From assembly GCA_002839335.1 (NCBI GenBank), contig PGXU01000016.1, positions 1 to 64,000 of the forward strand: 64,000 nucleotides of DNA, read 5' to 3'. Below are positions 1-64,000 of the stretch, in pieces. Source of the DNA: Spirochaetae bacterium HGW-Spirochaetae-4. GTDB lineage: Bacteria; Spirochaetota; Spirochaetia; Sphaerochaetales; Sphaerochaetaceae. Below the pieces are notes generated by a model. The model was given only the letters and a program-made list of their open reading frames with translations. It was not told where the DNA came from and searched no databases. Numbering within the stretch: the stretch's first letter is position 1; each line of letters starts with the position of its first letter. Position numbers and translations under genes: made by a program.

Positions 1-903
1 AATCCGGTGTTCTTTCCCGTGCCGGATGGGAAACTTTGGCTGATGTGGACTTCACAGGAATCGGGGAACCAGGATTCCGCGGTTGTGATGCGGAGAATTT
101 CCAGCGATGGGGGATATTCATGGGGCCCGATCGAACTCTTCATCGACACTCCGGGAACGTTTGTACGGCAACCTCCTGTGATTCTGGAGAATGGCGATTG
201 GCTGCTCACGGTGTTCTATTGTGTCCATGTGCCTGGACAGAAGTGGGTGGGCAACAAAGACTATAGTGCAGTGAAGATTTCCTCGGACCAAGGAAAGACC
301 TGGAAGGAAATCGTCGTTCCAGGAAGCTTGGGTTGCGTGCATATGAATATCATCGATTTGGGGGGCGGTTCGTTGGTCGCATTCTTTAGAAGTCGTTGGG
401 CCGACCATGTATATACCACCAGATCCCGGGATTGGGGAAAAACTTGGGATGCTGCGGAACCTACGGAATTGCCGAACAACAACTCGTCGATTCAAGTCTG
501 CCGATTGCAGAATGGGCATTTGGCGATGGTCTTCAACAATATGAATGCGGAAAACTGTACAGAGCGTCGTGTCTCGCTCTATGATGATATTGGCGAGGAC
601 GACACACCGGTGCAACCCGCAAAGGTTGAAGATCCTACCGCCAAGACCGCATTTTGGGGAGCTCCCAGGGCACCGTTGAGCATAGCTTTATCCCTTGACG
701 ATGGGAAATCGTGGCCTATTGTCAAAGACCTTGAAGTCGGTGATGGCTATTGTATGACAAACAATTCCAAGGAAGCGATCAACAGGGAGTATTCGTACCC
801 GTCGATCAAACAGTCGATCGATGGCAAGTTGCATATCACCTATACGTATTTTCGCCAGCGCATCAAATATGTTTGTATAGACGAATCCTGGATCCTCGGG
901 TAA
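1..903 (+). CDS. Sialidase-like (BNR repeat) protein, 5' end cut by window
   Basis: About 300 residues of a beta-propeller protein of the sialidase/neuraminidase superfamily. Four Asp-box motifs of the form SxDxGxxW are visible (SSDGGYSW, SSDQGKTW, SRDWGKTW, SLDDGKSW), one per propeller blade. The reading frame is open to the first base of the window, so the true start lies upstream and any signal peptide cannot be seen. Family members remove terminal sialic acid or act on related sugars; some have no hydrolase activity. Catalytic Arg residues cannot be assigned without an alignment, so substrate is unknown. The stop is at 901-903. Confidence 0.75.
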   Translation, partial: NPVFFPVPDGKLWLMWTSQESGNQDSAVVMRRISSDGGYSWGPIELFIDTPGTFVRQPPVILENGDWLLTVFYCVHVPGQKWVGNKDYSAVKISSDQGKTWKEIVVPGSLGCVHMNIIDLGGGSLVAFFRSRWADHVYTTRSRDWGKTWDAAEPTELPNNNSSIQVCRLQNGHLAMVFNNMNAENCTERRVSLYDDIGEDDTPVQPAKVEDPTAKTAFWGAPRAPLSIALSLDDGKSWPIVKDLEVGDGYCMTNNSKEAINREYSYPSIKQSIDGKLHITYTYFRQRIKYVCIDESWILG

Positions 904-946
904 TCCAAGTTCGAGCCAGTGGACCATACGGTATGTTTGGAACGTC

Positions 947-2308
947 TCAGTAGTAGTTGGACAGGAGTGCCAGCACGCCCGATATCAACAGGAGCATGCT
1001 GAAACCAAAGATACCGTGCATCCTGGTGCTGAGATACCACGAGGGATGCTTGGTCAAACCACCGGTAACCATGTTCGTCGCCGAGAATGGCGACAGCAGG
1101 ATGCCGATGGACCAACCGGCGATGAGGGTGAATCCGAACATGAACGGGGTGAGTCCCAATGCCTCGGGCGCTATGGAAACGACAAGTGCCGAACCGGCCA
1201 CGACCGGGTGCAACCCCATATGGACTGTGATGACGAAGACCATCATGATGCTGACAATGGCGAAAAAGGGGTACTCGGCGACATTGTTGGGCAACAGGTA
1301 CATGACCGCCGATTGGATACCCGCCAGCTCGAGGGTTTTTCCAAAGAAACCTGCCGCCGTCAGCAGGGCCACCTCGTTCTTCACATTCAGGATACGGACA
1401 TTGTAGTAGTCGGACATGCCGTTGCCGTACCGTTTCCATTTGTTCATCAGCAAGGCCATGAGGATAGGGTAGCCCAGTGAGACCACGGGAATGACCGATG
1501 TGACCGAGATATCGGAAACATAGTTCAGTACAACTATCAAAAGTATCGGAAGAACGGTAAGGACCACGATCATGATAATTTCATGCCAATTGGTTTGCAA
1601 GCCCATCTCTCCTTCGATACGATGTGCATCGGATCGTTTGAGTGAGACATATATCCACGCCATGCTGCATATGAAGAAGATCAGGGTAAGAAACAAGCCG
1701 ATCGGGATAAACCGCAACCAGGGGATATCGAGTGTGTAGGTGATGATCACCATGGAGGACCATACGGGGGACCAGAACCCTCCGGAAATCTGCCCGTGTA
1801 TCAAAGCCGACGTGAATTGCTTCTCGGCATTGTACAATTTGGAATTCTCATAGAAGAGCTGGAAAACCAATGGGATGGAGCCGATCAGGATTATCACTCC
1901 GAACAAATGGGTCAGAATCCATACCAGCATGCAGAAGGTCCAAGGGGAACGCAAATACTTCATGGCAAACCGTTTCAACTCGTCCTGGTAATTGCCGTAC
2001 CCGAAGGGGATATTGAGCATGGGGATGGTTATGAACAGAGCCGCCAATCCCGCATTTCGGGAAAATGCCTCAAGCCATAATGTTATGGGGATGCCGGTAG
2101 AGATCAAAATCACAAATGCTATGACTATGAGGGAGACCGAAACGATCCTGTTGGTTTTTGCCAAGGCAGGGAGGGTGAGGAGTACTGCCAGCAGGAGAAG
2201 TATCTGGCTGATGGAGCCCAGAATGGGAATCTGTAGAAACGTATTCGCCGCATATATGAGCGCATATGCCACCATGCTGATCTTTCGGATGTTGTTGTAC
2301 ATGAGCAT
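947..2308 (-). CDS. Multi-pass membrane transporter, family not identified
   Basis: A 453-residue protein, almost wholly made of hydrophobic segments (roughly 12), so an inner-membrane permease. The C-terminal half (glycine-rich 'HMGLHPVVAGSALV' and 'GWSIGILLSPFSATNMV') resembles the ion-transporter superfamily that includes gluconate and DUF401 permeases; that is an impression, not a motif match. The frame is open to 2494, but the start at 2308 is chosen because AGGGAG lies about 6 bases upstream of that ATG; an ATG at 2350 has no ribosome site. It lies downstream of, and on the same strand as, the RecQ-like gene with a 65-base gap. Substrate unknown. Confidence 0.7.
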   Translation of the reverse strand: MLMYNNIRKISMVAYALIYAANTFLQIPILGSISQILLLLAVLLTLPALAKTNRIVSVSLIVIAFVILISTGIPITLWLEAFSRNAGLAALFITIPMLNIPFGYGNYQDELKRFAMKYLRSPWTFCMLVWILTHLFGVIILIGSIPLVFQLFYENSKLYNAEKQFTSALIHGQISGGFWSPVWSSMVIITYTLDIPWLRFIPIGLFLTLIFFICSMAWIYVSLKRSDAHRIEGEMGLQTNWHEIIMIVVLTVLPILLIVVLNYVSDISVTSVIPVVSLGYPILMALLMNKWKRYGNGMSDYYNVRILNVKNEVALLTAAGFFGKTLELAGIQSAVMYLLPNNVAEYPFFAIVSIMMVFVITVHMGLHPVVAGSALVVSIAPEALGLTPFMFGFTLIAGWSIGILLSPFSATNMVTGGLTKHPSWYLSTRMHGIFGFSMLLLISGVLALLSNYY

Positions 2309-2373
2309 GAGCCACTCCCTGCGAAACGAAGGCTTTATGGATATGGACATTGTAAATCCAAACGGGAAAAGGC

Positions 2374-3906
2374 TCAAGTTGTTCTGCTGTATTTGGCCGA
2401 AATCCGGCCTTTCCACCACAATTTCCTGTGTTTGTTCAGTAGTCCTTGTTCGATGAGGGATTCGACCGCTTCCTTGATATCGTCGATCTTCCATGACTCC
2501 AATACACCGAAGAAGGGGTTTGCCTGGTCAATCCGACTGCAGTAGGGGGTGGCGCGCGTACCGGCCAGCACATGACTGGCTTCCTCACCCGTGAAGCGCA
2601 GTGGATACCAACGGCACAATGTGAGTATCTGCCTTGTTCCATCGGCCTCCTCAAGTACTGAATTGTCGCATACATCGCACCCGCTGCAGGTTTCGTTCTG
2701 GAAACCCATCAGATCCAACAACGCTTCACGGTAGCAGCGGGAATATTGACGGAAAGCGGAAACCAAGCGGTTGAAAGGACTACCGTCGTTTTCCTGTTTC
2801 GATCTGAGCCATTCCTCCCAACCCACCAGCACAATCGATTGTGCGGGGTTCCCGTCGCGGCCGGCACGTCCCGATTCCTGGAGAAAGGATTCGATATCAC
2901 CCGACAAGTCCAGGTGTAGGACTGTTCTGATCTGTTTCTTATCGACACCCATGCCGTATGCACTGGTCGAGAACAATATCGCTTCGGTACTTTCGTAGAA
3001 CCATGCTTCGGTCGCTTCCCGTTCCCGTCTATCCAAACCGGCATGGTAGTATCGGATGGGAAGCTCCGGCACGCGCCGTTTGAGCTCCCAGGCGAACGAC
3101 TCGCAACGTTTTCGTGTTGAGCAGAACACCACGACGGGCCTGGAGACCGCATGGCGGACCAACATCTCGAGGTCATGCATCTTAGCGATCGAAGGGACGA
3201 CACGATACGATATGTTCGGTCGGTCCGGGTCCCCTTTGACCAGATTCGGTGATTTGCCGTCGAAGAGTATATGGGTGATGCGTTCGATGATCCGTGGCGA
3301 TGCGGTCGCGGTGAATGCGGTGACCTGGTCCGGTTTGAGTCGCTTGATTATCCCCGACAGCTGCAGGTACGCCGGGCGGAACGTATCGCCCCATTGGGTG
3401 ACCGTATGCACTTCGTCTATCACCATGAGGGAGATGGGGAATCGGGAAAGCTTCTCCAATAGGCTCCTGTTATCGAGCGACTCGGGATTGGTGATGACGA
3501 ACCGTGCGGTGCCTGCCGCCAATTGGCTCCAAACCTTCTCGCGCTCCACCACACTCTGGCCACCGCGAAGGAATACCGCTGTAGCTCCCAGCGCTTCCAC
3601 ACGACGCCCCTGGTCGTTCATCAAGGAGAGGAGGGGATACACCACCACTGTCAAACCGGGCAACAGCAAGGCTGGAAGCATGAAACAGACACTTTTTCCA
3701 CTTCCAGTGGGGAGTACGACAATCTGGTTGCGGTGCGATACCCTCTTGCGTTGGTCCCCGTACAACCCGCCACGCTCCAGGATAGTTCGGATTACCAGCT
3801 CCTGGTACGGATACAACGACTGCAGGTGGAATTTCTGGCATGCGAGTCGATATACCCGCTCGTCGATCGGATCCAATTCGGTTTCATGATTTGTCGGTTT
3901 GTCCAT
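2374..3906 (-). CDS. recQ: RecQ-family ATP-dependent DNA helicase
   Basis: A 510-residue superfamily 2 helicase that unwinds DNA 3'-5' in recombination and replication-fork repair. Motif I (PTGSGKS, Lys71) and the DExH box (DEVH, about residues 164-167) are clear, followed by motif III (TATAS), motif V (STSAYGMGVDK) and motif VI (QESGRAGRDG). The zinc-binding cysteines of RecQ follow (CSGCDVCDN). No HRDC domain follows the zinc region, so it is a short RecQ. The open frame extends to 4167, but the ATG at 3906 gives the normal N-terminus and avoids the divergent small gene at 4076. The ribosome site at 3906 is weak. Confidence 0.88.
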   Translation of the reverse strand: MDKPTNHETELDPIDERVYRLACQKFHLQSLYPYQELVIRTILERGGLYGDQRKRVSHRNQIVVLPTGSGKSVCFMLPALLLPGLTVVVYPLLSLMNDQGRRVEALGATAVFLRGGQSVVEREKVWSQLAAGTARFVITNPESLDNRSLLEKLSRFPISLMVIDEVHTVTQWGDTFRPAYLQLSGIIKRLKPDQVTAFTATASPRIIERITHILFDGKSPNLVKGDPDRPNISYRVVPSIAKMHDLEMLVRHAVSRPVVVFCSTRKRCESFAWELKRRVPELPIRYYHAGLDRREREATEAWFYESTEAILFSTSAYGMGVDKKQIRTVLHLDLSGDIESFLQESGRAGRDGNPAQSIVLVGWEEWLRSKQENDGSPFNRLVSAFRQYSRCYREALLDLMGFQNETCSGCDVCDNSVLEEADGTRQILTLCRWYPLRFTGEEASHVLAGTRATPYCSRIDQANPFFGVLESWKIDDIKEAVESLIEQGLLNKHRKLWWKGRISAKYSRTT

Positions 3907-4075
3907 ACCCAATGTATCTCGGCTGAGGCGAAACCGCTTCAATTGAAACTTTTCCCCATGTGCAGGAAACAAACAGGGAAATATAAAATTGTTGTAATCC
4001 AATGCGAGTTTATTCCATTGAATTCTGGTGTATCCAAGGGGAGGAGGCGGGCATAAGAAATTTCGTTCTTGACTG

Positions 4076-4405
4076 GTGGGTGTGGTGGTATCTTTTTGTT
4101 TACTCATATTGGTTGCCATAGGTGTGTCTTGCGAGGATACCGTGAATTCGGAGGTGGAGGAAAACACGTATACGTATACCGTGAAGGATATGGCCGCAGA
4201 TCTGCAGTTGGTATTGTATAGGAAAATAGATACCGAGTTGGGTTATGACCTCGAGATGACCCCAGCAAATGAAGTCGATGGTCCCGGCAATGAATCGCTG
4301 GTATATGTCGTGTCAGATACGCTGCCGTACATCGATGTGTATATCCAAGTCGAGTCGCCAGTTGGTGCAGAGACCAGCTACTGGCTAGTGAAAACGGTCG
4401 AATAA
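4076..4405 (+). CDS. Small exported protein, possible lipoprotein
   Basis: A 109-residue protein with a hydrophobic N-terminus (VVVSFCLLILVAIGVSC) ending in a cysteine that could be a relaxed spirochaetal lipobox, then about 85 polar residues with no recognised domain. An in-frame stop lies at 4070, so the start must be one of the GTG codons at 4076, 4082 or 4085. A GGGGAGGAGG run lies upstream, but too far away to be ideal. It is divergent from the recQ-like gene and is followed by a 258-base gap. Function unknown; the signal-like N-terminus is the main reason to believe it is real. Confidence 0.5.
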   Translation: MGVVVSFCLLILVAIGVSCEDTVNSEVEENTYTYTVKDMAADLQLVLYRKIDTELGYDLEMTPANEVDGPGNESLVYVVSDTLPYIDVYIQVESPVGAETSYWLVKTVE

Positions 4406-4611
4406 GCTTTCCGATTCAATACCTTCCAGCGTATCAATACAAGAGAATCTCCAATTCTTTGACTCTGGTTTCAAAGCCAAAACCATGGTGCGGATACCTC
4501 TGTACAGAAATTGTTTTCCTTGCATCCAGTATAAAATCGTACTATGATTTGAACCAATGTTGTAGGTATTCTTTCTCGGCACAGATAGACCGTTGCAAGT
4601 CTATGGTGTGT

Positions 4612-4640
4612 TTGTGAAAGTTATATCAAAGTTATACAAT
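4612..4640 (+). promoter_or_regulatory. Putative sigma-70 promoter of the phosphonate operon
   Basis: TTGTGA (4612-4617) and TACAAT (4635-4640) are separated by 17 bases, just upstream of the AAGGAG ribosome site and ATG at 4664. It is the best promoter-like pair in the 258-base gap 4406-4663, which holds nothing else I recognise. Confidence 0.5.
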
Positions 4641-4663
4641 TTTTTTCAAAAAAGGAGAATCGT

Positions 4664-5650
4664 ATGAAGAAATTGTTCGTTGTATCCTTGCTGCTGCTTT
4701 TTGTTGCAACCTTCGCTTTTGGCGCAGGACAGCAGGAAGCTCCCGCAGTCGTCGAAGAGTGTACCAATAGGGGGTTGCTCGATTCGATGTATTGCGATGA
4801 GGACTTTGACCTGGTCGCCGACCTTCCGAAGGACGAGAGCCAGTGGATAAACCCCGATACGCTGATTTTCGCGTATACACCAGTCGAGGATCCAGCTGTG
4901 TACCAGGACATCTGGCAGCCGTTCCTTGACCACCTTGCGAAAGTCACCGGAAAGAAAGTTCGGTTCTTCTCCGTCGATTCATACGCTGCCCAGGTCGAGG
5001 CAATGCGCGCCGGACGTCTCCATATCGCCGGTATCTCGACCGGACCCACACCATTTGCGGTCAATCTGGCCGGATACGTTCCTTTCGCAATCATGGGTGG
5101 TGCGGACGGACAATTCGGTTATACACTGCAAGTCTATGTGCACGCCGACAGCGATCTGTACAAGCTTGAGGACATCAAGGGCAAGCGTGTCGCACATACC
5201 AGTCCCACATCTAACTCCGGAAACATGGCTCCATCGGCCCTGTTCCCCTCATTCGGTGTAACTCCCGGCGTGGATTACAAGATCGAATTCTCGGGTAGCC
5301 ATGAGAACTCAGCCCTTGGCGTCGTGGCGAAAGACTACGATGCGGCTCCAGTCGCCTCCGAAGTTGTCGACCGCATGGCCGAACGTGGCCTTTTCGATCC
5401 AAAAGACGTCAGGATCATTTTCGAAACCGATCCGTTCCCGACCACTTCCTATGGACATGCGAACAACCTGCATCCCGACTTGGTCGCAAAAATCAAGGAA
5501 GCCTTCTTTACCTTCCCGTTCGCAGGAACACCACTTGGCGACGAGTTCAAGGTTGATGGATTTATTCCTATAACATACTTGGACCAGTGGAAAGTTATCA
5601 GAACGATCAACGAAGCCAATAAGGTTCAATACACATTCGAAGGTCTGTAG
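4664..5650 (+). CDS. phnD: Phosphonate-type ABC transporter substrate-binding protein
   Basis: A 328-residue periplasmic binding protein of the PhnD/PtxB family, which captures phosphonate, phosphite or related phosphorus compounds. A signal peptide (residues 1 to about 20) ends in FGAGQQE. The mature part has family sequences such as 'FAYTPVEDPAVYQDIWQPF', 'GRLHIAGISTGPTPFAV' and 'GKRVAHTSPTSNSGNMAPSA', which lines the phosphonate site in relatives. AAGGAG precedes the ATG. It heads an operon with phnC, phnE1 and phnE2. A 12-bp hairpin separates it from phnC and may give it extra expression. No C-P lyase genes lie nearby, so the ligand is not certain. Confidence 0.88.
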   Translation: MKKLFVVSLLLLFVATFAFGAGQQEAPAVVEECTNRGLLDSMYCDEDFDLVADLPKDESQWINPDTLIFAYTPVEDPAVYQDIWQPFLDHLAKVTGKKVRFFSVDSYAAQVEAMRAGRLHIAGISTGPTPFAVNLAGYVPFAIMGGADGQFGYTLQVYVHADSDLYKLEDIKGKRVAHTSPTSNSGNMAPSALFPSFGVTPGVDYKIEFSGSHENSALGVVAKDYDAAPVASEVVDRMAERGLFDPKDVRIIFETDPFPTTSYGHANNLHPDLVAKIKEAFFTFPFAGTPLGDEFKVDGFIPITYLDQWKVIRTINEANKVQYTFEGL

Positions 5651-5680
5651 GATTTTCGTTGAAGATTGACGGTGTACAAC

Positions 5681-5712
5681 AAAACCGGTGCCGAAAGAGG
5701 GCACCGGTTTTA
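5681..5712 (+). terminator. Strong intra-operon hairpin between phnD and phnC
   Basis: AAAACCGGTGCC (5681-5692) pairs perfectly with GGCACCGGTTTT (5700-5711) across a 7-base loop. The stem ends in TTTTA, so it can act as a weak terminator or as a 3' mRNA stabiliser. It sits between the binding protein and the ATPase gene, a usual place for differential expression in ABC operons. Confidence 0.75.
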
Positions 5713-5739
5713 ACGGTTAACGAATGCGAGTGAGGAAAT

Positions 5740-6522
5740 ATGCTTGAAATTAAGAATCTGGTGAAGAGCTATGGCAATGGCGAACGGGTGCTGAAGGGGT
5801 TGAACTTCTCCACTGGAGACAAGAAGCTTACTGCTATTATTGGATCTTCGGGCGCCGGGAAGAGTACAATGTTGCGGTGCATCAACAGATTGGTGACTGC
5901 CGATTCCGGTGAGATACTACTCGATGGGGTCGATCTGTTGAAGTTGCGTGGCAAAAGCCTGCAGAATGCACGTAGGCAGATCGGAATGATCTTCCAGGGG
6001 TACAATCTGGTCGACCGGTTGACCGTCATGGAGAATGTCCTCTCGGGAAGACTTGGGTATGTCTCGTTGATGCAGGGTGTATTCAGGAAATTCCCGGCGG
6101 AAGATGTGGACCATGCATACCAGATGCTCAAACGTGTAGGTTTGTCCCAGTATATCAACAAACGCTGCGACGAGCTTTCAGGTGGTGAGCGCCAGAGGGT
6201 AGGTGCTGCCCGTGCATTGATGCAAAACCCCAGGATACTGTTGGCGGATGAACCGACAGCTTCGCTCGACCCGAAGACTTCGGAACTGATTATGGAACTC
6301 ATAGCCAATCTGGCTGAGGAAATGGACCTGCCGGTACTGATCAACTTGCATAATGTCGCCCAAGCAAAGCATTATGCGGCCAGGATCGTAGGCCTGAGGG
6401 ATGGCGTCATGGTATTCGATGGAAAACCTGACGAACTGACCAACGAGCATCTCGAACATATCTATACAGCCAAGGCGGAACTCAAGGAACAATTGGGACA
6501 CAAACCGAGGTCGAAAAGATGA
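5740..6522 (+). CDS. phnC: Phosphonate-type ABC transporter ATP-binding protein
   Basis: A 260-residue ABC ATPase that powers import with PhnE. Walker A is GSSGAGKST (Lys41), the signature is LSGGERQRVG, and Walker B is ILLADEPTASLDP, followed by the switch His in 'LINLHNVAQA'. Length and the 'MIFQGYNLVDRLTVMENVLSGRLG' stretch are typical of PhnC. The start ATG at 5740 follows GAGGAAAT. Its stop overlaps the start of phnE1 by the ATGA arrangement, so the two are translationally coupled. Confidence 0.92.
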   Translation: MLEIKNLVKSYGNGERVLKGLNFSTGDKKLTAIIGSSGAGKSTMLRCINRLVTADSGEILLDGVDLLKLRGKSLQNARRQIGMIFQGYNLVDRLTVMENVLSGRLGYVSLMQGVFRKFPAEDVDHAYQMLKRVGLSQYINKRCDELSGGERQRVGAARALMQNPRILLADEPTASLDPKTSELIMELIANLAEEMDLPVLINLHNVAQAKHYAARIVGLRDGVMVFDGKPDELTNEHLEHIYTAKAELKEQLGHKPRSKR

Positions 6523-7340
6523 AGCATGAAAACCAAGCGATTCCACTTGAGGACCATTACATCTGGAAAAAGCCGAGTTTTATCAGAAACCCATGGTTGC
6601 GGTATGGTCTGCTTCTTGTTTCCGCGGTCTATTTGATCTATGCATTCAGCACCTTGAGTCTTGATATCCAGCGGGTCATGCGGGGAATTCCCCGGGCCAT
6701 GCAGATATTCTCAAGCGCCATTCCTCCGAATTTTGCGGCGAGAGGGGAACTGATTGTCACCGGTTTCATCGAGAGCATCCAGATCACACTGGTTGCCACA
6801 GCGGCTGGAGTGCTGCTCAGTATTCCGTTCGGGTTCATGGCGGCGAAAAACATTTCGATACTTCCCGTCTATGCTCTGGGACGTGCGGTGATCATCATCT
6901 CCAGAAGCCTGCATCCTATCGTGCTTGGTGTGCTGTTTGTCAAAGCGGTCGGATTCGGTGCTTTCGCCGGTGTGCTCACATTGATCATCTATACGGTGGG
7001 ATTTGTCGGAAAACTGATCGCCGAAGCAATCGAAGAGATCAAGTATGGGCAAATCGAAGCAATCCGCTCTACGGGTGCCGGGTATTTCACCATTCTCGTC
7101 TATGCGGTATTTCCCCAGATCATGCCACGGTTGATCGGACTTTCCATGTATCAGCTCGATATCAACCTGAGGGCATCCGCTGTCATCGGTCTTGTCGGTG
7201 CGGGAGGTATCGGCAACACGTTGAATTCCGCATTCGGTAGATATGACTACGGAACCGCATCCGCGATCCTATTGGTCATGATCGCGATAATCTTGGTATT
7301 CGAGTACGTCAGCGGGAAACTGAGGAGGTTTACCAAATGA
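6519..7340 (+). CDS. phnE: Phosphonate-type ABC transporter permease 1
   Basis: A 273-residue inner-membrane permease of the PhnE family with about six membrane segments. The cytoplasmic coupling loop that contacts PhnC is visible as 'EAIEEIKYGQIEAIRSTGAGYFTI', and 'GLVGAGGIGNTL' is a PhnE hallmark. It overlaps phnC at its start (ATGA) and phnE2 at its end (ATGA). It is one half of the permease pair. Confidence 0.9.
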   Translation: MKHENQAIPLEDHYIWKKPSFIRNPWLRYGLLLVSAVYLIYAFSTLSLDIQRVMRGIPRAMQIFSSAIPPNFAARGELIVTGFIESIQITLVATAAGVLLSIPFGFMAAKNISILPVYALGRAVIIISRSLHPIVLGVLFVKAVGFGAFAGVLTLIIYTVGFVGKLIAEAIEEIKYGQIEAIRSTGAGYFTILVYAVFPQIMPRLIGLSMYQLDINLRASAVIGLVGAGGIGNTLNSAFGRYDYGTASAILLVMIAIILVFEYVSGKLRRFTK

Positions 7341-8164
7341 GTTCATTGACATCAGGCCCGCTGAAGGAATTGGGTAAGGAATCCTACCACTGGGAGCGTT
7401 TCACCGCGAAACAGCGGTTCTTGCGGTTCATAGCGTATCTTACGGTTGCAGTTCTCCTCTATTGGACTGTCAGCTCGATAGACATCTATTGGCCGTGGGT
7501 ATGGTCCGCACCGATAGAGATTCAGGATATGATCTCACGGATGATTCCACCAAATCCAGGTGCATTGCCGGAAATCATTCCAGCCCTCATCGAAACCATC
7601 AATATCGCAACCATCGGAACGGTGTTCGCCGTATTGATCTCTCTGCCCGTCGCCTATTTTGGAGCGAGCAATGTATCCCCCAACAAGGTCATGCTTTGGA
7701 TCGCCCGCGTGATAATCGTTTCCTCAAGATCGATCGATACCCTGATTTGGGCATTGCTCTTCGTGGCAATCCTGGGTCCTGGACCAATGGCCGGCGTCTT
7801 CGCAGTCACTTTTCGTGCCATCGGATTCCTCGCCAAGTTGATTGGTGAAAGTATCGAGGAAATGGATTGGGGTCCGGTCGAAGCCTTGCAGTCATCCGGG
7901 GCTTCCAAGGCGCATATCATAAGTTATGCGATCGTTCCACAAGTGCTACCGACATTCTGGGCAGTGACGATTCTTCGATGGGACATCAACATCCGTGAAT
8001 CCACAGTCCTGGGTATGGTGGGAGCCGGAGGAATCGGCATGTTGTTCCAGGTTGCCATCGACCTGTTCCGCTGGAGAGATGTCTCCATGGTATTGTTCTC
8101 AATTATCCTGGTCGTCCTGTTCGGCGAAATCGTCACGAGCATAGTGCGGAAAAAATTGATTTGA
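7337..8164 (+). CDS. phnE: Phosphonate-type ABC transporter permease 2
   Basis: A 275-residue paralogue of the preceding permease, with the matching coupling loop 'ESIEEMDWGPVEALQSSGASKAHI' and 'GMVGAGGIGMLF'. The two permeases probably form a heterodimer in the membrane, as in other phnCDEE operons. It is the last gene of the operon; a clean rho-independent terminator follows 16 bases after its stop. Confidence 0.9.
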   Translation: MSSLTSGPLKELGKESYHWERFTAKQRFLRFIAYLTVAVLLYWTVSSIDIYWPWVWSAPIEIQDMISRMIPPNPGALPEIIPALIETINIATIGTVFAVLISLPVAYFGASNVSPNKVMLWIARVIIVSSRSIDTLIWALLFVAILGPGPMAGVFAVTFRAIGFLAKLIGESIEEMDWGPVEALQSSGASKAHIISYAIVPQVLPTFWAVTILRWDINIRESTVLGMVGAGGIGMLFQVAIDLFRWRDVSMVLFSIILVVLFGEIVTSIVRKKLI

Positions 8165-8180
8165 CGAAGCGATAGCATTT

Positions 8181-8210
8181 CCTGCCACGGATTCTACGTG
8201 GCAGGTTTTT
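8181..8210 (+). terminator. Rho-independent terminator of the phn operon
   Basis: CCTGCCACG (8181-8189) pairs with CGTGGCAGG (8197-8205) across a 7-base loop and is followed by TTTTT. It lies between convergent genes and ends the phnD-C-E-E transcript. Confidence 0.9.
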
Positions 8211-8220
8211 CATACCCTTT

Positions 8221-9120
8221 TCATGCCCGTTTGGAATAGAAGAACAATACCGCAAGCGATATGACCACCATCCCGAGCACACTGTAGAGGTCGGGCGAGT
8301 CGTTTGCCATTATGATCCAACTCAAGGCTGCCCCAATGACAGGATTGAGGAATTTCATCATGTTCAATTCCGAGATTCGGACCTCGGGACGTTGGATGAG
8401 GTTGTACCAGATGGAAAACCCTACCGCTGAAACGAAACTGAGCCACAAGAGGCTGAAATAGAATTCCGGTGGTTGGTTGAAGTTGAACATGCCTTCTATC
8501 GGTATCGAGATGATGAACAAGATCGAACCTCCAATGAAAATCTGGGCTGCATTGAGTTTCATCGGATCATAGGGGACAACGTTCTTTTTCAGAACGACTT
8601 GCAATACGGACTCGGAGATTGCGGACAACAGGAGCAGTCCGATTCCAAGCACCTGCAATTTCCCCGTTTCGGTCGAGGGGGCCCTGCTCACACTGATGAT
8701 GACTATGCCACCAATAGCGGCCAGCAGACTTAGTATCTTCCTCCCATTGAGATGGTCGTTGTGCATGAACACGTGTGCAGTCACTGCGGAGAATAGTGGT
8801 ATGGACCCGATGATGATCGCCGCGATCGAAGCCGGCACCTGGTCTATTCCATAGTAGTAGAGGGCGTAGAATAGGGCGGTCTGGAGAATGGATGTCTTGA
8901 ATACCAGTTTCCAATGTTTGACCGTATGTTTGACAAGCCCCTTGGGATCACGTATGAAACTCGCCAGCAGAATACCGGCGAGCATGAAGCGTATACCTGC
9001 GAAAGCGAACGGCGTGGTATAATCGAGACCCCGTTTCACAAAGACAAAAGCTGTCGACCAAAGAATGACTGGGATCAATGCGATGAGGTAGGTTTTTCTC
9101 ATGCCTTTGAATATAAGCAT
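8221..9120 (-). CDS. EamA/DMT-family metabolite exporter
   Basis: A 299-residue protein with ten predicted membrane segments arranged as two EamA repeats (each beginning near 'ALIPVILWSTAFVFVKRGL' and 'LGIGLLLLSAISESVLQVVLKK'). The family moves amino acids, nucleosides or other metabolites across the inner membrane, usually outward; the substrate cannot be told from sequence. The start at 9120 is chosen for the AAAGGGA ribosome site about 8 bases upstream; ATG at 9102 is the alternative. It is 38 bases downstream of an aldo/keto reductase on the same strand, so they are probably cotranscribed. Confidence 0.88.
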   Translation of the reverse strand: MLIFKGMRKTYLIALIPVILWSTAFVFVKRGLDYTTPFAFAGIRFMLAGILLASFIRDPKGLVKHTVKHWKLVFKTSILQTALFYALYYYGIDQVPASIAAIIIGSIPLFSAVTAHVFMHNDHLNGRKILSLLAAIGGIVIISVSRAPSTETGKLQVLGIGLLLLSAISESVLQVVLKKNVVPYDPMKLNAAQIFIGGSILFIISIPIEGMFNFNQPPEFYFSLLWLSFVSAVGFSIWYNLIQRPEVRISELNMMKFLNPVIGAALSWIIMANDSPDLYSVLGMVVISLAVLFFYSKRA

Positions 9121-9158
9121 CTTCGTGTCCCTTTGCAAGGACGATTATCGATACTCGA

Positions 9159-10142
9159 TCAGTACGGACCCCGTATGAACGCGGCAACCTTCTCTTGGTA
9201 GAACTGTTCGATCCGCTTGTGCAGGTCGGCGGACAGCGGAGGCAATTCGGAGATCGCCACATTGTCTGTCACCTGCGACGGTCGGCTCGCACCGGGTATG
9301 ACCACCGAGACCGCATCATGATCGAGGATCCAACGCAATGCCATTTGGGCCAACGTCATCCCCTCCGGTTTCAAGGCCGCCAACTCCTGAGCCAATTCGC
9401 CCCCCTTCTCGAAGGGGATTCCGGCAAAGGTCTCTCCCACATTGAATGCGGCGCCATCACGGTTGAAATTGCGGTGGTCCGTTTCTCCAAAGGTGGTGTT
9501 CCGTCCCATCTTACCGGAAAGCAATCCGCTGGCCAGAGGTACTCGGGCGATAATCGAGACCTGTTTGGCCTTGGCCTGCTCGAACAATTCGAAAATCGGT
9601 TTCTGGCGAAAGATATTGAATATGACTTGCAATGAGGCGAGGCCCTCCTGCTCGAGACACAGCAGAGCTTCCTCCATAGATTCGACACTGGCTCCGAAAT
9701 CAGCTATCTTTCCCTGCCGCTTGAGATCCCTAAGGACATCGAATACAGCTCCATCGGCCATCACCTCAAGGGGGATGCAGTGCAATTGGATCAAATCGAG
9801 CCGTTCGACACCAAGACGTGAAAGGGAGTCTTCCGTATGTTTGACAATTGCCTCGGGAGTGAAGTTGCCGGGCCACCCCGGGTTTTGGTTCCTTCCAAGT
9901 TTGGTTGCCACGAATATGTCACCCGAGAATTCCTTCAGGAACTTTCCAATGAATTTCTCACTTCTTCCATCTCCGTACACATCTGCGGTATCGAAAAAGG
10001 ATATTCCGCCGTCGACAGCAGTATGGAGGATTTGCATTGCGGTCTTTTCCTCAACATTTCCCCACGATCCTCCAATCTGCCACGTGCCGAGTCCAACCTC
10101 CGACACGAACGTCCTGTTTGTGCCAAACGATCTCTTTTTCAT
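9159..10142 (-). CDS. Aldo/keto reductase
   Basis: A 327-residue NAD(P)H-dependent reductase with the (beta/alpha)8 fold. The catalytic tetrad is visible: Asp in 'FFDTADVYG', Tyr in the same motif, Lys in 'VATKLG', and His in 'LIQLHCIP'. The C-terminal 'VIPGASRPSQVTDNV' binds the cofactor phosphate. The start at 10142 has AGGAGGG about 8 bases upstream. It resembles general sugar or aldehyde reductases; no substrate can be assigned. It lies upstream of the EamA exporter on the same strand. Confidence 0.9.
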   Translation of the reverse strand: MKKRSFGTNRTFVSEVGLGTWQIGGSWGNVEEKTAMQILHTAVDGGISFFDTADVYGDGRSEKFIGKFLKEFSGDIFVATKLGRNQNPGWPGNFTPEAIVKHTEDSLSRLGVERLDLIQLHCIPLEVMADGAVFDVLRDLKRQGKIADFGASVESMEEALLCLEQEGLASLQVIFNIFRQKPIFELFEQAKAKQVSIIARVPLASGLLSGKMGRNTTFGETDHRNFNRDGAAFNVGETFAGIPFEKGGELAQELAALKPEGMTLAQMALRWILDHDAVSVVIPGASRPSQVTDNVAISELPPLSADLHKRIEQFYQEKVAAFIRGPY

Positions 10143-10283
10143 ACCGATTCCCTCCTTGCCAATGCGTATCCACGATTCTACCATGGAAGTCGAATTTCTT
10201 CAGCCGAAACCTGTTTCGACGAAATGGGTATAGGATGACAATCTCTTATTGACATATATCAGGTGATTCCAGCATTATACTGC

Positions 10284-11549
10284 ATGACTATTCCAATTAT
10301 TATCAAGTTGCTCTCGTCTTTGGTGCTGATCATCATCCTGAACCGGGTCACCAAAAGGTTGCCTCTGGCACTTTTGGGTGGGGCTGTCTTCTTTGCCGTG
10401 TGGATCGGTCTCGGTCCCTTGGGCATACTCGAAGTCGCCGGGACCAGCCTGTTCAATTGGAATACGGTGGGATTGGTGGCATTGGTCTCCTCGGTCATCC
10501 TGTTGTCCATGCAGATGAGTGAAACCGCGATGGTCCAGGAGTTGGTCGCGAGCATCCGGAGCGCCTTTTCGCCACGGGCTTCGCTGGCTGTCATTCCTGC
10601 GGTAATCGGATTGCTTCCAATGCCGGGCGGTGCCCTTTTCTCGGCACCCTTGCTGGATAATTTCGATGATTTGCAAGGTATCAATCCGAATACGAAAACC
10701 AGCATCAACTATTGGTTCAGACATGTCTGGGAATTCGCTTGGCCACTCTATCCCGGTGTGATAGTCGCATGCGATATCGCGGGAATCGAACTTTGGCAGA
10801 TGCTGGTATACGGATTGCCATTGAGCTTCGTCTCGATTGTAGCCGGGTATTTCTTTTTTCTCAAACAGATCGGGACTTCCCATTCCGAGAGTGTGAAGAC
10901 ACAGAAGTTTTCCTTTGTTCCCTTCCTTCCCGTCTTCACAGTAATCGTACTGTATGGTCTCCTGCAATTCATTGCACCTACTTTGGGAGATTTCAACCAA
11001 TACCTGCCCATGGTGATCGGATTGTTCGCATCCCTGGTAGTCCTGCAGGTCTTGCGCCCGCTTTCCCTGGATACGTGGGTGAAAATGCTCATATCCCCGC
11101 GCATCTTCAAGATGCTGTTGATCATCCTCATGGTCAGGGTATACGGGGCGTTCATTGCGACCGAAATCAACGGAGTTTCCGTAGTCCAGTCCATGGCGAA
11201 CGAGATGCAGCATTTCGGCATACCTTCCCTGCCATTGATCATGGCACTGCCGTTCCTCACCGGCATGACCATGGGTGTCGCCGTTGGATTCGCAGGAACC
11301 GCCATGCCGGTGGTTGTCGCGCTCATGGGACCCGATCCGAATTTCGGTGTGTTGATCGGGACCGTGATTTTTGCCTATGTATCGGGCTTCATGGGGACCA
11401 TGCTCTCCCCGTTGCACGTATGTATGATCGTTACCAGCGAGTATTACAAGACAGACTTGATCCGTTCGTACCGTCCCATGGTTGTTCCGGCGGTGTTCAT
11501 GATTCTCGTCGCTTTCGGTTATATGCAGCTATTGTCAATCATTGTATAA
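10284..11549 (+). CDS. DUF401-family integral membrane transporter
   Basis: A 421-residue multi-pass membrane protein. Sequences typical of the DUF401 permeases are present: 'LLPMPGGALFSAPLLDN', 'SINYWFRHVWEFAWPLYPG' and a C-terminal 'GFMGTMLSPLHVCMIVTSEYY'. The family belongs to the ion-transporter superfamily with gluconate permeases; substrates are not established. An upstream GTG at 10263 is also possible; ATG at 10284 is preferred, but neither has a strong ribosome site. A short-chain dehydrogenase follows 42 bases later, which suggests uptake and then oxidation or reduction of a small organic acid or sugar acid. Confidence 0.82.
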   Translation: MTIPIIIKLLSSLVLIIILNRVTKRLPLALLGGAVFFAVWIGLGPLGILEVAGTSLFNWNTVGLVALVSSVILLSMQMSETAMVQELVASIRSAFSPRASLAVIPAVIGLLPMPGGALFSAPLLDNFDDLQGINPNTKTSINYWFRHVWEFAWPLYPGVIVACDIAGIELWQMLVYGLPLSFVSIVAGYFFFLKQIGTSHSESVKTQKFSFVPFLPVFTVIVLYGLLQFIAPTLGDFNQYLPMVIGLFASLVVLQVLRPLSLDTWVKMLISPRIFKMLLIILMVRVYGAFIATEINGVSVVQSMANEMQHFGIPSLPLIMALPFLTGMTMGVAVGFAGTAMPVVVALMGPDPNFGVLIGTVIFAYVSGFMGTMLSPLHVCMIVTSEYYKTDLIRSYRPMVVPAVFMILVAFGYMQLLSIIV

Positions 11550-11591
11550 TCCAAGTACAGACAACGACCGATACTGAAACGGAGGTGGGGA

Positions 11592-12359
11592 ATGTACAAG
11601 CGATTTGGTTCCGATCTGCAAGGAAAGACCGTAGTAGTCACCGGTGCCAGCAAGGGCATCGGTAGGGGCTTGGCAAAGATACTGGCCAATGAAGGGGCCA
11701 GGGTTGCCGTAGCGGCGCGGGATTTGGATTCGCTTGTTTCCCTTGCGGACGAGATTCGCCAAACCGGCGGGGTCTGTGAGCCGTTTTTCCTCAATCTGAG
11801 GAGTGTCGTCTCGATACACGAATGTTTTGCGAAAATCGAACAGCAATTCGGTCCCATCGACGTGTTGGTCAACAATGCCGGCATGGGAAATCCTATTCCT
11901 GCCGAGGATATCACCGAGGAAGACTGGGATTGGATGATGGACCTGAATCTGAAGGGAACCTTCTTCTGCTGCCAAGTGGTGGGGAAGGCCATGCTTGCAC
12001 GCAAGAGGGGCAGGATCATCAATATGAGCTCGCAAGCCTCTGTGGTCGCCATTCCGAACGAAGCCGTCTATTGTGCGTCGAAAGGTGCGGTGAACATGTT
12101 GACCAAGACACTTGCTGTCGAATGGTCGGGTAGGGGTATTACCGTAAATGCTGTGGGACCAACCTTTGTAAGGACTCCCGGAACGGCAGAGCGGCTCGAC
12201 GATCCCGAATTTCTTGCTGGTGTCCTGGCGAATATACCGAGGGGTAAAGTCGCAACCATCGAGGATGTTGCCGGAGCTGTCCTCTACTTGGCTTCCGATG
12301 CCGCCGATATGGTTACCGGAACGCTACTGCTGGTGGATGGCGGGTGGACAGCGATCTGA
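11592..12359 (+). CDS. Short-chain dehydrogenase/reductase
   Basis: A 255-residue classical SDR oxidoreductase. The cofactor motif TGASKGIG is near residue 20, NNAG follows, and the catalytic Ser-Tyr-Lys are in 'NMSSQASVVAIPNEAVYCASKG'. GGAGGTGGGGA directly precedes the ATG. The sequence resembles gluconate 5-dehydrogenase and 3-oxoacyl-ACP reductase-type SDRs. Its position directly after a DUF401 permease favours a sugar or sugar-acid substrate over fatty-acid synthesis; that is inference. Confidence 0.9.
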   Translation: MYKRFGSDLQGKTVVVTGASKGIGRGLAKILANEGARVAVAARDLDSLVSLADEIRQTGGVCEPFFLNLRSVVSIHECFAKIEQQFGPIDVLVNNAGMGNPIPAEDITEEDWDWMMDLNLKGTFFCCQVVGKAMLARKRGRIINMSSQASVVAIPNEAVYCASKGAVNMLTKTLAVEWSGRGITVNAVGPTFVRTPGTAERLDDPEFLAGVLANIPRGKVATIEDVAGAVLYLASDAADMVTGTLLLVDGGWTAI

Positions 12360-12433
12360 CCTGAACGTAGTGGTAGGGTAGTTTTTTATTTCCCTCCTTG
12401 AAGGCCTTGCGATTTTCGTCTACGATGGGGTCC

Positions 12434-13942
12434 ATGAAACGAAAGCTTATTTTCTCTGCATTGGTAGTCTTGATTGTATTGGCTGTCAGTTTTGGCCTTG
12501 TCCGACTGTTCGAGCCAGTACATATCACGGTACGTATGCAAGAAAAGTCACCGTTGAGTGCTTTGGTATCGATCCAAAGCAAAAACTTGACACAGGTATC
12601 CATACGGGTGGTTGGAAAACATGACAACGATATCGAAGTCCGGTTTCCAAATTTTGCACGGGACCATGAAATTCCGATCTTGGGTCTGTACCCGGATTTC
12701 AACAATACGGTGGAGCTGGTGTTTACCACCGACGAAGGTGTAAGCTTCTCCAGGCAACTCCGTATCAAGACCAAACCGTTGCCGCCGATGTATCCACGGT
12801 TTTCCGTCGAACGGTTTGAACCGGACCAGATTTCTCCCGGAATGATCTTCATGCATCTGGGGCACTATGACGAAACTGGGGACTTCACCTCCTTGCCCGC
12901 CGCCATCGACGAATATGGCCAGGTCCGATGGTATTACATCGGTGAGATCGGACATGTCATGAAACGGCTTCCGAATGGCAATCTACTCATTCAAGGTAGC
13001 AGGCAAGGTACCACGCAGGACAACCTGTTGTTGGAAATCGATATGTTGGGTAGGACAGTGGCCATCCGAGCCGAAGTGCAAACGGGAATCCACCACGATA
13101 TCGCCGTCATGCCGAACGGGAACCTGCTGGTGCTCTCCTCTGCGCCGAATTCATTCGAGGACGGAGTCGTGGAAGTGGATGCCAAATCCGGCGAGGTGGT
13201 GCAATGGTGGGACTTCCGTACGATTTTGGATCCGAGCCGACCACCGCAACCGCGCAATCTCGAAAAGAAGGATTGGTTGCATCTCAATGGTATCGATTAT
13301 GATCCGCTGGATGACAGTTTCATCGTATCCGGTCGGGACCAGAGTACTGTTGCCAAAGTCGACAGGAAGAGCGGGAAACTGGTATGGATCCTGGGCAACC
13401 ATGAGTATTGGCCCGAAACCCTCGAACCGTACCTGCTGGAACCTATCGGCGAGACATTCGCATGGCAATGGGGTCAGCATGCCCCGATGGTGCATCCTGA
13501 AATCCCCGGAAGGCTCATGGTGTACGACAATGGGAACGAGCGGTCGTACGACAGCCCTATTGCGGTTGGGGACAACTTTTCCCGCGCCGTTGAATTCCAG
13601 GTCAATGCACGGGCGATGCAGGTGCGGCAAGTATGGCAATTCGGAGAAGAGAACGGATCCGAGACCTTCACGCCGTTCATTGGCGATGCCAACTACCTTC
13701 CTAGCGGCAACAGGTTGATTTGCTTTGGTGGAATCACCCGTTCCTTGGATGGCCAACCAATGGAGATTTTCGATTTTGCCGCGGGGAAAATCAATCGGAT
13801 GAAGATTTCCGCACGGATTGTGGAAGTTACCGCCGACTCTCCGGCACGCGAGGTCCTCCGCATCTCCATTGCCGATCCGGACCCCAACAGTTTTCGGGGA
13901 TATCGCAGTTACCAAGCTGAAAAATATCCATTGTACTACTGA
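12434..13942 (+). CDS. Arylsulfotransferase (ASST)-like membrane-anchored protein
   Basis: A 502-residue protein with one N-terminal membrane segment (residues 4-25) followed by an extracytoplasmic beta-propeller of the arylsulfotransferase type. Family-like elements are 'AIDEYGQVRWYYIGEIG', 'GIHHDIAVMPNGNLLVL', 'DWLHLNGIDYDPLDDSFIV', 'LVWILGNHE' and 'QWGQHAPMVHP'. ASST enzymes move sulfate between phenolic compounds in the periplasm through a histidine; which His acts here needs an alignment. An ATG at 12425 and a TTG at 12398 are in frame, but 12434 starts directly before the basic-hydrophobic signal anchor. It stands alone between an SDR gene and an exported protein. Confidence 0.75.
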   Translation: MKRKLIFSALVVLIVLAVSFGLVRLFEPVHITVRMQEKSPLSALVSIQSKNLTQVSIRVVGKHDNDIEVRFPNFARDHEIPILGLYPDFNNTVELVFTTDEGVSFSRQLRIKTKPLPPMYPRFSVERFEPDQISPGMIFMHLGHYDETGDFTSLPAAIDEYGQVRWYYIGEIGHVMKRLPNGNLLIQGSRQGTTQDNLLLEIDMLGRTVAIRAEVQTGIHHDIAVMPNGNLLVLSSAPNSFEDGVVEVDAKSGEVVQWWDFRTILDPSRPPQPRNLEKKDWLHLNGIDYDPLDDSFIVSGRDQSTVAKVDRKSGKLVWILGNHEYWPETLEPYLLEPIGETFAWQWGQHAPMVHPEIPGRLMVYDNGNERSYDSPIAVGDNFSRAVEFQVNARAMQVRQVWQFGEENGSETFTPFIGDANYLPSGNRLICFGGITRSLDGQPMEIFDFAAGKINRMKISARIVEVTADSPAREVLRISIADPDPNSFRGYRSYQAEKYPLYY

Positions 13943-13990
13943 GTGCACAATTTTCTACGAGTAGGCTTCCCAATTGTAAAATATTGATGC

Positions 13991-14010
13991 ACCACACCCA
14001 ACGGTGTGGT
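13991..14010. promoter_or_regulatory. Perfect 8-bp inverted repeat upstream of exported protein
   Basis: ACCACACC (13991-13998) and GGTGTGGT (14003-14010) flank a 4-base centre (CAAC). No T-run follows on either strand, so an operator is more likely than a terminator. It lies 39 bases before the ATG at 14049, where it could overlap a promoter. Confidence 0.45.
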
Positions 14011-14048
14011 ACTATCGATGTGTCATCTGTTACAGGAGGAGGACTAGT

Positions 14049-14990
14049 ATGAAGAAGATAGTGGTTGTGTCGATACTTGTTGGTATCGTCTTGACCGGTT
14101 CCTTGTTTGCCACACGACAGAATCTTTCACTGGGTATGTGGGGTGATGCCTACAATCTTCGGGATATCCCGAATACCGAAGCACTCGAATATTCGCTGTA
14201 TCCATATCTGAAATACGACCTGGGTGATGTGGCCCAGGATGCGTTGACATTGTATATGCAGGTTGGCCTTCCCTATGTCATCGGCGACGGGTTGGATACG
14301 CTGTTTCCCGACGGTTCGTTGGCACTGAATTATAGAATCCGTTCGGAAAGTTCCGATGCTTTCATCAATACCGGACTTACGTCCACAATCAACCGATATT
14401 CGACACCCGACACAGTGCTTGCCAATACCGCCTACTTGTATTGGTACCCATTCAACAAGGCCCAGGAAGTGTATGTGGACGACAGGTATAACGAATTTAT
14501 CGACGGAATACGTTTCGGCTTTGGCTTGGACGCTGGTGCCGATCTCGGCTACCTGTTCGAGGATCCGGAAATCGAGACGGTTGTGCATGGGGCGCTTGTC
14601 GGCAGGATGCTGGCTGGAGCACAGCTCAGCGACCGGATCTGGCTGTCAGCCGACTTGAGGGTGCAGACCCCCGGTGGACGGTATTTCTTGGAAAATGAAA
14701 CATATACGCTTGGGTTCGATTCCGAGCTATCCATGAGCCTTGCATTCATGGGCAGCAGATTCCAGGCCTTCGGCGGTATGGATGCGTCCCTGAATGTTGC
14801 CGATGTCTATACCCAGGATGGATTTCTGGACGGTACCGAATATTCGTATGACTTCATGCTGTGGGGAGAGCTCGCTTTCTTCATCATCGAGGACCTCAAT
14901 GTCTATGCAGGTGTTGAATTCACCGGAAGCAGGGGAAGTCTCGACGATGAGCTCGTAGCATACGTCGGTTTGCAATATTTCTTTCTCTAA
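14049..14990 (+). CDS. Exported protein, probable outer-membrane beta-barrel
   Basis: A 313-residue protein with a signal peptide (residues 1 to about 20, ending GSLFA) and a mature part rich in alternating aromatic and polar residues (for example 'YTLGFDSELSMSLAFMG' and 'YVGLQYFF'), as in outer-membrane barrels. It ends close to an aromatic residue (FFL). AGGAGGAGG lies 7 bases before the ATG. It has no recognised family. The inverted repeat at 13991-14010 lies just upstream and may regulate it. Confidence 0.7.
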   Translation: MKKIVVVSILVGIVLTGSLFATRQNLSLGMWGDAYNLRDIPNTEALEYSLYPYLKYDLGDVAQDALTLYMQVGLPYVIGDGLDTLFPDGSLALNYRIRSESSDAFINTGLTSTINRYSTPDTVLANTAYLYWYPFNKAQEVYVDDRYNEFIDGIRFGFGLDAGADLGYLFEDPEIETVVHGALVGRMLAGAQLSDRIWLSADLRVQTPGGRYFLENETYTLGFDSELSMSLAFMGSRFQAFGGMDASLNVADVYTQDGFLDGTEYSYDFMLWGELAFFIIEDLNVYAGVEFTGSRGSLDDELVAYVGLQYFFL

Positions 14991-15042
14991 ATACAATAGG
15001 TTGGGGTGAGGCAGGTTGGTACCGCTTCGCCCCACTTGCCTT

Positions 15043-16419
15043 TCAAGCATCGAAGACTTGTGGTTCCCACAGTGGTTCCATCGCCTCCGATGTGGTTTGC
15101 AATGCCTCGAAAATCGCTTCGGAAAGCTTCGACAACCGTTCTTTCCTTGAAAGACCCTTCGCGGTTTCCCCAATCTCAGAGACCCTTACAGGAGAGCCGA
15201 CCGAAACCAAGGCTTTCTTGCCTTTGGGACTATAGCGTGTGTTGATGTTACCGCCTTGGACCCGATTCAACACATCCAGCAGACTGAGGGCATACTCGCA
15301 AGCCCTTCCGGTTGAGCAGGGAGCGGCGATGTAGGATGGGTCGACATACTGCAGGACATCCACCAGTTGCGAGTGGCGCGCATATACGTGGGCTTCCAGG
15401 GCATGGAAATCGGCGATGCTTCTTCCCAGTTGTGGCAACTGGTTGGGAATGAACCTATGCGGATGGATGGCTTCCACCGCACTGTAGCGGATCCTGAACA
15501 ATCGGTCGAGCAACGAACCTTGGGGTTCGACCAAAGCCAACATCTCCGCCTTGAGCATGGCAATTTCACAGATTTGGAGGATACGTTCCCGCAGATCCCC
15601 GTCATCTTTTTTCCTATCGATCGCGTACAATTGTTCCAATAGTTCGACTGTCAGTTGTGTCGCTTCGAGCAACAACTCCAATGGTGGTCGTGATTCGGGA
15701 TTCTCAAGGTGCAATCCTGTTTGCTCTTCCCATCGGTGCATCACATTGCGGATAACCTGCAGGGGGTCGTCGCCGTGGCGGTACCCGATCGCTACAGGAA
15801 TTATCGTCACTTCCTTGTCGTCCGAACCACCCCAGACCGCGAGCGATGCCACACCTGCCGCCAACGGGCTGCACCGGTACATATGGTAGGTGACTTGGCT
15901 TTCCGGGGCCAACGCGATCGGAAATGTTCCGTCACGCATCTCACGTCTCAGGATATCGAGTCCATTCTTATTGTTCCCACGGTTTTGCACAGGGACACAT
16001 CCGATTTTCGGAAACAACCAGGCGGCGGCCTTTCCAGCCCAATCGAGGACATCGCTCCCATAGAGGAAGCGGGCATGGGGGATGATCCGATCTTCCTTGC
16101 GCCTGGTACGGTTGCGCTTGCGGATCATCCGCTGCAGCTTCCTGTTCAACGCGTACATCATGACCGGAGCATCTTCCTTGGCAACATGGCGGAATGCGAT
16201 CACCAACCGTTGTTCCCCATTATAGAAGCGTTCCAGTTCATCGATGAGAAGCTCCGCATCCGCGATTTCAACGTTCCGAACCCCTTCGAGGATCCGCAAG
16301 TACCAGCCGCCCACCACTATCATGAAACGACGTGCCTTTGCCGAGTAGCGCGGCGCGACAAAACCGCGACCCGCTGTTGCCCTGGGCAGGACCATGAGCC
16401 GCTCCTTCCGCTTACCCAT
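15043..16419 (-). CDS. Acyltransferase-like protein (PlsC/GPAT superfamily, divergent)
   Basis: A 458-residue protein whose middle part resembles glycerolipid acyltransferases: 'HARFLYGSDVLDWAGKAAAWLFPKIGCVPVQ' and 'GTFPIALAPESQVTYH' correspond in layout to the acceptor-binding and EGTR regions, but neither the classical HxxxxD nor EGTR motif is intact as written. The C-terminal 170 residues are helical with no known match. The start at 16419 overlaps the last codons of the upstream GPH transporter by 8 bases, so the two are coupled. Role in lipid or surface-glycolipid acylation is likely but not certain. Confidence 0.6.
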   Translation of the reverse strand: MGKRKERLMVLPRATAGRGFVAPRYSAKARRFMIVVGGWYLRILEGVRNVEIADAELLIDELERFYNGEQRLVIAFRHVAKEDAPVMMYALNRKLQRMIRKRNRTRRKEDRIIPHARFLYGSDVLDWAGKAAAWLFPKIGCVPVQNRGNNKNGLDILRREMRDGTFPIALAPESQVTYHMYRCSPLAAGVASLAVWGGSDDKEVTIIPVAIGYRHGDDPLQVIRNVMHRWEEQTGLHLENPESRPPLELLLEATQLTVELLEQLYAIDRKKDDGDLRERILQICEIAMLKAEMLALVEPQGSLLDRLFRIRYSAVEAIHPHRFIPNQLPQLGRSIADFHALEAHVYARHSQLVDVLQYVDPSYIAAPCSTGRACEYALSLLDVLNRVQGGNINTRYSPKGKKALVSVGSPVRVSEIGETAKGLSRKERLSKLSEAIFEALQTTSEAMEPLWEPQVFDA

Positions 16420-17749
16420 TGGATGGCTCCCGCCGCTGGAGCATGGCGGCATAATACTCCTTGTCGATTGGATAGCGACGGAGTATCCATATGCCGACGA
16501 GATACCACACGAGTGGAATAGGACCACAGATCAATTTGATGCCGATCGCCGCCAAGGCCGAAGGTTCGTCGGGCGTATAGGCGAAAAGGGCGAGTATCCA
16601 CCCGTTCAACGCCAAGGCGAAAGCTTGTCCGATCTTGCTCGAGAAGGTCCACAGGCTTGAGAATACGCCCTCACGCCGAACATTGCCGTGGTGTATCGCA
16701 TCGTGTTCCACCACATCGGGCAAGATGGCGTGGGGCATCACATAATGGGTCGACAGTCCTACACCCGCCAAACCCATGACCACCACAGCCGCCGTCGGAC
16801 CGATGATTTCGCCAAGGAGGGAGAACACCATGACCCCGACTCCCATGATACCCATACCAATCATGTAACAGGCTTTTTTTCCGATCCGCTCCGAGATTTT
16901 TACCCAGATGGGGATGCAGAGGAGACTGGTCGCCAAGAGGAGGACAAGCGCCATTTGGAATAGCCCCCCATTGCCGAAGATGTAGGTGAAGTAATAGACC
17001 AGTGCCCCTTGCACCATCGAAGTGCCGGCGATGAAGAAAGCCCAGGGAAATAGCGCGGTGAGGAATACCTTGTTCTTCAATGCCTCCGTATAGGTAGTGA
17101 AGAATCCCTTCTCGGGTTGGTTTTCCAAATGTTGCGGTTCCCTGACCGCCCAGATGGTGATCAGTGTGGTCAAAAGCATGACAGCGCCCATGATATAGCC
17201 CATGACCGACCACCCGAGATCCACCGAGGGGGCGAACAGGTCGATGATCGGCATGACCGCACCAGCTCCGACAAATGTTCCGAGTACGGCAAAGCTCATC
17301 CGGTATGCGGTCAGAAGTGTCCGTTCGTTGTAGTCGTCGGTCAATTCGGGCAGCAGCGCCGCATAGGGTATGTTCACCAGGGTGTATGCGGTGTTCAACA
17401 GACAATAGAGGAATGTAAGGTAGACAAATAGTGTCGTTTGGGACTGGAATGAGGGTCGGGTGAACATCATTCCCATGGTGAAGAAGGATACGATTGCGCC
17501 GACGAACATATAGGGTCTGCGTCTTCCCCATCGCGAACGGGTCCTGTCCGACACATACCCCGTGATCGGGTCGGTGACGGCATCCCAAATCTTGCCTATC
17601 ATCAGTACCGTTCCCGCAAGGGCTGCAGACAGATGCACGATATCCGTGAGGAAAAAGAGCAGGTAGAATCCAATAACGGTGAAAAAGAGATTGCCCCCCA
17701 AATCACCGATGCCGAAACCCAATTTGATTCGTCGTGTTACAGTGCCGAT
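16412..17749 (-). CDS. GPH-family sugar:cation symporter, apparent ATC start
   Basis: A 445-residue, 12-segment transporter of the glycoside-pentoside-hexuronide family (MelB type). The hallmark N-terminus 'LGFGIGDLGGNLFFT' and 'DAVTDPITGYVSDRTRSRWGRRRP' are clear. The only in-frame ATG/GTG/TTG near the start is TTG at 17722, which would cut into the conserved N-terminus and has no ribosome site. ATC at 17749 has AGGTAGG about 8 bases upstream and restores a normal N-terminus; an in-frame stop closes the frame four codons before it. It lies downstream of cstA by 91 bases and overlaps the acyltransferase-like gene. Confidence 0.85.
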   Translation of the reverse strand: MGTVTRRIKLGFGIGDLGGNLFFTVIGFYLLFFLTDIVHLSAALAGTVLMIGKIWDAVTDPITGYVSDRTRSRWGRRRPYMFVGAIVSFFTMGMMFTRPSFQSQTTLFVYLTFLYCLLNTAYTLVNIPYAALLPELTDDYNERTLLTAYRMSFAVLGTFVGAGAVMPIIDLFAPSVDLGWSVMGYIMGAVMLLTTLITIWAVREPQHLENQPEKGFFTTYTEALKNKVFLTALFPWAFFIAGTSMVQGALVYYFTYIFGNGGLFQMALVLLLATSLLCIPIWVKISERIGKKACYMIGMGIMGVGVMVFSLLGEIIGPTAAVVVMGLAGVGLSTHYVMPHAILPDVVEHDAIHHGNVRREGVFSSLWTFSSKIGQAFALALNGWILALFAYTPDEPSALAAIGIKLICGPIPLVWYLVGIWILRRYPIDKEYYAAMLQRREPSNG

Positions 17750-17840
17750 GGTGTTTTCCTACCTTGGACTCGTCAGAATGTCAGTAGTCTAAATCCTAAT
17801 GCCGGTAAATACAAGCAAATCGTTGTGACCGATGGGTTGT

Positions 17841-19532
17841 TCACATCTGCTCTCCAGCTGCCGTAGCCGTTTTCGAATTGAAGAAAAGCGATTTGATTGA
17901 TTTGTATGCGATCACTACAGCCAATCCGATCAGAAGGAGGGCAAACACCAACTGCATCCCGTCATTCAGGATGCCGAAGGAGCCGTTAAGAATTCTCGCG
18001 GATTTCTGGACAATGATCTGTCCCAGCGCGGTGAAGGTTATCGCCAGCATGACAAGCATGGGAATCCATGTCATGGCACCGCCTTTTTGGGTCTTGCGTA
18101 GGAATATCGCAATGGCGCACAGGGCCAGGGCCCCGATCATCTGGTTTGCGGAACCGAATAGCGGCCAAATATGTCGGTATCCTATTTTTGCCAGCATGAA
18201 CCCGAGGAACAGGGTGATGCCGGTCGCGAAATACGTGTTCGTCAGCAACTTTTGGATACGTGGCATATGCTGGTCATCGGTTGAGTTGTCGAGGAACAGC
18301 TCCTGGAAGGAAAGTCTGCCTACCCGGGCGACAGAATCCAAACTGGTGAGGGCGAACGCGCTGATTGCCAAGGTGATGATCGTGGTGCTGGCCAGGGAGG
18401 GGATACCGGCTTTCGTAAGGAAGCTAGCCACCGCCAAAGCGAAAATTTGTGGAGGCGTACCTGCCGGAAGAACTCCTTGGCTAGCCACAGCTCCAGCACA
18501 TATCAAGGCAATGATCGCCAACAGGCATTCCACCAGCATGGCACCGAATGTCACCGGCAGCATATCCTTCTCGTTTCGTATTTGTTTCGATGATGTTTCA
18601 CTGCTTATGAGGCTATGGAATCCGGAGACCGCTCCACATGCGACAGTAACGAAGAGAATCGGGAAGAGATGTTGGCCACCGATGGTAAACCCCAGGAATG
18701 CAGGCAAGTGGATGGTGGGATTTGCGATGAATATCCCCACCATGGCCGCAAGCATCATGAATACCAACAGGAAACTGTTCAGATAATCCCGTGGTTGCAG
18801 CAGTACCCAGACCGGAAGCACCGAAGCGAGGAATATGTAGGCGAAAACAAGATACATCCAGATCTGTTTCGGGATGAATGTGGGAAATGCCATTCCCAGG
18901 ATGATGCTGGTGACCAGCAATACGATTGCCACCAGGTTGCTTCTCAGAGCCGACGGCCTGCGCCTCTTCATGTAGATGCCGAGCAGGAACGCGAAGCCCA
19001 TGAAGGCGATGCTGGTCGAAGCCGTGGATCCATTGACTATGCTCCTGCTTCCATCGGCACCATATCCTGCGAAGGTTCCCGCCACTATATCGGAAAATGC
19101 GGCGATCACCAGAATGGAGAAGAGCCAGACGAACAACAGGAACAGCCGTTTGCCGACCTTCCCAATATAGATTTCGATGATATAACCGATCGAACGTCCT
19201 TTGTTTCTCACAGAGGCGAAAATCGATCCGAAATCCTGGACAGCCCCAATGAAGATCCCTCCGACCAATATCCACAATACGACAGGAAGCCAGCCGAATA
19301 TCGCAGCCTGGATAGGTCCATTGATTGGTCCGGCACCCGCGATCGATGCGAACTGATGCCCGAAGACGACCTGGGCTCCGGTGGGTACGTAATCCACACC
19401 ATCCTCCAGCTCCACCGCTGGTGTCCTGCGGGTGGGATCTACTCCCCACCGCTTTGCCAGGAACTTGCCATAGGTGATATAAGCTACGATGAGAATGACA
19501 ATGGACACAATCAGCAACACTATTCCGTTCAT
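17841..19532 (-). CDS. cstA: Carbon starvation protein CstA-family transporter
   Basis: A 563-residue membrane protein with about 15 hydrophobic segments. The CstA signature is strong: 'GHQFASIAGAGPINGP', 'FIGAVQDFGSIFASVRNKGRSIG', 'SGFHSLISSETSSKQI' and 'LFGSANQMIGALAL'. CstA proteins import peptides and/or pyruvate during carbon limitation. The start at 19532 has AGAGGA 5 bases upstream; longer starts at 19547 and 19619 are in frame. It is shorter than the E. coli protein, as in many anaerobes. A GPH transporter follows on the same strand. Confidence 0.93.
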   Translation of the reverse strand: MNGIVLLIVSIVILIVAYITYGKFLAKRWGVDPTRRTPAVELEDGVDYVPTGAQVVFGHQFASIAGAGPINGPIQAAIFGWLPVVLWILVGGIFIGAVQDFGSIFASVRNKGRSIGYIIEIYIGKVGKRLFLLFVWLFSILVIAAFSDIVAGTFAGYGADGSRSIVNGSTASTSIAFMGFAFLLGIYMKRRRPSALRSNLVAIVLLVTSIILGMAFPTFIPKQIWMYLVFAYIFLASVLPVWVLLQPRDYLNSFLLVFMMLAAMVGIFIANPTIHLPAFLGFTIGGQHLFPILFVTVACGAVSGFHSLISSETSSKQIRNEKDMLPVTFGAMLVECLLAIIALICAGAVASQGVLPAGTPPQIFALAVASFLTKAGIPSLASTTIITLAISAFALTSLDSVARVGRLSFQELFLDNSTDDQHMPRIQKLLTNTYFATGITLFLGFMLAKIGYRHIWPLFGSANQMIGALALCAIAIFLRKTQKGGAMTWIPMLVMLAITFTALGQIIVQKSARILNGSFGILNDGMQLVFALLLIGLAVVIAYKSIKSLFFNSKTATAAGEQM

Positions 19533-19720
19533 AATGGTCCTCTTCATGTTCTTGATGGTCTGGGAACACCGATTGCTCAACAATACTGTACCCGACTGTC
19601 CCCCCGCAATAAAATTCACTGGTTTCCAGCAAAATTTTGTGAATATCGCCCGATTGCCTTGATTTTACCTTCATGCGGCCATACTTTGATACTTGAGCAT
19701 ATATCATAATTGGAGGAACT

Positions 19721-20752
19721 ATGTACGTACCGAAAGAGTCGCGTTATCAAGACATGCAGTACAACTACTGCGGAAGAAGCGGATTGAAACTTCCTGCCGT
19801 ATCACTCGGCCTTTGGCATAATTTTGGGGATGCGACATCGCTGACCAACGCCCGTAAGATGGTGCACACCGCATTCGACCTGGGGATCACACATTTCGAC
19901 CTGGCGAACAACTACGGACCGCCCGCCGGTTCCGCGGAACTGAATTTCGGCAAGTTGTTGGCACAGGACTTGTCGGCATACCGTGACGAGCTGATCATTT
20001 CCACTAAAGCAGGGTACAACATGTGGCCAGGCCCTTACGGGGAATGGGGGAGCCGCAAATATCTGTTGGCCAGCCTCGACCAGAGCTTGAAGCGGATGGG
20101 ATTGGACTATGTCGACATCTTCTATTCTCACCGGTTCGATCCCAATACACCGTTGGAAGAAACCATGGGCGCATTGGAAACGGCATACCGGCAGGGCAAG
20201 GCATTGTATGTCGGACTCTCGTCCTATTCTGGAAAGAAGACCAGGGAAGCATACGAGATCCTGAAAGCCCGCAATGTGCCGGTGCTCATCCACCAGCCTT
20301 CGTATTCGATGCTGAACCGCTGGGTCGAGGAGGACCTGCTAGATACGGTCGGCGAACTCGGTATCGGCACCATCTGTTTTTCTCCACTGGCACAAGGCAT
20401 GCTTTCCGACAAGTATCTCAAGGGAATCCCCGAAGGTAGCCGTGCGGCGACCGCCGGAACAGCCCTTTCGGAGAAATTGTTGACCAAGGAGAATTTGGAA
20501 AGGATTTCGAAACTGAACGATATGGCTACCCGACGTGGACAGAGCTTGGCCCAAATGGCATTGGCCTGGGTCTTGCGTCGCAAGGAAGTCACTTCGGTCC
20601 TCATTGGAGCCAGTTCACCACAGCAGATCGTGGAGAATGTCGGTGCCTTGGGGAATCTGGAGTTCTCGGCAGCGGAATTGGCGGAAATCGACGACTACGC
20701 CCAGGAGGGAAATATCAACCTGTGGGCACGCTCGAGCAAAGCCGGTTCCTAG
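19721..20752 (+). CDS. gpr: L-glyceraldehyde 3-phosphate reductase (YghZ-type aldo/keto reductase)
   Basis: A 343-residue aldo/keto reductase very close to E. coli YghZ/Gpr, which reduces L-glyceraldehyde 3-phosphate and methylglyoxal with NADPH. Shared stretches include 'CGRSGLKLPAVSLGLWHNFGD', 'HFDLANNYGPPAGSAE', 'GPYGEWGSRKYLLASLDQ' and 'MALAWVLRRKEVTSVLIGAS'. GGAGGAACT precedes the ATG. A weak TTGATT-17-TACTTT promoter lies at 19659-19687 in the gap shared with cstA, which is divergent. A structured repeat follows the stop. Confidence 0.92.
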   Translation: MYVPKESRYQDMQYNYCGRSGLKLPAVSLGLWHNFGDATSLTNARKMVHTAFDLGITHFDLANNYGPPAGSAELNFGKLLAQDLSAYRDELIISTKAGYNMWPGPYGEWGSRKYLLASLDQSLKRMGLDYVDIFYSHRFDPNTPLEETMGALETAYRQGKALYVGLSSYSGKKTREAYEILKARNVPVLIHQPSYSMLNRWVEEDLLDTVGELGIGTICFSPLAQGMLSDKYLKGIPEGSRAATAGTALSEKLLTKENLERISKLNDMATRRGQSLAQMALAWVLRRKEVTSVLIGASSPQQIVENVGALGNLEFSAAELAEIDDYAQEGNINLWARSSKAGS

Positions 20753-20770
20753 TGGACTGTAAACTTTAAT

Positions 20771-20847
20771 ACTTTATTGCCAAACGAAGCGAGAGGAGAG
20801 GGGCTATGCAATGGCCACTTTACCGAGCGAGTGCAGGCAACGTAAGG
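20771..20847. repeat. Structured dispersed repeat, copy A
   Basis: A 71-base unit (20777-20847) that matches 54715-54785 at 64 of 71 positions with no gap. Outer arms TTGCC (20777-20781) and GGCAA (20836-20840) pair, and the centre GGCTAT (20802-20807) pairs with ATGGCC (20811-20816) around GCA. Four of the seven differences from copy B form two compensatory pairs. It lies between the convergent gpr and plsC-like genes. The rest of the gap 20753-20914 holds nothing I recognise. Confidence 0.85.
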
Positions 20848-20914
20848 TAACCTATGTTACCTTTCACTTTCCTTCGGTCTAAGCGGTGTGTGGCGGCGTT
20901 CGTGTCGAATCTAG

Positions 20915-21583
20915 TCATACCGTTTTGGTCATGGTGAAATCGAGTTGGTGCCCCTCGTAGAATCCCCAATGGGAAGGGGGCATCAGCTCTGCCAACCGCA
21001 ACATGATCTCATCGACCAGCTTCTGACGACCGTCGGCATCCAAACGGCCTCCCTTGTTGGCCACTTCGAACGGCTTTCCCACCGCAATGGTTAAGGGTGT
21101 CCTGCGCAAACGCTTGATGTTCTTACCGAAATTCTCGAATCCAGTGATTGCGATCGGCACCATGGGGACCTGTTTTTTATGGGCTATGAATGCGACGCCG
21201 GCCTTACCTTGTTGGAGCGTACCGTCACTGCTACGGGTCCCTTCCGGAGCGATGGCGAGGATATTGCCGCGGTCCAGGATGGAAAAACACTGTTCCATGG
21301 TCTGGCGACCCATGTTTTCCCTGTCCACGGGAATCGAGTTCCACAGGTTCATGAGAAATCGCGTTCCCATATGGTCCCACAATTCCTGCTTTGCCATCGC
21401 TACCATTTCGCGCGGTCTCATGAACACATACATCAAGGGTCCGTCAAAAGTGGAAGTATGGTTCGCGATCAACATGAACGGTCCGGTACGTGGGACTTTT
21501 TCAAGCTCGTCCAGATTCATCGTAAAGAACATGCGCAGCAGTGTGCGTAACACTGCGTTGGTAATGCGTTCGGATAATTTCAT
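20915..21583 (-). CDS. plsC: 1-acyl-sn-glycerol-3-phosphate acyltransferase
   Basis: A 222-residue PlsC-family enzyme that adds the second acyl chain to lysophosphatidic acid at the inner membrane. The catalytic NHTSTFD motif (HxxxxD) and the EGTRS substrate motif are both intact, with a hydrophobic N-terminal segment before them. It is the last of three minus-strand genes (hypothetical lipoprotein, AEC permease, plsC) with gaps of 32 and 39 bases, so they probably share one transcript. The structured repeat at 20771-20847 lies just past its stop. Confidence 0.9.
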   Translation of the reverse strand: MKLSERITNAVLRTLLRMFFTMNLDELEKVPRTGPFMLIANHTSTFDGPLMYVFMRPREMVAMAKQELWDHMGTRFLMNLWNSIPVDRENMGRQTMEQCFSILDRGNILAIAPEGTRSSDGTLQQGKAGVAFIAHKKQVPMVPIAITGFENFGKNIKRLRRTPLTIAVGKPFEVANKGGRLDADGRQKLVDEIMLRLAELMPPSHWGFYEGHQLDFTMTKTV

Positions 21584-21622
21584 GGATTCAATATAGCAGA
21601 GGATTCTGTTTAGTGGTAGCTA

Positions 21623-22504
21623 TCATGTTGCGAGAATGAACGCGATTGGAATGGTGACCACTCCCAATAGTGTGGAAAGCATCACTATCGGTCCCGCGTA
21701 CTCGGAACGGATACCATACCGGAGGGGCAATACGGAGGTGAACACGGCCGACGGGAGGGTGGCTCCAACGATTAGCACTGTCCGTGCCACTCCCGTGATG
21801 CCGAAGATCCATGTGGCGAGAAGGGCGAATGCAAAGCCGCCGACAAGCCGAATGAAGACTCCAGCGAGTATGTGCCGATTCACCGTCAGCTTGTCCTTGT
21901 TCAAGGTTCCTCCCAGCACAAACGCTGCGAGGGGCGGAGCGGCATCACCCCCGAACTCCATGGTTGTCAACACGGGTTGGGGGATGGGAATACCTGCGAT
22001 GCGTACGAGAAATCCGGCACATATTGCCCAGAGCAGGGGGGATTTGAGCATGTTGAGCACGGATTTGGTGGACAGGCCTCCCGTGAGTATCAAGATACCC
22101 AGGGTGAATACATATATCGTCAGAATCTGGTCAAATACCACAATCACACCCATCGCCGAAAGGCCTCCCCACAACTTCATGAGCGGAATGCCGATGAATC
22201 CGGAATTCATGAAAATTCCAGGGGGCATGAAATCACGTGCATCGATTTTGGCAATGCGTGCATACGCATAGGTGGTGAGCGCGAGCAAGGCGACTATCAA
22301 GGTTGTCGAACCGAGAATGTCCACCATCAGGGAGCCCTGCAGGTCACTGAAATACAACGAGTGGAACACCAGCATCGGCATGAAGAAGTCAACGATGAGC
22401 TTGACCAACAGCGATAGGTCGAACGAATGGTTCCTCGTCATGAAGAATCCACCCATAGAGATCAGGAGTATAGGCAACAGTTGCAGGAACGTCTCGATGA
22501 ACAT
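21623..22504 (-). CDS. AEC-family transporter (auxin efflux carrier type)
   Basis: A 293-residue permease with about ten membrane segments. Family features are 'FFMPMLVFHSLYF', 'PPGIFMNSGFIGIPLMKLWGG' (the conserved N/G-rich crossing) and 'LIVGATLPSAVFTSVLPLRYG'. Bacterial AEC proteins carry malate, malonate or other organic acids. It sits between a small lipoprotein-like gene upstream and plsC downstream on the same strand. Substrate cannot be assigned. Confidence 0.88.
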   Translation of the reverse strand: MFIETFLQLLPILLISMGGFFMTRNHSFDLSLLVKLIVDFFMPMLVFHSLYFSDLQGSLMVDILGSTTLIVALLALTTYAYARIAKIDARDFMPPGIFMNSGFIGIPLMKLWGGLSAMGVIVVFDQILTIYVFTLGILILTGGLSTKSVLNMLKSPLLWAICAGFLVRIAGIPIPQPVLTTMEFGGDAAPPLAAFVLGGTLNKDKLTVNRHILAGVFIRLVGGFAFALLATWIFGITGVARTVLIVGATLPSAVFTSVLPLRYGIRSEYAGPIVMLSTLLGVVTIPIAFILAT

Positions 22505-22536
22505 GGCTCACACTCGAGGCAGGAACAACCGGATAC

Positions 22537-22863
22537 TCAAGAGTCCCGTCTGTGGTGATAGTCCCTGTTGTCCTTCTTGCGCGCCAAAGACAAGCCGCCG
22601 AACCCGCTGATGATCGCCATATAGAAGCCGAAATCATACCACCATCCGGTGTTGAACGATTCGTAGATCCTGACTTCCGGTTTGAAAAGCCTGACTATGA
22701 GGGAAATCGGTGCGATCCATCCATGCCAGACTCCCATGAGGAATCCCGCCGGCTTCCTTCCCTCCGATTCGATGGTGCCGGGAAAACACGACGATAGCAG
22801 GATCAACAATGCCATGGCAAGAACGAACAGCGATATTTTGACTCTTCGACTATTCTGGTTCAT
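22537..22863 (-). CDS. Hypothetical membrane/lipoprotein
   Basis: A 108-residue protein with a signal-like N-terminus ending in the lipobox-like LSSC (near residue 24), a middle 'GWIAPISLIVRLFKPEVRIYE' and a second hydrophobic stretch 'WWYDFGFYMAIISGFGGLSL'. AGGAGG lies about 8 bases before the ATG at 22863. Similar short proteins with a 'W.G..aP.sli..lf' pattern occur as uncharacterised families; I cannot name a function. It heads the AEC-plsC gene string. Confidence 0.65.
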   Translation of the reverse strand: MNQNSRRVKISLFVLAMALLILLSSCFPGTIESEGRKPAGFLMGVWHGWIAPISLIVRLFKPEVRIYESFNTGWWYDFGFYMAIISGFGGLSLARKKDNRDYHHRRDS

Positions 22864-22971
22864 GAAACAAGGCCTCCTTGTAGTGTTGATGGAGTATATC
22901 ACATCAATTGTCCTTTGGTGTACTCAAAGACAATGGTATAATCGCCAGTGATCGACAGCACGGAGGATACT

Positions 22972-23568
22972 ATGAAGATAATCGGATTCAATGGAAGTCC
23001 AAGGAAGACCGGGAATACCGCCGCCATCATGAAATCCCTATTGCAGGGGGCGCAAGAAGCCGGGGCTCAAGTGGAGTACATCCATCTCCCATCGTATCAT
23101 ATCGAAGGGTGCATCGGTTGCGAGCGTTGCCGGAAGGACAAGACCTGTACGCAATTCTACGACGGCATGCATCTGCTGTATCCGAAATTGATCGAGGCCG
23201 ATGGTATCATACTCGGCTCCCCCACCTACAACTACAATGTGACTCCTTGGATGAAAGCGTTCATCGACCGGTTGTACCCTTTCTTCGATTTCACCGAGCC
23301 GCGGCCGGGCCCCTATACGTCACGATTGGCGGACATGGGGAAACGGGCCCTGGTGTTCGGAGTCTGCGAGCAGGTGGACCCGAAGGAGATGGGATATACG
23401 ATCGTCTCCATGCAGGATGCGATCGCCGTCCTCGGGTATGGCATGTCCGAACCGCTGGCTTTTCCGGCCCATTTCGGGCCCCAGTCGGCCGGCAAGTCTG
23501 AAAAGGAAATGGAAAGGGCTCGGAAGGCCGGTTTCGGCCTTGTCCAGGAATTCCATGTCATAAATTGA
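22972..23568 (+). CDS. NADPH-dependent FMN reductase / iron-sulfur flavoprotein-like
   Basis: A 198-residue flavodoxin-fold protein. The FMN phosphate loop GSPRKTGNT is at residues 8-16, 'GSPTYNYNVTPWMKAFIDRL' is the second flavin contact, and 'EGCIGCERCRKDKTC' holds closely spaced cysteines of the kind that bind an Fe-S cluster in the iron-sulfur flavoproteins of anaerobes. GGAGG precedes the ATG. Likely a cytosolic electron carrier or quinone/metal reductase; partner unknown. Confidence 0.85.
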   Translation: MKIIGFNGSPRKTGNTAAIMKSLLQGAQEAGAQVEYIHLPSYHIEGCIGCERCRKDKTCTQFYDGMHLLYPKLIEADGIILGSPTYNYNVTPWMKAFIDRLYPFFDFTEPRPGPYTSRLADMGKRALVFGVCEQVDPKEMGYTIVSMQDAIAVLGYGMSEPLAFPAHFGPQSAGKSEKEMERARKAGFGLVQEFHVIN

Positions 23569-23664
23569 CTTTTATACCTAAAGCACCAAAGTACTCGTCC
23601 TTGCATTCTCCGCCAATTGGGGTATCATGAAATTGATATGCAGCAACAAGGAGCCGGCAAACAT

Positions 23665-26019
23665 ATGCAGGAGACGAAACGGTGCATCGGTGTATTCACT
23701 GCCTCGTTGGACGATGGGTACCAATCTACGATTTGGCATGCGATAGAACAATCCGCCCGGGAACATGGATTCGGTTCCATATCTTTCCTGGGTTCGCGCC
23801 TGGGCTCGCCCATTGCTTCCGAGGCTTCGTCAAACCTGGCATACCATTTGGCGAATGTCGGGAATATCGACGGCTTGATCATCATCGCCTCCTCGTTGGC
23901 CACGTTCTTCACGTCGGTGGACTTGAAGGAGTTTTTCGCACCGTGGGCCGATTTGCCCCGGGTCTCGATCGGCATGCGGATTCCCGGAATGTCCGATGTC
24001 ATCGTCGAGGGAACCAACGGCATTTCCAGTTTGGTGGAACACCTCGTCGACGAACATGGCAGAAGGCGATTCGCGGTGATTTGCGGGCCTGGTAGTCACG
24101 ACGAGGCTATCAGCAGGTTGCATGCCTGTAGGAACATCCTGGAGCAACGGGAAATTCCCCTGGACGAACGGATGGTGATACCGGGTTCCTTTACCCAAGA
24201 ATCGGGTACCCATGCGGTACGTATCCTTTGTGAATCTGGAATTCCCTTCGATGCACTCGTATGTCTGAACGACCGGATGGCCCAGGGAGCCTTGGAGGAA
24301 TTGTCGCAGCGGGGCATCCGGGTCCCGGACGATGTCTCGGTAATCGGATTCGACGGAATAGAATCCTCCAGGTATTCCTTGCCACCACTCACCACCGTCG
24401 TACAGCCAATGCATGAATTGGGTGTTACCGCAGTGGATATGTTGGAGCGGTTGATGCAAGGCGGGCGGGAGGAGCATATTTCCCTTTCCTGTTCTCCATT
24501 GGTCAGGGAATCCTGCGGATGTGGCCCCAGGTTCAACTATACACCGAATTTCCACGAGATTCCCCGGTATGCAAGCAGTTCCGAACACCAGGCGATGTTC
24601 GATCTCATGATCCTCATACGCAAGGGCGACTACAACGGTCTGATCATGCGACTCAATCGGGCTATCGATACCACCGGGACCGAGAATGGGTCGGTCGATC
24701 GTTGGAACGAATACCTGTCGATCGTGGAACACCATTGCGAGAACACTCCATTGGCTGGAGACATGTCGCTTTCGACCCTCATGGGAGCCGCCCGTGTGTT
24801 TACCAACGAAAAGATCGGACGGTACCAGGCGGCGAAACGGATAGCCGCCGAGTCGTCGTTCGAGACGTTGCGCCAAGTGAGTGCGATGTTGGCGGGAGCA
24901 TTCGAACTTGCCGATATGTTTTCCAACCTGAAGAGGGGATTGCAGCTATTTGGCCTCGATCGTGGATATCTGGTAGTCTTCAACAGGAAAAAGGGGAAAG
25001 CCCGATTGTTGATGAGTGTCGAGGATGAACAGCGCTCCGACCCATCTTTTTCGCAAGAGTTCGATTATGCGCAACTGTTGCCTGCCCGAATCGGGCCTGT
25101 ATGGAGACAAGGCCAATGGATACTCATGCCGTTGGTATACAACGATGAACCCTTGGGATATCTGATAATTCCCATCGGAATCGTTCTGCCGGCACTCTAC
25201 GATGTCCTGCAGGAACAGATTTCAAGCAACTTGAAGGGGACATTGCTGCTTGAGCAGATCAGATCCCATGAGAGGACGTTGGCGGAGCAGGTGGAATTGC
25301 GGACCAAGGACCTGATCCGTACGAACCGTGAATTGTCCAATGAAATCAAACGCCGCACAGAACTCGAACATGAGGTCATGGAGATATCCAGCAAGACCAT
25401 GGAACGGATCGGACAGGATTTGCACGATGACCTGTGCCAACATCTGTTGGGGATCTCGCTACTCGCATCTTCAGTCAAGAAGACTGTGTTGGACCACCAT
25501 CAGGTACAACCGGAAACCCTGGAGCGCATCAGTTCGCTGCTTACCGAATCCATCGGCAAGATAAAGACCATATCCCGTGGTTTGTTACCCTTGGAGATGG
25601 ATTCGCATACATTCGCGCAACGGTTGGAGGCCTTGGTCGGAGATACGAAACGGTATGCCCATGTGGATATATCGGTCAAGATCGATTCCGCGTTCGAAAT
25701 AGCCGATGCCGATAGGGCCTTGCATATATTCAGGATTATCCAGGAAGCCCTGACCAATGCTATCCGTCATTCCAATGCACACCATATCGTGATCTCATTA
25801 CAGGTACAGCAAGATTCGGACGGGAGCGTCCAACGGATTGCTTCCATTGCGGACGATGGTGTCGGTTTGCCCAAACAGCTTCACAAGAATGGCTTGGGTT
25901 TGCGTATCATGCGAAACAGGGCGAGTATGGCAAAAGCCGAATTGAGTATCGATTCCTCCTCCGGAGGAACGGTGGTTCGAATACGGGTTCCAGGGAGAAA
26001 CGATGAGAAATCAAATTGA
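23665..26019 (+). CDS. Cytoplasmic histidine kinase with LacI-type ligand-binding domain
   Basis: A 784-residue sensor kinase with an unusual domain order. Residues 5 to about 285 match the sugar-binding domain of LacI/GalR regulators ('DALVCLNDRMAQGALEELSQRGIRVPDDVSVIGFDG', 'TTVVQPMHELG'), but no helix-turn-helix precedes it. A GAF-like region (about 400-540), a coiled coil, a HisKA_3 box (QDLHDDLCQH, His587) and an ATPase domain (N-box near 693, DDGVGLP near 729) follow. There is no signal peptide or membrane segment. It overlaps the next response-regulator gene by 17 bases. An ATG at 23638 is an alternative start. Probably senses an intracellular sugar. Confidence 0.88.
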   Translation: MQETKRCIGVFTASLDDGYQSTIWHAIEQSAREHGFGSISFLGSRLGSPIASEASSNLAYHLANVGNIDGLIIIASSLATFFTSVDLKEFFAPWADLPRVSIGMRIPGMSDVIVEGTNGISSLVEHLVDEHGRRRFAVICGPGSHDEAISRLHACRNILEQREIPLDERMVIPGSFTQESGTHAVRILCESGIPFDALVCLNDRMAQGALEELSQRGIRVPDDVSVIGFDGIESSRYSLPPLTTVVQPMHELGVTAVDMLERLMQGGREEHISLSCSPLVRESCGCGPRFNYTPNFHEIPRYASSSEHQAMFDLMILIRKGDYNGLIMRLNRAIDTTGTENGSVDRWNEYLSIVEHHCENTPLAGDMSLSTLMGAARVFTNEKIGRYQAAKRIAAESSFETLRQVSAMLAGAFELADMFSNLKRGLQLFGLDRGYLVVFNRKKGKARLLMSVEDEQRSDPSFSQEFDYAQLLPARIGPVWRQGQWILMPLVYNDEPLGYLIIPIGIVLPALYDVLQEQISSNLKGTLLLEQIRSHERTLAEQVELRTKDLIRTNRELSNEIKRRTELEHEVMEISSKTMERIGQDLHDDLCQHLLGISLLASSVKKTVLDHHQVQPETLERISSLLTESIGKIKTISRGLLPLEMDSHTFAQRLEALVGDTKRYAHVDISVKIDSAFEIADADRALHIFRIIQEALTNAIRHSNAHHIVISLQVQQDSDGSVQRIASIADDGVGLPKQLHKNGLGLRIMRNRASMAKAELSIDSSSGGTVVRIRVPGRNDEKSN

Positions 26020-26665
26020 ATTCGTGGTTGTCGATGACCATCCGTTGTTCCGTCAGGGGTTGGTGAGTGTCATAGGAAACAATGATCGCTATACGGTGAT
26101 CGGTGAAGCCAGGACGATTTCCGAAGCGCTTGGGATTATCGGGACACGTCCGCCCCATGTCCTCCTGGTCGATATTGCCTTGCAACAGGAGAATGGGCTT
26201 GAACTGGTCAAGCAAGTGAAGGCCATGTATCCCAAGATCCTTCAGATTGTCGTCTCCATGTACGATGAGATCATCTACGCTTCAAGTGCCCTGAAATCCG
26301 GTGCACGTGGATATGTCATGAAGCAAGAGGCTGCCGAGACCCTGCTGGAGGCGATCGACACGGTCTTGAAGGGAAAGATCTACCTTTCCGCCACCATGCA
26401 TGAACGGATGTTGGATTCCATGTTCGCCCAAGACTCGAATGCCATGGAGGTCGACCCCATCGTCCAGTTGAGCGTGCGTGAATTGGAGGTCTTGCGGTTG
26501 ATCGGTCAAGGATTCGGTGTCTCGGAAATTGGGGAAACCCTGAACCTTTCGGTAAAGACTGTCAACGTGTATCGTGACAATATTCGTCATAAGCTTTCCA
26601 TTGCCGATGCCGGTGAATTGCGGAAATTCGCGATCAAATGGGCGAGGGGCAATGAATCGTACTAG
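26003..26665 (+). CDS. NarL/FixJ-family response regulator
   Basis: A 220-residue two-component regulator. The receiver domain has the acidic pair (Asp11, Asp12), the phosphorylation site Asp57 in 'HVLLVDIALQQ', and Lys107 in 'GARGYVMK'. The C-terminal LuxR-type helix-turn-helix covers about 155-215 ('LSVRELEVLRLIGQGFGVSEIGETLNLSVKTVNVY'). AGGGAGAAACG precedes the ATG, and the gene overlaps the kinase gene, so it is surely its partner. Its probable targets are the sugar ABC transporter and GH3 genes that follow. Confidence 0.93.
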   Translation: MRNQIEFVVVDDHPLFRQGLVSVIGNNDRYTVIGEARTISEALGIIGTRPPHVLLVDIALQQENGLELVKQVKAMYPKILQIVVSMYDEIIYASSALKSGARGYVMKQEAAETLLEAIDTVLKGKIYLSATMHERMLDSMFAQDSNAMEVDPIVQLSVRELEVLRLIGQGFGVSEIGETLNLSVKTVNVYRDNIRHKLSIADAGELRKFAIKWARGNESY

Positions 26666-26682
26666 GACAAACGTCCTAGTAC
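26659..26682. promoter_or_regulatory. Perfect 10-bp inverted repeat after the response regulator
   Basis: GTACTAGGAC (26659-26668) and GTCCTAGTAC (26673-26682) flank a 4-base AAAC loop and overlap the stop codon (26663-26665). No U-run follows, so it is a poor terminator; an operator or an mRNA-stabilising stem fits better. The sugar-binding protein starts 155 bases downstream. Confidence 0.6.
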
Positions 26683-26837
26683 AAGTCAAGACAAATGCCC
26701 AATGGCGTCCTGCTCGGATCGATTGTAGCATTCGGTTGTGGGGAGAAGCATAGACCATTGCTCCCTGGATACATTGGTTCTTGCGCTATCCAATGAATCG
26801 ATATCCGCAAGGCATGCACAGGTAAGGAGGAATTGAA

Positions 26838-28178
26838 ATGAAACGGAAACTGGGTCTCGTGGTTTGTGTTCTGTTGATCTTGAGCATGGGCTTGCCCATA
26901 TTCGCGGCAGGACAACAAGAGAGTGGTCCGAAAGTGATCAACGTGTGGAGCTTCACCGACGAAGTGCCGAAAATGTTGGAGAAATATAAGGAGTTGCATC
27001 CTGATTTCGATTATGAGATCAAATCCACCATAATCGCTACGACTGACGGTGCCTACCAGCCTGCACTCGACCAGGCACTGGTAAGCGGAGGAGCCGATGC
27101 ACCGGATATCTACTGTGCGGAGAGTGCATTCGTCCTCAAGTACACCCAAGGCGATGCGGCACAATTCGCGGCACCCTACAAGAGCCTCGGCATTTCGGTC
27201 GATGCACTCTTGAAGGAAGCCGATATTGCGCAGTACACCGTCGATATCGGAACGAACAAAAGCGGGGAACTGGTCGGTCTCGGTTACCAGGCGACCGGAG
27301 GCGCATTGATCTATCGCCGGTCCATAGCCAAAGCTGTTTGGGGAACCGACGATCCTGCCGTGATCAAGACCAAGGTCGGTCCGGGTTGGGAGAAGTTCTT
27401 CCAAGCCGCAGCCCAGTTGAAGGCAAAAGGCTATGGAATACTTTCCGGTGATGGAGACATTTGGCATGCTATCGAAGGTGCTTCGGAGAAGGGCTGGATC
27501 GTAGACGGCAAACTATACTTGGATCCCGATCGTGAAGCTTTCCTCGATATGGCCAAGTTGTTGAGGGACAAGGGGTACCATAACGATACCCGTGACTGGA
27601 CCGACGCATGGTTCGCGGATATGAAGGATGCGGGAGCCAAGCCCATATTCGGATTCTTTGGTCCCGCATGGTTGATCAACTATGTCATGGCCGGCAACAG
27701 CGGTGGTACTGCTCCTGGAGAAGGTACTTTTGGGGATTGGGCGGTGTGTGAACCACCGGTAGGATTCTTCTGGGGAGGTACCTGGGTACTCGCCAACAAG
27801 GATAGCAAGGTCAAGGATGTCGTAGGCGATATCATAGAGTGGATCACCCTCGACAGTTCTGAAACCGGACTCCAATACTACTGGGCGAACGGAACCCTCA
27901 ATGGACCTGGTGGAACCAAGGATACCGTTGCTTCCGGAACAGTCATGGAGAAATCCGACGGCTCGCTCGCATTCTTGGGGGGACAGGACATGTTCGACGT
28001 ATTCGTTCCCGCCGGACAATTCGCAACCGGAAGAAACAAGCACCAGTATGACGAGACCATAAACATCTACTGGCGTGACCAGGTGCGTGAATATGCGCAG
28101 GGCAACAAGACCCGTGCGGCGGCAATCGCCGAGTTCAAGCAGCAGGTCAAGGATAATCTTGCCATAGAAGCCCATTAA
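26838..28178 (+). CDS. Sugar ABC transporter substrate-binding protein
   Basis: A 446-residue family 1 extracellular binding protein. The signal peptide (about 1-24) ends in FAAGQQES. The mature protein has the usual 'INVWSFTDEVPKMLEKYKELHPDF' N-lobe and 'GADAPDIYCAES' hinge-side motif of carbohydrate-binding proteins. AAGGAGG lies 8 bases before the ATG. It heads an operon with two permeases and a GH3 glycosidase, and lies downstream of the kinase/regulator pair. No ATPase is encoded here, so a shared MsmK/MalK-type ATPase elsewhere is expected. Confidence 0.93.
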   Translation: MKRKLGLVVCVLLILSMGLPIFAAGQQESGPKVINVWSFTDEVPKMLEKYKELHPDFDYEIKSTIIATTDGAYQPALDQALVSGGADAPDIYCAESAFVLKYTQGDAAQFAAPYKSLGISVDALLKEADIAQYTVDIGTNKSGELVGLGYQATGGALIYRRSIAKAVWGTDDPAVIKTKVGPGWEKFFQAAAQLKAKGYGILSGDGDIWHAIEGASEKGWIVDGKLYLDPDREAFLDMAKLLRDKGYHNDTRDWTDAWFADMKDAGAKPIFGFFGPAWLINYVMAGNSGGTAPGEGTFGDWAVCEPPVGFFWGGTWVLANKDSKVKDVVGDIIEWITLDSSETGLQYYWANGTLNGPGGTKDTVASGTVMEKSDGSLAFLGGQDMFDVFVPAGQFATGRNKHQYDETINIYWRDQVREYAQGNKTRAAAIAEFKQQVKDNLAIEAH

Positions 28179-28299
28179 CTGAGCTTTCCGTTTGACTGGA
28201 TGCGGGCGGGCCGAATTCCGCCCGCATCGATTTTCCCGTACCACTGGTCCGGACCATACCGATCGAAACACGTCACTAGCAACTGGAGGGGTTATACTT

Positions 28300-29271
28300 A
28301 TGCGACGCAAGGGCATCAACTATGCTAAATACGGCTACATATTCTCCATACCGTTCGTAGTGACTTTTCTGATCTTTTCGCTATACCCGATTCTCTATAC
28401 GACAGTCATTGGATTCACCGATCTCAGGGGTATTGGAAGGACCGATATCAACTTCCTGGACAATCCTTTCCAGAATTTTCAGATTATCCTCACCAATGCG
28501 ACGTTCCAGAAAGCCTTGTCCAATACGGCATTGATCTGGATCATGAATTTCATTCCCCAGATGCTGGTTGCCTTCCTGTTGACCGCATGGTTCACGAACC
28601 GGCGGTTCAAGGTCCGTGGCCAAGGCATATTCAAAGTGTTGATCTACATGCCGAACATCATAACCGCAGCCACCATCGCGCTTCTGTTCTATTCTCTGTT
28701 CGGATATCCCAAAGGTCCGGTGAACGATGTGCTCATGGCATTCGGATTGACCGATGAACCTATGAATTTCCATTTGCAGAAGTGGACAGCCCGCACCGTG
28801 GTGGCTTTCATCCAGTTCTGGATGTGGTATGGGCATACGATGATAGTCCTGATCGCAGGAGTATTGGGAATCAGTCCGACGCTTTTCGAGGCTGCGGAAA
28901 TCGATGGTGCTTCAGCTCCCCAGATATTTTTTCGCATCACGTTGCCAAGGCTGAAGACCATTGTCCTCTACACCCTGGTCACCAGCATGATCGGTGGACT
29001 GCAGATGTTCGATATCCCCAAACTGTTCCTTCTCGGCGGACCGGACAGCGCCACGCTTACCACCAGCGTATTCATCTACAACCAGGCGTTCAGCGGCAGT
29101 TATCTCTACAACCGTGCGGCTGCCGCAAGCATGATCATGTTCGTCATCATCTCGATCCTCTCGGCACTGCTGTTCTTCATCCTTCGTGACAGGGATCCCG
29201 GTCGGGCACGGAGGCGGGCGCGTGAGTTGCGCAGGATCGCAAGGACCATAGATGGGGAGGTGTCGGTATGA
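28300..29271 (+). CDS. Sugar ABC transporter permease (MalF type)
   Basis: A 323-residue inner-membrane permease with about six segments. The coupling loop 'EAAEIDGASAPQIFFRITLPRL' is intact. The start at 28300 follows GGAGGGG; the frame is open further upstream to 28192, but that stretch reads as non-coding. Its stop overlaps the next permease start (ATGA). Works with the binding protein and second permease to import a sugar, probably an oligosaccharide given the GH3 gene downstream. Confidence 0.93.
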   Translation: MRRKGINYAKYGYIFSIPFVVTFLIFSLYPILYTTVIGFTDLRGIGRTDINFLDNPFQNFQIILTNATFQKALSNTALIWIMNFIPQMLVAFLLTAWFTNRRFKVRGQGIFKVLIYMPNIITAATIALLFYSLFGYPKGPVNDVLMAFGLTDEPMNFHLQKWTARTVVAFIQFWMWYGHTMIVLIAGVLGISPTLFEAAEIDGASAPQIFFRITLPRLKTIVLYTLVTSMIGGLQMFDIPKLFLLGGPDSATLTTSVFIYNQAFSGSYLYNRAAAASMIMFVIISILSALLFFILRDRDPGRARRRARELRRIARTIDGEVSV

Positions 29272-30116
29272 AGATGGGTATGCTCGCCTCCCGCAACAGT
29301 ACGAAGGCAGTCATCTATATCGTGTGTATCTTCTTGGCGTTGATAAGCATATTTCCCTTCTGGATCATGTTCATGAACGCAACACGGAGTACCTTCGAGA
29401 TCCAACAGAATTCCGTGGCATTCTGGCCTTCGACATTCCTTTCCAGCAATTGGAAGATCCTGGTTGGAAAAAGCTTCAACCCGGTGACTGGGTTCATGAA
29501 TTCCATGCTGGTCTCAACCGGTGCCACGTTGGGGGCGGTCTACTTTTCCTCGCTTACCGCATACGCATTGGTCGCATATAGCTGGAAACTGAGGCAACCA
29601 TTCTTCACGTTCATCATGGCTATCCTCATGATACCTGCCCAAGTGTCGAGTATCGGCTTTTATCAGTTCATGTACCGTATCCACTGGACAAACAGCCTGT
29701 GGCCACTGATTTTGCCGGCGATAGCGACCCCGGCGATGGTGTTCTTCATGCGCCAATATCTTATGGCAACCCTGTCGTTGGAAATTGTCGATTCGGCGCG
29801 AATCGATGGTGCGGGGGAGTTCTTTACATTCAATCGGATCATCCTGCCGATCATGAAGCCGGCGATAGCCACGCAGGCGATCTTTTCCTTCGTATTCAGC
29901 TGGAACAACTTGTTCTTGCCATTGATCCTTCTTACTGACAACAAGAAGTATACGATGCCCATAATGGTGAGCCTGTTGAGAGGCGACATCTACAAGACGG
30001 AATACGGTTCGGTATACCTGGGACTTGCCCTTACGGTACTGCCGTTGTTCGTTATCTATTTCATGCTTTCGAAATATATCATTGCCGGGGTTGCGCTAGG
30101 TGCGTTGAAGGAGTGA
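29268..30116 (+). CDS. Sugar ABC transporter permease (MalG type)
   Basis: A 282-residue permease with about six segments and the coupling loop 'VDSARIDGAGEFFTFNRIILPIMKP'. GGGGAGG precedes the ATG, which overlaps the stop of the first permease. The GH3 glycosidase starts 4 bases after its stop. Forms the membrane channel with the preceding permease. Confidence 0.93.
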   Translation: MKMGMLASRNSTKAVIYIVCIFLALISIFPFWIMFMNATRSTFEIQQNSVAFWPSTFLSSNWKILVGKSFNPVTGFMNSMLVSTGATLGAVYFSSLTAYALVAYSWKLRQPFFTFIMAILMIPAQVSSIGFYQFMYRIHWTNSLWPLILPAIATPAMVFFMRQYLMATLSLEIVDSARIDGAGEFFTFNRIILPIMKPAIATQAIFSFVFSWNNLFLPLILLTDNKKYTMPIMVSLLRGDIYKTEYGSVYLGLALTVLPLFVIYFMLSKYIIAGVALGALKE

Positions 30117-30120
30117 GGGT

Positions 30121-32481
30121 ATGCGGACGAATTATGAACGGGCAGTAGGGCTCCTGAAGGAAATGAACTTGGAAGAGAAGGTCGCCCAACTTTGTTCCGC
30201 TTGGCTGGAAATCTCGGAAGATGGCAGCTTTTCGGTAAAGGAAACGGCATTCCGGACCGATCGTCCCGCACATGACCGGGAAATGGTGCTGGGCAATGGA
30301 ATCGGACAACTCACGCGACCATATGGTACACGTTCCTATGCCCCCAGAAAGGTGGCAAGGGGAATCAATGAGATACAGCGGTATTTGACCGGTCGTACCC
30401 GTCTCGGTATTCCGGCGATGCTCCACGAGGAATGTCTCGCAGGAGCCATGGTCCAGGATGCTACGATATTTCCCTGCAGCATCAACTATGGAGCCACCTG
30501 GGACACCTCGCTCATGTATCGGATATCGCGGGCAATCGGGAGGGAGTTGGCTTCACTTGGTATCCACGAAGGGTTGGCCCCGGTCTTGGACGTTGCGCGG
30601 GATGCCCGTTGGGGACGATTGGAGGAAACGTTCGGTGAGGATCCGTACCTTGTAGGTTCGATGGGGATTTCGTATGTGAAGGGGCTGCAAGGTCCCGACA
30701 GGTCTCCGATCTCAACGCTCAAGCATTTTGTCGGACATTCCTCGAGCGAAGGTGGAAGAAACCATGCTCCCGTCCATATCGGACAGCGCGAATTGTCCAA
30801 TACATTCGCCCTGCCTTTCGAGATGGTGGTGAAAGCGGCTGCCCCGGGGGCAGTCATGCCGGCATACCATGATATAGATGGCGAGCCCTGTTCATCCTCC
30901 CACTCACTGATCACAGGATTGCTGAAGAATACCTGGGGATTCGACGGCTTGGTGGTTGCCGATTATGAAGCTCCCATGCAACTGTTTGCCGACCACAAGG
31001 TGGCTCGCGATGTCGCCGAAGCAGCTGCACTCGCATTGAAGGCAGGGATGGACATGGAGCTGCCGAGCAGCACGACCTTCAAGGACGGCCTTTTGGAGGC
31101 CGTCAGCCGCGGATTGGTGGAAATGGCTGAGGTGGATGCCTCTGTGCTTAAGATCCTACTGGAAAAATACCGGTTGGGTTTGTTCGACCATCCGTTCATT
31201 GAAATCGATGCGATCGAACTCGGTTCATCCGAAAACCATGGCTTGGCTGTCGAGGTTGCGGAGAAATCGATGGTTCTCCTGAAGAATACCGGCGTACTCC
31301 CCTTGCCACAGGCTGGTTCGATCGCTTTGATCGGTCCTTTGGCGGACCACCCCTATGCCATGCTCAGCGGGTATTCGGCTCCGGTCCATCTGCAAGGTTC
31401 GAGCAATCCTGAGGACACGGTGCCCGCACGGGCCTTGTCGATCAGGAAAGCGTTGGAATCGGTTCGGGGGAAAGCGACCATCCGGTATGGACAGGGATGC
31501 AAAATCTACGACAATTCGTTCAAGGATGCCGTGTATTTTCCTGGCGATGTAAGCGAGAATGAGCAGAATTCGCTCCAGTTGCCCAGTAGCGACACCAGCG
31601 GAATCCATTCTGCCGTAGCATTGGCCAAAGAGTCGGATGTAGCTGTGGTTGTGGTTGGGGATCTAGTCGGGTTGTTCCAACATGGAACAGTCGGGGAAGG
31701 CTCCGATGTCTCCTCGCTCAAGTTGCCCGGTGTACAACAACAATTGCTCGATGCGGTCTTGGAAACAGGGAAGCCGGTTGTCGTTGTCTTGGTAAGCGGA
31801 CGACCATATGAATTGGGAAATGCATTGGAGGGAGCAGAGGCAATCTTGGCGACCTGGTTGCCGGGAGAGGGAGGTGGTGAGGCTACCGCACGGATTCTAT
31901 TCGGACTTGCGGTACCGGGTGGGAAGACGCCGCTCTCGTTTCCAAAGACTGCCGGGGCGATGCCACATTTCTACAACTACTCATTCAAGGCTCCGGGATT
32001 ACCGAAACAGAGGCAATTCGAATCGATGTTTCCCTTCGGTTACGGATTGAGTTATACCCAATTCTCATACGGGGATTGTTCTGTTGATGCCCTGACGGTG
32101 TCGAATGACGGTACCTTGCGGGTATCAGCCATCATTGGGAATACGGGAACATATTCCGGTGATGAAGTTGTCCAACTCTACGTGCGGGACTGCCAGGCCT
32201 CGATCGTTCGGCCAGTCAAGGAATTGAAGGGGTTCGCCCGAGTATCCCTTGTCCCGGGAACACGACGTCGGGTTGTATTCGCGTTGCCGGTGGACATGCT
32301 CTCGTTCATTGCCGACGGAACAACGAGGATAGTGGAACCGGGGGCATTCGAGATCATGATCGGTCGATCCTCCCGTGATATCGTCTGGTCACAAGAAGTC
32401 GAGGTGCTCGGTCCCGAACGGGTGCTGCCACACGACTGGCGGTTCCAGACAGATGTGACAATAGAAGAGATTATCGGGTGA
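30121..32481 (+). CDS. Glycoside hydrolase family 3 (beta-glucosidase/xylosidase type)
   Basis: A 786-residue GH3 enzyme. The N-terminal TIM-barrel holds 'EETFGEDPYLVGSMG' and the nucleophile Asp281 in 'GFDGLVVADYEA'; the alpha/beta sandwich domain follows, and the C-terminal fibronectin III-like domain has 'SFPKTAGAMPHFYN' and 'FPFGYGLSYTQFSYG'. No signal peptide is seen, so it acts inside the cell on the oligosaccharide imported by the preceding ABC transporter, releasing beta-linked monosaccharides. Those are candidates for the ligand of the LacI-domain kinase upstream. Confidence 0.92.
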   Translation: MRTNYERAVGLLKEMNLEEKVAQLCSAWLEISEDGSFSVKETAFRTDRPAHDREMVLGNGIGQLTRPYGTRSYAPRKVARGINEIQRYLTGRTRLGIPAMLHEECLAGAMVQDATIFPCSINYGATWDTSLMYRISRAIGRELASLGIHEGLAPVLDVARDARWGRLEETFGEDPYLVGSMGISYVKGLQGPDRSPISTLKHFVGHSSSEGGRNHAPVHIGQRELSNTFALPFEMVVKAAAPGAVMPAYHDIDGEPCSSSHSLITGLLKNTWGFDGLVVADYEAPMQLFADHKVARDVAEAAALALKAGMDMELPSSTTFKDGLLEAVSRGLVEMAEVDASVLKILLEKYRLGLFDHPFIEIDAIELGSSENHGLAVEVAEKSMVLLKNTGVLPLPQAGSIALIGPLADHPYAMLSGYSAPVHLQGSSNPEDTVPARALSIRKALESVRGKATIRYGQGCKIYDNSFKDAVYFPGDVSENEQNSLQLPSSDTSGIHSAVALAKESDVAVVVVGDLVGLFQHGTVGEGSDVSSLKLPGVQQQLLDAVLETGKPVVVVLVSGRPYELGNALEGAEAILATWLPGEGGGEATARILFGLAVPGGKTPLSFPKTAGAMPHFYNYSFKAPGLPKQRQFESMFPFGYGLSYTQFSYGDCSVDALTVSNDGTLRVSAIIGNTGTYSGDEVVQLYVRDCQASIVRPVKELKGFARVSLVPGTRRRVVFALPVDMLSFIADGTTRIVEPGAFEIMIGRSSRDIVWSQEVEVLGPERVLPHDWRFQTDVTIEEIIG

Positions 32482-32502
32482 ATGGGGATGGTGGTTGCCG
32501 AC

Positions 32503-32531
32503 TTGACATATGTTGTTGTAAATTGTATAGT
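32503..32531 (+). promoter_or_regulatory. Sigma-70 promoter of the gpx-ohrR operon
   Basis: Consensus TTGACA (32503-32508) and TATAGT (32526-32531) are separated by exactly 17 bases. The -10 box lies inside the 26-bp palindrome at 32520-32545. The ATG of the peroxidase gene is 38 bases after the -10 box. Confidence 0.85.
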
Positions 32532-32545
32532 GCACAATATAATTT
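32520..32545. promoter_or_regulatory. Near-perfect 26-bp palindrome, probable OhrR operator
   Basis: Arms AAATT (32520-32524) and AATTT (32541-32545) and a central GTGCAC (32530-32535) form a 26-bp dyad with only two mismatched pairs. It covers the -10 box, so a bound dimer would block RNA polymerase. AT-rich dyads with AATT-TGTA arms are typical of OhrR/MarR regulators, and the operon's second gene is ohrR. Confidence 0.75.
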
Positions 32546-32568
32546 AGAACAATATAGAAGAGGTGCAT

Positions 32569-33048
32569 ATGGCTACGACTGTGTATGATTTCCATGCGAA
32601 AACAAATTCCGGAAAGGACTTTTCCTTCGAGACCTTGAAAGGTCGACCCATCTTGGTGGTGAACACCGCAAGCAAATGTGGATTCACTCCCCAATACGAG
32701 GGATTGGAGGAGCTGTATCGCGAATATGGACCGAAGGGATTGGAGATATTGGCGTTTCCGTGTGACCAGTTTGCCCATCAGGAACCGGGTGACGATGCGG
32801 CGATAGAACAATTCTGCAAGGTCAACTATGGTGTTACGTTTCCGATCATGTCGAAGATCGAAGTGAATGGGGATGCTACCCATCCGTTGTATGTCTGGTT
32901 GAAGAAACAGGCTCCCGGTGTACTGGGCAATGGCATAAAGTGGAATTTCACCAAGTTCCTGGTTTCCAAGGACGGAGAGGCTGTCACGAGGTTCGCACCG
33001 ACGGTGGAACCCAAGGATATGCGCAAGGATATCGAGCGGGTGTTGTGA
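32569..33048 (+). CDS. gpx: Glutathione peroxidase family thiol peroxidase
   Basis: A 159-residue peroxidase of the GPx/BsaA family that reduces hydroperoxides in the cytosol. The peroxidatic Cys37 is in 'VVNTASKCGFTPQY', 'LAFPCDQF' is the second family motif, and 'WNFTKFLV' supplies the Trp-Asn of the active site. In bacteria these cysteine enzymes usually use thioredoxin rather than glutathione. AGAGG precedes the ATG at 32569. The stop overlaps the ohrR start by one base (TGATG), so the two are co-translated. Confidence 0.93.
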   Translation: MATTVYDFHAKTNSGKDFSFETLKGRPILVVNTASKCGFTPQYEGLEELYREYGPKGLEILAFPCDQFAHQEPGDDAAIEQFCKVNYGVTFPIMSKIEVNGDATHPLYVWLKKQAPGVLGNGIKWNFTKFLVSKDGEAVTRFAPTVEPKDMRKDIERVL

Positions 33049-33518
33049 TGGATACCGACCCGTTGTTGCTGGAAAACCAGATATGTTTCCGCGTGTATTC
33101 CCTTGAAAAGTCCATTATGGCTGCGTACAAACCTATCTTGCGGACCCTTGGCCTGACATATCCGCAATACCTGGTCATGATGGTGTTGTGGGAAAAGGAA
33201 GAATCCACAATCGGTGGCTTGTGCGAGTCGTTGGGACTCGATACCGGTACGGTTTCACCCCTGGTGAAGCGGATGGAGAAGAGCGGGCTGGTGGAAAGGC
33301 ATAGGCAACCTGCCGATGAACGGACAGTGGTTGTTGTCTTGACCGAAAAGGGAAGCCGACTACGAGAGGAAGCTGCACAGGTTCCACACATGATAGGAAC
33401 GTGCTTGTTCGGCGGCACAGGCGGGTTCGATCTTGCTTCGTACAACCGCTTGCGGACTGCACTGGACGAAGCCTTGCTTGCACTGCGGGCACATGCGTGC
33501 CTGGATTCGAAAACTTGA
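33048..33518 (+). CDS. ohrR: Organic hydroperoxide-sensing MarR-family repressor
   Basis: A 156-residue winged-helix regulator. 'ENQICFRVYS' with Cys13 and 'LGLTYPQYLVMMVLWE' are the OhrR hallmarks; the tyrosines that sense Cys oxidation are present, and the wing is 'QPADERTVVVVLTEKG'. A second cysteine (Cys119) lies where two-Cys OhrR proteins form their disulfide, with a third at Cys151. It probably represses its own operon through the palindrome at 32520-32545 and is released by organic peroxides. Unusually the partner is a GPx-type peroxidase, not Ohr. Confidence 0.88.
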   Translation: MDTDPLLLENQICFRVYSLEKSIMAAYKPILRTLGLTYPQYLVMMVLWEKEESTIGGLCESLGLDTGTVSPLVKRMEKSGLVERHRQPADERTVVVVLTEKGSRLREEAAQVPHMIGTCLFGGTGGFDLASYNRLRTALDEALLALRAHACLDSKT

Positions 33519-33654
33519 ACGGGGTATACGTACGTTTCATGCCGTACCGGGTATCGGAAGGAACATACTGACGGATCCGGAATATTACCAATTCCAAAAC
33601 AGTATCACCATGTGGTATGCTGTTTACCTGTAAAGACAAGAAAGGAGATGCAGC

Positions 33655-34515
33655 ATGAAAATTGCCAGACAACTGTTCGTGACACTCATATTGGTATCGT
33701 TCGCGACCGTGGGTCTTTTTGCCGCGGAGAGCGAGATGTCGGGGAACTTGAAGCTTATCGCAAGCACGGCTCCCGAATTCAAGGTAGAAGCCGGCTATAC
33801 CGTCAAGATCCCCTTCCTCCAGGGAGAGGGACCGTTGTTCAGCGGGAACAATGTGAAACTCAAGGGGCTCATGGGACTTTCTCCTGTCGCCGCAACCTTG
33901 TCTGTCGATGCGGTGTTGACACCCGTGGCGGTCATGGAACTTTCTGTGGGTGGAGCCATGGGGACCGGATGGGATTTCCCACTTATGGACACCGAGGGGC
34001 TTCGGGTAGGAGACGGAATCGCTGATTCCACGTCGGCTTCCATGGAAGGTATCTACTACAAGGGTCGGGCCGGAGTCGCGTTGCAGTTCGACACGGCAGC
34101 CATTTGGCCGGGGGAGTGGAAAAGCGTGGTCATGCGGACCTATCACGAAGTGAATTACCAAGGATATTCCGATGCTCCAGGGACAGGTTCTGCCTGGGAA
34201 TACGAGACCAATGGCTTGCGCCAGAACGGCTTGAACTACAAGGGAGAATACCTGGTCGGCTACCAGATGCCGCTCATGGTAAATACCGTGGCGATCATGC
34301 TGGAGACCTATCTGGACAATATCGGAACCGAATTCGAGGTTACTCCCATGACGTTCGACCTTGGTCTGGTTGCCAACGTGAAGTTCTCCGACCGCTTGAA
34401 TCTCACCATCATACCCCAGCTGACAACAAGATATACGGATGCGGATACCCGCTTGGTAACCCACGGTGATATCAAGTTCAAACGTGTCGCTGCCATGTTG
34501 AATTACGCATTGTAA
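33655..34515 (+). CDS. Exported protein, possible outer-membrane barrel
   Basis: A 286-residue protein with a clean signal peptide (residues 1-24, ending GLFAA) and a mature part of alternating polar and hydrophobic residues ('YTVKIPFLQGEG', 'VALQFDTAAIWP', 'VAAMLNYAL'), which suggests beta strands. AAGGAG precedes the ATG. No family recognised. It is a single gene, ended by a terminator at 34540-34599, and resembles in style the exported protein at 14049. Confidence 0.68.
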   Translation: MKIARQLFVTLILVSFATVGLFAAESEMSGNLKLIASTAPEFKVEAGYTVKIPFLQGEGPLFSGNNVKLKGLMGLSPVAATLSVDAVLTPVAVMELSVGGAMGTGWDFPLMDTEGLRVGDGIADSTSASMEGIYYKGRAGVALQFDTAAIWPGEWKSVVMRTYHEVNYQGYSDAPGTGSAWEYETNGLRQNGLNYKGEYLVGYQMPLMVNTVAIMLETYLDNIGTEFEVTPMTFDLGLVANVKFSDRLNLTIIPQLTTRYTDADTRLVTHGDIKFKRVAAMLNYAL

Positions 34516-34539
34516 CGCTACTGGAGCACCAGATGTGAA

Positions 34540-34599
34540 AACCGGATACTGTGTCGGGAGGGCAACCTTACTGGGCATGGAATCCGGTTCTTTTTTTTT
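34540..34599 (+). terminator. Rho-independent terminator
   Basis: AACCGGAT (34540-34547) pairs with ATCCGGTT (34582-34589) and is followed by a run of nine T (34591-34599). The loop is long (34 bases), so an inner fold probably brings the arms together. Confidence 0.65.
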
Positions 34600-34680
34600 C
34601 TGGGGACTCAGGAATCCTGCAGATGGTTGTATAAATTTTGCATATGCTCTAAGATTATGTAAAAAATTCATGATATCGAT

Positions 34681-34721
34681 AATTTATCTATAATAAATTT
34701 GCGATATGATAATATTATATC
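34681..34721. promoter_or_regulatory. AT-rich inverted repeats upstream of dpaL
   Basis: AATTTAT (34681-34687) and ATAAATT (34693-34699) form one perfect inverted repeat; GATAT (34703-34707) and ATATC (34717-34721) form a second. Both lie in a very AT-rich stretch within 60 bases of the dpaL ATG, where promoter and operator sites are expected. Confidence 0.4.
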
Positions 34722-34739
34722 TGATTTAGGGAGACCAAT

Positions 34740-35987
34740 ATGGACAATAGCGCACCCGATTTCTCGTGGGTTATCCGGGACCATGGCAAGAAGAATCTAC
34801 AAGCTGCGAAAGAGATGTTCCCCATCGAAGTCGCCAGGACCGCACGACGGTTCCATCGGCAGATTCCCGGATACCAGATGAGTCCATTGGTATCGCTACC
34901 GAATCTGGCGGCGATGTTCGGAGTCGGTGGTATTTGGGTCAAGGACGAAGCTTCCCGCCTGGAACTCAACAGCTTCAAGGTCCTCGGGGGATCATTCGCA
35001 CTGTATCGTTTTATCCAAGAACGGCTGGGGATATCGGATAAGGATATGACCTATAGGTATCTGGTTTCTTCCGAAGTCAGGGAAAAATTGGGTGACATCA
35101 CCTTTGCAAGCGCCACCGACGGCAACCATGGACGGGGAATCGCTTGGGCAGCCCAGAAGCTCGGGCACAAATGTGTCATATACGTCCACTCGGAAACGAG
35201 CAAGCGTCGTATCGATGCGATCCGCAGTTATGGAGCGACTGTAAAGATCATAGCGGGCAATTACGATGACGCGGTTCGCCAGATTGTTGTCGATGCCATG
35301 AAGTTCGGCTGGGAAATTATCAGCGACACGAGTTGGGAAGGATACACACAAGTTCCCACATGGATCATGCAAGGGTATACGACCATGATGGCGGAGATCC
35401 AGGAACAATTCAGCGGACAGGGAATCGTGCGGCCTACCCATGTGTTCGTCCAGGCTGGGGTTGGAGCTTTGGCGGCTTCCGTGATCGGATACTACCACAG
35501 TCTCTGTGGCGATTGCGCTCCCAAATGCATTGTCGTTGAACCTGATAAGGCCGCGTGCCTATTTCAGAGTGCCACGGTAAACGACGGGACACCGCATCAT
35601 GTCGATGGGGCATTGGATACTATCATGGCCGGTCTAGCATGCGGAGAGCCAAGCGAGATCGCATGGAATGTGTTGAAGGATACTGTCGATGCCTTCGTCT
35701 CCGTTCCGGATTATACGGCGGCCCACGGCATGCGGGTCTACGCAACTCCCTTGAAAGGCGATCCGTTCATTGTCAGTGGTGAAAGCGGGGCGGTGACGCT
35801 CGGTGCCTTGCTGTCGATCTTGAAGCAAAATGGTGCACAACAATTGCGTGATTTCCTTAAGATGGATGAAGATAGCCAAATCCTACTGATCAATACCGAA
35901 GGGAATACCGATCCTGTCCTGTTCCGGCAAATTATCTGGGCAGGCAGCAATCCTGTTCCCAAGGAATTCTGGTTCGATAGGGAGTAG
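34740..35987 (+). CDS. dpaL: Diaminopropionate ammonia-lyase
   Basis: A 415-residue PLP enzyme that converts 2,3-diaminopropionate (and D-serine in some) to pyruvate and ammonia. The PLP lysine is Lys80 in 'LELNSFKVLGG'; 'TFASATDGNHGRGIAWAA' and 'FVQAGVGALAASVIGYYH' (PLP phosphate loop) are characteristic of this family (E. coli YgeX). GGGAG lies 6 bases before the ATG. It stands alone with an AT-rich promoter region carrying inverted repeats. Confidence 0.92.
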   Translation: MDNSAPDFSWVIRDHGKKNLQAAKEMFPIEVARTARRFHRQIPGYQMSPLVSLPNLAAMFGVGGIWVKDEASRLELNSFKVLGGSFALYRFIQERLGISDKDMTYRYLVSSEVREKLGDITFASATDGNHGRGIAWAAQKLGHKCVIYVHSETSKRRIDAIRSYGATVKIIAGNYDDAVRQIVVDAMKFGWEIISDTSWEGYTQVPTWIMQGYTTMMAEIQEQFSGQGIVRPTHVFVQAGVGALAASVIGYYHSLCGDCAPKCIVVEPDKAACLFQSATVNDGTPHHVDGALDTIMAGLACGEPSEIAWNVLKDTVDAFVSVPDYTAAHGMRVYATPLKGDPFIVSGESGAVTLGALLSILKQNGAQQLRDFLKMDEDSQILLINTEGNTDPVLFRQIIWAGSNPVPKEFWFDRE

Positions 35988-36052
35988 TCAACTCCATGTA
36001 ATCACCATGTACCTTTCATATCAGATACAAGCAGAGACAGTATTCATTATCC

Positions 36053-37336
36053 ATGATCAAAAAGAGAACAATACTGATACTGCTTGTGTTCATTTGTATC
36101 CTGGTCCCGATTGGCGCGGAGATTTTACCACTGGATCGGGCAATTTCCCTGGCAATGGAAAACGTCTTGGCTATCCGTTCAGCCGAGTTGACAAAGAAGA
36201 AAGCATTTCAGATTGCTGAAACCAATGAATTGCTTCCATCCTTAGGTGTTTCCTATTCTTTCAATCAAGATTTTGATCCTGTACAGGCAACCTTTGGGGA
36301 TGCTACGCATACTGCGAAGGTTGCCTTGAACTGGTCACTTTCGGGATCTTCCTTTCTGCAGAAAAAGGAGAAGGCCCTCTCCCAGTCCACGGCATTGTTT
36401 TCCTACGACGCAACTGTCGATGAAATCATATCGGGCATAACCAACCAGTACTGGAATCTTTCCGCATCCCGGTTGTCGATGGAAAGTGCCAGTGCAAATC
36501 ATGAGGCGGCTGTGGAATCGTATAGCCAGGTTTTGGCATTGTACGATGCTTCCCGCGCCACCAGCCTGCAATTGTCACAAGCCAAACTGTATCTCCGTGA
36601 AACGGAACTTGATTTGAAGCAAATCAAGGACGAGTATGAACAGGCTAAACGAGATTTCCTGGAGAACTTGGGGCTAGCGTCCGATTATGGATTTGAATTG
36701 GAGGAGATGCCAGAACCGCAACCCATGGACAGTGAGAAGGTAGAAAAGCTGGTTGCCGAGAACCTTACCGATACCATAGCGGTCCAACAAGCTTTCAATG
36801 CTCTTGAAGTTGCTGTGATCGAAAGGGAGGCTGCAATCCTTGATGCCAGGGTACCGCAACTTACAACCTCCCTTGGGTATTCCTTTATGCAAACCGGTAG
36901 TAGTTTCGGTTCACAACCTATGCAATTGTCGGTTGCGATATCAATACCGCTGGACAGTTACCTCCCCACTAGTTCAGCCAATATCGCCATCAAGGATACC
37001 ACCATTGGGATATCACAAGCGGAATTGGGAATCCAAATGGTGAAGCAGGAGCTGCAACGGGATGTCCGGAACATTCTCACCACCATTGAAAATGCCTATC
37101 TCCTGCATCAAAGACAACAGGAATATCTGGATTTGGCCAGGGAGACGCTCGGTTTGACTACCGAAGCATACGAAGTCGGGTTGGCCACACTCGCCGATTA
37201 CAATGCAACCAAGCGGGATGCCTACCAGGCGGAAATTACACTTGTGAATCGCACTTTGGATTATCTGCTTGCATGCTATGATCTGGCGGACTTGCTGGAT
37301 ATCACCTATGAAACAGTAATGAGGTCCCTTATATGA
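36053..37336 (+). CDS. TolC-family outer-membrane efflux protein
   Basis: A 427-residue outer-membrane factor with a signal peptide (about 1-22) and two helical-barrel repeats; the second half repeats the layout of the first, as in TolC. 'LDRAISLAMENVLAIRSAELTKKKA' is the typical first helix. It forms the exit duct for the RND pump encoded downstream. Its stop overlaps the adaptor start (ATGA). The ribosome site is weak. Confidence 0.88.
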   Translation: MIKKRTILILLVFICILVPIGAEILPLDRAISLAMENVLAIRSAELTKKKAFQIAETNELLPSLGVSYSFNQDFDPVQATFGDATHTAKVALNWSLSGSSFLQKKEKALSQSTALFSYDATVDEIISGITNQYWNLSASRLSMESASANHEAAVESYSQVLALYDASRATSLQLSQAKLYLRETELDLKQIKDEYEQAKRDFLENLGLASDYGFELEEMPEPQPMDSEKVEKLVAENLTDTIAVQQAFNALEVAVIEREAAILDARVPQLTTSLGYSFMQTGSSFGSQPMQLSVAISIPLDSYLPTSSANIAIKDTTIGISQAELGIQMVKQELQRDVRNILTTIENAYLLHQRQQEYLDLARETLGLTTEAYEVGLATLADYNATKRDAYQAEITLVNRTLDYLLACYDLADLLDITYETVMRSLI

Positions 37337-38247
37337 AATTTGAAAGATTGGTAACTATCCTTCTTCTTGCTGTAATCCTGTTTGTCGCCTATTCGTTGGT
37401 TCAGAATACCAAACCTTCCGGGGATGTCGATAAACCGATGTTTTCCGATAGTCAACAGGATCCGACAGATGAGGCAATCAATGTGCGGGTGCAGGTGATG
37501 GAACCGACAACTTTTGTCAAGACTACCGATATCACTGGAGAATTGGTGCACAAGGATGATTCCAAGTACCTGTATTCGGACGTGACCGGTGAAGTAACCG
37601 CAATTCTGGTCCAACGGGGCGATACAATGGAAGTTGGGGACGTGATTGCCTATGTGGACCCCTCGACACCTGGCGCTGTCTATAAGGAACGTGCTGTGAC
37701 CGCAACGACTGGTGGAGTCGTCCAATCGGTCGACACATACAAGGGGCATTGGGTTACAGCGGACTCTACCCCATTGTTCACTATCGCCGATCCCTCGAAT
37801 CTTATGCTTGCAATCAAATTGCCGGAACGATATATCTCCATGGTCACGGAGGGTGTTTCCGCTACGTTCACCACAGTCGCATGGCCTGACGAACCATTTT
37901 CTGCCGAGGTAACGTATATTTCACCTTCAGTCGATTCGGTGAGCAGAACAGTTGAAATTGAACTTGGCATTGAATCGGATGCCAGGTTGAAGAGCGGGAT
38001 GTTCGTTTCGGTGAAGCTTCTAACGGGAGTGTTTGAACAGGTTCTGGTAGTGGAGAAGGATGCAATTTCCTCATACCTTGGTGAAAAATCAGTATTTGTC
38101 ATTGATGAAGGGAAAGCAAGGAGAACGCTTATAACCACCGGTTCGGAATCTGACAGCCAGGCGATTGTCACATCTGGCTTGGAAGTAGGAGATCATGTCG
38201 TAATTGCCGGTTCAGTTGTCGATGGCAGCACCGTACACATACTCTAG
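37333..38247 (+). CDS. RND efflux periplasmic adaptor
   Basis: A 304-residue membrane-fusion protein: one N-terminal anchor (residues 8-24), a lipoyl-like domain ('VTAILVQRGDTMEVGDVIAYVD ... GGVVQSVDTYKGHWV') without a long hairpin, then the beta-barrel domain. It links the TolC-like protein to the RND pump. It is shorter than AcrA because the helical hairpin is missing, which occurs in several spirochaetal adaptors. Confidence 0.87.
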   Translation: MKFERLVTILLLAVILFVAYSLVQNTKPSGDVDKPMFSDSQQDPTDEAINVRVQVMEPTTFVKTTDITGELVHKDDSKYLYSDVTGEVTAILVQRGDTMEVGDVIAYVDPSTPGAVYKERAVTATTGGVVQSVDTYKGHWVTADSTPLFTIADPSNLMLAIKLPERYISMVTEGVSATFTTVAWPDEPFSAEVTYISPSVDSVSRTVEIELGIESDARLKSGMFVSVKLLTGVFEQVLVVEKDAISSYLGEKSVFVIDEGKARRTLITTGSESDSQAIVTSGLEVGDHVVIAGSVVDGSTVHIL

Positions 38248-38257
38248 GGGGATATCG

Positions 38258-41200
38258 ATGACTCTTTCAGAATTATCCGTTCGCAGACCGATACTCATGA
38301 CGATGGTGTATGTCCTGATCATCACACTGGCGGTTTTGGTGGTCCCAAAACTGAATATCGCACTGTATCCTTCCGTGGATATGCCGATATTGAGTGTGAT
38401 TGTCGAGACCAGCAACGCCGGACCTGAAGAAAGCGAATTGCAGGTCGCGCGTATTCTCGAGAACAACCTGGGGTCTATAACTGGATTGGAGAATATCACT
38501 ACGCAAAGCACCAGTAGCAGGGTCGTTGCAATGATGGAGTTCTCCTACGCGACAGACATGGATGAAGCTTATGACGATACGACTGCCAAACTGAATATGA
38601 TTGCCAAGCAACTACCTGATTGGGCTTCGACCCCAACTGTTATGCGGTTGGATAGCATGATGGGCAGCACCGTTGTCGAATTGTTGATTTCTGGCCCTTA
38701 CAATCAGGATGAGTTGAAGACAATTGCGGAAGATTCCGCTTCGACGCTGCTTGAACGAATAGAAGGCGTTGCCCAGGTAACGATTCTCGGGAGCGATGAT
38801 ATTCAATACACGGTTGAAATCGATCCAACCATATTGGCCTCCTATGGTTTGACATATGCCGAAGTTGTGACTGCATTGTCTTCGAGAAACATCCAAGGAC
38901 AGGGAGGTTCCCTGAAACAAGGTGTCTTCGAATATGCTGTGACAGTCGACCAGCGGTATATCGATATCGATCAGATCCGAAACACGGTGGTTTCACGTAT
39001 CGGTGAGGTCTCCATTCGTGTAAAAGACTTGGCCGAAGTTTTTTCCGAAGCGGTAAGCGATTCGAATTCCCGTGTTTCATATCTGAATGGTGAACCGGTA
39101 GTTATGCTGTTGGTCAGCAACGAATCGGACAGCAATGCATCGAAAGTAGCTTCTTCAGTTATTGGTACGTTGGATGAAATCAATGCCCAATTACCTGCGG
39201 GTGTAGAACTGTCTGTTCAAGAGGATAGTACTACCATGATATCTTCTACCATGCAGGAAGTGTATAAAAGTGCATTCCAAGGTATCGTGTTGGCAGCCCT
39301 GATAATTTTTCTTTTTCTTCGTGGAATCAAGTCCACACTCATTATTGTCCTTTCCATGCCAATTTCCATTCTCATCACATTGATGGCAATGGCTGTTATG
39401 GATGTGACGATAAATACCATGAGCATGAGCGGGTTGATTCTCGGAATCGGTATGATTGTGGATGCCTCGATTGTCATTCTCGAACGGACCTATACGTATC
39501 GGGAGAAGGGGTATAAACCGGCGATTGCGGCGATCTTGGGAAGCAAGCGCATGTTTGCGGCGATTTTCGCTTCCACCATGACGACTCTGTGTGTGTTTAT
39601 TCCCATTCTTGTTTACAGGACGGAGTTGGGGATGATAGGAATGATATTCCAGGATCTGGTGATCACCGTGTGCATTTCCTTGGCTTCTTCCCTTTTTATC
39701 GCGGTAACCCTTGTTCCCGCACTCAGTGGCAGCATCTTGCGAATTCATACCCGGGTTCAAAAACCGTTGCGTTTCAAGGTGTTGCGTGCAATCGATGCGG
39801 TGTTCCTGTGGATTGAGAAGAAGATTCGCGATGGGTACCAAGCGATGTTGGAATATGTATTGAGGCATAGATTCTTGATCCTCGTTTTGATCGTCTTGAT
39901 ACTTATATTGTCCCTTACTTTCATTTCGGATATTGGTTTGAGTCTCATTCCTTCCATGCAAACCGATGATAGTGTAACCATTCAAGTGACCACACCGGCA
40001 GGAACTTCCCGGAATGAAACGGTTCGACAGCTGTTTTCATTACAGGAACAAGTGAAGGAATTGTTGCCTGACGACTCTTGGCTACACATGGTTGTGCAAA
40101 CCTCGAGCTCATCCGTTGGAACACTGCAGATTTCCCTGCCGGATATCACCGAACAAAGAGTAGACGCTGCTGGGATTAAAGAATATATCAGACCGTTGCT
40201 GAGTAGTCAGGAGCCCGGTTCGAATTGGGTGTTCGGTGGTGGGCGTGGACCCTCGTCGGACTCTTCGATAGATATCGAAATCCATGCTACCGATACAACG
40301 GCAGCCAAGGAAACCTCCGATATGATACTATCGGTGTTGGAACGTTTTGTTCCTGAAGCCGTGGATGTTACCAGCGATATTTCGGATGGAGCTCCGAGAA
40401 TCGAGGTTCTTGTCGACCAGAACCGTGCCGACGATTTGGGAGTGGACATGTCCACGATCCTCGCTACCTTGGAGGCTGCTATCTCTGGTGTGGAGGCGAC
40501 AACACTCAATACATTCAGCGATACCAAGACATACGACTTGATAGTGCGGTTCAATGATGAGCATCTGAAGAGTACAGATGAGCTTGGAGCACTGTTGGTA
40601 ATGGGTTCGGCGGGAACCGTACGATTGGATAGTTTTGCCAGCTTTTCAGAGGGTAACGAGGCTATGACAATCACTCGGGAAAACAAGATCCGGGTGAACC
40701 ATGTGACCGCGTCCCTTGCTCCCGGTTATTCTGCGAATGAAGTGCAAGCATTGGTGGATTCGGCGTTGGAATCCAACCTGTTGCTGCCTGCCGGCGTTAC
40801 TATCCAGCAAAGCGGCGATATCCAGCAATTCATCGGTTACAGCTCTTCGCTTATCCTGATTGTAGTGATTGCCCTGATCCTGGTGTATTCTGTAATGGCT
40901 GCCCAATTCGAATCACTTGTCGATCCCCTGATCATCTTTGCGAGCATTCCCATGATTCTAATCGGAGTTGTGTTGGTCCACGTGTTCATGGGCCAAACCT
41001 TTTCATTGTTTTCGATCGTCGGGATTGTCGCGTTGATAGGCATCGTCGTCAACAACGGCATCGTGTTGGTGGATTCCATCAATTTCGAAGTACGGCAAAA
41101 ACGTCCGATTGTCCCAAGTTGCGTAAAGGTTGCCAAGGAACGTCTTCGTCCCATACTCATGACAACACTGACAACTGTCTTGGGTCTCGTTCCCATGGCT

Positions 41201-41413
41201 TTTTTTCCTGGTGAGGGAGCGGAGTTGATGCAACCGATTGCGCTCACCGTTGTAGGCGGTTTGCTGTCAGGTGCATGTATCACCTTGTTCCAGACACCCA
41301 TTCTCTACAGTATCCTCAACAAGCGGAAGGAAAGGCACTTCGATGATCCCATGAGCTTGCAAAACCAGTTGGCCGAATACGATGTTACGATTATCGTCGA
41401 AAATGATGATTAG
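38258..41413 (+). CDS. RND-family efflux transporter permease
   Basis: A 1051-residue pump with 12 membrane segments and two large periplasmic loops. The proton-relay segment reads 'LILGIGMIVDASIVILERTYTYREKGYKPA', and the N-terminus 'LSVRRPILMTMVYVLIITLA' is typical. It begins 10 bases after the adaptor, with GGGGG just upstream. Most like the broad multidrug/hydrophobe class; the substrate cannot be read from sequence. Confidence 0.92.
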   Translation: MTLSELSVRRPILMTMVYVLIITLAVLVVPKLNIALYPSVDMPILSVIVETSNAGPEESELQVARILENNLGSITGLENITTQSTSSRVVAMMEFSYATDMDEAYDDTTAKLNMIAKQLPDWASTPTVMRLDSMMGSTVVELLISGPYNQDELKTIAEDSASTLLERIEGVAQVTILGSDDIQYTVEIDPTILASYGLTYAEVVTALSSRNIQGQGGSLKQGVFEYAVTVDQRYIDIDQIRNTVVSRIGEVSIRVKDLAEVFSEAVSDSNSRVSYLNGEPVVMLLVSNESDSNASKVASSVIGTLDEINAQLPAGVELSVQEDSTTMISSTMQEVYKSAFQGIVLAALIIFLFLRGIKSTLIIVLSMPISILITLMAMAVMDVTINTMSMSGLILGIGMIVDASIVILERTYTYREKGYKPAIAAILGSKRMFAAIFASTMTTLCVFIPILVYRTELGMIGMIFQDLVITVCISLASSLFIAVTLVPALSGSILRIHTRVQKPLRFKVLRAIDAVFLWIEKKIRDGYQAMLEYVLRHRFLILVLIVLILILSLTFISDIGLSLIPSMQTDDSVTIQVTTPAGTSRNETVRQLFSLQEQVKELLPDDSWLHMVVQTSSSSVGTLQISLPDITEQRVDAAGIKEYIRPLLSSQEPGSNWVFGGGRGPSSDSSIDIEIHATDTTAAKETSDMILSVLERFVPEAVDVTSDISDGAPRIEVLVDQNRADDLGVDMSTILATLEAAISGVEATTLNTFSDTKTYDLIVRFNDEHLKSTDELGALLVMGSAGTVRLDSFASFSEGNEAMTITRENKIRVNHVTASLAPGYSANEVQALVDSALESNLLLPAGVTIQQSGDIQQFIGYSSSLILIVVIALILVYSVMAAQFESLVDPLIIFASIPMILIGVVLVHVFMGQTFSLFSIVGIVALIGIVVNNGIVLVDSINFEVRQKRPIVPSCVKVAKERLRPILMTTLTTVLGLVPMAFFPGEGAELMQPIALTVVGGLLSGACITLFQTPILYSILNKRKERHFDDPMSLQNQLAEYDVTIIVENDD

Positions 41414-41471
41414 CCAGGCAATTCGTGCAGACGATCAGTCTCCAATGTTTGAAAGGAATGGTTGCGTCATG

Positions 41472-42365
41472 TTACATGGAGATTCGTTTTTCCGCAGCTT
41501 TCAATAACCGGACTTCGAAGAAAGCCGCGAAGAAGGCCAGGACACAGAATGAAAGCACTTTGGTGAGCATCACCGGTAGGGGAAAGACGATTCCATCCAG
41601 GTACTGGAACACACTCTGTATCGGGACCATGATGCCAATGGTGACACACAAGGTGAACAGCAGCGAAAGGACCATGACAACATAGTGTTTCCGATTCGAC
41701 AATCCATTGAGACACATCAGACAAGCGGGAGCTATGATCGCCATGTCCAGGACATAGGTGATTTCTGTCGTATAGACACCCAATGTAGCCAACGGACCGC
41801 GGGAAATCAGGGCTGCCACGATATCGGGTAGCCAGGCGACTACCAGTGCGATGCTGGAAAGGACAAGGAATATGCGGGTGCCTTTTCGATCCATGGTTGC
41901 CGTCACGGTATCTTTCCAAGTTCCATCGCCAACAGAGGGAATACCCAGGATCAATGCGAAGAAGCTGGCCGAGACCAGTGCGATATAGACAAGAAGCATG
42001 GCATTTGCGATAACCCCGAAGGACATCGAGATAGCGTAGTACAAAAATACTCCCATGAGGGAGGTCAGGAACAGTCTTCGGGAATTGCTGGTTTTTTTCA
42101 TATCATTGACCAAGACCATGATTGTGGTTGGGATTACCAGAACCAGCATGGTGAGGTCTGTGCCACGGAATATCGGGGCCTTGAAGGCATCGTCATGTGC
42201 ATATATCCCATAGCCGTAGGCAACCATGCCCTGACCGTACGAATTGGTCGCGTTCGTCACAGGGTGGGGCGTGTGGACAAATAGGCCTACAGCCGCGGTT
42301 GTGATTGTCAGAATCAATACGAAAATGACTAGAATGTGAAATGATTCCATGTTGCGTGCAACCAT
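41472..42365 (-). CDS. Multi-pass membrane protein of unknown function
   Basis: A 297-residue protein with eight or so hydrophobic segments ('ILVIFVLILTITTAAVGLFV', 'LTMLVLVIPTTIMVLV', 'FVIANAMLLVYIALV'-like stretches) and few charged residues. AGAGGA lies 8 bases before the ATG at 42365. It is convergent with the RND gene and divergent from the SGNH hydrolase. Similar integral proteins are annotated only as hypothetical; no family is claimed. Confidence 0.7.
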   Translation of the reverse strand: MVARNMESFHILVIFVLILTITTAAVGLFVHTPHPVTNATNSYGQGMVAYGYGIYAHDDAFKAPIFRGTDLTMLVLVIPTTIMVLVNDMKKTSNSRRLFLTSLMGVFLYYAISMSFGVIANAMLLVYIALVSASFFALILGIPSVGDGTWKDTVTATMDRKGTRIFLVLSSIALVVAWLPDIVAALISRGPLATLGVYTTEITYVLDMAIIAPACLMCLNGLSNRKHYVVMVLSLLFTLCVTIGIMVPIQSVFQYLDGIVFPLPVMLTKVLSFCVLAFFAAFFEVRLLKAAEKRISM

Positions 42366-42463
42366 ACTGCTATCCTCTTGGCAGGAGGTTACCATATAAC
42401 TTCCGACACCTCAACTCCCGGTTTTCAATTGAGAATCAGCACAATCCACGGTAGACTATCGGT

Positions 42464-43108
42464 ATGGATACAACCGGATGCAAACAAATCGTATGTTATG
42501 GTGATTCGAACACCTGGGGGTTTACTCCGGCGACAGGTGAGCGTATGCCGTATGGACAACGCTGGACGAGTATCGTCGCCGAGAAACTGGGAGCAGGGTA
42601 TAGGATTATTCCCGAGGGTCTGAACGGACGGACCACAGTTTTCGAAGATCCTGTCGAAGCGGGGCGGAATGGACTGGACTACTTGCACCCTTGCCTGGTT
42701 ACGCATCATCCGGTGGATGCCGTTGTATTCATGCTGGGAACCAACGATACGAAGCATAGGTTCGGCTTGTTTGCAGTCGACATCGCCCTCGGTATGAAGC
42801 GGTTGGTGAAGACGGTACTGGCCGGTGGGTATGGACCGGAAGGGAAGCCTCCGAAGATCGGTATCATCGCACCACCGGTGGTGAACGAATGGATCATGGA
42901 TGGGCCGTTCTTGGGTTCACACGAAATTTCGATCAAGTTGGCGCGGGAATACCAATTGGTTGCCCGTGAGTTCGGATGTGCTTTTCTCGATGCGGGGGAA
43001 CATATCTTCTGCTCCATGCCAGACGGCATCCATATCGATTCCCCATCACATGCATTGTTGGGAGCCATGGTCGCCGAATGGATTGGAAGGGAACTATTCC
43101 CGGGGTGA
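42464..43108 (+). CDS. SGNH/GDSL-family hydrolase
   Basis: A 214-residue esterase/lipase-fold enzyme. The catalytic Ser lies in 'CYGDSNTWGF' (block I), the oxyanion Gly and Asn are in 'NGRTTV' and 'MLGTNDTKH', and the Asp-His pair is in 'MPDGIHIDSPSHALLG'. No signal peptide, so cytosolic. The likely activity is carbohydrate esterase or acetylhydrolase; substrate unknown. The 3' end overlaps the convergent GNAT-like gene by 15 bases. Confidence 0.88.
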   Translation: MDTTGCKQIVCYGDSNTWGFTPATGERMPYGQRWTSIVAEKLGAGYRIIPEGLNGRTTVFEDPVEAGRNGLDYLHPCLVTHHPVDAVVFMLGTNDTKHRFGLFAVDIALGMKRLVKTVLAGGYGPEGKPPKIGIIAPPVVNEWIMDGPFLGSHEISIKLAREYQLVAREFGCAFLDAGEHIFCSMPDGIHIDSPSHALLGAMVAEWIGRELFPG

Positions 43109-44239
43109 ACTCCCCAAATCCTTTTGGTAGATGCGGTACGTTTTGGATCTTCGCAGACCGAGTTTTTCCAAGGCATTGCGGATATTCCAATTGTCCTCGA
43201 GTATATAATTCGCCTCGATGAGCGGGTCCTTGGGTCCCAAAGCCTTGTAGAGACTGTGGTAGAGCAGTACGTCCAGACCCATACCATGGTACTGGGGCAA
43301 GACTCCCAATCCGAAGAGCCGGTACCGTCGCATGGAGCCTTTGCGTCTCAGATACACCAGGAAGCCGAAGGGCAGCAGACGCCCGTGGATTGCCTGGAAG
43401 ATTGCATTGGGATCGGGAAATCCCAAGGCATATCCCACCGGAAGGCCGGCATCCTGCACAAACCAGACTGCTTGCGGATCAAGTATCGGTTTGAGCCGTT
43501 TCACCATGTCTTGCATGACCGGAAGTGCTACGGGGACATATCCCCAGTTGTTCGCCAGGGCCGTATTGGTTATGTGCCAGATGTGCCGTGCATCCTCGAG
43601 CAATCGACTCGGATCGAGCGGTCGCACCGACAGATCGGGTTTCCGCGAAAGCAATGTGGACGTGAACCGTTCGATCCTATCGGGAATCGTATACCCTGAT
43701 CGGGTATCGGCTTCGTAGGCATAGAGGTCCTTGATCTTAGCCATGCCCGCAGCGTGCATCATGCCGTGGTAGTATGACGGATTGTACGGAGCCATGAGCA
43801 CCGGTAAGGAATCGTATCCTTCAAGGAGGAATCCCCAACTCTCCGCGATGGGATTGATAGGACCCCGCATAGATGACATGCCATGCCCGCGTATCCATGC
43901 CTCGGCTGCATCTAGCAGAAGATTTGAGACCCGGGTGTCCTCGATACATTCGAAGGAGCCGAAGAAGCCCACCGATTCCCCGGTATGCGCCATATGGCTC
44001 GCATCGATGAACACCAGGATCCGACCCGCCACGACTCCATCGTGTATCGCCAGATACAGGATGTGTTCGTTCGCCTGCAAGACCACATTGTTCGAGGCGA
44101 TGTAACCGCTTTTCTCGTCGTGCCACAACGGAGGTGCCCAGAACCTGTCGTGTCGGTAGAGCTGTCTCGGAAAGAGTACGAATGCCCGCATCGCCTTGGC
44201 ATCGGCCACAATCTGGATGTGCATGGATAATCTTATCAT
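43094..44239 (-). CDS. Large GNAT-type N-acetyltransferase-like protein
   Basis: A 381-residue protein. An N-terminal part ('RAFVLFPRQLYRHDRFWAPPLWHDEKSGY') and a C-terminal region resembling a second acetyltransferase fold ('LFGLGVLPQYHGMGLDVLLYHSLYKAL ... YILEDNWNIRNALEKLG') are typical of a conserved family annotated as GNAT proteins. The GNAT acetyl-CoA loop is seen as 'LPQYHGMGLD'. An alternative start is ATG at 44224. Substrate unknown. Confidence 0.75.
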   Translation of the reverse strand: MIRLSMHIQIVADAKAMRAFVLFPRQLYRHDRFWAPPLWHDEKSGYIASNNVVLQANEHILYLAIHDGVVAGRILVFIDASHMAHTGESVGFFGSFECIEDTRVSNLLLDAAEAWIRGHGMSSMRGPINPIAESWGFLLEGYDSLPVLMAPYNPSYYHGMMHAAGMAKIKDLYAYEADTRSGYTIPDRIERFTSTLLSRKPDLSVRPLDPSRLLEDARHIWHITNTALANNWGYVPVALPVMQDMVKRLKPILDPQAVWFVQDAGLPVGYALGFPDPNAIFQAIHGRLLPFGFLVYLRRKGSMRRYRLFGLGVLPQYHGMGLDVLLYHSLYKALGPKDPLIEANYILEDNWNIRNALEKLGLRRSKTYRIYQKDLGSSPRE

Positions 44240-44340
44240 GGTTATGGTGTTTGCAAATTATTTTTTTGACAAATTCTCCTTGGTTTTTGACATATACATT
44301 GTACAATAGACCAAAACAATATGGGAGGGTGTGGACTACC

Positions 44341-46959
44341 ATGGGGAAGAGAACTGTTGCCGTTACGATTTGTATGTTGCTTGTTGCCATAGGGTTGTCC
44401 GGTTCCATACCGTTGCTCGACTTGTCGGTGCAACAAGCATTGATTGCCACGGATGCCCTTGCGACCTCTGGCAATGGAGCCTTCGTAACCAGTACACCAT
44501 CGGGAAAAGTCGTAGCCTACCAAGGCAATGACGGCCGCATCCATGTGGGGAGGGAAGAGGCGTCCGGCCGGTGGACCACCGCACCGCTTCATGCCGTCCA
44601 AGGCGGCTATGTCCAGGGAATCGTTTCCCATAGGAACCGTGTGACAGTCGGTTACTCCGCAAACGGCCAGATTTTCACCATCACATCCAATGACGCGGGC
44701 AAATCCTTCAATCCTCCTGTCCCGGTCACCCAATCGAGGCAGGCTGCTTCGATCCAGGATATGGTGACCGATTCGAAAGGAACCATCCATATGGTGTTCC
44801 ATAGGCATGACAGCTACTGGGACTACAATTATGCCAAGTCTGTCGACGGTGGCTATTACCAGGTGAAGAATGGATTCACCAAATACACCGATTCGGGCTC
44901 GACCGGCTATTCGGGAAACTTGCGTGCGGCCCATGGCAACTTGTACACGGTGTATCAGGACAACAACGATGGGTTCGCGGTGAAACTCTCGGTTTCCAAG
45001 GACAACGGATCCTCATGGAACACTACACGGATCGCACCTTCGTCCGGAGGCCGGTTAGGACTGGCCGTCGATCCCCAGGATCCCGACCTGCTTTATATCG
45101 CCTCCTACAACAAGGATGGATTGACGATCCTGAGGGTCCGCAACGCTACGGGCGGTTCGCCCGAATTTTGGCCTGTCCATGGGGATGGCACCGTGCTCCC
45201 CACCGATACCAGCGCAGTTACCGTCCACATAGCAACCGCTGACGACGGAACGGTCGCGGCCATCTATTTGAATCCGATCACCGGTTCCTACACCTCGCTG
45301 TCCAGCTCCGATGCCGGAGAGACGTGGGAAAAGAGTATCCTGCTGACATTGGTTGAGCCCAAGAATTTCCAATGGATCGCCGATTTGGAAAGCTTCGGCA
45401 ACGATTTCTTCTTTGCCAGAACCGATGGCAAAGGCTCGGTGTTGCTCCATGGCGCCGAAGGTCGCATGACGGCGTCGGCAGTATCGGCCGGTAACGATAT
45501 GGTCGTCTACACTCCCGATTCCAATGGCATGGTCGAGATTCCCTCCGTGGAGGATCCGTTCGGTGTCGAATTGGGCAGTAGTTTTCCCATGGTGATGTTC
45601 GAGGTTCCCGAAGCCGGACAGTATCGCATCACCCATCTCACCCAAGCTTCCATACCCCTCTACTATTCACTCCACGATCCCTTCAACAAGGGCGATCTGA
45701 CACTCGCTGAGAATTATGATGGCAATACACTCCATGATGCGATCGAGTCCCGTCTTGAGCCGGGAATTGTGTATCTGCTTGTATTGGGTGTTCTCGACGA
45801 CGCTCATGCGGGAAAGACCGTGGAATTCACCATGGAATCGATGGGTACGGATACTGGTATTCCTCCTGTCGTTCCTGCACCGGCACCCGCAGTGGTCGGT
45901 GGACAACAACCGAAGCCGAGTCAGACTGAAGTTCCGGTAGACAGGGTGGGGGCAGGGCACTTCGCATCGTTTGCGCTGAGTAGGACCGGTTTCCTTGTGG
46001 GTGCCGGCTTGAACCAATTCGGTCAGATGGCGGATGGATCGACCAGTACCAAGAAGACCTTTTCCCCGTTGCGTTCCTCCATTTCCGATATCGCCGCGGG
46101 CTTCGCTCATGTCTTGTACATTGCCGATACGGGAATCCTGTATGGCGCTGGAAGGAATGAGGATTACCAACTCGGCGACGGAACGCGGAGCAACAGCTTG
46201 TCCTTCAAGAGGATCGCCGACAACGTCGTGAGCGTTGCGGCCGGATACGGGCATTCGTTGTATGTCCAACGGGATGGCAGTGTGTGGGCTGTCGGGCAGA
46301 ATGACGTGGGGCAGCTCGGGGACGGTTCGAAGACGACACGGACCGCACCGGTCAAGATTGCCAAGGATGGCGCCAGGGTGTTCTCCAGCTTGAGCAAGAC
46401 ATCGTTCCTGCTCGACCATGAAGGCAACCTGTACGGATTCGGGGACAACTCGTACGGCCAGCTCGGACTTGGACACAAGAACGATGTGGTCGAACCTACC
46501 TTCATAACCGATAAGGTGAAGACTGTCGCACCGGGACGCAACCATACGGTGATCCTGAAGCAGGATGGAAGTGTTTGGACTTCCGGTGACAACGGACAGG
46601 GTCAACTGGGTACCGGCAACACCACCGGTTCCACCCGCTGGATATCGGTCGCCTCGAATATCTCCGATATAGCCGCGGGATTCTACAATTCATGGATACT
46701 CGCAGATACCGGTGACTTGAAGGTCGCGGGCAGCAACAGGTATGGACAATACGGAATCGGCACAACGGCGAACACCTCCACCAGCGTGGGTTTTGTTTTC
46801 GTACTTGACGATGTCGCTGATGTGGCTGCGGGGCGGGACCATGCGGTGGTGTTGAAAAAGGACGGGTCTGTCTGGACCAGCGGTTTGAATGAACAGTCGC
46901 AATTGGGCGATGCCTCGCAGGGCTTCAGGATGGTGTGGAAGCAAGTATTCGAATTCTAG
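44341..46959 (+). CDS. Secreted double beta-propeller protein: BNR plus RCC1
   Basis: An 872-residue exported protein with an unusual fusion. After a signal peptide (about 1-30) come Asp boxes (SNDAGKSF, SKDNGSSW, SSDAGETW) of a sialidase-like propeller, a beta-sandwich-like region (about 400-510), a Pro/Ala/Gly linker, then seven RCC1-type repeats from about residue 533 (each with a 'VAAG.. H....DGSVW..G.N..GQLGDG' pattern), enough for one whole seven-bladed propeller. The frame is open upstream of ATG 44341, but that stretch is not coding-like; GGGAGG lies 12 bases before the ATG. Likely surface binding or glycan role; function unknown. Confidence 0.8.
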   Translation: MGKRTVAVTICMLLVAIGLSGSIPLLDLSVQQALIATDALATSGNGAFVTSTPSGKVVAYQGNDGRIHVGREEASGRWTTAPLHAVQGGYVQGIVSHRNRVTVGYSANGQIFTITSNDAGKSFNPPVPVTQSRQAASIQDMVTDSKGTIHMVFHRHDSYWDYNYAKSVDGGYYQVKNGFTKYTDSGSTGYSGNLRAAHGNLYTVYQDNNDGFAVKLSVSKDNGSSWNTTRIAPSSGGRLGLAVDPQDPDLLYIASYNKDGLTILRVRNATGGSPEFWPVHGDGTVLPTDTSAVTVHIATADDGTVAAIYLNPITGSYTSLSSSDAGETWEKSILLTLVEPKNFQWIADLESFGNDFFFARTDGKGSVLLHGAEGRMTASAVSAGNDMVVYTPDSNGMVEIPSVEDPFGVELGSSFPMVMFEVPEAGQYRITHLTQASIPLYYSLHDPFNKGDLTLAENYDGNTLHDAIESRLEPGIVYLLVLGVLDDAHAGKTVEFTMESMGTDTGIPPVVPAPAPAVVGGQQPKPSQTEVPVDRVGAGHFASFALSRTGFLVGAGLNQFGQMADGSTSTKKTFSPLRSSISDIAAGFAHVLYIADTGILYGAGRNEDYQLGDGTRSNSLSFKRIADNVVSVAAGYGHSLYVQRDGSVWAVGQNDVGQLGDGSKTTRTAPVKIAKDGARVFSSLSKTSFLLDHEGNLYGFGDNSYGQLGLGHKNDVVEPTFITDKVKTVAPGRNHTVILKQDGSVWTSGDNGQGQLGTGNTTGSTRWISVASNISDIAAGFYNSWILADTGDLKVAGSNRYGQYGIGTTANTSTSVGFVFVLDDVADVAAGRDHAVVLKKDGSVWTSGLNEQSQLGDASQGFRMVWKQVFEF

Positions 46960-47036
46960 TGGTCTGAAAGGCTCCACACGTGTCGATAGACTACGTGTGA
47001 AAGCGGAGCGTTTGCAGACTACTCGGGAGGTACTGG

Positions 47037-48086
47037 ATGAGACCGATGGATTTTCTTGGTTCCGTCATTGTGGTCCTTGGTGCGGTTGTGCTGGTGGTGT
47101 CGGTTCGCTTGCTGTTCAACCGATCCATACGGAAAGCTTCCAGCAAGAGCTTCCCCTACCATAGGCAGTTGCTCACCTTTGCCATCGTATTGTTGGGTTT
47201 GTTCCTGGCAATCGGACTGTTGCCGATCGAACATGAGGTCAAGGGGCAGATCCTTAGTCTTCTGGGCGTGTTGATCAGTGCCATCATAGCATTGTCCTCG
47301 ACAACACTGGTCGGCAATGCCATGGCCGGGATCATGCTGCGTCTTATGCATGAGTTTCGTGCCGGGGACTTCATCGAGGTGGAGGACCTGGTAGGGCGTG
47401 TCACCGATTTCGGGATATTCCACACCGAGATCCAGATGATCACGCGCGACGTCGTCAGCCTTCCCAACATGCTGTTGGTACAAAAGGCTGTCAAGGTGAC
47501 CCGACGCGGGGGAACCTTCCTCCATGTTTCTGTTTCCATCGGATATATGGTGCCGCATGAAAAGGTCGAGGAAGCGCTGAGGGAAGCTGCGGAAACTACC
47601 GGTTTGACCGACACCTTCGTCTTCATCGAGGGATTGCTCGACCATGCGGTCAAATACCGGGTGTACGGCTTGCTGGAGGAATTCTCCGAACGGTTGAGCA
47701 AGACAAGCGAATTACACAGGGCTGTACTGGATGCCCTCCATGCGAAGGGAATCGAGATCGCATCCCCCTCGGTCATGGACCGGAGGGAATATCCTTCGGA
47801 CCATGCCTACATTCCAAAGAGGAGGATGCAGGAACGGGTCTCGGAGAACCAGGCGGCGATTGAGGAACTTGCGTTCGACAAGGCTGTGGAAGCCGAATCG
47901 ATCGAGCAATTGCACCAGGCTGAAACCAAGTTGGTCCAATCCCTCGAGTCGCTGGACGAGAAGACCACCGACAAGAAGGCGGCGAAACAGCAACGCGAAA
48001 AGATCGAGGGCAAGATCAAACAGATTCAGGGTGAACTTGAGATCCGGAAGGAAGAGCAGGCCGAGAAGAAGGAATCGGGCGAATAG
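47037..48086 (+). CDS. Small-conductance mechanosensitive channel (MscS family)
   Basis: A 349-residue channel that opens under membrane tension. Three N-terminal membrane segments end in a pore helix with small residues ('LVGNAMAGIMLRLMHEFRAGDFIEVEDLVGRV'), the MscS beta domain follows, and the last 100 residues form a highly charged coiled coil (Glu/Lys-rich, 'QHQAETKLVQSLESLDEKTTDK'-like), which is longer than in classical MscS. GGGAGG lies 8 bases before the ATG. Stands between the double-propeller gene and the XRE gene. Confidence 0.85.
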   Translation: MRPMDFLGSVIVVLGAVVLVVSVRLLFNRSIRKASSKSFPYHRQLLTFAIVLLGLFLAIGLLPIEHEVKGQILSLLGVLISAIIALSSTTLVGNAMAGIMLRLMHEFRAGDFIEVEDLVGRVTDFGIFHTEIQMITRDVVSLPNMLLVQKAVKVTRRGGTFLHVSVSIGYMVPHEKVEEALREAAETTGLTDTFVFIEGLLDHAVKYRVYGLLEEFSERLSKTSELHRAVLDALHAKGIEIASPSVMDRREYPSDHAYIPKRRMQERVSENQAAIEELAFDKAVEAESIEQLHQAETKLVQSLESLDEKTTDKKAAKQQREKIEGKIKQIQGELEIRKEEQAEKKESGE

Positions 48087-48100
48087 TAGTCTTGGCGGTA

Positions 48101-48436
48101 CTAGTTTTCCGGTGACTTGGATCCAGCATCCTCCGGCTTCAAGTAGGTGTCGAGATAGGATCGGACGTGTTTGTTTATACCTTCGACCACGTCCGACACC
48201 TCCAATACCCGTTCAGCTACTTTCGGGCTCATGAGGTATGCGATATCGATATCCAGGCCTTCGGCGATACGCCGTAGATTCTTGACTTTCGGAAAGCGTT
48301 TGTATGTTTCTATGCCACCGATATATCCTGTCGGCATATTGCATCTGCGTCCCAATTCCTCTTGTGTAAGTCCCCGAGCTTGGCGATACATCCTGATGTT
48401 GTCAATTATTTCCCGCTCATACTCATCGCGTTTCAT
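48101..48436 (-). CDS. XRE-family helix-turn-helix regulator
   Basis: A 111-residue protein with a Cro/CI-type helix-turn-helix at about residues 9-64 ('IRMYRQARGLTQEELGRRCNMPTGYIGGIE') and a short C-terminal tail. It is divergent from the GNAT gene at 48583; a perfect 12-bp palindrome (48514-48525) lies between them and could be its operator. Convergent with the MscS gene. Confidence 0.88.
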   Translation of the reverse strand: MKRDEYEREIIDNIRMYRQARGLTQEELGRRCNMPTGYIGGIETYKRFPKVKNLRRIAEGLDIDIAYLMSPKVAERVLEVSDVVEGINKHVRSYLDTYLKPEDAGSKSPEN

Positions 48437-48513
48437 TCTATCAACTGTATCCCAGCAACTGCAAATATCTAATCACCGAAATGGATACAACTTTATATCT
48501 ATTTGGGTATACG

Positions 48514-48525
48514 AGCATATATGCT
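48514..48525. promoter_or_regulatory. Perfect 12-bp palindrome, possible XRE operator
   Basis: AGCATATATGCT (48514-48525) is a perfect dyad in the divergent gap between the XRE regulator and the GNAT gene. Confidence 0.4.
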
Positions 48526-48582
48526 TCCCGAATCATCTCCACTCTTTTCATTCGGGACATGATTCGATATGCTTGGGAAACT

Positions 48583-49083
48583 ATGAATATTCGGCAGATG
48601 GTTGAGCAGGATTGGCCGGCAGTCTCCCAAATCCTCTTTGAAGGCATTGCCACCGGGGTAGCGACATTCCAAACCGAGGTGCCTACCTATATGCAGTGGA
48701 ATTCGACGCATCTCGAAGCCTGCAGATTGGTTGCGGCGGATGACCAGGGAAGGATATTGGGTTGGGCCGCGCTTTCACCTGTCAGTAGCCGTGCGGCTTA
48801 TCGCGGTGTCGCCGAAGTCTCGATATATGTCGCGGCCGAACATAGGGGAAGGACTGTCGGCAAGCAATTGTTGAAGGAGTTGGTCCTCCGTTCGGAACAA
48901 GCCGGGTATTGGACACTCCAATCGGTTATCCTGGCGACCAACGGGGCTAGTCTTGCACTGCATGAATCCTGTGGCTTCCGACTGGTCGGCAGAAGGGAAC
49001 GGATCGGCAAATTGCCCAACGGGACTTGGTGCGACACCCTGCTGTTGGAACTCCGCAGCAGCTCGGCAAACTTCCTCGACTGA
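48583..49083 (+). CDS. GNAT N-acetyltransferase, phosphinothricin-acetyltransferase type
   Basis: A 166-residue acetyltransferase. 'GWAALSPVSSRAAYRGVAEVSIYVAAEHRGRTVGKQLLKEL' holds the acetyl-CoA loop (RGRTVG), and 'LHESCGFRLVGRRERIGK' is typical of the Pat/Bar subfamily, which acetylates amino acid analogues and methionine sulfone or sulfoximine. The frame opens at 48481, but ATG 48583 gives the normal N-terminus 'MNIRQMVEQDWPAVSQI'. It ends one base before the convergent D-threonine-aldolase-type gene. Confidence 0.88.
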   Translation: MNIRQMVEQDWPAVSQILFEGIATGVATFQTEVPTYMQWNSTHLEACRLVAADDQGRILGWAALSPVSSRAAYRGVAEVSIYVAAEHRGRTVGKQLLKELVLRSEQAGYWTLQSVILATNGASLALHESCGFRLVGRRERIGKLPNGTWCDTLLLELRSSSANFLD

Positions 49084-50202
49084 TCAGGTGATCTTGCCCC
49101 GACCTGCGATGGTCCATACGGCAACCACGTTGCCGTTCTCCACAATATGCATATGATCGTACAAGTTGACTACCGGACAGATGTGGTTGGGAACGATGCG
49201 GATATGGTCTCCGATGGCCACGGCATCATGGAAATCCCTGTCGATGATTATGGTGTGCTCGTCGAACACGCTGGTCACCTCGAGCGGACGGTCCCATAGG
49301 ATCCGTCCCTTGCCCTCGGTCTGGCAAATTCCCTTCCCCCTGCTTTGCATGGTCAATGCTTTCGCCCCGGCATCGGCGATTACCCGCCCGTTCGTCGGTT
49401 TGGAGATCACAGTGGCCAATACGGAAGCCGCACAATGTTCGTATGTTCCTATGGCATTCGCCTGACCAGCGTCCATGAATACATACGTGCCCGGCCGAAT
49501 CTCGGTGATGCCCTTTTGCAGGGGTATGCCCCGCAATGCGGCGATGAATAGGCTGGGGGTTGACCCGATACTTACCCGTTTGCACGTGATTCCCAATGAA
49601 CGGGCAAGTTCTACGTACGCCAACGTATCGTTTTGGGCGGTTTCGAACAGTTCCATGGCAGCATCGCCGTCGGCGGCGCTGTACGTATGCCCCTCATGGC
49701 TGAATATGCCGTCGAAACAGACGTTGTCGGCACCTTGAATCGCCCGAAGGAGTGTGAGGAATTGTTCCTTGTCGGTTACTCCGCTTCGGTTCTCGCCTGT
49801 TTCGACCTCGATGAGGACATGTGCGGGAGTATCTGCGGTGAACACCTGTTCGACCTGGCGCAAGGCATCGACAGAATCGATTCCGAAGGATACCAGTGCT
49901 CCGCTACCGCAGAGGGTTTTGATCCTTTGCAGTTTGGATATGCCGACTATCTCGTTGGCGATGAAGACGTCGTCGATTCCGTGCGCTACCATGACTTCGG
50001 CTTCACCGGTTTTGGCGACGGTGATTCCCCGAGCCCCCAAATCCAGCTGCAGGCGGGCGATTTCCGGTGTCTTGTGGGTTTTCGTGTGCGGCCTGAGCGC
50101 AACTTTCCAAGCATCTGCATGCTGTTGCATGAAAGCCAGGTTTTGCATCATTATGGTTCGGTCGATTACCAATGCGGGCGTTTCCAATTCTGAAATAGTC
50201 AT
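49084..50202 (-). CDS. D-threonine aldolase-type PLP enzyme
   Basis: A 372-residue fold-type III PLP enzyme with an alanine-racemase-like barrel. The PLP lysine is in 'ALRPHTKTHKTPEIARLQ'; 'VLIEVETGENRSGV' and 'VSIGSTPSLF' are family features, and the C-terminal metal-binding 'IVPNHICPVVNLYDHMHIV' is the hallmark of D-threonine aldolase / D-serine dehydratase-like proteins. The start at 50202 has GAGGA 7 bases upstream. It is divergent from the threonine-synthase-like gene, so both may serve threonine-type metabolism. Confidence 0.88.
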   Translation of the reverse strand: MTISELETPALVIDRTIMMQNLAFMQQHADAWKVALRPHTKTHKTPEIARLQLDLGARGITVAKTGEAEVMVAHGIDDVFIANEIVGISKLQRIKTLCGSGALVSFGIDSVDALRQVEQVFTADTPAHVLIEVETGENRSGVTDKEQFLTLLRAIQGADNVCFDGIFSHEGHTYSAADGDAAMELFETAQNDTLAYVELARSLGITCKRVSIGSTPSLFIAALRGIPLQKGITEIRPGTYVFMDAGQANAIGTYEHCAASVLATVISKPTNGRVIADAGAKALTMQSRGKGICQTEGKGRILWDRPLEVTSVFDEHTIIIDRDFHDAVAIGDHIRIVPNHICPVVNLYDHMHIVENGNVVAVWTIAGRGKIT

Positions 50203-50262
50203 GTGCATCCTCGCCGCCCATGATATATAATCGTACGTAAAAATACAATGAAGGAGCCATGT

Positions 50263-51372
50263 ATGAAATATATCTGCACCGAGTGCCATAAGGAACAGCC
50301 GGTGAATCCAGACCGCTACCGTTGCGAATGCGGTGGCTTGTTCAGTCTCTCCTTTGATAAGACCGCCCCCGACTTTTCACAAACGGCCTACGCTGCAGAG
50401 CGTTCGCTCTGGAAATATGCCAACGCCTTGCCTCCGATAGATCAACAGATAGTGCATGAGACCACCATGGGGGAGGGGGGAACACCCTTGATCTCCCTCG
50501 GAACCCACCTGTGGGGAAAAGCCGACTATTACATGCCGACCCTCTCCTTCAAGGATAGGGGAGCAGTGGTGCTGGTCGCGGCGATGCGCGGCATGGGGGT
50601 ACGCCGGTGTGTGATCGATAGTAGCGGAAACGCGGCGACAGCTGTGGCAGCCTATTGCACGAGGGTAGGTATCGATTGTGAAGTCTTTGTTCCAGCCCAT
50701 ACCAGCGCCAAGAAGATCGAACAGATCGAGGCCCATGGTGCGGTGGTGCATAGGATTCCGGGAACGCGGGAAGATACCGCCGATGCGGCTATCGCCCATG
50801 TGGAGAAGACGGGAGCCTTCTATGCCAGCCATATTTTCAATCCCCTCTTCTGGGAAGGGACCAAGACCTACCTGTACGAGCTGTTCGAGCAATTCGGTGG
50901 AGCTTTACCCGACCTGCTGGTCTTGCCTGTCGGAAACGGTACGTTGCTCATGGGTGTGGCTTTGGCTCTCAGGGAGTTGAAGGAATGGGGCCTGGTGGAT
51001 CGGTTTCCATTGGTCATTGCGGTACAGGCCGCGAATTGCGCTCCTTTGGCGGCAGCATACCTGGCTGGTTCGCTGGTGGTGCATGAAGTACCGAGCAAAC
51101 CGACCCTGGCCGAGGGAATCGCCAGTGCCAGACCGGCACGAGGGGCAGAAATCCTGCAAGCCATGCACCTTATGGGGGGAAGATTCGTGACGGTTAGCGA
51201 AGAGGATATCCTCGCTTCCCGGGATGCACTGGCACGGAAGGGTGTGTATGTGGAACTTACCAGTGCGGCCAACCACGCCGGGTACCTCGCCGCGTTGCGG
51301 GAAGATGCACAGCTCGGATTGCTCGATGCTGTGGTTCCCCTTTGTGGCGCTGGATTGAAAAGTGCCCATTGA
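50263..51372 (+). CDS. Threonine synthase-family PLP enzyme
   Basis: A 369-residue fold-type II PLP enzyme. An N-terminal zinc-ribbon-like segment (CTECHKE ... YRCECGG) is followed by 'LSFKDRGAVV' with the PLP lysine, 'DSSGNAATAVAAYC', and a glycine-rich loop 'LPVGNGTLLMGVAL'. This layout fits threonine synthase, which turns O-phosphohomoserine into threonine. AAGGAG precedes ATG 50263. The protein is shorter than ThrC of enterics but normal for the zinc-ribbon class; other beta-elimination activities are possible. Confidence 0.8.
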   Translation: MKYICTECHKEQPVNPDRYRCECGGLFSLSFDKTAPDFSQTAYAAERSLWKYANALPPIDQQIVHETTMGEGGTPLISLGTHLWGKADYYMPTLSFKDRGAVVLVAAMRGMGVRRCVIDSSGNAATAVAAYCTRVGIDCEVFVPAHTSAKKIEQIEAHGAVVHRIPGTREDTADAAIAHVEKTGAFYASHIFNPLFWEGTKTYLYELFEQFGGALPDLLVLPVGNGTLLMGVALALRELKEWGLVDRFPLVIAVQAANCAPLAAAYLAGSLVVHEVPSKPTLAEGIASARPARGAEILQAMHLMGGRFVTVSEEDILASRDALARKGVYVELTSAANHAGYLAALREDAQLGLLDAVVPLCGAGLKSAH

Positions 51373-51448
51373 GCATCCCAAGAAATTGCATTATATATGA
51401 TATTACAGAGACCCGGTAATGACTTTCCTTACCAATTGGAGGTATTGA

Positions 51449-53704
51449 TTGGGTGCCAGACCTACTGCTTGGACTACAAAAGGCTTCACTCGGATTGTTC
51501 TGTTGATCGCCGTCCCCCTGTTGGTTGGAATCGTTTGGATCGCAACCGAGCCGTTGCGGAACACTATCAAGCCTTCATCGGAAGATGTTGCTTCTCCGAC
51601 AACGTCAGTTGGACTCAGCCTGAACGAGCGTGCCTATCTGGATGCTCTTGGTCCTGTACGCATGGCGGTCGATCCCGATTGGGAGCCGTATGAAGTGATT
51701 GCCGCTGGAAAATATGTCGGGATCGCTGCTGATCTGATCAAGCTCATCTCCACCCGTCTTGGCATGGAAATCGAATTGGTGGTCACCAGGGATTGGGATG
51801 AAAGCCTCGAAGCCTCCCGTGATGGAAGGGTCCATATGTTGGCTTTCTTGAACCAGACTCCCGAACGGGAGACCTGGTTGTATTTCACCGAGCCGTATTT
51901 CAAGGACCAGAACGTACTGATCACACGCATTGAACACGACTATATCGCGGATGCAGCGGGATTGTCTGGTGAGACCATCGCACTGCCGTCGGGCACCAGC
52001 ATCCAGGAACGGTTGCAGGACGAGTACCCGAACCTTGGGATAATGGTGGTCAGGAACGAGGCGGAGGCTTTCGAGGCTGTCGAGAACCGTACCGCCGACA
52101 TGGCTATCAGGTCGCTCACCATGGCCGCCTACACGATCAGGAAGGATGGGTTGTTCAACCTCAAGGTGGCTGGGCAATTGCCTGGATTCGAGAACCAGTT
52201 CCGCATCGGGGTAGTGAAGTCGGAACCGATGTTGCGTACGATCCTGAACAAGGGGATAGCCACCATAACTGCGCAAGACGTTCAGCAGGCGATCAACAAC
52301 CATTTGCCGATCGAAATGCGCACAGAAGTCAACTACAACTTGATCTTATGGCTCTCGAGCATATTTTTCCTGCTTCTGGCCGGCGGTTTGTTGTGGAATT
52401 ATTTCCTGAGGCGGATCAACCGCCAGTTGCATGAACAGGATGTCGCCCTCAAGCAATCGCAGGAGATGATGGGGTATATCATAGAGCACAACAAAAGTGC
52501 TGTGGCGGTATTGGACCATCAGTTGCGGTTCAATTATGTGAGTCAAAAATACCTCGAGTTGTTCAAGTTGCAGGGCAGCCTTATCCATAGGTTCCTCCAC
52601 GAGGTGCATCCTGGTCTGAACGACTATTGGTACCAGGTACTGCAAAAGGCTTTGGCAGGCCAGGTCGCCAACGGGGAGGAGGACCTGTTCGTCCACGGAG
52701 ACGGGACATCGGATTGGCTTCGTTGGGAGACACGGCCCTGGTTCCTGGTAGACGGTACAATCGGCGGTATCATCATCTATGCCGAGAATATCAGTGGACG
52801 CAAGGAGGCGGAATCGGCCTTGCAGGCGAGTGAGGAAAAATTCCGCCTGCTCACCGAATATACCAGCGATGTCATCTGGATACTCAACATGCGATCACGC
52901 CGGTTCAGCTATATCAGTCCTTCGGTCGAACAATTGCGTGGGTATTCCGTGGAAGAGGCGATGGGGCAGGACCTGCAGGACTCGCTCGCCGCCGATTCCT
53001 ATGCCATGATCATGGAGGCGTTCCCAGCCGAGTTGCGGGAGTTCTTGCACAATCCGAACAATCCGAAGACCCATTACGCCCAGGTGCGGCAACCGTGCAA
53101 GGACGGTTCTGTGATCTGGGTCGAATTCTCCATGAAATACCGGTTGAACAAGACCGGCGAGCTCGAGGCGATCGGTGTCAGCCGCAATATCGAGGAACGC
53201 AAGCGCGCGGAGGAACGTATCCGGTTCCTCAGTTACCATGACCAGCTCACCGGCTTGTACAACCGCAGGTATTACGAGGAACTGTTGCCCACGATCGATG
53301 TCCCGGATAACTATCCGTTGTCCCTGGTGATGGCGGATGTGAACGGTTTGAAGCTTGCCAACGATACCCAAGGCCATCAGGTAGGTGATGCCATGCTCAC
53401 GGCCGTTGCCGACATGTTGCAGAAGATGTGCAAGCAGCACGATCTGGTTGCCCGTATCGGGGGCGACGAGTACGTCCTGCTTATGCCGAATACCCGTGCC
53501 GATGAAGTCGAACAGCGGATTTCGGATGTGGATACCCATCTCAGGAACCATTCGGTCGGATCCTTGCGGCTTTCGGTTTCCTTTGGATGGGCGACGAAGG
53601 ATTCTACCGAGAAATCACTTCCGGAAATTTTCAAGGAAGCGGAGGATATGATGTATACTCGTAAGCGTCTGGAGCGTTCGAGCAGGATATTCTGCCAGGA
53701 TTGA
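51449..53704 (+). CDS. Diguanylate cyclase with periplasmic binding-protein sensor and PAS domains
   Basis: A 751-residue sensor enzyme that makes cyclic di-GMP. After a first membrane segment (about 13-33) comes a periplasmic family 3 binding-protein domain (about 60-290), a second membrane segment (about 297-318), two PAS domains and a C-terminal GGDEF domain with active site GGDEY (near 671). The upstream inhibitory site reads KQHD instead of the usual RxxD, so product inhibition may be weak. The TTG start at 51449 is 6 bases after GGAGG. Ligand is probably an amino acid or small solute. Confidence 0.88.
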   Translation: MGARPTAWTTKGFTRIVLLIAVPLLVGIVWIATEPLRNTIKPSSEDVASPTTSVGLSLNERAYLDALGPVRMAVDPDWEPYEVIAAGKYVGIAADLIKLISTRLGMEIELVVTRDWDESLEASRDGRVHMLAFLNQTPERETWLYFTEPYFKDQNVLITRIEHDYIADAAGLSGETIALPSGTSIQERLQDEYPNLGIMVVRNEAEAFEAVENRTADMAIRSLTMAAYTIRKDGLFNLKVAGQLPGFENQFRIGVVKSEPMLRTILNKGIATITAQDVQQAINNHLPIEMRTEVNYNLILWLSSIFFLLLAGGLLWNYFLRRINRQLHEQDVALKQSQEMMGYIIEHNKSAVAVLDHQLRFNYVSQKYLELFKLQGSLIHRFLHEVHPGLNDYWYQVLQKALAGQVANGEEDLFVHGDGTSDWLRWETRPWFLVDGTIGGIIIYAENISGRKEAESALQASEEKFRLLTEYTSDVIWILNMRSRRFSYISPSVEQLRGYSVEEAMGQDLQDSLAADSYAMIMEAFPAELREFLHNPNNPKTHYAQVRQPCKDGSVIWVEFSMKYRLNKTGELEAIGVSRNIEERKRAEERIRFLSYHDQLTGLYNRRYYEELLPTIDVPDNYPLSLVMADVNGLKLANDTQGHQVGDAMLTAVADMLQKMCKQHDLVARIGGDEYVLLMPNTRADEVEQRISDVDTHLRNHSVGSLRLSVSFGWATKDSTEKSLPEIFKEAEDMMYTRKRLERSSRIFCQD

Positions 53705-53733
53705 ATTCCTTCCGTGCAGCAAGGAGGTTGCCG

Positions 53734-54714
53734 ATGGACAAGTCGACTGTCGTGATTACCGAAAAGATACCGATAGGTATCAGTTCCTGTGCCATGGGAA
53801 GCCCTATCCGCTACAACGGGAAGGGTATCGATGTCTTGAAGGACCTGGGAAGGGAGAAGAGCGACTTCATCTGGTGCCCGGTCTGTCCGGAGTGTATGGC
53901 GGGTCTGGGAGTTCCACGTGATCCGGTGCACCTTTCGGGTGGGGACGGAAACGCGGTATGGTCGGGAGAGGCTGTCGTCAAGAACCGCAAGGGTAGGGAT
54001 GTCACCGAAGTCATGAAGATCGGTTGCCAGGTGTGTCTCGAAGCCCTCGGACGCTGTCATGCGGTCGCGTTCATCTATATGGATGGTAGTCCTTCCTGCG
54101 GCGTGTACCGCACGACCTTGAAAAACCAACGGCGGGGGAATCCTCCTGGAGTATTCGGTTCACTGCTTTTGGAGAAAGGATATTTCCTCATTTCTTCCAG
54201 TGACCTGCAGAGTCCTTTGCGATGGTGGGATTGGCGCCGACGGTTGCTTGCGTTCCACTGGTTCTCCACTGTCGAGCTCTCTACCATGAAGGATGTGTAC
54301 GAGGTGTGGTACCGGCTCAAGTTCCTCTGCCAGGAGCTGGACAATACCTGGGCCCGCGAAATGGGGAAGACCCTCGCGAGCATCAAGTTGAAGGATGCTC
54401 CCGACTTCCTTGCACAATTCAGGAAGGAACTCTCGGATGTCCTTCGCAAGCCGTCCACAACCAAGCGCATCACAAATAGTCTTTGGAAGCACTACTCCCA
54501 TTACCGCAAACAGCGGGGCAAGACGGTAGACGAGATTCAGTCTCCCGAGTTCAGGCGCAACCGCACCACCATTGCGAAGGAATTGACTAGGATGGAGCGC
54601 ACGGCGGTGGAGGACGACTACCTGTTCGGTGCCTCGCCGGTCATATATCGCGATGCGAGGCGACTCAAACCGGCGGCAGGGGTTGTAGAGGACGAAGTAC
54701 CTCCTGCTCCCTGA
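53734..54714 (+). CDS. DUF523-domain protein with C-terminal helical extension
   Basis: A 326-residue protein. Residues 10-160 match DUF523: 'GISSCAMGSPIRYNGKG', 'WCPVCPECMAGLGVPRDPVHL' and 'YMDGSPSCGVYRT', with the conserved cysteines intact. The rest is helical and basic ('RKELSDVLRKPSTTKRITNSLWKHY'), not clearly the usual DUF1722 partner. AAGGAGG precedes ATG 53734. The structured repeat begins directly after the stop at 54715. Biochemical role unknown. Confidence 0.78.
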   Translation: MDKSTVVITEKIPIGISSCAMGSPIRYNGKGIDVLKDLGREKSDFIWCPVCPECMAGLGVPRDPVHLSGGDGNAVWSGEAVVKNRKGRDVTEVMKIGCQVCLEALGRCHAVAFIYMDGSPSCGVYRTTLKNQRRGNPPGVFGSLLLEKGYFLISSSDLQSPLRWWDWRRRLLAFHWFSTVELSTMKDVYEVWYRLKFLCQELDNTWAREMGKTLASIKLKDAPDFLAQFRKELSDVLRKPSTTKRITNSLWKHYSHYRKQRGKTVDEIQSPEFRRNRTTIAKELTRMERTAVEDDYLFGASPVIYRDARRLKPAAGVVEDEVPPAP

Positions 54715-54785
54715 TTGCCAAACGGAGCGAGAGGAAAGGGACCATGCAATGGTCACTCTCCCGAGCGAGTGCAGGCAACGTAAGG
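54715..54785. repeat. Structured dispersed repeat, copy B
   Basis: The second copy of the 71-base unit described at 20771-20847. GACCAT (54740-54745) and ATGGTC (54749-54754) pair around GCA; TTGCC (54715-54719) and GGCAA (54774-54778) are the outer arms. It lies between the convergent DUF523 gene and the DrrB-like permease. Confidence 0.85.
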
Positions 54786-54868
54786 ATTCATACCTCGCCC
54801 CTTGGGGCGGAAAAGGAGGCGAAGCTTCCCGGGTCCAGGGCTTGCCCTGGGGTAGGGATACCTTTCAT

Positions 54869-55639
54869 TTAGGCTGTCTTACGTTTGTACACCCGCATGG
54901 CGAAGAAATAGGCGACAATCGAAATACCTACACACCACGCGAGGGCAATCCAGATGTCGTTACCCACGGGTTCAGAGGCCAGCAACGATCGGATAGCTTC
55001 CACTATCGATGTCACCGGTTGGTTATCGGCGAAGGCGCGAACAACGGGCGGCATCGATTCGGTCGGTACAAATGCCGAGCTGATGAACGGCAGGAAGATG
55101 AGCGGGTAGGAAAAGGCTCCCGCCCCATCCACCGATTTCGCGGACAATCCGGCAATCACAGCCAACCAGGTGAGTGCGAGTGTGAACAGCGCGAGTATAC
55201 CGGCCACGGCGAGCCACGACACGATTGGTGCCGCCGAACGGAATCCCATTACGAGTGCCACGAGGATGATCACAACGACCGAAATCGCATTGGAAACCAA
55301 CGAGGTCAGCACATGGCCCCACAATGCCGCCGAATGCGCGATCGGCATGGAGTGGAACCGCTCGAATATGCCGCTTTGCATATCCATGAACAGGCGGTAC
55401 GCGGTGTAGGCGATTCCGCTTGCGATCGCGATGAGCAGAATACCAGGCAACAGGTAATTCACATAGTTGTCCATGCCGGTTTGAATCGCCCCGCCGAATA
55501 CGTAGACGAACAGCAGCATCATCGCGATCGGAGTGATGGTGACCGTGATGATCGTGTCCATGCTACGGAAGATATGACGCATGGAACGTCCCAGCATTAT
55601 ACCCATATCGCTAAAGGAATGTTTCCTTATTGCTTCCAT
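54869..55639 (-). CDS. drrB: ABC-2 type export permease (DrrB-like)
   Basis: A 256-residue permease with six segments of the daunorubicin-resistance type ('FGGAIQTGMDNYVNYLLPGIL', 'SIPLLPA'-like stretches, 'SYPLIFLPFISSAFVPTESMPP'). It exports drugs or lipids using the ATPase encoded just upstream. It abuts the ATPase gene with no gap and is the last gene of the PadR-DUF1048-DUF1048-DrrAB string. Confidence 0.9.
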   Translation of the reverse strand: MEAIRKHSFSDMGIMLGRSMRHIFRSMDTIITVTITPIAMMLLFVYVFGGAIQTGMDNYVNYLLPGILLIAIASGIAYTAYRLFMDMQSGIFERFHSMPIAHSAALWGHVLTSLVSNAISVVVIILVALVMGFRSAAPIVSWLAVAGILALFTLALTWLAVIAGLSAKSVDGAGAFSYPLIFLPFISSAFVPTESMPPVVRAFADNQPVTSIVEAIRSLLASEPVGNDIWIALAWCVGISIVAYFFAMRVYKRKTA

Positions 55640-56410
55640 TTACTTTTCCTCCTTCTTGCCGATGATAGCGAGGAAAATATCCTCCAACGTCGGCTGTTTC
55701 TCCACATACTCCACCTTGGCGGGTGGGAACAGTTTTTTCAGTTCCGCGAGAGTGCCGTTGGTGATGATTGTCCCCTCGTGCAAAATAGCGATCCTGTCGG
55801 CCAATTGTTCCGCTTCCTCCAGATATTGCGTGGTCAAGAAGACTGTCGTACCAGTGCTGGAAAGCTCCTTGACCATCTTCCAGACCTCAAGGCGGCCTTC
55901 GGGATCGAGTCCCGTAGTCGGTTCGTCAAGAAAGATTATGTTCGGCTTTCCCACAAGACTCATGGCGATGTCGAGCCTCCGACGCATACCGCCCGAATAG
56001 GTTGAGACCCTTCGGTCGGCGGCATCGGTCAAATCGAACCGTTGCAACAAATCGTCTACGATCCGGCGAGAGTCCGCGAGATGTCGCAACTTGGCGATCA
56101 TGACCAGATTTTCCCTACCTGTCAAAATTTCATCCACAGCGGCAAACTGTCCGGTCAAGCTGATCGACTGCCGCACCCGTTCCGGTTCGTCGAGAACATC
56201 GAAACCATGTACTTTCGCCGATCCACTGTCCTGTTTTGCCAGGGTGCTCAGGATTTTCACCAGTGTGGTCTTGCCGGCGCCATTGGCCCCCAGGAGGGCA
56301 AAGATTTCGCCCCTCCGGACTGTGAGATCCACACCTTTCAAGACCGTTGTGGTCTTGAAGGATTTTTTCAAGCCTGTTACGTGAATCGCTATGTCATGCA
56401 TATCGTTCAT
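55640..56410 (-). CDS. drrA: ABC export ATPase (DrrA-like)
   Basis: A 256-residue ABC ATPase: Walker A GANGAGKTT, signature YSGGMRRRLDIAMSL, Walker B IIFLDEPTTGLDP, and 'FLTTQYLEEAEQLADRI' (switch). This pattern is the DrrA drug-export class. Its start overlaps the upstream DUF1048 gene by four bases, and the permease follows directly. Confidence 0.93.
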   Translation of the reverse strand: MNDMHDIAIHVTGLKKSFKTTTVLKGVDLTVRRGEIFALLGANGAGKTTLVKILSTLAKQDSGSAKVHGFDVLDEPERVRQSISLTGQFAAVDEILTGRENLVMIAKLRHLADSRRIVDDLLQRFDLTDAADRRVSTYSGGMRRRLDIAMSLVGKPNIIFLDEPTTGLDPEGRLEVWKMVKELSSTGTTVFLTTQYLEEAEQLADRIAILHEGTIITNGTLAELKKLFPPAKVEYVEKQPTLEDIFLAIIGKKEEK

Positions 56411-56760
56411 TTCCTTGTCTTATCCATACTTTTGTCCATTGCCTTGGAAACTTCCTTGGCAACAGATGCCTGATAGATATCGGCATATGTCTTTGAATCC
56501 TTGATCAGATCGTCGCAGAAAGCGGCGACATCGGTACCGGTCACATCGAGCACACGTTTTCCCGAGGCAACGCCTTCCTCAAAAAAATCGACAATCCCCG
56601 AGAGCAATCCCGTCCCTTCGGTCAGCTCCACCGGACCGACCTTATAGAGATATTTCTGAATTTCCCTGTACACGATCTGATATTCTTTCGGCAGTGTCCT
56701 GACTCGTGCCATGTGTGCACGCCATGCCTTCTTGCCTTCGATGATATCTTGTATTCTCAT
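56407..56760 (-). CDS. DUF1048 protein 1
   Basis: A 117-residue soluble protein of DUF1048, with the conserved 'RTLPKEYQIVYREIQKYL' helix. The family is often encoded with PadR regulators and DrrAB exporters in Gram-positive bacteria; no activity is established. It overlaps drrA by four bases, and another DUF1048 gene lies 9 bases upstream. Confidence 0.85.
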   Translation of the reverse strand: MRIQDIIEGKKAWRAHMARVRTLPKEYQIVYREIQKYLYKVGPVELTEGTGLLSGIVDFFEEGVASGKRVLDVTGTDVAAFCDDLIKDSKTYADIYQASVAKEVSKAMDKSMDKTRK

Positions 56761-56769
56761 AGAATCCTC

Positions 56770-57117
56770 CTATTTTCCCAATTTCTTGGCGATGGTGTTG
56801 TTCAGTTGCTCACGCCATTTGTCGCGAAAGGACTTTGCGCCTTCTTCACCGACCAGCGCGGCACAGAAGCCTTCGATATCGTCACCCAGCACTTCCTGGA
56901 CACTCTGTCCATCTGCCGCTGTCTCCTCAAGAAGCCCAAGGACACCGTCGAGGATAGGCATGAGGTTGCGACCGGTCATGTCCGAGTGTGGCCACAGGTT
57001 TGTAGTGATCCTTTTCCACGCCTCCTGATATTCTTTCGGCAGCTTTCTGGCTCGCGACTGAAACGTCTTCCATTCCTTGGTCATATCGCTTCCGGTTATC
57101 TTTTCCCAAAAATTCAT
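56770..57117 (-). CDS. DUF1048 protein 2
   Basis: A 115-residue paralogue of the preceding gene with 'RKLPKEYQEAWKRITTNLW' in the same place. AAGGAG precedes the ATG at 57117 (an open frame extends to 57174). Its start overlaps the PadR gene's stop (ATGA-type, 57114-57117). The two copies suggest a heteromeric partner or an old duplication. Confidence 0.85.
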   Translation of the reverse strand: MNFWEKITGSDMTKEWKTFQSRARKLPKEYQEAWKRITTNLWPHSDMTGRNLMPILDGVLGLLEETAADGQSVQEVLGDDIEGFCAALVGEEGAKSFRDKWREQLNNTIAKKLGK

Positions 57118-57443
57118 TGTATGTTCTCCTTCAATTCGTAGATTTTTGATGATATGAATTCCCATTTTTCCCAAAACTTGACAAGTTCCCTTCTTCCAGC
57201 ATCGTTCAGTAGGTAGAACTTCCGGGGAGGCCCCATGTCGGAGGGCTTCTTCTCGGTATCCACGAGCTTGTTCTTCTCGAGTCGCACCAGGATGGTGTAG
57301 ACCGTTCCTTCCACAACATCCGTGAAACCGAGGGTATTCAGTCGCCGCGTGATCTCATATCCATACGTTTCTCCGCGGCTGATGATTTCAAGCACACATC
57401 CCTCAAGCACGCCTTTGAGCATTTCCGTCAAGTTTTCCAACAT
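57114..57443 (-). CDS. PadR-family transcriptional regulator
   Basis: A 109-residue winged-helix regulator with the PadR signature 'GCVLEIISRGETYGYEITRRLNTLG' and 'VVEGTVYTILVRLEKNKLVDTEKK'. It heads the DUF1048-DrrAB operon and probably represses it; two inverted repeats lie just upstream of its start. Typical length for the short PadR class. Confidence 0.92.
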   Translation of the reverse strand: MLENLTEMLKGVLEGCVLEIISRGETYGYEITRRLNTLGFTDVVEGTVYTILVRLEKNKLVDTEKKPSDMGPPRKFYLLNDAGRRELVKFWEKWEFISSKIYELKENIQ

Positions 57444-57478
57444 ACGTTCTCCTCACTAGTCTGTATAACTGATATTCA

Positions 57479-57518
57479 GTATTACTTAGTACCACTACAT
57501 AGTAATACGAAGTAGTGG
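57479..57518. promoter_or_regulatory. Two overlapping inverted repeats, probable PadR operator
   Basis: GTATTACT (57479-57486) pairs with AGTAATAC (57501-57508), and CCACTAC (57492-57498) pairs with GTAGTGG (57512-57518). Both are perfect, interlocked and lie 35-75 bases upstream of the padR start, as expected for an autoregulated PadR operon. Confidence 0.65.
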
Positions 57519-57695
57519 ATTCGTCAATAGTGCTTTCCATATTTATTCCTTTCCTTGAAACATCGGAATTTTAATATCCTGGGAAGGGTACGTACTCATG
57601 AAGGGTTTTCACGATTTCAAACAGAGGCATTCTTGCACCTGTCATAGGCTTTGGGGGAGGTGGTTTTGCGCCAAGGGATTTCGGGCAATTTGGTA
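57519..57695. other. Intergenic stretch between padR and tRNA-Leu promoter
   Basis: No gene seen. It holds the first copy of a 12-bp direct repeat, TTGCACCTGTCA, at 57633-57644; the second is at 57724-57735, overlapping the tRNA promoter. Their 91-base spacing and position by the tRNA could mark an old insertion, but no element lies between. Confidence 0.4.
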
Positions 57696-57724
57696 TTGAC
57701 CAAAATACCTCAATAGTGTAATTT
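57696..57724 (+). promoter_or_regulatory. Promoter of tRNA-Leu
   Basis: TTGACC (57696-57701) and TAATTT (57719-57724), with a 17-base spacer, lie 16 bases before the tRNA. The -35 region is within an inverted repeat TTTGGT-ACCAAA. Confidence 0.7.
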
Positions 57725-57739
57725 TGCACCTGTCAGTTC

Positions 57740-57824
57740 GCGGCAGTGGTGGAATTTGGTAGACACGCTAGCTTGAGGTGCTAGTGGGCGAGAGCTTGTG
57801 CTGGTTCAAGTCCAGTCTGCCGCA
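57740..57824 (+). tRNA. tRNA-Leu (anticodon GAG)
   Basis: Acceptor GCGGCAG pairs with CTGCCGC; the anticodon arm CTAGC-TTGAGGT-GCTAG gives GAG; the long variable arm and T arm (GGTTCAAGTCC) fit a class II tRNA. CCA is not encoded. It is the likely phage attachment site, since an integrase starts 110 bases downstream. Confidence 0.95.
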
Positions 57825-57831
57825 ACTACTT

Positions 57832-57877
57832 AAACCCTTATCATGTAATAACATGGTGGGGGTTTATTTTTTTATTT
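57832..57877 (+). terminator. Terminator of tRNA-Leu
   Basis: A 15-bp stem with several G-U pairs runs from AAACCC (57832-57837) to GGGTTT (ends 57865) around a 4-base AATA loop; a T-rich run follows. If it was carried in with the prophage, it now serves the tRNA. Confidence 0.8.
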
Positions 57878-57893
57878 AACCTCTCACCCCGAG

Positions 57894-57916
57894 GTGTGAC
57901 ACCAGTTGTGACACCA
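57894..57916. repeat. Twin TGTGACACCA repeats before integrase
   Basis: TGTGACACCA occurs at 57895-57904 and 57907-57916, a 12-base period. The first copy lies in GGTGTGACACC (57894-57904), a perfect palindrome around one G. It sits between the tRNA terminator and the integrase start at 57935. Such sites suit integrase or excisionase arms. Confidence 0.5.
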
Positions 57917-57934
57917 ATAAGATTGGGGAATATT

Positions 57935-59071
57935 ATGAGATTTCGAGAAGAGTTTTCCTTGTACAAAAGAACACTGAAAAGCGGAAGGGAGGTATGGTAC
58001 TACCATGCCTATGATGAGGATGGGAAACGCATCTCCGTCTCCACCGGAAAGACCAAGAAATCCAAGGCTAGAGAGCATGTACTCGAACTCATGAAACAAA
58101 ATCGTCTGATCCCGTCTACCATAAAGCAAGCCACAACGCTAAAGGAGTTCTCCAAACCCTTCTGGATCTGGGGAGAGTGTCCGTATGTGATGGACAAGAT
58201 AAAGAGAGGCGGTACGTATTCCAGGTCCTTTTGTGATGCCAACAGGAAGTCGCTGGAAAAGCATATCCTTCCCACTTTCGGTAATAAACGAATAACCAAG
58301 ATTACAACATCGATGGTCAATTCATGGTTGCTCGATCTACCGAAAGTAGCCGAGGTATCTCGATCCACCGCAAACAAGATGTTGAGCCTTCTTCGTATTA
58401 TACTGGATGAGGCTGTGAGGCAAAACATCATTAGAACAAACTCTGCAGGATTGGTCAAACCCCTCATTGAGAAGGCTAATGCACGTGATGCATTCACGAG
58501 AGAGGAATCAGCCAAACTACTCAATGATCCGACACATTGGGGAAACGAACTCAGCTATACGGCTTCTCTTCTTTGTGCCTGTACAGGCATGAGAGCAGGA
58601 GAAATCCGTGCATTGCGGGTATTGGACATACACCCAGACCACATACTCGTAGAACATTCCTGGGATGAGAAATATGGCCTCAAATCCACTAAAAGCGGTA
58701 ATTCAAGAAAAATCCCAATTACTTCAGAACTATATCAAACATTGATGAATCTCGCTCCAGACAAGCTGGATGGATTCATATTCTCCCTCACCAATGGCGA
58801 GACTCCTATGTCAGGGAGAGTATTTGCTAATTCCTTATATCGAAAAATGAGGGAGGTGGGAATTACTGAGGAAGAAAGAGTAGAACGAGGACTTTCTTTT
58901 CACAGTTGGAGACATTTTTTCAATACACAACTCATTGCTGCAGGAGTAAGTGGGGAAATCACTCGGGCGGTAGTTGGACATGAAAACGAAGCGATGACGG
59001 AACACTATCTACATCTTAAACCAAACGATATGGCAAAGGTTTGCGATATTCAGAATCAGATTATCTCATAA
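57935..59071 (+). CDS. int: Phage integrase (tyrosine recombinase)
   Basis: A 378-residue site-specific recombinase. The catalytic Arg is in 'TGMRAGEIRALRVLD', the HxxR box is 'HSWRHFFNT', and the Tyr nucleophile follows in 'ENEAMTEHYLH'. The N-terminal half has the arm-binding and SAM-like domains. GGGGA precedes ATG 57935. Its position directly after tRNA-Leu identifies the left boundary of a prophage whose other end lies beyond the window. Confidence 0.93.
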   Translation: MRFREEFSLYKRTLKSGREVWYYHAYDEDGKRISVSTGKTKKSKAREHVLELMKQNRLIPSTIKQATTLKEFSKPFWIWGECPYVMDKIKRGGTYSRSFCDANRKSLEKHILPTFGNKRITKITTSMVNSWLLDLPKVAEVSRSTANKMLSLLRIILDEAVRQNIIRTNSAGLVKPLIEKANARDAFTREESAKLLNDPTHWGNELSYTASLLCACTGMRAGEIRALRVLDIHPDHILVEHSWDEKYGLKSTKSGNSRKIPITSELYQTLMNLAPDKLDGFIFSLTNGETPMSGRVFANSLYRKMREVGITEEERVERGLSFHSWRHFFNTQLIAAGVSGEITRAVVGHENEAMTEHYLHLKPNDMAKVCDIQNQIIS

Positions 59072-59092
59072 GAACAATATAATGACCGGTCG

Positions 59093-60889
59093 CTACGAAA
59101 TGAAAAACGAATGTTTTATTTCTTTAAATAAATCTTTAGATCTATTAAAAAGCACATAGGAAAATTCTTCACTATTCTTTGTGCTGGAATATCGTATTCC
59201 ATCTATTCGAATATCTTCATATCGGTTTATGTAGGAACAACACTGTGAGACAAAATTTGATAGAAGATATTGCTTTGGAAAATGTGCCAAATCTCTTTTT
59301 TCTTTAAGGCAATACTCAAACACAATATTTGTTGTGCTAGACATATCGAGCAATGTCAATGGATTTCGATTTTTACAAGACATAAGATTAAATTTTTGTT
59401 TCCTTCCAATTTCTGCTCTTGCTACATCAACGCTACTTGCTAAATAGAGATGGCAAATACCAAATGAATTAAATCGATTGGCAATGGCAACCTCTCTATA
59501 AGGTCCAAACATCTCTTCCTCTGTAAAGGGAAAATCGCTGTCAACATCCCAACCACGACATCTATAGAATTGAGTTTCCCGGGGGATAATCGAACATGAA
59601 TCGCTAGCCATTTTCTTTAATTCAGAGAATATTTTTTCCCCAATCGGATCTTTAAATGCAAGAAAGGGATAATTCTCAAGAAAACTTATAAAAGTAACAG
59701 CTTGTGCATTGGAAATATCATTGAAAATCTTTGGAATGGAATTGACTATAGGTTGTAAAGACAAACTATACTCAATCCCATTTTCTACCTGCACCATCGG
59801 AATTAATTTCTGTTTACTTGGGTTTAATGTTATTGAAATTTTTGACTCTTTGGGGATTTCTAAATAGGAATCCTTTAGAAGTCGTTTATTTCCTTCTTCA
59901 AATTTCATTATAGACGGAATTGTTTCGCGTATTAATTTTATGCTATCAACCGGTAGCATAACCTCGGATAATAATTTATTACAATCCGTAAGTGAACTAT
60001 TAAAAAATTCAGTGAAATTTCTTTTAGCTGTCTCAGCTATCTCATTTGCTATCTTGAGTTCAGTTGGATCATATGCCATGTCAAAATCTTTTTTTGCTAA
60101 TTCAACCATATCTCCCGTTAAACGGAGCTGATTTGATTCATTCAGCATGGATAGCCCAATTTTAGCTGCCTCAGCCGCTTCGTTTGCAAATTTGAGTAGA
60201 CTTGGATCATTCATCATAGCAAAATTTCTTCTAGCTGCCTCAGTCGTTTCGTTTGCAAACTTGAGTAGACTTGGATCATTCATCATAGCAAAATTTCTTC
60301 TAGCTGCCTCAGCCGTTTCGTTTGCAAACTTGAGTAGACTTGGATCATTCACCATAGCAAAATTTCTTCTAGCTGCCTCAACCATCTCATTCATCACGCG
60401 AAATTGGTTTGAATCTCTGTAAGGGAAATTTTCTATTCCAGATGAAGTCCCAGACATTTGTCTTTTAATAGGATATCCTTTATGCTTGAATGAAGCGGTT
60501 TTACCATTTTGCCTTTCACCTTTTAGTCCCTTTTCAATATTCAATCTTTGTTCTTGATCCATTATAAAGTAATGATTTGAAAAAGACCCGACTTCTGAAA
60601 AGAGGGATTCGATGCTTTTCTCCCCATCTGTTAAATAAACAGCTACATCGTGCCCTCCAAATATTTTTGAAAATCCATCATAATCATTCTGAAGAAGTGA
60701 ATAAGTGTAAGTATTATCAATGACCTTCAAATTTTTAATATTGATTGATCTGGTTTTATCTCCTGATACATTATTTCGAAAAGTAATAAATTCTGGAGGT
60801 GTCTCTGTTCCAATATATTTGATTTCGAGATGACCAAAGTCTAAAGGATTATTCTTTAAAAATTTAAAACTCCAATCAGAACCATTCAT
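59093..60889 (-). CDS. RES-domain protein with 23-residue tandem repeats (prophage cargo)
   Basis: A 598-residue protein, strikingly AT-rich beside GC-rich phage genes. A beta-rich N-terminus (1 to about 110) is followed by near-identical 23-residue repeats ('NDPSLLKFANETAEAARRNF', about 150-296), then a C-terminal RES domain (about 435-575): Arg in 'FYRCRGWD', 'FNSFGICHLYLASSVDVARAEIG' with the Glu, and Ser in 'LLDMSS'. RES enzymes of toxin-antitoxin systems destroy NAD+. AGGTGG precedes the ATG. Location next to the integrase is typical of phage-borne defence or exclusion cargo. No antitoxin gene is seen beside it. Confidence 0.75.
   Translation of the reverse strand: MNGSDWSFKFLKNNPLDFGHLEIKYIGTETPPEFITFRNNVSGDKTRSINIKNLKVIDNTYTYSLLQNDYDGFSKIFGGHDVAVYLTDGEKSIESLFSEVGSFSNHYFIMDQEQRLNIEKGLKGERQNGKTASFKHKGYPIKRQMSGTSSGIENFPYRDSNQFRVMNEMVEAARRNFAMVNDPSLLKFANETAEAARRNFAMMNDPSLLKFANETTEAARRNFAMMNDPSLLKFANEAAEAAKIGLSMLNESNQLRLTGDMVELAKKDFDMAYDPTELKIANEIAETAKRNFTEFFNSSLTDCNKLLSEVMLPVDSIKLIRETIPSIMKFEEGNKRLLKDSYLEIPKESKISITLNPSKQKLIPMVQVENGIEYSLSLQPIVNSIPKIFNDISNAQAVTFISFLENYPFLAFKDPIGEKIFSELKKMASDSCSIIPRETQFYRCRGWDVDSDFPFTEEEMFGPYREVAIANRFNSFGICHLYLASSVDVARAEIGRKQKFNLMSCKNRNPLTLLDMSSTTNIVFEYCLKEKRDLAHFPKQYLLSNFVSQCCSYINRYEDIRIDGIRYSSTKNSEEFSYVLFNRSKDLFKEIKHSFFIS
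60163..60438 (-). repeat. 69-bp in-frame tandem repeat
   Basis: Units begin at 60163, 60232, 60301 and 60370, each 69 bases (23 codons), with very few differences. More degenerate units continue to about 60000. The near-identity of DNA indicates recent expansion and possible copy-number variation. Confidence 0.92.
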
Positions 60890-60967
60890 AGTTTGCCACC
60901 TATTTCTTCAATCTGGATACATTGTAACGTCCTTGTTACCAGAAAGATAGGTTTCGAGATTTAACTT

Positions 60968-61282
60968 TTAAAATTCCAATAATCCCTTAAGCTTCTCAAT
61001 GTACAACTCCAATCCCCCAGGCTCTTCCCCGCCCCAGGCATAATCCTCCAGGTCGTATGCCCACCGCATGAGCTTCGCATAGTTGCGGATCATCTCATCC
61101 GGAATGTCCGAGTCCTCGGGAACCATCTCCAACACCGGGGGAACCGGCCGGACCGCCTCTAAGGATGGTATCTCTACCGGGGAGGGGATATCACTTGCCG
61201 TCGTGCACCCGACGAGTACGATCGTTGAAACCAGCAGAAAGGCCATTGACCAGGTTGGCCTTCTCCTTCCTCTTCTCTGCAT
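60968..61282 (-). CDS. Outer-membrane spanin (Rz1-like lipoprotein)
   Basis: A 104-residue protein with a signal ending in a lipobox (VLVGC, residues 20-24 or so) and a proline-rich mature part ('PSPVEIPSLEAVRPVPPV'). AAGGAGG lies 6 bases before the ATG at 61282. It overlaps the 3' end of the inner spanin gene in a different frame, the normal Rz/Rz1 arrangement. With its partner it would fuse inner and outer membrane at lysis. Confidence 0.7.
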   Translation of the reverse strand: MQRRGRRRPTWSMAFLLVSTIVLVGCTTASDIPSPVEIPSLEAVRPVPPVLEMVPEDSDIPDEMIRNYAKLMRWAYDLEDYAWGGEEPGGLELYIEKLKGLLEF

Positions 61283-61544
61283 CCGGAACCTCCTTCTCAT
61301 CGATATCCTGGACAGCCTGCACCACCTCTTCCAATTCGGCCTCGTTGCCCTTCTGCTTCAAGTGCAGCGTGTCCTTGATCCTGCCCGCCTCCTGCTCGAG
61401 GGAGAATCGGATCCGCAGCGTGTCGCGCTCCGATTCGGCCTCCTCCTTGGCAGTACGCTCCTTGGACACCTTCTTCCGTTCGATTCCCAACAGCCCCAGC
61501 AGCAAAGCGAACAGGGCACCTGCAATTCCGATGATGATGTTCAT
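61191..61544 (-). CDS. Inner-membrane spanin (Rz-like)
   Basis: A 117-residue protein with one N-terminal membrane segment ('IIIGIAGALFALLLGLLGI') and a long charged coiled coil, as in phage i-spanins. Its end overlaps the o-spanin by 92 bases out of frame. It starts at the ATGA overlap with the preceding two-segment membrane protein. Confidence 0.7.
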   Translation of the reverse strand: MNIIIGIAGALFALLLGLLGIERKKVSKERTAKEEAESERDTLRIRFSLEQEAGRIKDTLHLKQKGNEAELEEVVQAVQDIDEKEVPDAEKRKEKANLVNGLSAGFNDRTRRVHDGK

Positions 61545-61738
61545 GGCTGCCCCTTCTTCTCCTGGATCTTCTCCACCACCGAATTGGTCCCGATCGACGC
61601 GACCAGTCCCAGGTAGAACGGACTGAAGGTGAGCAGGAACTTCGTATAGGAGTCCATATCGAACACCTCGAACCACGAGCCTATGCATCCCACCAGGAAC
61701 GCAACCACCAGTATCACCAACGTTATCCTCTTGGCCAT
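61541..61738 (-). CDS. Small two-segment membrane protein, holin candidate
   Basis: A 65-residue protein with two hydrophobic segments ('ITLVILVVAFLVGCIGSWF' and 'FLLTFSPFYLGLVASIG') and a charged tail. AGGAGG lies 6 bases before the ATG. It sits between the other small membrane protein and the spanins, where a holin belongs; homology not established. Confidence 0.6.
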   Translation of the reverse strand: MAKRITLVILVVAFLVGCIGSWFEVFDMDSYTKFLLTFSPFYLGLVASIGTNSVVEKIQEKKGQP

Positions 61739-61739
61739 C

Positions 61740-62057
61740 TCAGCCCTCCTTGCCACTCTTGAACCCCTCGGTCGCGCAGCGGGAGAAGTAGTCCCGCATC
61801 TTCTGCTCCTGGACCTCGCTCTCCCCGTTGATCGAATTCTTGCGGAACGCGTTGAAGATCACCGCGTCGTTCTCCAGCCCGTAGGTGAGCCCTTCGGCGA
61901 TCCGGTCCACCAGCTTGAACAGCTTGGCCACATCCCCGCGCAGCTTGCGCACCTCGTCGTCCTTCCTCGTCTTCTTGGCCAACAGGCCTATCACCAGCGG
62001 ACCGTTGACCAGGGTGATCACCCCGGTTATGACCGCGACCTTCACCAGATCACTCAT
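61740..62057 (-). CDS. Small membrane-anchored phage protein
   Basis: A 105-residue protein with an N-terminal membrane segment ('VAVITGVITLVNGPLVIGLLA') then a charged helix. GGGGGG precedes the ATG, which overlaps the tail assembly gene by 8 bases. Could be a holin or a lysis accessory protein; not identified. Confidence 0.6.
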   Translation of the reverse strand: MSDLVKVAVITGVITLVNGPLVIGLLAKKTRKDDEVRKLRGDVAKLFKLVDRIAEGLTYGLENDAVIFNAFRKNSINGESEVQEQKMRDYFSRCATEGFKSGKEG

Positions 62058-62460
62058 CGGCGCCCCCCAATGTCGGCCACACGATATCCTCCGGGAAACC
62101 CTCCTGCTGGGGGACGTCCCTAAGCGCCTGGATATACCGGAGCACCGGCAGGATGTCCTCGGTCGGCCCGACGCCCAAAAGCAGCTCGTCCCGATATCTC
62201 CTTGCCCGCCATTCGACCGAGGCGATCAGGCTGTCGCGCAAGGCCCTGGCTTCCCGCGCGAGCCGCAGCCCCGATTCCGCATAATCGGCGACCACCATCT
62301 GTGGATGCCCGGCAACATACTCCCGTACCGCGTCGATATCGTGCCTGTTGGACGGGTCCACATCCTTCGGGACCACGTTGTAGCCGGAACCCGGGATGTC
62401 CGGATCGACGCCGACGACATAATCGTCCCCTGTCCTTCTGACAACTTTTCCATAATCCAT
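62050..62460 (-). CDS. Phage tail assembly protein
   Basis: A 136-residue protein whose C-terminal half 'YIQALRDVPQQEGFPEDIVWP' matches the tail-fibre assembly/tail chaperone families that follow tail fibre genes in many phages. It lies 9 bases after the tail fibre gene. Confidence 0.78.
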   Translation of the reverse strand: MDYGKVVRRTGDDYVVGVDPDIPGSGYNVVPKDVDPSNRHDIDAVREYVAGHPQMVVADYAESGLRLAREARALRDSLIASVEWRARRYRDELLLGVGPTEDILPVLRYIQALRDVPQQEGFPEDIVWPTLGGADE

Positions 62461-62469
62461 AACTTCCCC

Positions 62470-64000
62470 CTATGCAATCCTGAACGCTATGGCGTGGATA
62501 TAGGATTGCGCGGCCAGGTTCCCACCCATGGCAAGGTTGGAGCCCCCCGACGCCCTGAACATCTCGAACCTGGTCTGGTAGTAGTCACCCGACTGGTACT
62601 TGAAGACCTCGAACACACCGACATAGGTTCCTCCTGGCGGAAGGGTGACAGAGGAGTTCCGAGTGGTGGTGTTCAAATATTTGCCGTACGTGAACCCGCC
62701 TACACCGACAGACGGCATGCTTGCGGCGCTGCTGTCCACGGGCCTGTTCGGACCGGCCACCGTCGTGACACCGGCGAACGCTGGACTGTCCGCGGACGTC
62801 AACGGTTGGTCCATCGGGAACAGCCTGTTCACCCCCTGCCCGGTATCCACTCCGGTAGTGGCATGGACACTCGCCGCATGAACCTCCCGGTACGGTTTGG
62901 AAAGGGAGCCCAGGTCGTACAACGAGGCGGTCTTGGGCAACAGGTGCTTGGTGAGCAACGCGCCGATCTGGCTGACCAGCGTGATCGCCGTGGTCGCCAA
63001 CGCCCCATAGGCTCCCACCGTGCTACCGTCGCGGAACGCATCCACAACCAGCGGCCCGGTGGTGGTGTCGAACTCGATGGAGGTCCCCACCCGCCGAACG
63101 CGGGTTATGGTCCTGGTACCCCCGTCGATGGAGACCTGGCCCGCGCTCACCCCCACCCATGTGCCGGGAAGGGTCGCCAGGGCAGTTGTCACCTCCGTCC
63201 CGGATCGCCGGGAGAGGAGCGGCTGGGTACCGAACGCGGACGGGGCAGTCATCGAGAATGGGAAGGACCGGTACGACCGTTCGTTCCTGGTCGCGATGCT
63301 TTCCACCGAAAGGTCGCTGTACCCCACGATCGCGCCGACATGGCGGGTGCGGGTGGTCACGTTGCACCGTGTTACCGTCATGGTCTGCGAACCCCAATAC
63401 GCGGCCGAATACCCGTTGACCGTGATCTCGTCGCCAGCTTGCGCGTTGAAGACCAGGTTCAGGGTGGACGATTCGGTGTCGCCTATCTTGGATCCGTTGC
63501 GGTACACCCTGATGCCGTTGGCGAACCCGCCGAGGTATACGGACATGTCCACCCGGATGTCCCCGATCCCCGAGGGGATTGTGTAATAAAGGAACCGGTT
63601 GTTGTCTCCGCTGAAGGCCCCGTAGATGGTGATGGATGCCCCCGCGAAGGAATTGTCGAAGAGCAGGTGGTTCTCCGTCAGGATCTTCGCCGCCCGGACG
63701 ATGGTCTTCCCGTCGTGCGTCCCCGCGGCAGCCTTCCAATCCCACCCCTCGGCCACCGGAAAACCGTCGTAGAGATCGGATTCCCTCCAAAGTGTCAGGG
63801 CCGGGGAAACCGCAAGGTAGCTCATCCCATCCAGCTCCTCCTGGGTCTCCAGCGCATCGTGGATCAGGTCCCCGTAGACCGTCGCCTTGTAGAACTCGCC
63901 GAACACCGTCCGGATGATGTCGTTCGGCCCGTCCAGCAGCCATCCCTTCGTCGGGATCCCCGCGTTCTCGGCGTAGTTGGTGCTCTTGAGCGTCCCGCGG
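62470..64000 (-). CDS. Phage tail fibre protein, 5' end beyond window
   Basis: More than 510 residues of a beta-rich, glycine- and threonine-rich protein of tail-fibre type. The frame is open past 64000 (residues 'STNYAENAGIPTKGWLLDG' precede the visible part), so the GTG at 63906 is not the start. Its GC-rich codon use differs sharply from the RES gene. It would bind the host surface. Confidence 0.75.
   Translation of the reverse strand, partial: RGTLKSTNYAENAGIPTKGWLLDGPNDIIRTVFGEFYKATVYGDLIHDALETQEELDGMSYLAVSPALTLWRESDLYDGFPVAEGWDWKAAAGTHDGKTIVRAAKILTENHLLFDNSFAGASITIYGAFSGDNNRFLYYTIPSGIGDIRVDMSVYLGGFANGIRVYRNGSKIGDTESSTLNLVFNAQAGDEITVNGYSAAYWGSQTMTVTRCNVTTRTRHVGAIVGYSDLSVESIATRNERSYRSFPFSMTAPSAFGTQPLLSRRSGTEVTTALATLPGTWVGVSAGQVSIDGGTRTITRVRRVGTSIEFDTTTGPLVVDAFRDGSTVGAYGALATTAITLVSQIGALLTKHLLPKTASLYDLGSLSKPYREVHAASVHATTGVDTGQGVNRLFPMDQPLTSADSPAFAGVTTVAGPNRPVDSSAASMPSVGVGGFTYGKYLNTTTRNSSVTLPPGGTYVGVFEVFKYQSGDYYQTRFEMFRASGGSNLAMGGNLAAQSYIHAIAFRIA

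Follow-up and report, generated by a model that had tools for sequence, protein, structure and literature searches.

The window analysed here is a 64,000-nucleotide stretch of Spirochaetae bacterium HGW-Spirochaetae-4 (contig PGXU01000016.1, positions 1 to 64,000). It holds a gene cluster encoding a sensor kinase, its partner regulator, components of a sugar ABC transporter and a glycosidase (Table 1). The kinase ATG at 23665 is preceded by AAGGAG, which resembles a ribosome-binding site. The regulator matches the Pfam families Response_reg (1e-21) and GerE (1e-13). No ABC ATPase gene is present among these operon genes, and a shared ATPase for the transporter is presumably encoded elsewhere. 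The gene layout thus agrees with the initial annotation, in which a regulator gene overlapping that of the kinase was followed by a sugar ABC transporter and a cytoplasmic GH3 glycosidase. Elsewhere in the window, positions 44134-46959 encode a 941-aa protein with RCC1 repeats.

Table 1. Coordinates of the kinase, its domains and the associated genes and sites in the window.
Feature	Position	Strand	Remarks
Sensor kinase, 784 aa	23665..26019	+	LacI-type ligand domain, SCGC hinge, helical/GAF-like middle, coiled coil, HisKA_3, HATPase
LacI/GalR ligand-binding domain, residues ~6-281	23680..24507	+	
SCGC motif at the LacI-domain exit, residues 283-286	24511..24522	+	
Middle region	24523..25257	+	Helices, then GAF-like alpha/beta part, residues ~415-531; weak evidence
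HisKA_3 dimerisation/phosphoacceptor domain	25402..25590	+	His587 codon 25423-25425, motif LHDDLCQ
HATPase_c domain	25720..25992	+	N, G1 and G2 boxes present
LuxR/NarL-type response regulator	26003..26665	+	Overlaps kinase gene by 17 bases
24-bp inverted repeat GTACTAGGACAAACGTCCTAGTAC	26659..26682	.	Proposed operator of the regulator
Conserved palindrome core TAGGACAAACGTCCTA	26663-26678	.	175 bp before the SBP gene
Possible second, degenerate palindrome copy	26688..26703	.	~24 bp downstream; by eye, tentative
Sugar ABC solute-binding protein (SBP)	26838..28178	+	Weakly similar to cellobiose-binding protein; kept in orthologous operons
Sugar ABC permease 1	28192..29271	+	BPD_transp_1; true start probably 28300
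Sugar ABC permease 2	29268..30116	+	BPD_transp_1
GH3 glycosidase without signal peptide	30121..32481	+	Nearest beta-xylosidases/alpha-L-arabinosidases; Pfam 5e-73

The N-terminus of the kinase matches the Pfam families Peripla_BP_3 (3.3e-31) and Peripla_BP_1 (6e-13) over residues 23-300, numbered on an 800-aa translation extended by 16 codons ahead of the ATG. Its best solved relatives are LacI-family ligand domains, with E-values of 6e-33 for ancestral LacI and 1e-25 for PurR. Residues 5-285 therefore fall inside the LacI family, as the initial annotation had proposed. The same annotation had described the domain as lacking a DNA-binding headpiece, and this also holds: the LacI-type domain begins at residue 6, and because the preceding gene ends at 23568, only 97 bp upstream, there is no room for a helix-turn-helix (HTH) headpiece. 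Without one, the kinase is not a LacI-family repressor. Four residues (R151, N202, D203 and D230), which align with effector-contacting positions of LacI and PurR, are invariant in 14 of 14 HisKA_3-class relatives. At the C-terminus, Pfam matches to HisKA_3 (1.8e-7) and HATPase_c (1.5e-12), together with the N and G boxes, bear out the annotated phosphoacceptor domain with His587 and its ATPase domain.

Between the LacI-type and HisKA_3 domains, Pfam gave no match. The cysteines of the SCGC motif are retained in 62-63 of the 66 proteins compared that carry the same N-terminal half (the LacI-SCGC-GAF cassette), whatever their output, and their role could be redox, metal-related or structural. 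Weak evidence underlies the label GAF-like for the middle region, as GAF_2 was matched in 4 of 40 relatives with a best E of 0.026 and the window protein has no GAF match in Pfam. AlphaFold2 models from four sequences were of low confidence (pLDDT 54 for the full length, 56 for the middle region) and were used for the order of elements, which is GAF-like in the middle region, rather than for the fold. Foldseek searches with the middle-region model returned mostly GAF domains as top matches, none with E <= 0.001. The GAF-like part also contains the most hydrophobic 19-residue stretch of the kinase (residues 497-515, Kyte-Doolittle 1.95). Homologues of this stretch are often polar, with values down to -0.17, and the region is predicted as a strand followed by a helix in low-confidence models. 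A membrane segment at this position was considered and, in view of these polar homologues, rejected as not credible. No signal peptide was found in the kinase, which should be cytosolic, in line with the signal-peptide-free and membrane-free protein described initially.

Relatives were found by a genome scan and by a survey of Spirochaetota with the middle region as query, and neighbouring genes in other genomes were labelled with HMMs of the proteins encoded in the window, a subset of the labels being checked against Pfam. This yielded 14 distinct HisKA_3-type proteins from five Spirochaetota families, plus a fragment (L002), and the HisKA_3-type proteins form a single clade in a tree of the LacI and middle regions (SH-aLRT 99). 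An HDDLCQ or HDELCQ motif, the N and G boxes and an adjoining receiver protein are present in all of these relatives. The idea that the kinase is an isolated oddity was discarded in view of this recurrence. The initial annotation had looked to other genomes for a LacI-domain/HisKA_3 fusion next to sugar ABC genes, and the survey indeed found the fusion, with its LuxR-type regulator, beside sugar-ABC or xylosidase genes: such genes adjoin the kinase-regulator pair in 13 of the 14 loci that carry it. The order kinase-regulator-SBP-permease-permease-GH3 is shared by L001, L002, L003, L132, L133, L134, L135 and L171, the order SBP-permeases-GH3-kinase-regulator by L136 and L137, and a GH52 gene adjoins the regulator in L139, L140 and L147. 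The operon also occurs in a distant family (f11). A second HisKA_3-class kinase of one genome (L150, 8562-11095, in G357) is paired with a receiver alone that carries no HTH domain. Its neighbourhood contains no transporter or glycoside hydrolase matches and no intergenic palindrome, and this system has possibly been rewired.

Alignment of the gaps between the regulator and SBP genes revealed a palindrome with diverged flanks. In L132, the possible second copy, identified tentatively by eye, is a near-perfect palindrome, TAGGCATTTGCCTA. Six operon-bearing genomes (G000, G261, G386, G326, G357 and G399) each contain a single exact match to the strict form, TAGGAYAAAYRTCCTA, always in the regulator-SBP gap, and G224, a genome of the same genus without the kinase-regulator system, has none. 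A looser form, TAGG-N8-CCTA, was tested on relatives that had not been used for its discovery. In L135, L136, L137, L139, L147 and L171 it occurs in intergenic sequence, 74-131 bp upstream of the gene for the SBP or GH52, with a chance of occurrence per region of 0.0006-0.012 as estimated from shuffles. L140 has no local site of this form. The genome to which L140 belongs (G263) contains a single match to the AA-centred TAGGNNNAANNNCCTA, 122 bp ahead of an SBP-permease-permease operon that is unlinked to the kinase locus. The proteins of this operon share 82-87% identity with their orthologues in the linked transporter of G194. G194 itself has another match 44 bp before a GH3 gene. The looser pattern also matches elsewhere in these genomes, several times in or near unrelated genes, and these matches look like chance. 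A general enrichment of TAGG-N8-CCTA was not seen, as a reversed control pattern was mostly commoner. A role as a terminator was rejected, since the palindrome has no T-run and moves with the transporter genes. Because the site stays with the transporter, and not with the gene for the regulator, it likely acts in transporter transcription, and we infer that the co-conserved regulator is what binds it. Common descent of the related operons means that the sites do not count as independent events, and most of the weight lies with the diverged families and with the unlinked transporter of G263. The conserved palindrome upstream of transporter genes adds support to the earlier proposal that the regulator controls import.

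As a whole, we interpret the locus as a cytosolic two-component system that reads an imported xylan-derived sugar and switches on the transporter and glycosidase genes via the palindrome, and assign this reading a probability of about 0.72. The ABC system would import xylo-oligosaccharides, from which the cytosolic GH3 enzyme, or GH52 in some relatives, would free xylose. The LacI-type domain, which we expect to bind sugar, would close on xylose or a short xylo-oligosaccharide, and this binding would alter kinase activity through a path running from the SCGC hinge over the helical/GAF segment and the coiled coil to the HisKA_3 domain. His587 would then phosphorylate the LuxR-type regulator. 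The regulator would bind the TAGG-N8-CCTA palindrome, perhaps at two copies ~24 bp apart, and activate the transporter-glycosidase genes; the sign of the loop, activation rather than repression, is assumed.

The identity of the sugar is suggested by the enzymes. The GH3 protein is nearest to beta-xylosidases (PDB 7zb3, 3e-192; NCBIfam, 2e-228), and the NCBIfam xylosidase/arabinosidase family is clearly its nearest, although its 760 bits fall short of the curated cut-off of 1050. The same circuit could instead serve cello-oligosaccharides or mixed beta-glucosides, a reading suggested by the only solved relative of the SBP, a cellobiose-binding protein with a weak match (3.5e-12), and by strong matches of the GH3 protein to beta-glucosidases as well. 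We regard it as rather unlikely, given that beta-xylosidases score 644 bits against 388 bits for beta-glucosidases and that xylose isomerase (xylA) is found in 11 of the 11 genomes tested. GH52 is a beta-xylosidase family (PMC7830863), and its position beside the regulator in three relatives likewise points to xylo-oligosaccharides. The ligand is thus probably xylose or a xylo-oligosaccharide.

The other alternatives concern the parts of the circuit rather than its substrate. The palindrome might be the site of a different regulator, such as a separate LacI- or GntR-type repressor, with the kinase-regulator pair acting elsewhere, and the organism's own genome does encode many LacI-family proteins. 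Co-conservation of the site with the pair across families, its absence from G224 and its persistence at the transporter when this is unlinked leave such an arrangement a low probability. Still less probable is a kinase in which the LacI domain is vestigial or provides a secondary input, and the GAF-like part or the CGC cysteines receive the main signal (redox, metal or nucleotide). Retention of SCGC regardless of output fits this idea, and GAF domains are often sensors of small molecules. The operon context, however, is carbohydrate, and the pocket residues, invariant in the kinase clade, vary by class: position 230 is asparagine in 18 of 18 AraC-type cassette members, as expected for a ligand pocket under selection. 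Least tenable of all, and very nearly dismissed, is a membrane-bound or exported kinase whose LacI domain reads periplasmic sugar as other binding-protein sensors do. The hydropathy peak at residues 497-515 speaks for it, but the stretch is polar in homologues and has a predicted strand-helix structure, and a single segment there would separate the LacI domain from the kinase domain across the membrane without an export signal.

The proposed cytosolic sugar sensor belongs to a broad family of intracellular sensors that is apparently undescribed. In Spirochaetota and in a single Bacillota sample, other proteins join the cassette to MCP, GGDEF, GGDEF-EAL, EAL and HD-GYP outputs, and further to SpoIIE, PAS-LuxR, pseudokinase-AraC and HisKA kinases with receiver, Hpt or SpoIIE parts. 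R151 and D203 are kept in 66 of the 66 cassette proteins compared. By hydropathy, most of them have no candidate membrane helix, and a few reach maxima of 1.8-1.95. In the tree of the LacI and middle regions, two or more changes on well-supported branches are needed to explain the MCP outputs. The middle region was detected in 70 of 393 Spirochaetota genomes and in 8 of 299 genomes from the phylum of a Paenibacillus, with one weak match among 198 genomes from the phylum of a Salegentibacter and none in 148 genomes from the phylum of a Desulfobacteraceae MAG. We lean slightly towards the view that the cassette is a general intracellular carbohydrate receptor that steers transcription, swimming and second messengers in spirochaetes and some other bacteria.

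Individual members illustrate the range of outputs. A paralogue in the genome studied here (L082, 40-3318, G000:C135; 1092 aa) is the one other member found there, with LacI, middle, degenerate kinase and AraC parts, and it adjoins a gene that resembles a polygalacturonase by eye. In L170 (7694-11347), the cassette, an apparently full HisKA-type kinase (by score) and an AraC domain form one chain; this protein sits at the base of the pseudokinase-AraC clade and is a possible intermediate. The protein at L169 (3014-6826) joins the cassette to a HisKA kinase, a receiver and a SpoIIE phosphatase, and that at L166 (2179-4668) is fused directly to SpoIIE. The LacI-middle-MCP fusions (L113, 385-2610; L129, 131-2650; L144, 8807-11269; L148, L149, L152, L154 and L160) lack a signal peptide and any clear membrane helix, and appear to be soluble chemoreceptors that may read intracellular sugar. 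The Bacillota sample contributed fusions to HD-GYP (L206, 8199-10598), PAS-GGDEF-EAL (L212, 7841-11323) and EAL (L213, 8413-11790). Outside both phyla, plasmid pDEIPE01 of Deinococcus peraridilitoris encodes a LacI-middle-GGDEF-EAL protein (DEIPE_RS22570; L228, 3947-6988) whose alignment with the kinase extends through the middle region. A protein of the more usual kind, with a binding-protein-type sensor on a cyclase (SBP_bac_3-PAS-PAS-GGDEF), is encoded at 51449-53704 of the window.

Several known systems resemble the kinase in part. LacI/GalR repressors share its ligand-domain family and pocket residues and read cytosolic sugar, but the kinase has no HTH headpiece and acts through a HisKA_3 kinase and a separate LuxR-type regulator. 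Escherichia coli XylR and Bacillus subtilis AraR combine a LacI-type ligand domain with an AraC-type or GntR-type HTH, respectively; they are one-component DNA binders rather than kinases, and we know of no GAF-like middle in them. With NarL/UhpB-type kinases it shares the HisKA_3 and HATPase domains and a partner LuxR-type regulator, and its NCBIfam matches, such as UhpB and NarQ, are below cut-off. The HisKA_3 kinases named here are membrane proteins, whereas the input of the window kinase is a cytosolic LacI domain.

Binding proteins are coupled to two-component systems in XylFII-LytS, LuxP-LuxQ and TorT-TorS (PMC6321045) and in CuaDSR (PMC10384115). In all of these a bilobal binding-protein fold controls a histidine kinase, and XylFII and CuaDSR have sugar uptake genes under their control. 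Their binding protein, however, is separate and extracytoplasmic and their kinase is in the membrane, whereas here the domain is part of a soluble kinase and of the LacI-repressor type; with no credible membrane helix, the kinase falls outside that group. LacI-like domains on GGDEF, EAL and HD-GYP proteins have been listed without function, in a PBP clan called periplasmic (PMC8846402). The cassette proteins differ in that they show neither a signal peptide nor a clear membrane helix and have the SCGC-GAF linker in common, whether the output is of the kinase, chemotaxis, c-di-GMP or DNA-binding kind, and they offer a hypothesis for such sensor domains on c-di-GMP enzymes and chemoreceptors.

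Within the full text of open-licence papers, no LacI-HisKA_3 kinase was found described. We regard the kinase as a variant of two-component sugar sensing that is neither a LacI repressor nor a binding-protein-coupled membrane kinase. Its phosphorelay output could reach unlinked operons, as in G263, and the six strict sites together with the unlinked transporter of that genome make the regulon prediction directly testable. The cited binding-protein-coupled kinases read their ligand outside the cytoplasm, whereas a soluble LacI-type kinase would read the sugar that has actually been imported, as LacI repressors do.
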